22,639 bases of DNA from a virus. Numbering within the stretch: position 1 is the stretch's first letter; every line of letters begins with the position of its first letter. Shown in pieces: positions 1 to 22,639 of this stretch. The notes below the pieces were generated by a model. The model was not told the DNA's origin, ran no database searches, and saw nothing but the letters and a program-made list of their open reading frames with translations. A program made the position numbers and the translations under genes. The stretch spans positions 1-22,639 of the IMG/VR virus record IMGVR_UViG_3300009408_000034. One strand, 5' to 3'.

Positions 1-2
1 TC

Positions 3-311
3 CAGCCGCACTATCACATATATGGGGAGCATCGTCCTGCCACAAGGGATGACCCTGCCGAAGAGCCGGAAATTGATCTCTACAAGGTGACTATCGGAGA
101 TATTGATATTTCCTCTCAGCTTTCAAAAGATGAAAAGGGATTGGCAATGGACTGGTGTATTGAGGATGCAGAACGACAGGCAGAGAATGAACAGGCGGCA
201 AAGGATGATTACGAATATGAAAAGCATCGGGAGAAATGCTTTGATGCCGATGCCGTGAATGGCGCACTCAAAACGCTGGCGAAGATGTCAGGGCATGGGG
301 AGGACGTATGA
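3..311 (+). CDS. Conserved phage hypothetical protein, C-terminal part (5' end outside window)
   Basis: The reading frame is open from base 3 with no stop before it, so this is the 3' end of a gene that begins upstream. A GTG at 87 could be taken as a start, but the frame upstream of it is protein-like (YHIYGEHRPATRDDPAEEPE) and there is no ribosome site before it. About 102 residues are visible. They are acidic and helix-prone, and the last third is rich in Glu, Asp, Lys and Ala. The part before residue 40 resembles small phage proteins with a 'xPxEPEIxLxxVxIGxxDI' pattern, but I cannot name a family. Its stop overlaps the next ATG by four bases (ATGA), which suggests translational coupling. 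The frame is secure; the function is unknown. Confidence 0.7.
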   Translation, partial: QPHYHIYGEHRPATRDDPAEEPEIDLYKVTIGDIDISSQLSKDEKGLAMDWCIEDAERQAENEQAAKDDYEYEKHREKCFDADAVNGALKTLAKMSGHGEDV

Positions 312-400
312 GAATCCACTGGGACACCATCGGTTTAATGCTGGCCGGTGCATATTTCACAGCCATGTATGTGCTTGCTGTGGTGACATGGAGTAAATGA
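308..400 (+). CDS. 30-residue single-pass membrane peptide
   Basis: This very short ORF starts on an ATG that overlaps the previous stop (ATGA) and ends one base into the next ATG (TGATG). The peptide is MRIHWDTIGLMLAGAYFTAM followed by a further hydrophobic stretch and WSK. Residues 8-28 form a plausible membrane helix. Tight coupling on both sides and a coherent hydrophobic core are the only evidence that it is real. No family is recognised. Small membrane peptides are common in phage early regions, and a role in host takeover or exclusion would be a guess. Confidence 0.45.
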   Translation: MRIHWDTIGLMLAGAYFTAMYVLAVVTWSK

Positions 401-519
401 TGACAACGATAATCGTATCATATCTATTCGCTCTTGCGGTTGTGCTGCTGTTCAATCGGGGTGCGCATATTGACGATGATGACGCATGGCGACAAATAAA
501 CGAAGGAGGAGAAGGATGA
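400..519 (+). CDS. 39-residue small membrane peptide
   Basis: It starts at the ATG that shares a base with the previous stop codon (TGATG) and ends in TGA inside the next start (ATGA). The first 18 residues (MTTIIVSYLFALAVVLLF) are a strongly hydrophobic segment that could be a membrane anchor or an uncleaved signal. A polar acidic tail follows with four consecutive Asp. A cytoplasmic acidic tail is likely under the positive-inside rule, because the Arg follows the helix. The coupled arrangement with both neighbours supports translation. There is no recognisable family and the function is unknown. Confidence 0.45.
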   Translation: MTTIIVSYLFALAVVLLFNRGAHIDDDDAWRQINEGGEG

Positions 520-704
520 AGATGGACGCATGCGTAAAGATGATCGCTGACATGGCCGTATCACGAGCGCGGTGCGACCCTACGTTTATGGATAGGCTGG
601 AACGGGAATTGAAGCGGAGAGATAGAGTATTGCACCCATCGCCACAGAGTGAGTGGGAGGCGATGGAGATGGAAATGACGGAGGTGGATGATGGCAAAAG
701 TTAA
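516..704 (+). CDS. Small charged hypothetical protein (62 residues)
   Basis: I chose the ATG at 516 rather than the in-frame ATG at 486. It has an excellent Shine-Dalgarno (GAAGGAGGA at 502-510, five bases before the start) and forms an ATGA overlap with the preceding gene. The protein begins MKMDACVKMIADMAVSRARC, is basic in the middle (RLERELKRRDR) and acidic at the end (EMEMTEVDDGKS). It is probably helical and has no membrane segment. Its end overlaps the start of the annealing-protein gene by 14 bases, so it is likely the first well-translated gene of the recombination operon. No family is recognised. Confidence 0.55.
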   Translation: MKMDACVKMIADMAVSRARCDPTFMDRLERELKRRDRVLHPSPQSEWEAMEMEMTEVDDGKS

Positions 705-1242
705 AGCTGATTTAGCAGCACTGAAAGAGAAATTCGGGCTAGTTAAAGATGATGTTTGGGACTGCCACGGCACATTGGTCATGCTTCATCGAGCATGCGA
801 AGGAATTGCCCAGCAACTTGGTATAACATTCGACGAGCCTAAGTTATTATTTGCCGAGGGGAAGTCAATCGCCATTCAGGTAACTGGTAGGCTGGGAGAT
901 GAGTCTTCATGGTCGATAGGTGAGGCATCCCCCGACAACAATAAGAATTCATATCCTTGGGCAATGGCTGAGAAGCGCGCAAAAGATAGGGTCATATTGA
1001 AACTGGCTCGGTTCAGTGAGGTAGGCGTTTATTCAGATATTGAGGCGGATGACTTTCACGGAACACAGCCAACCAAATCAATCAAGCCGATAACCTTTGA
1101 TTCAGTTGCCAAAGCGCTGGAATCTGCCAAAACGCTGGCCGAGCTGGATGCCAGAGCATTATATGCTGCAAACCTGAAAGGCAAAGAAAGGGCCGATGCA
1201 CAGCACATTTATATTATGCGTAAGAAAGAGTTGGGCGGATGA
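691..1242 (+). CDS. Putative Rad52-like single-strand annealing protein (ERF/Sak type)
   Basis: This protein of about 183 residues sits directly before a YqaJ-type exonuclease, where phages place their annealing protein (RecT, ERF, Sak or DUF1071). The central part has the sequence GEASPDNNKNSYPWAMAEKR, followed by AKDRVILKL. A conserved Ala/Arg-rich 'AExxAKxRxxLKL' helix is typical of Rad52-fold annealing proteins (residues about 90-106). An acidic IEADDF follows, and the Lys/Ala-rich C-terminal tail resembles the tails of ERF proteins. The second ATG (691) is preferred because GGAGG at 680-684 lies six bases before it; the ATG at 688 is too close. It would anneal ssDNA resected by its neighbour. 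The family call rests on motif memory and context; an unrelated recombination accessory protein is the main alternative. Confidence 0.55.
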   Translation: MAKVKADLAALKEKFGLVKDDVWDCHGTLVMLHRACEGIAQQLGITFDEPKLLFAEGKSIAIQVTGRLGDESSWSIGEASPDNNKNSYPWAMAEKRAKDRVILKLARFSEVGVYSDIEADDFHGTQPTKSIKPITFDSVAKALESAKTLAELDARALYAANLKGKERADAQHIYIMRKKELGG

Positions 1243-1862
1243 AAGTCTATGATGTAGAACAAGGCTCACCTGAATGGCTAGCTTTAAGGTGTAAAGTCCC
1301 AACAGCCAGTAGGTTCTCGGCGCTTATCACTGGCACTGGGGAACCATCCAAACAAATGGCTGCCTATGCATATAGCAAGGTATGTGAAAAGTTCACCGGA
1401 TCGCCTTTGGATGAGTTTCAGGGGAATGCGTGGACGGGTGCTGGAAAGGAAGATGAAGCGGCAGCGCGTGAACATTATGAGTTCACCACTGGATATGATG
1501 TGACTCAAGTTGGCTTTGTTACCGATGATGACGCAACGTGTGGATGTTCCCCTGATTCACTGGTAAATGATGATGGGCTGCTGGAATTGAAACGGTTGAA
1601 AGGCTTGCTGCTGGTGGAAATGAACCTATATTATAAGAGGCATAAAAAGCTGATGCCGAAATATGTAGCTCAGGTGCAAGGCCAGATGATGATTTGCGAA
1701 CGAAAGTGGTGTGATGTAGTATTCTATAATCCCTTGCTTCCAAGCCTTCCAATCAGAGTTTATCCTGACGATAAGGTTGTGGCCGGGCTGAAGGCGCAAA
1801 TAGAAGCGTGTAATAAGTTGCGTGATGAAACATTGAAACAGCTGGGGTGGCAAAATGAGTAA
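1239..1862 (+). CDS. YqaJ-like viral recombinase / exonuclease
   Basis: At 207 residues it matches the usual size of phage lambda-exonuclease-like YqaJ nucleases. Motifs in order are QGSPEWLALR (8-17), TASRFSALI (22-30), the helix GKEDEAAAREHYE (69-81), CGCSPDSLV with Asp106, LLELKRLKG with Glu116 and Lys118 (the PD-(D/E)xK pair), and the helix PKYVAQVQGQMMI (140-152) with its characteristic Gln residues. These provide metal binding and catalysis for 5'-3' resection of duplex DNA, producing ssDNA for the annealing partner encoded just upstream. The start overlaps the previous stop (ATGA). Homologues normally have 'EIKCP' after the aspartate motif; here it reads LELKRLKG, which is unusual but keeps the E-x-K. 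Confidence 0.88.
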   Translation: MKVYDVEQGSPEWLALRCKVPTASRFSALITGTGEPSKQMAAYAYSKVCEKFTGSPLDEFQGNAWTGAGKEDEAAAREHYEFTTGYDVTQVGFVTDDDATCGCSPDSLVNDDGLLELKRLKGLLLVEMNLYYKRHKKLMPKYVAQVQGQMMICERKWCDVVFYNPLLPSLPIRVYPDDKVVAGLKAQIEACNKLRDETLKQLGWQNE

Positions 1863-2220
1863 AGAATGCCTTAACCGCACAGAATCAATCAGGCTCTATT
1901 GTGTGGATTGTGTAGCTGGCGAAACCGGAACAATTAAGAATTGCAGTTTTGAGAAAGAATGCAAACTCTGGCCTATGCGTATGAGTAAAACGCCGAAGGG
2001 AGTCAAGAAGGCGCAGGTGATAAACCGCTATTGCCGTGAGTGTATTGGAGCGAATCCTGCCACCTGCACAACGAAAGACTGCTCACTGTGGCCTTTCAGG
2101 ACTGGCGTTCGTACTGTTGAACAGGCAATAGGGGATGTTTTTAAGTCGCACAAGTACGTTTTAGGTAAGAGAACGTCTATTGGCATGGAAGAATTGCGTA
2201 AACGGATTTCAGAGGAATAA
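1855..2220 (+). CDS. Tandem four-cysteine zinc-binding phage protein
   Basis: This 121-residue protein is built from two copies of one module. Copy 1 is C16-x2-C19-x10-C30-x5-C36-LWPMR. Copy 2 is C60-x2-C63-x7-C71-x4-C76-LWPFR. The spacing and the shared 'C-x-LWPxR' ending indicate two zinc-binding units. Similar proteins with one such unit (CxxC...C....CPLxPYRxG) are widespread in phages and remain unnamed. The gene overlaps the exonuclease by eight bases and is therefore probably co-translated with it, which suggests DNA binding or an accessory role in recombination; that is inference. The C-terminal 40 residues (RTVEQAIGDVFKSHKYVLGK onward) are basic and helical. Confidence 0.65.
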   Translation: MSKECLNRTESIRLYCVDCVAGETGTIKNCSFEKECKLWPMRMSKTPKGVKKAQVINRYCRECIGANPATCTTKDCSLWPFRTGVRTVEQAIGDVFKSHKYVLGKRTSIGMEELRKRISEE

Positions 2221-2234
2221 AAAGGAGATATAAG

Positions 2235-2417
2235 ATGAGAAATATATTTATAGCTTATGGAATAATTCTAACCATTATAGGGGCAGGCTGGATACAAGAC
2301 ATTATTAAGTTATCAAACTGTGACTTCAAAGCTCCATATAAGGCAGAAGTGGTATATGGCATTGGACTTATTCCTGTAGTTGGGATGGTCACAGGTTGGC
2401 TGGATGTAGGAAAATAA
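2235..2417 (+). CDS. Small two-helix membrane protein (60 residues)
   Basis: A strong ribosome site (AAAAGGAGATATAAG) lies just before the ATG. The protein has a hydrophobic N-terminal stretch (IFIAYGIILTIIGAGWI, residues 4-20) and a second one near the C-terminus (YGIGLIPVVGMVTGW, about 41-55), with a short polar loop containing one Cys between them. It is predicted to be an inner-membrane protein with both ends on the same side. There is no recognisable family. It is set off from the recombination genes by 14 bases rather than overlapping them, so it may be an independent accessory gene. Confidence 0.55.
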   Translation: MRNIFIAYGIILTIIGAGWIQDIIKLSNCDFKAPYKAEVVYGIGLIPVVGMVTGWLDVGK

Positions 2418-2426
2418 GGGGCTATA

Positions 2427-2609
2427 ATGTCAGCAAAAAATAACTGTAATTTTATTGGGAACATTGGCCGCGACTGTGATGTGAGACAAACGAAATCCGG
2501 TACATCAGTTGCAACGTTCCCGATGGATGTAGAGATTGTGCAAAAGCGTTACGAAAGAAAGCGGAGGAATAATGAAAGCATGGAGAGCTGGCCAGGGGAA
2601 TGGAAATGA
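2427..2609 (+). pseudogene. Truncated single-stranded DNA-binding protein (SSB) start fused to a foreign gene tail
   Basis: The first 32 residues (MSAKNNCNFIGNIGRDCDVR, then QTKSGTSVATFP) are a clear SSB N-terminus. They match the family pattern 'NxxxLIGNLGxDPEVRxTxSGTxVAxF', which forms the first strands of the OB fold. At base 2522 the sequence becomes a 54-base segment that also forms the 3' end of the gene at 4876-5142. It is read here in a different frame, giving DVEIVQKRYERKRRNNES and a stop. Phage SSBs usually exceed 110 residues; this one has 60 and lacks most of the OB fold, the ssDNA-binding aromatics and the acidic tail. I infer a non-functional chimera made by recombination. Whether an intact SSB exists elsewhere cannot be seen here. 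Confidence 0.75.
2522..2575 (+). repeat. 54-base direct repeat, copy A (recombination junction)
   Basis: Bases 2522-2575 equal 5092-5145 (offset 2570) except for one position, G at 2548 against A at 5118. Copy B is the in-frame 3' end of the gene at 4876-5142 (reading DGCRDCAKALRKKAEE and stop). Copy A therefore looks like the transplanted one, sitting out of frame behind the SSB start. Both copies end at the same AATGA start/stop junction, after which the sequences differ completely. Confidence 0.9.
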
Positions 2610-2872
2610 AATTATCTGATACTGAAGAGAGCCTAATATCTCCGCGAATAAAGGCATTATGTTCTTTATCCGATAATGAGTTACTGCTTACTGCAATGAG
2701 TGACCTTCTAGGTTATGTAACAGAATTTGCACAACGAGAGAGTGCAAGGTTCTATCATAAAAAATGTCTAGAGGGGCCACCGGATTATTTAATGCTAACT
2801 TGTTCAAGACGAGCTTTGGAACACAGAATAAACCAAGGTAAACCGCCTATGAGGGAGGATGATGATGAATAA
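2606..2872 (+). CDS. Small hypothetical phage protein (88 residues)
   Basis: The ATG at 2606 has AGGGG at 2594-2598 seven bases upstream; the in-frame ATG at 2600 is too close to it. The protein begins MKLSDTEESLISPRIKALCS and is mostly helical. It ends with the tail HRINQGKPPMREDDDE, which recurs in diverged form (QQINQGKPPEREDD) at the end of the otherwise unrelated gene at 3175-3414. The stop overlaps the next gene by eight bases. No family is recognised. The gene lies directly after the broken SSB, in a stretch of rearranged small genes. Confidence 0.55.
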   Translation: MKLSDTEESLISPRIKALCSLSDNELLLTAMSDLLGYVTEFAQRESARFYHKKCLEGPPDYLMLTCSRRALEHRINQGKPPMREDDDE

Positions 2873-2893
2873 AGACTTTATACTACAATCCGA
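2828..2893 (+). repeat. Diverged gene-boundary repeat, copy A
   Basis: This segment spans the end of one gene and the start of the next: INQGKPP(M)RED.. stop, then M(N)KDFILQSD. The same boundary appears at 3376-3438 (INQGKPP(E)RED.. stop, then M(TD)KDFILQSD). By eye about three quarters of the bases agree, with a three-base indel. Sequences on both sides are unrelated, so only the junction is shared. Confidence 0.75.
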
Positions 2894-3182
2894 CTTAGAG
2901 AAGATTGATGGCCTGACAATGGAGCAATGGGAGAGGGTGATTAAGGTGGAACAACCTTGTGAGAATTGCCGCCCCATCATACAACAAGGCCATACTCATG
3001 CATGGTGGCCGGAGATAGGCACTGATAAGAAGCCAGAAGGGCTAGCGGATGATGCAAGAGTTCTAGTACATAACAAAGCAATGGATGCTTGGTTCGGTCT
3101 TACAGAAGCTAGTAAGGTTATGTGGCAGAATATGGATGCATTCTATTGGCCTGTTATATTAGAGGAGAATAACAATGGCTGA
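2865..3182 (+). CDS. Hypothetical phage protein with KDFILQSD start (105 residues)
   Basis: Three consecutive ATG codons are available (2859, 2862, 2865). The last is preferred because AGGGAGG at 2852-2858 lies six bases before it. The protein reads MNKDFILQSDLEKIDGLTME, then a segment with CENC at about residues 33-36, a His/Trp-rich part (GHTHAWWPEI) and a C-terminal half ending VILEENNNG. The CxxC plus nearby His residues could bind a metal, but this is speculative. The first ten residues are nearly identical to the start of the gene at 3407, although the rest differs. It overlaps the next gene by eight bases. Confidence 0.55.
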   Translation: MNKDFILQSDLEKIDGLTMEQWERVIKVEQPCENCRPIIQQGHTHAWWPEIGTDKKPEGLADDARVLVHNKAMDAWFGLTEASKVMWQNMDAFYWPVILEENNNG

Positions 3183-3414
3183 AAACTTTGTAAGAGATGG
3201 AAGGATAGGAGATGAGGTATGGCATCCTTGCTTTGGTAACGGGGTTATACAAAATATAACCCTGAGAAGGTTACTGATTAAATTCGAATGTGGGTCTAGG
3301 ATGTTTGAAGTCCTAGGTAATTCTACAGGGGATAGATATGCAGCCCTATGCTGGGGTCATCGTATAATGCAACAGATTAACCAAGGGAAGCCACCGGAGA
3401 GAGAAGATGACTGA
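3175..3414 (+). CDS. Small protein with SH3-like barrel pattern (79 residues)
   Basis: The core reads IGDEVWHPCFGNGVIQNITL followed by RRLLIKFECGSRMFEVLG. The pattern 'G(D/E)xVxHPxFGxGxVxxI....IxF' is shared by small beta-barrels, such as the C-terminal domain of PcrA/UvrD helicases and CarD-like domains, where it contacts nucleic acid or RNA polymerase. Many phages encode short proteins of this kind, so a nucleic-acid or polymerase contact is plausible but unproven. The C-terminus (INQGKPPEREDD) is a diverged copy of the tail of the gene at 2606. RBS-like GAGGAG lies upstream, and the last eight bases overlap the next gene. Confidence 0.55.
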   Translation: MAENFVRDGRIGDEVWHPCFGNGVIQNITLRRLLIKFECGSRMFEVLGNSTGDRYAALCWGHRIMQQINQGKPPEREDD

Positions 3415-3438
3415 TAAAGACTTCATATTACAGAGTGA
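3376..3438 (+). repeat. Diverged gene-boundary repeat, copy B
   Basis: This is the counterpart of 2828-2893. It runs from the codons for INQGKPP at the end of one gene through the start codons for KDFILQSD of the next. The genes on either side are otherwise unrelated to those flanking copy A. Confidence 0.75.
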
Positions 3439-3724
3439 TGTTGCTGCGACTGTGTTGTGCGGGATTAGTAAAGTCATAGCACCAATAGCTGTTGAAACCG
3501 GAGTCTTTTCTTTATCTAACCCTGCCGACTTGATGCAGACAGTGGTGGCGTTGGGGGACAAGCATGGCATATATATAGTGCCAGAGTTTAAGCATATTGG
3601 GGATGAAGTAATATCAACGAGCTGGTGGGAAGCAGACGGCCCGAAAAGTTTTTATGTAGAAGCCTGTGATACCTACACCGAAGCCATCCGCCATGCTGTT
3701 ATGGCTTTGAAGGAGAATAAATGA
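3407..3724 (+). CDS. Hypothetical phage protein (105 residues), source of the 104-base duplication
   Basis: It begins MTDKDFILQSDVAATVLCGI and ends in an alpha/beta-looking segment (SWWEADGPKSFYVEACDTYT, then EAIRHAVMALKENK). The last part ends in a helix whose 'TxxEAIxxAVxxLK' pattern recurs in many small phage proteins. Bases 3617-3720, coding this C-terminal third, are repeated almost exactly at 4770-4873. Its start overlaps the preceding gene by eight bases, and its stop forms ATGA with the next start. Function is unknown. It looks intact here, so I regard this as the parental copy of the repeat. Confidence 0.55.
   Translation: MTDKDFILQSDVAATVLCGISKVIAPIAVETGVFSLSNPADLMQTVVALGDKHGIYIVPEFKHIGDEVISTSWWEADGPKSFYVEACDTYTEAIRHAVMALKENK
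3617..3720 (+). repeat. 104-base direct repeat, copy A
   Basis: Bases 3617-3720 equal 4770-4873 (offset 1153) except G at 3632 against A at 4785. Copy A is the in-frame 3' third of the gene at 3407-3724. The match stops at the stop/start region of that gene, just before the next ATG. Confidence 0.92.
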
Positions 3725-3978
3725 TAACACCATTACATTTAGAGATATTGATTCATGCCTATACACGTCCATCACCCATGCCAAACTGTGACGCCCCAGC
3801 AGTAATTGAATATGCACAAGACCTGTTCGACTGGCACATGATAAAGTTTTATGACAGAGATCAGGAGATATTTGAATCCACATCTCGCGGTAAGGTCTGG
3901 TTGCGTGCAATGCTATCAGTTCCAATGCCTATACAACAATGGAGGATCCCTGATGACCAAAATACGAGAAGCTTTTGA
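3721..3978 (+). CDS. Small phage protein, possible winged-helix fold (85 residues)
   Basis: The start MITPLHLEILIHAYTRPSPM followed by PNCDAPAVIEYAQDLFDWHM, and the later TSRGKVWLRAMLSVPMPIQQ, match a small family often seen in phage early regions. In that family an N-terminal helix pair is followed by 'xxTxRGxxWxxxLxxxPxPxxxW'. The layout resembles a minimal winged helix-turn-helix, so DNA binding is possible, but this is inference. Start overlaps the previous stop (ATGA). The last 26 bases are overlapped by the next gene, whose ribosome site lies inside this one. Confidence 0.6.
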   Translation: MITPLHLEILIHAYTRPSPMPNCDAPAVIEYAQDLFDWHMIKFYDRDQEIFESTSRGKVWLRAMLSVPMPIQQWRIPDDQNTRSF

Positions 3979-4144
3979 AGAAGAAGCAAAAAGAGTTCTT
4001 AGCCCTAATTTGGGAGACTATCTTGAGCGTGTATCACCTGATGGGAATTATTGTGCTAATTCCACACGCTCAGATTTTCAGTGGTTCAAAGCAGGATCAA
4101 AGATTGCTATAGAAATGTTAGGGATAGGAGATAAAGGAGAATGA
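3953..4144 (+). CDS. Small phage protein of the 'FExW..DGxY..T...W..AG' type (63 residues)
   Basis: The ATG at 3953 is chosen because GGAGGA (3941-3946) lies six bases before it; the frame is open further upstream, but that part reads in the alternative frame of the preceding gene. The protein is MTKIREAFEEEAKRVLSPNL, then an LERVSPDGNYCANSTRSDFQ segment and WFKAGSKIAIEM. The order of a Phe/Glu helix, a 'DGxY...T' turn and an aromatic 'WFxAG' helix is common to very many small phage proteins of unknown function. The stop comes just before the next start (gap of one base). Confidence 0.6.
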   Translation: MTKIREAFEEEAKRVLSPNLGDYLERVSPDGNYCANSTRSDFQWFKAGSKIAIEMLGIGDKGE

Positions 4145-4145
4145 A

Positions 4146-4391
4146 ATGAATGATGCACAAAAATATTTGATAGACAATAAACTTAATGACAAACATCTTA
4201 ATGATGCTGCAACATACACATCTGATGCGATGAATGGCTTTGCTAAAGAACAGGAAAAGTTGATCGTGCTTTTGAAAAAAACATTAAAAGCGCAGTCACG
4301 GTTATTAGTCACGTACAGAACCGGAGGGCAGCCGCCTGAGTGGGTTTTTAATGATCTGGAAAAAGCTAGAAAAGCTGGGTTAGAAATATAA
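4146..4391 (+). CDS. Helical hypothetical phage protein (81 residues)
   Basis: AAAGGAGAATGAA directly precedes the ATG, a good ribosome site. The product is hydrophilic and largely helical: MNDAQKYLIDNKLNDKHLND, a Glu/Lys-rich central helix (KEQEKLIVLLKKTLKAQSRL) and a C-terminal LEKARKAGLEI. No cysteine cluster or membrane segment is present. It could form a coiled coil. No family is recognised. Its stop is in the sequence ATATAACGA, similar to the stops of the two cassette-like genes further on. Confidence 0.5.
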   Translation: MNDAQKYLIDNKLNDKHLNDAATYTSDAMNGFAKEQEKLIVLLKKTLKAQSRLLVTYRTGGQPPEWVFNDLEKARKAGLEI

Positions 4392-4440
4392 CGATTGAAG
4401 TAATACCGGCAGAGTATAACTGGCCGAGGAGTTGGATGTG

Positions 4441-4704
4441 ATGAGAAGGGTTGAATGTAATTGCCAAAGTATGTGCGTCCTCGACGAACGCTCAATATCG
4501 AATGGGCACCACGTTAATTGTGACATGAATACGGAGATAATTGAGATGGCAAAGCTACGGTTCGACGGCGCGTGGTGTATATCATCTGTTGATGATGCTC
4601 TTGACCAACTTCGTGAACTTGAGAGTGATGATGTGTTTGAGTTTAAGAAAATATGGATGACTCAGGCCGAACTTGATGCCCTTCCTGAGTTTAATGGGTG
4701 GTGA
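4441..4704 (+). CDS. Hypothetical phage protein with N-terminal Cys/His cluster and 'LPEFxGW' end (87 residues)
   Basis: The frame is open back to a TTG at 4432, but GAGGAG at 4426-4431 is spaced correctly only for the ATG at 4441. The N-terminus holds C6, C8, C12, a pair of His and C27 (VECNCQSMCVLDERSISNGH, then HVNCD), which may bind a metal. The C-terminus (WMTQAELDALPEFNGW) carries the 'MTxxExDALPExxGW' ending found on many small phage proteins. Function unknown. Only three bases separate its stop from the next ATG. Confidence 0.55.
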   Translation: MRRVECNCQSMCVLDERSISNGHHVNCDMNTEIIEMAKLRFDGAWCISSVDDALDQLRELESDDVFEFKKIWMTQAELDALPEFNGW

Positions 4705-4707
4705 GTG

Positions 4708-4889
4708 ATGACTAAAGAATGGATAAGCCCACATACAGAAGGTTTGCCGAAATCAGAGGGACCAGTGCTACGAGCTGGTGGGAAACAGACGGCCCGAAAA
4801 GTTTTTATGTAGAAGCCTGTGATACCTACACCGAAGCCATCCGCCATGCTGTTATGGCTTTGAAGGAGAATAACAATGCCACAAAGTAA
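4708..4889 (+). pseudogene. Chimeric remnant: foreign gene start joined out of frame to a copied gene tail
   Basis: From the ATG at 4708 the frame reads MTKEWISPHTEGLPKSEGPV and then enters the 104-base repeat out of frame, ending at 4812 after 34 residues. The opening 'EWIS....LP.....VL' loosely resembles the N-terminus of DUF551-type small phage proteins. The repeat's own coding frame is open from an ATG at 4719 to 4889, giving 56 residues that end in SWWETDGPKSFYVEACDTYT and the EAIRHAVMALK helix. That ATG lacks a convincing ribosome site. I infer a recombinational fusion that destroyed the first gene and left only the C-terminal third of the second. Translation of the 56-residue form cannot be excluded. 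Confidence 0.6.
4770..4873 (+). repeat. 104-base direct repeat, copy B
   Basis: This is the second copy of 3617-3720 with a single base difference. It follows unrelated sequence and precedes the start of the gene at 4876. The right end of the match is two bases before that start codon, so the copied piece carries a gene tail together with the GGAGAATAA ribosome-site region for the next gene. Confidence 0.92.
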
Positions 4890-5142
4890 TGAAAAGAAAG
4901 AAGACCTTATTGCTGATCTTCGCAAGGCGGGAAGATGTGTTTTTCTTGCCACCGAAAAAGCTATAGCGCAGGATTTATCAAGGCTGTTGAACACCGCAGC
5001 AGACACGCTGAAAGAATCCCGCAAGCAAGCATTCCTTGAAGCTGCGGAAATATGTGTAACCAAGTCAAAAGGTCTGCAGGCATCCTTCAAAGATGGATGT
5101 AGAGATTGTGCAAAAGCATTACGAAAGAAAGCGGAGGAATAA
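4876..5142 (+). CDS. Helical hypothetical phage protein ending GCRDCAKALRKKAEE (88 residues)
   Basis: The ATG is preceded by AAGGAG at a spacing of seven bases. The product is hydrophilic and helical (MPQSNEKKEDLIADLRKAGR at the start, then LLNTAADTLKESRKQAFLEA). It has a C-terminal pair of cysteines in GCRDCAKALRKKAEE. The 'AFLEAAEIC....GxxxCAKALRxxA' end is common in small phage proteins of unknown function. Its last 51 coding bases, stop and following GA are the 54-base segment that also interrupts the SSB gene at 2522. The stop overlaps the next ATG (TAATG). Confidence 0.55.
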   Translation: MPQSNEKKEDLIADLRKAGRCVFLATEKAIAQDLSRLLNTAADTLKESRKQAFLEAAEICVTKSKGLQASFKDGCRDCAKALRKKAEE

Positions 5143-5145
5143 TGA
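5092..5145 (+). repeat. 54-base direct repeat, copy B
   Basis: This is the in-frame copy of the segment at 2522-2575, forming the end of the gene at 4876-5142 plus the ATGA start junction of the following reading frame. One base differs from copy A. Confidence 0.9.
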
Positions 5146-5285
5146 GTCTATATCAGATTAAACATAGCGAAAAGCCAAGTGAGGTACGTAATAGGATTGT
5201 AGCTCTATGCGGTGATGTGCCGCGAATTGAACTTTTTGCCCGTGAAAAAACTCCCGGCTGGGATGCTTGGGGTAATGAGGTATAA
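5142..5285 (+). pseudogene. C-terminal remnant of an MT-A70 family DNA adenine methyltransferase
   Basis: The 47-residue frame reads MSLYQIKHSEKPSEVRNRIV, then ALCGDVPRIELFAREKTPGW and DAWGNEV. The pattern 'HSxKPxxVRxRIxxLxGDxPRIELFARxxxxGWDxWGNEV' is the C-terminal signature of phage and bacterial MT-A70 N6-adenine methyltransferases. A full enzyme has roughly 170-230 residues, including the DPPW catalytic motif, and none of that precedes this piece. It begins exactly where the 54-base repeat ends, so the upstream part was probably lost in the same recombination. The TAA stop at 5283 lies inside the first attC-like element. Catalysis is impossible from this fragment alone. Confidence 0.8.
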
Positions 5286-5338
5286 CGACCATTATTAAGC
5301 GGTAAGCGTAGCGAATCCGCTGGAATTAATTGTTATGT
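5280..5338 (+). other. attC-like site 1 (integron 59-base-element-like)
   Basis: The element runs from GTATAAC (5280-5286) to GTTATGT (5332-5338), 59 bp. ATAAC (5282-5286) pairs with GTTAT (5332-5336). Inside, ATTA (5291-5294) pairs with TAAT (5327-5330), TT (5295-5296) with AA (5324-5325), and AGCGG (5298-5302) with CCGCT (5317-5321), leaving unpaired bases on one side as attC stems do. The stop codon of the preceding frame lies in its TAAC box, a habit of integron cassettes. The end box differs from consensus GTTRRRY at one purine. A simple stem-loop without integron origin is the alternative. Confidence 0.55.
5282..5305 (+). repeat. 24-base direct repeat, copy 1 (5' half of attC-like site 1)
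   Basis: Bases 5282-5305 are identical to 5532-5555. The repeat begins ATAACGACCATTATTAAGCG and includes the stop codon of the preceding reading frame in both places. The 3' halves of the two elements differ. Confidence 0.93.
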
Positions 5339-5358
5339 TGACTATAGGAGCAAGGGGT

Positions 5359-5535
5359 ATGACAGATTTTTATAGCAAGTTTCACCCGAAAGCAAGAACA
5401 GGAAAAGAGTGTAAAAAAGTTAAGTGCGAGAGATATAATGATTACTTGGCGTGGAGGCTAGGGAGCGATGCCTTAGAGTATTGTATGGCGTGTAAAAACG
5501 CTCACGTATCACAGTATAAGAGCAGCAAAACATAA
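5359..5535 (+). CDS. Four-cysteine zinc-knuckle-like protein in a cassette-like unit (58 residues)
   Basis: The ATG at 5359 is chosen because AGGAG (5346-5350) lies eight bases upstream; an in-frame ATG at 5335 falls inside the attC-like end box and has no ribosome site. The protein is MTDFYSKFHPKARTGKECKK, then a VKCERYNDYLAW segment and CMACKNAHVSQYK. C18-x4-C23 and C42-x2-C45 would form one zinc site. The family is not recognised, though short phage proteins with 'CxxCKxAxVxQY' exist to my recollection. The gene fills a 252-bp unit bounded by attC-like elements, and its TAA stop lies in the second one. The role is unknown. Confidence 0.6.
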   Translation: MTDFYSKFHPKARTGKECKKVKCERYNDYLAWRLGSDALEYCMACKNAHVSQYKSSKT

Positions 5536-5590
5536 CGACCATTATTAAGCGGTAACGCTTTTTGTTGTCCGCTTGATGTTTTTGTTAGGC
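5530..5590 (+). other. attC-like site 2 (integron 59-base-element-like)
   Basis: This 61-bp element runs from ACATAAC (5530-5536) to GTTAGGC (5584-5590). GTTAGGC matches the GTTRRRY core perfectly. TAAC (5533-5536) pairs with GTTA (5584-5587), and AAGCGG (5547-5552) pairs with CCGCTT (5569-5574) around a 16-base loop. Between these stems pairing is weak. The first 24 matching bases are the same as in site 1, while the loop and 3' half differ, as in neighbouring attC sites. The stop codon of the 58-residue gene (5533-5535) lies within it. Integrase would cut between G5584 and T5585 if it is a true attC. Confidence 0.58.
5532..5555 (+). repeat. 24-base direct repeat, copy 2 (5' half of attC-like site 2)
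   Basis: This is identical to 5282-5305. The two copies are 250 bases apart and each overlaps the stop codon of the reading frame before it. Confidence 0.93.
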
Positions 5591-5615
5591 CGAACCTACT
5601 AAGGACTATGAACAC

Positions 5616-6362
5616 ATGACAATAAGACTAATGCAGGGCGATTGTCTTGAGCGAATGAAAGAAATTGAGAGCGGATCGGTTGATATGATATTGACTGACC
5701 CACCTTACGGCACGACTGCCTGTAAATGGGATAGTGTAATTCCGTTAGAACCAATGTGGGGGCAGTTGAAACGAGTGATTAAGCATAACGGAGCTATTGT
5801 AATGACAGCGAGCCAGCCGTTTACGACGACGCTGATAGCAAGCAATATGAAGATGTTTAAGTATTGCTGGGTATGGGAGAAAAACTTAAAGACTGGCAAT
5901 CTAAACGCAAGGAGAATGCCGATGGGAGGGCATGAGGATATAGCTATTTTTTGCGAAAAAAGCCCCACATATAACCCGCAAAAAAGACAAAGGATAAATG
6001 AGCAAAAGTCTGGGAATAAGAAGAACTCGAAAACCACTGTTTACGGTGGGCAAGGTGAGATGTATTTAGACAGGCAATCTGATTTAATAAATCCAGATAC
6101 AATTTTACGCGGAATTAAGTGTGTGCATAATTCTAGTGGTAAGGTACACCCCACACAAAAACCAATAGGCTTGATGGAATACCTAATCAAAACCTACACT
6201 AACGAAGGCGAGACGGTGTTAGACTTCACGATGGGCAGCGGAACCACTGGAGTAGCATGTAAAAATCTAAACCGAAGCTACATCGGCATTGAGCTGGATG
6301 AGGGATATTTCAAGATTGCACAAGACAGGATTAGTGCTGCAGAGGGTAGGAGTGAGGAGTAG
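5616..6362 (+). CDS. Site-specific DNA N6-adenine (or N4-cytosine) methyltransferase, beta class
   Basis: The 248-residue enzyme has the catalytic motif IV early (LTDPPYG, residues 26-32). The AdoMet-binding motif I comes late (VLDFTMGSGTTGVA, 201-214) after HPTQKP (178-183), and IELDEGYF follows (225-232). This order, with a target-recognition segment of about residues 95-165 between, defines the beta class. DPPY suggests adenine-N6 more often than cytosine-N4. It probably protects phage DNA from host restriction; no restriction enzyme gene is visible. It starts 26 bases after the second attC-like site, has AAGGA ten bases before the ATG, and ends five bases from the convergent holin gene. 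No attC-like element follows it. Confidence 0.9.
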   Translation: MTIRLMQGDCLERMKEIESGSVDMILTDPPYGTTACKWDSVIPLEPMWGQLKRVIKHNGAIVMTASQPFTTTLIASNMKMFKYCWVWEKNLKTGNLNARRMPMGGHEDIAIFCEKSPTYNPQKRQRINEQKSGNKKNSKTTVYGGQGEMYLDRQSDLINPDTILRGIKCVHNSSGKVHPTQKPIGLMEYLIKTYTNEGETVLDFTMGSGTTGVACKNLNRSYIGIELDEGYFKIAQDRISAAEGRSEE

Positions 6363-6367
6363 GCGGA

Positions 6368-6766
6368 TCATTTGCGCTTCATTACCTCGGTGACTTTGGG
6401 GGCCAATTTCTCAAGAGAGCGTCCTGTCACATACCCGCCCAAACCAATCTGCAACAGCGTCCATGCTTCTTTTGCAAGCGGATTTGGTAGCCAGCCAAAG
6501 CTATCTGCAACCACAAGCGCAAGGAAGGTCAGCATCGTAATGGGTCTCCAGCTTCGCTGCATCCATGAGTTGCCCTGCGCCTCCGCGATGATGATGCTGG
6601 ATTTTGATTCGAGTAGCTGCTTCTCATAGTCCATCATCTTCTCTGCCATTTGCGTTTGCAGAGCGAACATTTGACCACGGAGTTCGTTTGCTTTGTCTTT
6701 ATCCTCGACAAACTTACCGATCAGGTCGGTGACTGGCGTAACTAATCCTGAAATAAAACTCCACAT
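6368..6766 (-). CDS. Holin, 3TM / gene-transfer-agent holin type
   Basis: The 132-residue protein begins MWSFISGLVTPVTDLIGKFV and has an amphipathic charged helix (residues 22-58). The family-typical segment AEAQGNSWMQRSWRPITMLT (61-80) follows, leading into membrane helices at about 75-93 and 100-116, with a basic C-terminus (VTEVMKRK). The 'EAxGxSWxQRxWRPxxML' signature is that of 3TM holins, best known from gene transfer agents of alphaproteobacteria. It would permeabilise the inner membrane and release the M15 endolysin encoded upstream in the same operon. AAAGGAGG lies upstream of its ATG. It is the last gene of the late block. Confidence 0.8.
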   Translation of the reverse strand: MWSFISGLVTPVTDLIGKFVEDKDKANELRGQMFALQTQMAEKMMDYEKQLLESKSSIIIAEAQGNSWMQRSWRPITMLTFLALVVADSFGWLPNPLAKEAWTLLQIGLGGYVTGRSLEKLAPKVTEVMKRK

Positions 6767-6782
6767 ATCAATCCTCCTTTAT
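6764..6782 (-). repeat. 19-base leader repeat, copy 1 (ribosome site of the holin)
   Basis: On the minus strand this reads ATAAAGGAGGATTGATATG, a Shine-Dalgarno plus start codon. The same 19 bases occur at 7063-7081 before another small membrane protein. A duplicated translation leader suggests that one gene arose by insertion next to a copied leader. Confidence 0.85.
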
Positions 6783-6925
6783 ATATCCAAGAACCAAGCC
6801 AGCGCCGCACCACCTATAGCAGTACCGAGGGCAACATAGGTTCCACGTATTATCCACATCCATCGGCGGCGTACTCGACGAACAAAGTCGATCTCCTCCG
6901 CTGTAAGGGGTTCAATCTCAGGCAT
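6779..6925 (-). CDS. Small single-pass membrane protein of the lysis region (48 residues)
   Basis: The peptide is MPEIEPLTAEEIDFVRRVRR, then RWMWIIRGTYVALGTAIGGA and ALAWFLDI. The N-terminus is acidic with a basic RRVRRR patch, followed by one hydrophobic helix (about residues 24-46). Its start overlaps the stop of the gene before it (TAATG), and its end overlaps the holin's ribosome site. Position between endolysin and holin suggests an auxiliary or antiholin-like role; this is inference from context. No family is recognised. Confidence 0.55.
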   Translation of the reverse strand: MPEIEPLTAEEIDFVRRVRRRWMWIIRGTYVALGTAIGGAALAWFLDI

Positions 6926-7065
6926 TATAAACCTGTAATCTCTTCAAGCTGTGCCAACCGCTTTCGGTATTCCGCTTCTGCTTTCGCGTTCCATTTACGG
7001 CATATTAGCCAGCCTGTAACAAGGCCAAGGAATGCTCCAGCAAGAAATAAAAGTAGCTCAGTCAT
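6925..7065 (-). CDS. Small N-anchored membrane protein of the lysis region (46 residues)
   Basis: The peptide begins MTELLLFLAGAFLGLVTGWL, a membrane helix, continues ICRKWNAKAEAEYRKRLAQL and ends EEITGL, a charged helical tail. N-terminal anchor plus a short coiled tail is the layout of a miniature inner-membrane spanin subunit, but it is much shorter than known i-spanins, so this is only a hint. Its ribosome site is the 19-base leader shared with the holin. Stop and next start overlap (TAATG). Confidence 0.55.
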   Translation of the reverse strand: MTELLLFLAGAFLGLVTGWLICRKWNAKAEAEYRKRLAQLEEITGL

Positions 7066-7081
7066 ATCAATCCTCCTTTAT
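7063..7081 (-). repeat. 19-base leader repeat, copy 2
   Basis: This is identical to 6764-6782 and contains AAAGGAGG and the ATG of the 46-residue membrane protein. Confidence 0.85.
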
Positions 7082-7179
7082 TTTACTGGCAGTGAGGTCA
7101 GCGATTCCTCAACCATATCACGTGATTTCGTCCGCCTTAGGTAGCCCTCAAGTGGCACGCTACGGCTGCCAGTATTCAT
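7078..7179 (-). CDS. 33-residue ORF coupled to the endolysin gene
   Basis: Starting in an ATGA overlap with the endolysin stop, the frame reads MNTGSRSVPLEGYLRRTKSR and then DMVEESLTSLPVK. It is hydrophilic, with a basic centre and acidic end, and no membrane helix. The only support is translational coupling and the lack of any other gene in these bases. It may be a real small protein or a passive leader to the downstream membrane peptide, whose ribosome site overlaps its stop. Confidence 0.35.
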   Translation of the reverse strand: MNTGSRSVPLEGYLRRTKSRDMVEESLTSLPVK

Positions 7180-7721
7180 TCAACCACAATTTCTAAACGT
7201 TCCTTTGTGGCTGGCAAGCCAGCAAGTTGAAAGTGTGCGGCTTCCTTGAACTTCTGTGGGCCTTCACCAAGCCACTGTAGCCCAAGCCCTGTTCCAAGTC
7301 TTCCGGCGGTTTTATAGTCCCTGTGGTTCCCATCCTGAATGTATTTACCATCAGCGTCAAAGCATCCAATGTCATATGCACAAGCCCAGATACCATTGAA
7401 GATATGCAGCTTGTGGTGCTTGCTTTCTCCGGGCGCAGCCATTGTCAGGTGTTTGTGCGGCGGTAGCCAGTTTGGATAGGGCTGTGGCCCTACGGCTAGT
7501 AATACATCTGCACAGTGCTGGCAGCCAAGATGAATGAGGTCTTGAGCCTTTGCGCGTATTTCCTCAATGGAACGGGTTGCCCGGTACAGCCGCGCCTGCT
7601 TTTCCAGTGGCCTCCAAGTTTGCAATATCCTCATATCGATGCCTTCCTGCTTTGACTGATACAGGTGTTCAATGCATATGGCCCGAAGTGTTGGGGCCAG
7701 ATCATCAAGGTCTTTGCTCAT
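7176..7721 (-). CDS. Endolysin, M15-type zinc peptidase (L-Ala-D-Glu / D-Ala-D-Ala carboxypeptidase-like)
   Basis: In this 181-residue protein the N-terminal helix and RILQTWRPLEKQARLYR (31-47) match the substrate-side motif of phage M15 peptidases. The zinc ligands are probably His102 in GESKHHKLH (98-106), Asp117 in ACAYDIG (113-119) and His163 in EAAHFQL (160-166), the equivalents of SxHxxGxAxD and the late HxH/WHFE motif. LQWLGEGPQKFKEAAHFQ is the usual run-up. It cuts peptide cross-bridges of peptidoglycan during lysis. There is no signal peptide, so it needs the holin. An insertion of several residues lies between His102 and the AxD motif. Both ends overlap neighbours by four bases. Confidence 0.85.
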   Translation of the reverse strand: MSKDLDDLAPTLRAICIEHLYQSKQEGIDMRILQTWRPLEKQARLYRATRSIEEIRAKAQDLIHLGCQHCADVLLAVGPQPYPNWLPPHKHLTMAAPGESKHHKLHIFNGIWACAYDIGCFDADGKYIQDGNHRDYKTAGRLGTGLGLQWLGEGPQKFKEAAHFQLAGLPATKERLEIVVE

Positions 7722-8044
7722 GGCTTACTCCCGAAATGCAAGGCTGCCCAAACCGCACCCGATATTGCGGAAATAGCAATTACAAGTTTACCGATTTCAA
7801 TGATTGTGCGTTTCAACCATCCGGCACTATTCCACGCATCAACCATGCCCGACATGCTTCGTATTGAGTTTACAATTTCAGTTTGCGTATCCCGTATGGC
7901 CTTGACACTTTCATTGTGGTCATGAGTTAAAGATGAAATCTTCCCATCAAGCGTATTTATCTGAGCATGCAAGGCCGTGTGCATGACGTTCTCATGCTCT
8001 TTGATGGCATTCACAACGTCAGCGTGTGATGCTGGGCTTTTCAT
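7718..8044 (-). CDS. XhlA-like membrane protein with coiled-coil domain (108 residues)
   Basis: The start MKSPASHADVVNAIKEHENV is chosen because its ATG overlaps the upstream stop (ATGA); an upstream in-frame ATG (8080) would overlap that gene more. Residues about 8-70 are helical heptad-like sequence, and a single C-terminal membrane helix follows (TIIEIGKLVIAISAISGAVW AAL, about 78-103). Cytoplasmic coiled coil plus C-terminal helix is the layout of XhlA-type lysis accessory proteins. It is the gene directly before the endolysin and is translationally coupled to it. The assignment is from layout and context, not from a conserved motif. Confidence 0.5.
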   Translation of the reverse strand: MKSPASHADVVNAIKEHENVMHTALHAQINTLDGKISSLTHDHNESVKAIRDTQTEIVNSIRSMSGMVDAWNSAGWLKRTIIEIGKLVIAISAISGAVWAALHFGSKP

Positions 8045-8544
8045 ACAGGCCACTTCGAGTCGGCATGCTTCAATCCCCATGGACTTAATTTTCTGTTGCG
8101 GAATTGCTTGCCAACCTTCAGCTGTGCCATTCTGTCACCAGTCTCAGGGTTAATACGCCAGTCTTCACGGAGGTTATAGCCACTCTCCCAATACCATTTT
8201 CCAAACAAGTGGCGTTTCTTCATGGTGTATTCCGAGCCGTCCATAAGCTGAATCAGTGTCTTGTCAGTCATGGTTCTTATATTGGCTATCACACCATCCG
8301 GCCCCATCCCGTAATACCAAGCATTCAAAGGATTGCGGAATGCGTTCCACCTTACACGGCGCATAAACTGATTAGGAATCATCCGGCGATAGTTTGCATC
8401 GCCTTCTATCGTATCAGGCGTCCCGTTGCCGTACACAGAATCCAGCCACCGGAACCGGGTCGATGTAGCAGGTGTGAAGTAAGCAAGAACCGGCACAATG
8501 AACCAGCCTGCAACTGTTAAGATTATGGCTTTGAGTGTGAACAT
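8041..8544 (-). CDS. Phage protein with N-terminal membrane helix (167 residues)
   Basis: It begins MFTLKAIILTVAGWFIVPVL, a hydrophobic segment that may anchor it or act as a signal. A soluble, Trp/Tyr/Arg-rich domain follows (WLDSVYGNGTPDTIEGDANY, then RRVRWNAFRNPLNAWYY). The 'W(L/F)D...GDxxY.......R..W..RNPxNxxYY' pattern occurs in unnamed proteins near tail and lysis genes of many phages. Possible roles are membrane-bound lysis accessory or late-stage factor; I cannot decide. Both junctions are overlaps (TAATG and ATGA), so it belongs to the late operon. Confidence 0.6.
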   Translation of the reverse strand: MFTLKAIILTVAGWFIVPVLAYFTPATSTRFRWLDSVYGNGTPDTIEGDANYRRMIPNQFMRRVRWNAFRNPLNAWYYGMGPDGVIANIRTMTDKTLIQLMDGSEYTMKKRHLFGKWYWESGYNLREDWRINPETGDRMAQLKVGKQFRNRKLSPWGLKHADSKWPV

Positions 8545-8819
8545 TATTTCAGCTTTGCCCGTAGTGCGATTATCTGTTTATTCAATGTAGCGAGATACGC
8601 AGTGTCACCCTCTGCTAATGGGCGAATGCGTTTAATATCAATAGCCTCTATTTGAGCAATAATGTTGACATTACTCTCACGGTTCTGAATGGCTGTCCAA
8701 GCAGCAGAAATCTCCGCTTGCGTTGGTTTTCGGTTCCATCTCATCTCTGAAAAGACTGACCCATCGCCATCGGTCTCTGCATCAATTCCAAGTTCTCCTG
8801 CAATCGCTATGTAATTCAT
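8544..8819 (-). CDS. Small tail-region phage protein (91 residues)
   Basis: It begins MNYIAIAGELGIDAETDGDG and ends with the helical segment IIAQIEAIDIKRIRPLAEGD TAYLATLNKQIIALRAKLK. The latter resembles the 'IxALExxxxRxxREAxLGxxxxLxxLxxQIAALRAxL' ending of small proteins that commonly follow fibre genes, possibly acting in fibre assembly. The start overlaps the fibre gene stop by four bases. The role is inferred from position only. Confidence 0.6.
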   Translation of the reverse strand: MNYIAIAGELGIDAETDGDGSVFSEMRWNRKPTQAEISAAWTAIQNRESNVNIIAQIEAIDIKRIRPLAEGDTAYLATLNKQIIALRAKLK

Positions 8820-10144
8820 GGCTTAACCTCTGTTACTGAAATCCGCACCGCGGTCGATCCCCCCAAGAAACGGCCTGAAGAACCGCCATTGATATAAGCT
8901 GTTCCGGTATTCGGCCCTATGCGAACCCTGAATGTTGTTGCCGATGTGGTTCCTGCCGCCATCTCATGGCGAACACTATAAGTCTTAACCCAACCAGCGC
9001 TGCTGTTCCACACACGGCTCGCGCCTATTGCAGCAGCGGTGGTGTCTTGGAACAAGGCGATGATTATGGTAGCGCTTGTGGAAGAGCTTACTTGGTCAGC
9101 GGTTGCTTCTATAATCAATCTGTTTGTTGCCGAGACGGGAGTAATTGTGACCGTGGCATACTCGGCACCTTCTGTTATGGCGGGGATTGTGTCGTCATCC
9201 GGGATAATTGTTGAAGTGGAAGCGTATGTTGTGAATGGTGTACCTTCCACGCGCTGAACTAATTTTCCACCACCGTTCACGGATGCCAACTTAGCCACCC
9301 TGAATGTCGCGCCATCCTGCCAGACTACAACCATATCTCCAGCAGCCATGGTGATAGACGAGCCACCTACCACGTCAATAACGCCAGCCGAGTGTGTCAC
9401 ACTCCATGCCGCGTCTGCAATAAGTGTCCATGGGCCTGCCGCGCTGGAGGGTGTCCCGGCTGGAACGGTGAAGTCTGTGATGGTAGCCGTACCCGTTACG
9501 TGGACAGTGTTGCCGTCAGCGGGGAGGGCTAGGGTAGTTGCAGAGGCTATGTTTGCGCCAAGTTGAGTTGTGATTGTTCCGGTAAAGTCGTCCCCTGCAA
9601 GGGCAGCTTTTAATGATATTTCTGTGTCTAATTCATTTATCGCTGCTTGTCCAGTTGTAGCCGCTATATTGCCTGCCGGAGTATTAACAACATCCGATCC
9701 ATCTATTTTTGCAGGATTCAATAATTCCCATCGTGTATTGGTTAAATCATAGCGAAGAATAAGTTCATATCCATTGCCTACAATGTCACCCGCTACAAGC
9801 GCGGAACCTCCTTGTCGAACGATTGTCCTTGCAGTTAGTCCATTAGGAGCGAAAGTGGGCGTTGTCGTAGCATTTGCGAGCGTTGCACGCACAAAACATA
9901 ATTGCCCATCAACAAGGGCTGTGATTGCCGGAGAATAAACAGCCGTGATTGCATCGGCCGTTCCGCCGCCATCAACCCAATTAGTTGTTCCCTGCTGAAC
10001 CCCCTTTTTAATTGTGTCGCCATAAGGGACTGTATCGAGAGTGTATTTTTTTGAATTCCCGCCTCCGGTTTCCTGAAGTTCGCCTTCATCAGTTACTACT
10101 GGAACGGCTTTAAGTGTTAGATTTGCTATTGTTTTATTTGCCAT
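8816..10144 (-). CDS. Tail fibre / receptor-binding protein candidate (442 residues)
   Basis: I take the ATG at 10144 (MANKTIANLTLKAVPVVTDE) because it overlaps the upstream stop (TAATG). Residues 1-40 (GELQETGGGNSKKYTLDT) look like an attachment segment seen at the N-terminus of podophage fibre proteins. The remainder is rich in Ala, Thr, Gly, Ser and Val, with repeating beta-strand patterns. The C-terminal part (TVTITPVSATNRLIIEATAD, then IALFQDTTAAAIGASR) resembles a phage beta-structured host-contact domain. It probably trimerises and binds the cell surface. Ala/Thr richness and lack of catalytic motifs argue against a depolymerase. No variable repeat or reverse transcriptase was found near it. 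Confidence 0.7.
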   Translation of the reverse strand: MANKTIANLTLKAVPVVTDEGELQETGGGNSKKYTLDTVPYGDTIKKGVQQGTTNWVDGGGTADAITAVYSPAITALVDGQLCFVRATLANATTTPTFAPNGLTARTIVRQGGSALVAGDIVGNGYELILRYDLTNTRWELLNPAKIDGSDVVNTPAGNIAATTGQAAINELDTEISLKAALAGDDFTGTITTQLGANIASATTLALPADGNTVHVTGTATITDFTVPAGTPSSAAGPWTLIADAAWSVTHSAGVIDVVGGSSITMAAGDMVVVWQDGATFRVAKLASVNGGGKLVQRVEGTPFTTYASTSTIIPDDDTIPAITEGAEYATVTITPVSATNRLIIEATADQVSSSTSATIIIALFQDTTAAAIGASRVWNSSAGWVKTYSVRHEMAAGTTSATTFRVRIGPNTGTAYINGGSSGRFLGGSTAVRISVTEVKP

Positions 10145-11697
10145 TAAATTAACCCGCCTGTTTGAAATACCAGCCCTGTTGAATACCAATCGAAATTAGC
10201 GCTGGTTGATTTAATCTGGATGCGTGGGGAGAAAGATTCCCCTTGTAAAAGTACGCTTTCCCACCGTTTGATAACCGTTGCATCAGGGATTGAAGTCCTG
10301 AATGAACCGTCAGAAGTAACTCGCGCATCACCTGAATGTGTTATTCTGTTATCAAAAACCAGAGGCAGGTTCTCATCTGGATCGCCTGTTGGGTCAATGA
10401 AATCGACACCCATATCAAGTTTATATGAAACGTCATTGGAATCTGTTTTGCCGAAAAATGTACCTAGAGTAACAGTCTTTTGAATACCACTAAGCCCAAG
10501 TCTGTTCCATGCCTGTTGTCCGATCCCTATGATGAAGTTACCGTTATCAGAAGTCCCTGTATCAGCCTTGAACACTGTTCCATTCTCACCAAAATAAAGA
10601 TCATCATTCAATAAAGACCATGATCGCCCATTCCATGCTGTAAACTTTGTCCATGCGCCTGTGAGTGTATTCATCACATGCTGATCGAATTGTGTTGCAC
10701 TTACTGGAACATTGAAAAGAAGCATATTGGCTTTTGGATATTGGAGAATGTCCCATCCATAATTAGACTTATATGCAGATGTAACAGATAAAATCTCATT
10801 CCTGATATTATCTGAAACCTTGGATGCCGCGATATTACCAGCCCTCAAAACCTGAGACATCGGAATATACCCATCAGAAGTCAATACAACCAAATCACTT
10901 CCAACCTTGGCCAGCCCCCTAACTGACATAATTCCACCAATATGATAAATACCGACCAAAGCCCATGTGGCGCCGGGGTCATCGCCATTATAGACAATCA
11001 CATCACCGGATGACATACAGAATACAGCCAAATCGTTAACGCCATCGCCGGCATCAACAGTCCATGTTCCCATTGCTATCAAATTGCCGCCGAAGCCAGA
11101 AACACGACCTAATGGGAACTTGGTTAATGTACCTCCAAGAGCATTGGTTGCTGAATACCAAAAATCCTGAGTATTACTGTCCCAAAAATAACTTCTACCC
11201 TTGAAAACGTTGATTCCATTCAGGTTTGCCGGAGTAAGACCTGTTCCTGAAATGGTCATAGCCGAAACCGTAGACCCATTATATATCTGAGGTGCATCGG
11301 AGCCATTTACAAGACCCATTCTTGCGCCCCCGGCAGCATCATCGAATTGAGCAAATTGCCATTTGTCAGATATAAGTCCTGACTTTAATGATGAGGCAGT
11401 TCCAGCCGATGTGACATCCCAAAGGTTCCCGTTTGCTCCGGCAATCATTGTATTCGTTGAGCCAGCATCAAATTCAGCCAGAAAGAATACTTCACCGCCT
11501 AAACCTGTTGCGTGTGGTGTTGAACCGTTCCTGAGCGTAACCCCTCCGGATACAGGCCACATATTCTCCATCGTAACTGCGAATAGCGGATTCATAGAAT
11601 CAAGAGCATCGCGCACATTCCAGCCTTTTGACGGAGCAGGAATTGTAAGAGTTCTGCTTGTTCTCCCCTGATTGCTAGGGCGTAACGGCTGCCTCAC
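10144..11697 (-). CDS. gp10-like tail hub / packaged-DNA stabilisation protein (517 residues)
   Basis: The protein opens MRQPLRPSNQGRTSRTLTIP, followed by GWNVRDALDSMNPLFAVTME and NMWPVSGGVTLRNGSTPHAT. Repeated beta-rich units follow, with GxxxWxxxS and FGxxGxxF patterns suggesting a beta-propeller. This is the layout of the P22 gp10-type packaged-DNA stabilisation proteins that close the portal channel and join adaptor to tail. Its place between the adaptor and the fibre gene agrees. The remote similarity is inferred from structure-like patterns and gene order; another beta-propeller tail protein is the alternative. Four-base overlap with the adaptor gene. Confidence 0.6.
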   Translation of the reverse strand: MRQPLRPSNQGRTSRTLTIPAPSKGWNVRDALDSMNPLFAVTMENMWPVSGGVTLRNGSTPHATGLGGEVFFLAEFDAGSTNTMIAGANGNLWDVTSAGTASSLKSGLISDKWQFAQFDDAAGGARMGLVNGSDAPQIYNGSTVSAMTISGTGLTPANLNGINVFKGRSYFWDSNTQDFWYSATNALGGTLTKFPLGRVSGFGGNLIAMGTWTVDAGDGVNDLAVFCMSSGDVIVYNGDDPGATWALVGIYHIGGIMSVRGLAKVGSDLVVLTSDGYIPMSQVLRAGNIAASKVSDNIRNEILSVTSAYKSNYGWDILQYPKANMLLFNVPVSATQFDQHVMNTLTGAWTKFTAWNGRSWSLLNDDLYFGENGTVFKADTGTSDNGNFIIGIGQQAWNRLGLSGIQKTVTLGTFFGKTDSNDVSYKLDMGVDFIDPTGDPDENLPLVFDNRITHSGDARVTSDGSFRTSIPDATVIKRWESVLLQGESFSPRIQIKSTSANFDWYSTGLVFQTGGLI

Positions 11698-12392
11698 GGG
11701 CCGAATCCGGTCTCAGGCACATTAACTGGAAAATCCTGAAGCCTATTAGGTTCCATCATTAAGGTTTCGCTAGGCTTGTCATTCTGTTTTTCCAGTTCAA
11801 ATTGTGTCTGGAAATCCCTAAATTCTTCACCATAATCAAGACCCTTGGTTTTCCTGAATCTCCATATCAAATCAAGTTCCAATAGATATTCAGGGAAAAT
11901 TGATAAATCCCCATCTGCATTGTATTTGTTTGATGGGTTCGTCCCGCCGGAATCTGTAGTCCATTGGTCTGAAACATATTCATATACAAGCGTTTCAATA
12001 GCAGTAGGCGTAGGGTCAATATATAATAGATTCCCAAAAACTCTGATTCGCTTTCTTATGCCCTGAACGGCGATTGCTGACTTTCTAAATTGCCATTCCT
12101 GTGGCGATATAGAACCGCGCATCTTCCAGTAATTCGTTCTGTCCCATAAGGTGTTATCTATGATTCTTACGAAATCTTTTGGCAGTGCATAACTTGCAGT
12201 CGATGCAACAGTAATTACTGTTTGTTCCTTGATTAACCTGTTCCAGTTAAAGCGTCTTGCAAGCATTTGCCCGGAACGATTGAGCAGAGACAGCATTTGA
12301 ATAGATGTCTTGTTCGTGCTGGAAATAACATCCAATGGTTGGTCAATACCGATGGCATCCGCTGTATTCTGGACAATCGTTAAAAGACTCAT
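11694..12392 (-). CDS. Head-tail adaptor protein (gp4/gp6-like, 232 residues)
   Basis: The N-terminal segment MSLLTIVQNTADAIGIDQPL, then SIQMLSLLNRSGQMLARRFN and NWNRLIKEQTVITVASTASY ALP, is characteristic of phage head-to-tail connector proteins: an early alpha bundle followed by 'L..RxxWxxL..ExxxxTxxG..xYxLPxDF'. The rest includes DNTLWDRTNYWKMRGSISPQ EW, also typical. It would bind the portal ring from below and receive the tail hub. Gene order (capsid, decoration, HhH protein, adaptor, hub) supports the role. The exact family (P22 gp4-like or other adaptor) is not resolved. Confidence 0.65.
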   Translation of the reverse strand: MSLLTIVQNTADAIGIDQPLDVISSTNKTSIQMLSLLNRSGQMLARRFNWNRLIKEQTVITVASTASYALPKDFVRIIDNTLWDRTNYWKMRGSISPQEWQFRKSAIAVQGIRKRIRVFGNLLYIDPTPTAIETLVYEYVSDQWTTDSGGTNPSNKYNADGDLSIFPEYLLELDLIWRFRKTKGLDYGEEFRDFQTQFELEKQNDKPSETLMMEPNRLQDFPVNVPETGFGP

Positions 12393-12958
12393 GCGGCCTT
12401 CTTAGTGGGCTTACGAGCAGCGCGTGCTTTTGCCATACGTTTCTGTGCAGGAGTCATATCTTCCCCCTTTTCAGGTTTAGTATTTGCAACAGCAGCCATT
12501 TGTTTACTTAATTCTTCAAGTTGTTTTGCAAGTACTTCATTTTTCTTTTCGAGAGATTCAATCTTGGAAGAATCTCCGATATATGATTCCGCCCTGTTTT
12601 TCAAATCCCGTGCACCATGGCCTATCTTCTGCAATCCTGTCTCGGAACATTCAGCCATTGATTCAACTGTATATACTCCAAGAGCCTGTAACTCTTTCAC
12701 CATTGATGGAGAAATACCCGGTATCCTGTCAATCGGTGTTCCAACGTGAGCCTCATCTCTTCCTGCATCATACGCAGTCCATTCAGTAGGATAATCAATT
12801 TTGTCCTTTTCCCGAACACCACGTTTAATGATTTGGTTTTTTTGTCCAGGAACCTGTATCTCGATATAGTCCTGATCCTGATAAATTTCACGACCTTCCT
12901 GTTTTGACTTGAATCCCATCAATACGGGGAATTTGTAAAATCGAACATGATTAGCCAT
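12389..12958 (-). CDS. Head-region protein with helix-hairpin-helix domain and basic tail (189 residues)
   Basis: The N-terminal ~70 residues are a virion-type domain (MANHVRFYKFPVLMGFKSKQ start). Residues 73-126 (GTPIDRIPGISPSMVKELQA, then LGVYTVESMAECSETGLQKI) form tandem helix-hairpin-helix repeats of the kind found in phage proteins beside capsid genes. A coiled coil (131-156) and a Lys/Arg/Ala-rich end (RMAKARAARKPTKKAA) follow, likely contacting packaged DNA. It has a good ribosome site (AAGGAGACAAA) just after the putative terminator. Function is a guess: head completion or DNA contact. Confidence 0.6.
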   Translation of the reverse strand: MANHVRFYKFPVLMGFKSKQEGREIYQDQDYIEIQVPGQKNQIIKRGVREKDKIDYPTEWTAYDAGRDEAHVGTPIDRIPGISPSMVKELQALGVYTVESMAECSETGLQKIGHGARDLKNRAESYIGDSSKIESLEKKNEVLAKQLEELSKQMAAVANTKPEKGEDMTPAQKRMAKARAARKPTKKAA

Positions 12959-12967
12959 TTTGTCTCC

Positions 12968-12998
12968 TTGAAAGGAAAGGGAGAGCCGAAACTCTCCC
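12968..12998 (-). terminator. Putative Rho-independent terminator after the decoration gene
   Basis: On the minus strand a 7-bp stem GGGAGAG/CTCTCCC (12992-12998 and 12979-12985) with a six-base loop TTTCGG is followed by TTTCCTTTC. The U-rich tail is interrupted by C, so termination is probably partial. It would reduce expression of the genes downstream of the capsid and decoration genes. Confidence 0.55.
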
Positions 12999-13011
12999 CA
13001 CCAGTTTTGTA

Positions 13012-13025
13012 TAGCCCGAAGGCTA
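13012..13025 (-). other. Small UUCG-loop hairpin at the end of the decoration gene
   Basis: On the minus strand TAGCC-TTCG-GGCTA forms a five-base-pair stem closed by a C(UUCG)G tetraloop, an exceptionally stable type. It starts a few bases after the stop codon and 14 bases before the terminator-like stem, and may protect the 3' end of the abundant capsid mRNA. Confidence 0.45.
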
Positions 13026-13027
13026 GA

Positions 13028-13531
13028 TTACGCAGCTAGACCATCGTCCATTGCTGGATAATGAATCTCTAACTCAGCCTGCCCTGCCGCCGGAGTACCA
13101 ATCGCAGAAGCCCCTTTACAGTTCTTCACACGATCACCAGCAACAATAGCATCATCCATGGTTCCGGCAGTTGCCGTTGCATAACAATTTGCATTGTCAG
13201 CAAAGGATGCCTTCACAAGGCCAACAGCCTTTCCATAGATTTGATACCAACCATACTGACCTGCTACATTCGCACTCATGGCAACAGCCACAGGCCCGAT
13301 TGCATTGGCAGCCAGAAGAGCAGTTGAGCCATCATCAGCGTTGAATGTCACAACACTACCAACGGCAGTGGAAGCAACACCCAACAGATAAATAAACTCA
13401 CCAGACCCGTAGGCGGTAGCAGCAATATCCTTGGCACGGACAATCTCGCCAAGCTCGTGATTCTTGGTTGTCGAAGTAGCATCAATAGCCTGCTGTACGA
13501 CATACGGTTCTGTTGATTTGAAATCACTCAT
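13028..13531 (-). CDS. Head decoration-like capsid auxiliary protein (167 residues)
   Basis: This protein begins MSDFKSTEPYVVQQAIDATS and its centre reads GEFIYLLGVASTAVGSVVTF, then GPVAVAMSANVAGQYGWYQI YGKAVGLV. This beta-rich, Ala/Val/Gly pattern is typical of small capsid decoration or cement proteins encoded next to HK97-type capsid genes (DUF2190-like). The strong ribosome site AAAGGAGGT predicts high expression, matching a structural protein in many copies. It lies 12 bases after the capsid gene and before a terminator-like stem, so capsid and decoration genes form one highly expressed pair. The role is inferred from position and pattern. Confidence 0.65.
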   Translation of the reverse strand: MSDFKSTEPYVVQQAIDATSTTKNHELGEIVRAKDIAATAYGSGEFIYLLGVASTAVGSVVTFNADDGSTALLAANAIGPVAVAMSANVAGQYGWYQIYGKAVGLVKASFADNANCYATATAGTMDDAIVAGDRVKNCKGASAIGTPAAGQAELEIHYPAMDDGLAA

Positions 13532-13543
13532 GTCATACCTCCT

Positions 13544-14503
13544 TTACTCAAACAACACTGATTGCAGAGAAGCATTTGACGTAGTCAAATTACCTGCAAA
13601 CAGAATCAGATGTACCGATGCGTCCTGATTGATACTCTCACGAGCATCCATCGGCTGGAACAAACGCTTGGGTGCATAGCGGAAGTTCAAGAAATCAGTA
13701 TTCAGCATATACATATGATTCGCTGGAATACCAGTTGAATCTTCATAAACCACCGGCACGTTCGCTTCATAAGCCAGTGACTTGAAACCAGCCACTGCAT
13801 CATTAGTCGTTACGCGCTGGATAGCCTGCAATGAAGCCCAGAACAGTTTGTAATAGGCGGAATCCGCAACAATCAGGTCAGGTTTATCATTTCCGCGCTG
13901 GGCAGAAAGGAAAGCCGAGTTCATATAACCCTGAATGTTTGCAGACGTTGCCGCAGCACCACCATCATTGACAGAATCATACTTCTGGTTACGCCAAAAC
14001 GTGAAGTTAGCGCGGTTAATGCCGCCAACTGTACCAGTCGTAGGATCATCAGCGACGATAGACTGCAAGCCACCAATTTCTTTACCACCATTACCAGTAC
14101 CATCAGCATACATGCCGACAGTAACCTGATTACGCATGGTATTTTCTGCATTCTTAATACGAGCAGAAAGCAAACTAATAATAGCTTCCTCACCAGTATT
14201 CTGAACATCAGACTCAAGACCACTAATAGAAACTGAACCGGCAGCCTGTTTCCAGTCAAATGTTGCAGCAGAAATTACATCAGGTGGTGTGATCGGGATT
14301 GCTTCATAGCCACTGTACCAGGTGAAGTTTCCTTCCGAATACTCCAATTCTTGTACAATTTCACGGCCTGAAGCTGGCGACCATCCACCCTTCTCACGAG
14401 TTTTGCTCAGGATTGCATTGCCTTTGCTGACATTATCAGCAATTTTTCCGCTTCTATCCCTGAGCGTAGTCGTGATAAGTTCAGACAAATTTGGATTTGC
14501 CAT
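13544..14503 (-). CDS. Major capsid protein, HK97-fold type
   Basis: The 319-residue protein begins MANPNLSELITTTLRDRSGK, then IADNVSKGNAILSKTREKGG, and continues with GREIVQELEYSEGNFTWYSG YEAI. It later has EIGGLQSIVADDPTTGTVGG INRANF, and ends SINQDASVHLILFAGNLTTS. These are the signature stretches of the capsid family used by BPP-1 and BcepC6B-like podoviruses. No prohead protease or N-terminal delta domain is evident; the separate upstream acidic scaffold fits. The ribosome site AAAGGAG before the ATG is strong. Confidence 0.85.
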   Translation of the reverse strand: MANPNLSELITTTLRDRSGKIADNVSKGNAILSKTREKGGWSPASGREIVQELEYSEGNFTWYSGYEAIPITPPDVISAATFDWKQAAGSVSISGLESDVQNTGEEAIISLLSARIKNAENTMRNQVTVGMYADGTGNGGKEIGGLQSIVADDPTTGTVGGINRANFTFWRNQKYDSVNDGGAAATSANIQGYMNSAFLSAQRGNDKPDLIVADSAYYKLFWASLQAIQRVTTNDAVAGFKSLAYEANVPVVYEDSTGIPANHMYMLNTDFLNFRYAPKRLFQPMDARESINQDASVHLILFAGNLTTSNASLQSVLFE

Positions 14504-14541
14504 ATTTCACTCCTTTACTCATTTTTTTATGGGATAAACTG

Positions 14542-14591
14542 ACTGTTACAGTGCTTATCGTCATTTCATATAGCTGACCTGAACAGGTGCT
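14542..14591 (-). promoter_or_regulatory. Intergenic hairpins between scaffold and capsid genes
   Basis: This 86-base gap (14504-14589) is the largest in the late block. Its minus-strand transcript can form AGC.ACCTG/CAGGT.GCT (14572-14591) beginning at the scaffold stop codon, and ACTG/CAGT (14542-14552). No U-run follows, so neither is a terminator. They could mark an mRNA processing site or protect a capsid-specific transcript. I see no convincing -35/-10 promoter here. Confidence 0.3.
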
Positions 14592-15645
14592 ATTTACTCG
14601 CTGCGTCCTTGTAGTTCTTACGCAGTGTCTCTCGCAAAGACAGTTCACGACCTTTGTCGTCCTGTGGCGTGCCGGAACCTTTACGGTTCACCTTGGCAGC
14701 TCTCTTTGCCTTATTCGTTTTCTCGTTCGTTTCCTTGATACGTTTCTTTGATTCAGATGATTCAATCTCTGCCATCATCTTCTTTCGCGTATCAGGATTT
14801 GCCCATACTGCTTTCTCATAGGCAGATTGCAAGTCTTTTGCCGTTCCAGCCCTTACCAAATCCACCATATCTGCATAGACATCCTCAAAATATGGATGCT
14901 CCAGTCCTGAATCGTTTTTTGCATCCTTGAAAGTTTGAATCTCACGATTCATTTCTTCCATAGTCTGCTGATTCGCAGATGATTCCTGTTGAGTCAATTT
15001 CGACTCAAGCGCAGATATTTGTTTCTGCAAGGCTGAAATCTGAGGCGAATCTTCATCCTCGTATTCATCTTCCATACCCATTTCAACATTATATGATTCC
15101 GCAAGCCATTTAATCGCGCCCTTTGGGTCACGTTGCAGGAAGTCATGTGCAGCTACAAGTTGTTTGATTGCTCCAATATCATCCACACCATTGAGTTCAA
15201 AGTCTTGACGATATGGTGAAAGCATTTCTTTTATATCATCATTGAACCTTTTTTCTCGGGCAATGGATTGAGTCTTGCCATTGTAATCCTTTTCCATTGA
15301 AGAATAACGGCGATTGATAAATTCTTTTGCATCATCATCAAGACCATCAAACATTTCACGGTCTTTCTTAGACCAGTGTTCCGGAGAAACAAGTCCTTCT
15401 GTATCTTCTTCGGATTCATCTTCCGACTCATCAACAGGTTCATCTTCTGTCTCGTCAGCCGATTCATCTTTCGGCGCATCATCAGGATTATCTTCTTCTG
15501 TTTCATCAACAGGTTTTTCTGGTGTTTCATCTGGTGTTTCTTCAGTGGGCTCATCAGGCGTATCCTCTGCCATTTTATCCCAATTTGCTTTCAGTGAATC
15601 TTGTACCGTTTCCGCTGGATCGTTTCCGATTGCTTCATCCGTCAT
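14590..15645 (-). CDS. Capsid scaffolding protein (351 residues)
   Basis: Residues about 22-84 are almost entirely acidic with Pro/Thr repeats (DEPTEETPDETPEKPVDETE and similar). Then comes a helical core (about 85-190), a coiled coil (SPQISALQKQISALESKLTQ, 200-240), the segment HPYFEDVYADMVDLVRAGTA KDLQSAYEKAVWANP (250-284) and a basic C-terminus. Acidic N-terminus plus central coiled coil plus basic C-terminal capsid-binding helix is the classical layout of a scaffold, and the position just before the capsid gene confirms it. It is released or degraded after head assembly. Confidence 0.8.
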   Translation of the reverse strand: MTDEAIGNDPAETVQDSLKANWDKMAEDTPDEPTEETPDETPEKPVDETEEDNPDDAPKDESADETEDEPVDESEDESEEDTEGLVSPEHWSKKDREMFDGLDDDAKEFINRRYSSMEKDYNGKTQSIAREKRFNDDIKEMLSPYRQDFELNGVDDIGAIKQLVAAHDFLQRDPKGAIKWLAESYNVEMGMEDEYEDEDSPQISALQKQISALESKLTQQESSANQQTMEEMNREIQTFKDAKNDSGLEHPYFEDVYADMVDLVRAGTAKDLQSAYEKAVWANPDTRKKMMAEIESSESKKRIKETNEKTNKAKRAAKVNRKGSGTPQDDKGRELSLRETLRKNYKDAASK

Positions 15646-15649
15646 TTAA

Positions 15650-15922
15650 TTACTCCTGTGGTAAGATAGATTTGTCGTTTCCGACTTCCGTGAGATTATT
15701 TTCTCTCAAGAAATTTTTATGTTGAGTTCGTGAATGAACCCAACGGCCATCACCTGCGATAGCTTTATATGACTGAAATGCAGGGGCTATTTGAGTGGGC
15801 GTGATTATCATGTGTGTCTTTCCGCCACACGCACACTTTGGCGAATCGCGTCTGGATGCTATCGGACTGTAATACTCAGTGTGTGAAGAACACGATTCAC
15901 ATTCGCATGTATAAAGAGGCAT
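15650..15922 (-). CDS. FmdB-like zinc-ribbon protein (90 residues)
   Basis: It starts MPLYTCECESCSSHTEYYSP with C6, C8, C11, and has SPKCACGGKT (C30, C32). The CxxC...CxC spacing and the 'MPxYxxxCxxC' start match the FmdB-type zinc ribbon. The C-terminus (WVHSRTQHKNFLRENNLTEV, then GNDK) carries a pattern seen in phage versions ('R.Q...FLR...LxEVGND'). Such genes are common between scaffold and ejection-protein genes. Function is unknown; zinc-mediated protein or nucleic-acid binding is likely. Its ATG is immediately followed by the upstream gene's stop (no gap). Confidence 0.7.
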   Translation of the reverse strand: MPLYTCECESCSSHTEYYSPIASRRDSPKCACGGKTHMIITPTQIAPAFQSYKAIAGDGRWVHSRTQHKNFLRENNLTEVGNDKSILPQE

Positions 15923-18325
15923 TTATTGGTTCCCTAATGGTATTTTCCCTGAACGAACGCCTTTGCTGAAATCTTTTCTAAGGTCTCCGTTTATCTGGGT
16001 AAGCGTTCTTGCAAAGGCAGTGATAATATCTGACTGTGTTTTAAGGCCATCGCCAAATAAAAATCTGCTCAATGTTTTGCTGGTAATCATTTTTCCAAGC
16101 AATCCATAATATAAAAGCTTGCCGGAAGCCGATGTGACATCATTGATTACCTTGGAAACAAGCCCTGCGCCTACAAGCCCGACTTGTGCTGATTCTGTAC
16201 TTGCAATGTCACGGATATTCGTTAAAAGTTTCAGGTCGTTTTCTGTGAGAACGGCTTTATCTATCCCGCTTTCCCGCATCTTATCAAGAATACTGCCGAG
16301 GGCTTTTCCGTTGAATTTCACAACACCACCGGCTTCAACCTTTGAGGAAGCAGCCAATAGTGTTCCCATGAAACCAGCTCTTGCCGTTGTTCCGCCCTCG
16401 GATGTTTTTCCGCCTAACTGTTCCATGAATTGCAATGCTTCTTCAGTTTTATTCGCATCAAATCTTGTTCCAAGGAAACGACCCTGATTCATTGATCCTT
16501 GAACAACCTTGAAAAGAGGCGATTTTGTAAGGATATTGTATTGTTCACCTATCTGTTTGAATGATTTTAATTCATTTTTGTTCAAAAGGATTTCGCGGGT
16601 CTGCTTCCCAAACCTTGTCAATTCCTTTTGAATCCCAGCAGGGTTATCTAATAACCGACCCTTGAAAGAATCGCGCACCTGTTCCCATTTATCTTTTGGA
16701 AGCGAGTTTCTAACAGTCAATAATCTAGCTGAACGATTAGGTCTTAAAAGTGTGCCTAATATCTCATCGGGAGTAGATGTCCTCACGAAAGATTTGATAA
16801 CCTTATTCTCAAGGCGCTGTTGTTTAGCTCTGAAAAATGAAGATGCTCGCCTATACGCAGACAACACTTGCGGATCAGGAATAACAAAATCCTTATTCAG
16901 TGCGTCATCTATTGAACGCCTCAGATTGGACGCAACAAAATTAGATTTGCTTGGCAATACATCAGCAGGGTGGTCTGCAAGTTTGATTGCTCTTTCCCTT
17001 AAAGCCCTTAGAACCGTAAGACTTTGGTTCCCGCCAAGCTGCTGAATATCATCAATGAGTTGCTTAACACCAGTATCCAGCGTATCGCTGACAGGAATAT
17101 CTTTCCCTGTGGCTGTTTTGCCAAATATCGGGGTTTCAGATTCAGATGCCGCCTGTTTGATACGATCAAGTTTTATCTGAATATCAACCTTTCTATTTGC
17201 CGCGATTTCATCTAATCGTGTATAGAGTCTTGACGCAGTTTCATTGACACGAGTTCTGAATGTAGAGAACCCTTCCTGTATTCCACGTCCGGATGATAAA
17301 AGAGACTGTTCCTTACCTATTAAGTCTTTGCCTAAAGAATCTATTTCCTGTTTGGTTGAATCAATAAGTTTAGGTCCAATATCTTTTTTCAACTTTTTGG
17401 CCGAATCAACAATATCTAACCCGCCCAATGCCTGTTTCTTTTCTTCAACGGCCTGAAATATCTTTAATTGTTGCGCAGCACGCTGTCTTTCAACCGTTGG
17501 GCTTAACCTGCCCGTTATACCTTCAGCCTGTCTTACAAATGGATTCTGTGAAACTTGACCCGGAGTAAGGTGTGTATCAAGTTCGGTTGCAGCTTTAACC
17601 ATCTGTTTTTGTTCTGGAGCTAACCTTACAGTACCTTTCCCAAGAACTCCAGATACAATACGTCCTCCCGCCTGTCCAGTCGCGGCTAGGCCACCCTCTA
17701 ATGCTGATTGTCCTGCAACCGCCAATGGAGAATCCTTCTGGAATCCTCTCAGCCTCTCTGTTTCCTGCGCAATTTCGTTTCCTGCGAAAGCGCCAATACC
17801 AACCTTGATTGCAGATGCGACTAATCCTGCGGGGCTAAGCCCACCAGCAACAGCACCAGCGATTGCCGGAGCACTACCTGCCAAGTCTGCAATATCTCCC
17901 AAGTCCGGGCGGTCAGGGTCAACTATTGTGAAGGGTTCGTTTGGAGATTTCCTGAAAAACAATTCCCCATTAGTAAATCCCGGAACATCAGTCTGAACTC
18001 TTTTCAAGTCGCCTTCAGGGAAACGCGCTTTTATCTTTGCCAGTTTTTCTTCGTCAGTGTTGGACAGCGATAAATCAGCCCTTAACCCAAATGAAGCACC
18101 TTTTTCAAAATCAACAGGTCCGCCAAGCTGTTCTGATGCCTGTTTCTTGAATGCCTTTACCCTTTCATCAACAGTGCCAGAACTTAAATCAGTAACAACA
18201 TTATCTTGGCTGCCACCGATAGTCGATTGACGTGTAGAATCTAATTGATTCTGCGTTGGCGCATCTTGGAATTGTGCAAATCCATCCTGTGGAGCATCTG
18301 CGAATTGCGCGAAAGGATCAGCCAT
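15923..18325 (-). CDS. Internal virion / DNA-ejection-like protein (800 residues)
   Basis: The N-terminus carries two copies of the motif DPFAQF(A/Q)DAP (FAQFADAP then FAQFQDAP), found at the start of many phage internal virion proteins. A hydrophobic Ala/Gly-rich segment lies around residues 143-180 (LAGSAPAIAGAVAGGLSPAG LVASAIKVGIGAFAGNE), able to insert into a membrane. Long helices and a second hydrophobic patch near the C-terminus (VGLVGAGLVSKV, LLYYGLLGKM) follow. Size, helicity and membrane-active segments fit ejection proteins that form a channel across the envelope in podophages. No lytic transglycosylase motif is visible. Start overlaps the upstream stop (TAATG). Confidence 0.65.
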   Translation of the reverse strand: MADPFAQFADAPQDGFAQFQDAPTQNQLDSTRQSTIGGSQDNVVTDLSSGTVDERVKAFKKQASEQLGGPVDFEKGASFGLRADLSLSNTDEEKLAKIKARFPEGDLKRVQTDVPGFTNGELFFRKSPNEPFTIVDPDRPDLGDIADLAGSAPAIAGAVAGGLSPAGLVASAIKVGIGAFAGNEIAQETERLRGFQKDSPLAVAGQSALEGGLAATGQAGGRIVSGVLGKGTVRLAPEQKQMVKAATELDTHLTPGQVSQNPFVRQAEGITGRLSPTVERQRAAQQLKIFQAVEEKKQALGGLDIVDSAKKLKKDIGPKLIDSTKQEIDSLGKDLIGKEQSLLSSGRGIQEGFSTFRTRVNETASRLYTRLDEIAANRKVDIQIKLDRIKQAASESETPIFGKTATGKDIPVSDTLDTGVKQLIDDIQQLGGNQSLTVLRALRERAIKLADHPADVLPSKSNFVASNLRRSIDDALNKDFVIPDPQVLSAYRRASSFFRAKQQRLENKVIKSFVRTSTPDEILGTLLRPNRSARLLTVRNSLPKDKWEQVRDSFKGRLLDNPAGIQKELTRFGKQTREILLNKNELKSFKQIGEQYNILTKSPLFKVVQGSMNQGRFLGTRFDANKTEEALQFMEQLGGKTSEGGTTARAGFMGTLLAASSKVEAGGVVKFNGKALGSILDKMRESGIDKAVLTENDLKLLTNIRDIASTESAQVGLVGAGLVSKVINDVTSASGKLLYYGLLGKMITSKTLSRFLFGDGLKTQSDIITAFARTLTQINGDLRKDFSKGVRSGKIPLGNQ

Positions 18326-19506
18326 TATCGCACCTTCTGCCTGCCATCGGGAGTAATGAAAACAGTCCCTTTAGGCAATGCAAGCGCATCATTTACGTCT
18401 TTTACTTGTACTGGTTGTTGTGTTATCTGTTTATCTACAGGATTAAGATTCCCTGTAAATGGTGTTTTATTTATCACACTAAATCTGATTCTGAAATCCC
18501 TCTCTAACCCAGATGTGAAATTATCAATCACAGCAGCAAACTGTTTGGGGTCTTGTAATGAACCGCCAATTTCGTCAATGAATCGCTGTACATCTTTATC
18601 AGATACGCTTCTTGCTGTCTGCCCAGCGGCAGATGCAGCGGCAAAAGCCAGTTTGACAACATTAGCTTTGAACACAGCATTTTGTGCGCCTATGCCAGCT
18701 TTATCGAAACTATATTTTGATGGGTCAAGTGACGCTGATATTTTAATGCCTGATAATTCAGCAAAGTTTTTCGCCTGTGTAACAAATCCTGTAAGATTTC
18801 TTTCAAACGCGCCTGATAACCCAAGAATTTTAGGGTCTTTCAAAACAGCAGCTTTCATATCTTCTGCTGTTGCCAACGCTTGTCTGGTTGCAATTTCACT
18901 GTTTTGTAAATCAATTTTCTGCTTCCCTATTTGGGTCTTGGTTCCTCCAAAGCCTAATTGGTCAGGAGTTCCAGTTACATTAGTGGAAACGATTTGTGAC
19001 CCAACAGGGGCAGCAACAAAACTGCCATCCTTCTGCCTAATTTCCGGCAACCCATCCACAGGATTTATTCTGCCAACTCTAATCTTCTTTCCCGGAGCCT
19101 TTATGTTCATACTCTTGAATTTTGGTTGTTTTAATTTTGCTCTTGCCGTCTGTTGAGCTATTGCACCAGCCAACGCAGCAGTCTGAACTGGTTTCCCCGC
19201 AGCGGAGAATTGTTCAGCAGTTGGTTTCTGTTGGTTCTGAAGAGCATTAAATAAATCGGCATTTGCCTTCTTCGTTGCTTCATCGCGCGTCCCCTGCGCC
19301 GTGATAAAGTCATTCAGTTTCGTATCAGCACTATTCCTCGCCCTACCTGCAATAAACGCCTGTGCGAGTTTTGCGAGCCCCTGTGTGATGCCTATGGAAC
19401 CTCTTTGGTCGAATTGGATAGGTTGATTAGCCTGTTGTTGTAAAAGGTCGGCTGTGGATATTCCACGCTTAATGGCGGCTAATTGAAGGGCTAATGAATC
19501 AGGCAT
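18325..19506 (-). CDS. Internal virion-like protein (393 residues)
   Basis: The start MPDSLALQLAAIKRGISTAD is chosen because GGAGGT lies eight bases before it, and it overlaps the upstream gene by eight bases; an in-frame ATG five codons earlier is too close to that site. The protein is Gln/Ala-rich and helical (ADLLQQQANQPIQFDQRGSI, then GLAKLAQAFIAGRARNSADT). The middle is beta-like (RVGRINPVDGLPEIRQKDGS) and the end is a longer helical domain. It lies between two other virion-type genes in the podophage ejection-protein slot. A structural or ejection role is inferred from composition and position. Confidence 0.55.
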   Translation of the reverse strand: MPDSLALQLAAIKRGISTADLLQQQANQPIQFDQRGSIGITQGLAKLAQAFIAGRARNSADTKLNDFITAQGTRDEATKKANADLFNALQNQQKPTAEQFSAAGKPVQTAALAGAIAQQTARAKLKQPKFKSMNIKAPGKKIRVGRINPVDGLPEIRQKDGSFVAAPVGSQIVSTNVTGTPDQLGFGGTKTQIGKQKIDLQNSEIATRQALATAEDMKAAVLKDPKILGLSGAFERNLTGFVTQAKNFAELSGIKISASLDPSKYSFDKAGIGAQNAVFKANVVKLAFAAASAAGQTARSVSDKDVQRFIDEIGGSLQDPKQFAAVIDNFTSGLERDFRIRFSVINKTPFTGNLNPVDKQITQQPVQVKDVNDALALPKGTVFITPDGRQKVR

Positions 19507-20551
19507 ATCTGACACCTCCAATCATTGCATAATTCACCATATCAAATCCGCTACCATGTCGGATAACTGCATCAGGCATGACTTCCTTGACTTCATCAGC
19601 CATTACTCCGATAGAATGTTCATCCCAGATGTAATCAAACACATAAATACCGATTCCTAAAATATGAGTGCCAATTCGTTTGATATTTTTCTTCAATCGT
19701 CTATCAGAGAAAAATGATTGTCCGGCTTTTGTGCCAGCAAAATCAAGTCCGCCAGTAATAGCCGCACCACCCAAACTGAATAATCCTTGATTGAAGTTAT
19801 TTGCAGAAGCATTCTTTGCTTGAAAATTGCTCTGTTGTTGTGCCTGTTGAGCATTGAATGCTGCCTGAGTATCAATCTGTGGCGTTGCAACCTGATTAGT
19901 GTTCAACTGCTGGCCACCTAACAAAGCAGCGAGTTCATTGAAGTTCTGCGTGCGTTGCGAAATTGCTTGATTTTGGCCTGTAACATCAGCCTGATTAGCA
20001 AGCCCTGCTTTCACACGTCCCTGTGTCTCTCTCAATTTCCTAAGTTCGTTATCAAATAAAACTGAACCTTCCGGGATTCCCTGATTTGAAAGCCTCTGAC
20101 GTAATGCATCTTCCTGCCGTGTGAAATCAGGTTGCAAAAGACCTAACTGTCGATTAAATGCCTGATTCTGTCCTGAATCTGCCGTCTTAAACCTTAACGG
20201 TGATGTATCAAACTGTCCAATCTGCTGTTGACCAATCCCAAGTAATGCTTCACCAAGTGAGTTTCTCTGGTCAAGTTGGCGCTGTTGAGATGGTGATAAT
20301 GTATCAGTTCTGGTAACATCTGAAACTGCACCTGCCGGACTGGTGAATTTTGTGGTTCCAAATGGTGTGACTGTGTTGATTCGATTGGCTTTCGCGTTCG
20401 CCGCAATAGCAATAGAAGGATCAGGCGGAGGCGGAGGAGAAGGTGCAGACTTGCATTCCACTACTTCACCTTTATATTCAACCGAATCCTTCGATTCCAG
20501 TTCTATCCCTGAATCGGTTATCCGATAAACAGCTTTTGTGACAATTTCCAT
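19499..20551 (-). CDS. Virion protein with C-terminal S74 self-cleaving chaperone domain (350 residues)
   Basis: I prefer the ATG at 20551 (MEIVTKAVYRITDSGIELES), which has GGAG five to six bases upstream; the ATG at 20575 would add eight residues. After a proline run (about 39-43) the protein is Gln/Asn-rich and helical. The end FFSDRRLKKNIKRIGTHILG (from residue 280), then FDYIWDEHSIGVMADEVKEV MPDAVI, is a peptidase S74 (intramolecular chaperone) domain with the S-D cleavage site and Lys pair. S74 domains help trimeric fibres fold and then cut themselves off, so finding one between portal-side genes is noteworthy. It may be a head-tail spike or ejection protein. Confidence 0.75.
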   Translation of the reverse strand: MEIVTKAVYRITDSGIELESKDSVEYKGEVVECKSAPSPPPPPDPSIAIAANAKANRINTVTPFGTTKFTSPAGAVSDVTRTDTLSPSQQRQLDQRNSLGEALLGIGQQQIGQFDTSPLRFKTADSGQNQAFNRQLGLLQPDFTRQEDALRQRLSNQGIPEGSVLFDNELRKLRETQGRVKAGLANQADVTGQNQAISQRTQNFNELAALLGGQQLNTNQVATPQIDTQAAFNAQQAQQQSNFQAKNASANNFNQGLFSLGGAAITGGLDFAGTKAGQSFFSDRRLKKNIKRIGTHILGIGIYVFDYIWDEHSIGVMADEVKEVMPDAVIRHGSGFDMVNYAMIGGVRYA

Positions 20552-20588
20552 AGTTTCTCCATTTGGAAATGACATAAACTGTTTTCCA

Positions 20589-21008
20589 TTATATTTTTAT
20601 CCATTTGCATTCATCCTGATAAATCCCGAATATAAATCCAGACTTCCCCTTCCCGAACCAATCCTTCAAATATCCCTCTTTCACAGCGTCAAGTTTCCGG
20701 CAAAGCGTCAGGCATTTGTCATTTGTGAGTTCAACCACGAAAGTTACCCTTGCCAAATCACACTGTAGAAACGCATATCCGAAGCAAATCCTTAAATATT
20801 CCCGCGTACACCATCTTGAACTTGAAGTCGCAATCGTCATTTCACAATTCTTGTGCATGAAATTATTGAAAAGCGTGACGGCAAGAATCCCGTCTTTATC
20901 AAGATGTGTGATGACAGTACACATTTTCGGGTCGTATTTCTCTCCTAACTGGTCGCCAATCCAGTCGAAGTATTCTTTATTCTGTGCTGTTGTTACTAGG
21001 CGTGGCAT
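20589..21008 (-). CDS. GNAT-like acetyltransferase-fold protein next to the portal (139 residues)
   Basis: The protein reads MPRLVTTAQNKEYFDWIGDQ, then GILAVTLFNNFMHKNCEMTI ATSS, RWCTREYLRICFGYAFLQCD LARVTFVV and finally EGYLKDWFGKGKSGFIFGIY. The order of beta strand, 'NN...xEMxIA', helix with 'FxYxFxQ', 'NxxxxxxxxKLDxxxEGxLR' and 'IYxxxxxxW' is that of GNAT acetyltransferases. Small phage proteins of this type often accompany portal genes. The usual acetyl-CoA loop (Q/RxxGxG/A) is not evident, so it may be a structural derivative. Its start overlaps the portal's end by 32 bases. Confidence 0.6.
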   Translation of the reverse strand: MPRLVTTAQNKEYFDWIGDQLGEKYDPKMCTVITHLDKDGILAVTLFNNFMHKNCEMTIATSSSRWCTREYLRICFGYAFLQCDLARVTFVVELTNDKCLTLCRKLDAVKEGYLKDWFGKGKSGFIFGIYQDECKWIKI

Positions 21009-22639
21009 CTGTCAACTGTGATATTGCATCTTTTACTACAGTGGAAAGTTCAAGACCTTCCTTCTCTGCCGTGGCTTGAAGATGAACTATCGCAAATTTC
21101 AATGCATCTTCCTTACGTAACAGTTTTTCTTCTTCAGTTTTCAGTTCCGCTTTGGCAATCTTGGAATCATTCACAATCTTTTCAGCATCAGTGGTAATTT
21201 GCAATGCCTGGTCTTGTGCCTGCTTCAGTTGCTGCTGCGCCTGTTGTAGTTTTTGCTGTAATTGGGCATCTTTCGGGTTATCACCACCGATAGACATGAT
21301 GCTTTCTTCCAGAGCGGGAGGAATCTTGAACGATCTCACCCCAAACATCAGAAGATTCTTCGCAACATCCGGTGGAATAGCACCTGATTGTACAATAGGA
21401 GCCATTTGCTCGATGAATCCAGTCACAGAAGTCAAGAAACGTATTCTGTTCTGCTGTTCCGCTGAAACATCCGCTGAAATCGTAGAATCCGTCTCAATAT
21501 CAATTCTGAATCCTCGATTCTTGTCTGACTTAAGCAAATCCATTGCTTCCTGACTAACTGTATGCCCTACAATCGCTTCTAACGTGTCTTTGGAGAACAT
21601 TTCCCCGATAATTTCAGCTTTTAAGCGAAGTAAATCCCTTGCAAACCGCTGCACGGCCTTCTGCCGTGGCTGAATACGCAAAGAACCGAACTGAGCCTTA
21701 ATCTGTTGAGCACCCAACGTCTCTGAAGCCTTTGAAGAACCTCTCTGAATATCGGAAATGCCAGTTATCTCGAAAATAATCTGTTTAATCTCTGCTCTCT
21801 GATTGTAAAGCCCAACCAGAACCTGTGCAATCTTGTCAATCGGAGATTCTGCCATAAGACCAGCAAGGCCACCCTTCTCCATGATCTTCGTCGCATAGTC
21901 GGTAACGGGAATAAATACATCATCACCAGCATTGGATAACTGTTGTAATTCTTCCATAGAAGCGTCATAAACGCCCCTTCGCCTCAGAGCATCGGTCAAT
22001 GCTGTGATTCTGCGCGTGATTTGGTTGAGTTCTTCCGCCTGTTTCTGATAAATTGCATATTCAGGCCGTGGAACCAGCGTATTATTAGTTTTCAGGGCAT
22101 ATAAAGGCTTCGGAATCGGGAAAAACTGTTCAAGATGCAAAGGATCATCTTCTTTTTCAAGGAATTTCTTATGTCCTTCCATAACGGTCAGAACTTTTCG
22201 TGATTCCTTGTCCCAAATCTGCCAGACACGAGCCTGTTTGTCAGAGTTTTGTCTTTCAGTCGAGTTTTCACTTGAATTAAGTTCAAATGCGGCCTTTAAT
22301 CCAACTTCTCCGAACTGTTCCTTCAAATCTTCCTCGGTCAGCCAGTCACCAAACGCAATCCAATCGACATCCGACCATCGTCTTGCATTGTTATCAATGC
22401 GAACATCTTTCCAGAACTGATATTTACATCTAACCTCTTCATTTACGAGTTTCTCACCCTTGACCATCTTGAATGCGCCATTCTCATCAAATTCAGTGCC
22501 GTCAGGGAACCCTTCCTGCCCATCTTCACCTACAAAGTCAGGTGCAACATCAGTCCGCTCTTCTGTATCCTCAAACACGGGCACATACTCAACCTTTGCA
22601 ATTCCTCTACCGGGAAGCAAATAATCCTGAACAACAGCT
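20977..22639 (-). CDS. Portal protein, C-terminal part (5' end beyond window)
   Basis: The frame stays open to the right edge of the window, and the codons before the TTG at 22620 read AVVQDYLLPGRGIAKVEYVP. This 'DYLLPGRG' stretch is characteristic of podophage portal proteins, so the gene simply runs off the end. About 553 residues are visible. Further portal-like parts are RRWSDVDWIAFGDWLTEEDL, PEYAIYQKQAEELNQITRRI TALTDALRRRG and IFEITGISDIQRGSSKASET LGAQQIKAQFGS, the conserved core before a Gln-rich coiled coil (LQQKLQQAQQQLKQAQDQAL). It forms the dodecameric DNA entry ring at one vertex of the head and opens the late operon here. Confidence 0.85.
   Translation of the reverse strand, partial: AVVQDYLLPGRGIAKVEYVPVFEDTEERTDVAPDFVGEDGQEGFPDGTEFDENGAFKMVKGEKLVNEEVRCKYQFWKDVRIDNNARRWSDVDWIAFGDWLTEEDLKEQFGEVGLKAAFELNSSENSTERQNSDKQARVWQIWDKESRKVLTVMEGHKKFLEKEDDPLHLEQFFPIPKPLYALKTNNTLVPRPEYAIYQKQAEELNQITRRITALTDALRRRGVYDASMEELQQLSNAGDDVFIPVTDYATKIMEKGGLAGLMAESPIDKIAQVLVGLYNQRAEIKQIIFEITGISDIQRGSSKASETLGAQQIKAQFGSLRIQPRQKAVQRFARDLLRLKAEIIGEMFSKDTLEAIVGHTVSQEAMDLLKSDKNRGFRIDIETDSTISADVSAEQQNRIRFLTSVTGFIEQMAPIVQSGAIPPDVAKNLLMFGVRSFKIPPALEESIMSIGGDNPKDAQLQQKLQQAQQQLKQAQDQALQITTDAEKIVNDSKIAKAELKTEEEKLLRKEDALKFAIVHLQATAEKEGLELSTVVKDAISQLTDATPSNNSTE

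Follow-up and report, generated by a model that had tools for sequence, protein, structure and literature searches.

Integron attC sites antiparallel to the neighbouring genes in the early operon of a tailed phage

A first-pass annotation of IMG/VR phage record IMGVR_UViG_3300009408_000034 described two attC-like elements around a small early gene. Are they integron attC sites, and if so, how is the array built and what could move its genes? We analysed all 22.6 kb of the record (the window), which encode a holin, a portal, a major head protein and a RecE-like exonuclease. Plus-strand early genes run up to position 6362 and minus-strand late genes start at 6368. The phage is a tailed one, and the array occupies the 3' end of its early operon. 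The window holds no tRNA and no Rfam family. Elsewhere among the early genes, a 95-nt stretch is duplicated with 97% identity at the 3' ends of two genes (3630-3724 and 4782-4876). The duplication lies apart from the attC array, and its second copy belongs to a short, possibly truncated gene. The 88-aa protein encoded at 4876-5142 matches the PADLOC PtuB model weakly (E 0.003), probably by chance.

Two attC sites in the window

The two elements, of 59 and 61 nt, have a run of 24 identical bases in common (5282-5305 and 5532-5555). As first described, the stop codons of the upstream frames lie inside their TAAC boxes (TAA at 5283-5285 and 5533-5535), the elements end in GTTATGT and GTTAGGC, and their end-to-end spacing is 252 bp.

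Our first attC finder relied on arm pairing alone and was dropped as too permissive. The score for linked pairs is less decisive by itself, being reached by 5 of 200 shuffled windows, and we therefore used a covariance model, R1. It was built from 57 aligned attCs of bacteria and known integrons, namely intI-adjoining arrays of gammaproteobacterial genomes and the R388, Shewanella and V. anguillarum integrons; no window sequence entered it, and its E-values are rough, as the calibration was shortened. R1 finds just two significant matches in the window, exactly at the coordinates first proposed; the third-best match reaches 12.3 bits. The covariance search that the first-pass annotation had called for thus places both elements well above background. 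In 769 kb of other phage DNA, R1 returns only 10 matches at E≤1, mostly in multi-site arrays.

The two sites are also linked in the manner of neighbouring cassettes: the R' box of attC2, GTTATGT, is the exact reverse complement of the R'' box of attC1, ACATAAC. The same link joins 52/81 and 30/50 adjacent viral attC pairs and 66/85 bacterial ones, with 7% expected by chance. With two attCs 192 bp apart and no intI, the locus is a CALIN (a cluster of attCs without integrase) rather than a complete integron, the record having neither intI nor a Phage_integrase domain. By sequence and linkage, both elements are genuine integron attC sites.

Folding of the bottom strands had also been put forward at first as a check. 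The plus strand, which is the bottom strand in this orientation, does pair the R box, but its energies stay near those of shuffled sequences (z of -0.7 and -1.7, against -5.4 for the bottom strand of an R388 attC). The two window sites are therefore possibly poor or decayed substrates, and their activity is uncertain.

Table 1. Features of the array and of its borders in the window.
Feature	Position	Strand	Details
MT-A70 methyltransferase, C-terminal 47 codons	5142..5285	+	N-terminal part missing
attC1	5280..5338	-	59 nt; R1 24.3 bits, E 5.1e-4; minus-strand canonical reading: R'' ACATAAC (5338-5332), R' GTTATAC (5286-5280); predicted cleavage G^TTATAC, between 5285 and 5286
Complete cassette unit	5286..5535	-	250 bp; attC1 and antiparallel 58-aa gene, between predicted cleavage points
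58-aa cassette gene	5359..5535	+	TAA stop is the last codon of the unit
attC2	5530..5590	-	61 nt; R1 28.2 bits, E 5.9e-5; minus-strand canonical reading: R'' GCCTAAC (5590-5584), R' GTTATGT (5536-5530); predicted cleavage between 5535 and 5536
N6_N4 DNA methyltransferase gene	5616..6362	+	Pfam PF01555, E 7.7e-34

Orientation and limits of the cassettes

Read in the direction of its gene, a canonical attC runs RYYYAAC-AA...GC-GTTRRRY, with AA after R'' in 74 and GC before R' in 71 of 85 sites. The window sites take this form on the minus strand only. A weight matrix made from bacterial sites, in which AAC and GTT are ignored, scores attC1 at 15.5 in reverse and -4.9 in the sense of the gene, and attC2 at 19.1 and -7.6, respectively; as a control, the sense score was the higher one for all 57 left-out bacterial sites. 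R1 likewise assigns both sites to the minus strand, antiparallel to the genes. Hence this is not the canonical gene cassette, in which the gene is parallel to its attC and upstream of it: here the attCs are on the minus strand and the gene on the plus strand.

The orientation of the sites moves the limits of the unit. The locus had been read as a gene followed by a downstream attC in the same orientation, and this part of the first description does not hold. With the attCs on the minus strand, the cassette instead spans 5286-5535 and comprises the upstream attC1 and the 58-aa gene, ending at its stop codon. A comparison of two other loci that carry the gene (L122 and L123) agrees with such a unit: they have the upstream attC in common (88% identity) and not the downstream one (62%; shuffled controls averaged 54%, with a maximum of 70%).

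By the same logic of orientation, attC2 and the antiparallel methyltransferase gene that follows it probably form a second unit. No GCCTAAC box marks its distal boundary downstream. Relatives of this methyltransferase also come after an antiparallel attC in three array loci (L013, L044 and L057), and all 10 R1 matches in the 769 kb of phage DNA mentioned above are antiparallel to the methyltransferase, weak single sites in L012 and L063 included.

On the other side, the left edge of the array coincides with the stop codon of the MT-A70 gene fragment, which covers positions 131-172 of the 172 in the Pfam MT-A70 profile. The homology of its DNA with that of Vibrio phages NF and BT-1011 stops at this very codon. 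We found no close relative with an empty or swapped site, and among phages related by their major head protein none of the loci retrieved spans the junction. One candidate empty site (L003), with a methyltransferase after GTTAGGC and no attC, was rejected as too distant at 66% protein identity.

The cassette gene and its orientation in other phages

The 58-aa protein has relatives in nine other viral contigs, with 51-90% identity across the ten aligned proteins. Within the sensitivity of a peptide-pattern and tblastn search, none was found in bacterial genomes, phage records or plasmids. Four cysteines (C18, C23, C42 and C45) are invariant and may bind zinc; the predicted structure is of low confidence (mean pLDDT 62.5).

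In seven of the nine relatives the gene stands inside an attC array (L082, L083 and L119-L123), on contigs that are phage by their terminase or other phage genes. The first-pass annotation had proposed to look for the protein beside attC arrays. All R1 matches at these loci are antiparallel to the gene. The upstream R' and downstream R'' around it are exactly complementary in L083, L119, L120, L121 and L122, over up to 9 nt in L119; L123 has one mismatch, and L082 shows no such complementarity. When viral contigs were scanned for an exact 23-nt match to the half-site shared by attC1 and attC2, none was found; two single phage attCs, compared with phage records by blast, gave none either.

In the two other relatives, L124 (764-919) and L125 (4998-5132), the 58-aa gene is a plain phage gene with no adjoining attC. 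It could be a non-cassette ancestor or descendant of the cassette gene.

We then counted orientations more widely, with an orientation-blind pattern scan that added 77 viral-contig stretches (200 attC matches altogether), and took as the gene the longest ORF that lies between two neighbouring attCs. Bacterial arrays gave 78 parallel cassettes to 1 antiparallel, and phage contigs that have virion genes but lack IntI gave 28 antiparallel to 3 parallel (Fisher p about 1e-21); by contig, the same phage set splits into 15 antiparallel, 2 parallel and 3 undecided. Restricted to linked pairs, the counts are 61 parallel to 0 for bacteria and 1 parallel to 13 antiparallel for phages (p about 1e-13). 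These p-values are indicative only, since cassettes that share an array are not independent of one another and taking the longest ORF is a noisy way of calling genes: the conserved 58-aa gene itself is miscalled in L119. Viral contigs with no detected terminase are mixed, with 30 antiparallel to 14 parallel. The firmest support for the rule comes from the sets of homologous genes, which are antiparallel throughout: eight phages with the 58-aa gene and three array loci with the methyltransferase.

One record classed as viral (G041, IMGVR_UViG_2834908352_000001; loci L283/L289) is isolate-derived and carries a full-length intI above the curated cut-off, together with a parallel array of 12 attC sites, that is, a complete integron.

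Clusters of attCs without integrase are already known in the bacteriophages TJE1, P12002L, PH101 and MW202573, and some of their sites are IntI1 substrates in published assays (Qi et al. 2023, PMC9892861). The window array belongs to that kind: it shares with those clusters the lack of an integrase and the presence of methyltransferase genes among the cassettes, whereas a consistent antiparallel layout of gene and attC is not described in the text of that paper. When we rescored these phages, MW202573 proved antiparallel, P12002L weakly so (13.9 bits) and TJE1 parallel; PH101 gave no attC match in the 97 kb searched. In MW202573 (L304), the attCs at 2069-2132 and 2619-2703 are on the minus strand and the local genes on the plus strand, and its general layout, early genes on the plus strand with convergent late genes, resembles that of the window. 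The literature that we searched, which leaves out most subscription papers and all bioRxiv preprints, contains no report of a consistent antiparallel layout, nor of a cassette gene confined to phages.

The sedentary chromosomal integrons of Shewanella, Marinomonas, Vibrio and relatives offer a second comparison. They agree with the phage arrays in their attC consensus, in the R'/R'' link and in having units of one gene; however, their cassettes are parallel (the 78:1 above) and adjoin intI, while the phage arrays are antiparallel and have none.

A probable role of host integrases, and the possibilities of relics and of a phage cassette pool

The substrate of an integron integrase is the bottom strand of attC in folded form, which the enzyme cuts at the R box. 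The first-pass annotation had seen no integrase here, and indeed the record contains neither intI nor a tyrosine recombinase domain; being partial, it may have an integrase beyond its ends. The tyrosine recombinase domain is likewise missing from 11 of 13 other array-bearing phage records. For these reasons the natural catalyst would be a host integrase, and past mobility and a benefit to the phage are likewise inferred. The claim that a phage carries integron cassettes is supported by the covariance scores and by the relatives of the gene in attC arrays of other phages. The locus is probably a short array of antiparallel integron cassettes, attC1 with the 58-aa gene and attC2 with the methyltransferase, exchanged by host integrases.

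In such a scheme, the integron integrase of the infected host would recognise the bottom strand of the attC in its folded form (here, the coding strand of the phage) and would exchange cassettes at the R box. The phage could then swap small accessory genes, methyltransferases included, without a recombinase of its own. Replication might add to this. Phage forks that run with the early genes would have the bottom strands of the attCs as template for the lagging strand, the arrangement that increases cassette excision in V. cholerae (PMC11023631). The likeness lies in this possible placement of the bottom strands; in the V. cholerae superintegron the whole array was inverted in the laboratory and gene and attC are still parallel, whereas here each unit has its gene and attC antiparallel. 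Measured along the top strand of the attCs, GC skew is above zero for 47 of 51 bacterial arrays and below zero for 20 of 23 phage ones, but it cannot establish the direction of replication, as skew in the window tracks gene direction.

The best-surviving alternative, though an unlikely one, is that the sites are relics. The array would have entered once, through an integron-bearing host, and then been inherited vertically or moved by homologous recombination of the phage, with the attCs now serving as mere short shared homologies. Weak folding of the window sites would fit, as would the missing distal boundary of the methyltransferase unit, the 24 bases common to attC1 and attC2, and the recombination genes at hand: the RecE-like exonuclease of the window and RecT-like proteins in relatives (the 50.7-kb G001 and L119). 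Against it, the R'/R'' link, which is accounted for by site-specific recombination but not by homologous exchange, is preserved in the window and in 60-64% of adjacent viral pairs, and the same gene adjoins quite different attCs in different phages.

We consider it very improbable that the phages have an unrecognised recombinase of their own for antiparallel attC-like sites, lying outside the window or belonging to a new family. The window is a partial record, and antiparallel cassettes are nearly absent from the bacterial arrays examined. However, G001 and the 47-kb G002 show no IntI and no Phage_integrase domain, the single contig with IntI above cut-off among 50 viral ones (G041) has a parallel array, and the phage sites fit the bacterial model. 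Least credible of all is a chance resemblance to attC of ordinary hairpins between genes, for instance transcription terminators or replication repeats: a terminator-like match does occur within attC2 (5547-5560; four such matches in the region, with 2.1 expected), but it spans just part of the site, and as regards attC identity this reading is refuted by R1 scores above background, the R'/R'' link and the occurrence of the same gene within multi-site arrays of other phages. The elements may nonetheless have a secondary role in termination.

Exchange by host integrases, the reading we prefer, leaves the source of the cassettes to be considered. Since the orientation of gene to attC is a built-in property of each cassette, and nearly all bacterial cassettes are parallel, the phage units would not simply have been captured from host arrays. 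We suggest, tentatively and at somewhat less than even confidence, that phages keep a cassette pool separate from the bacterial one, marked by the antiparallel gene; its members may arise in phages, and their orientation may favour shuffling by a hijacked host integrase. Such a class of cassettes would circulate in phages and be marked by its antiparallel genes; the one gene family tested has no bacterial relative.

The origin of integron cassettes, and the way in which genes acquire an attC, is a long-standing open question. If the proposed pool exists, phages would be a separate reservoir of cassettes and possibly their birthplace. A further prediction is that invading phages borrow the integrase of hosts with integrons and can in this way swap methyltransferases and other small genes.
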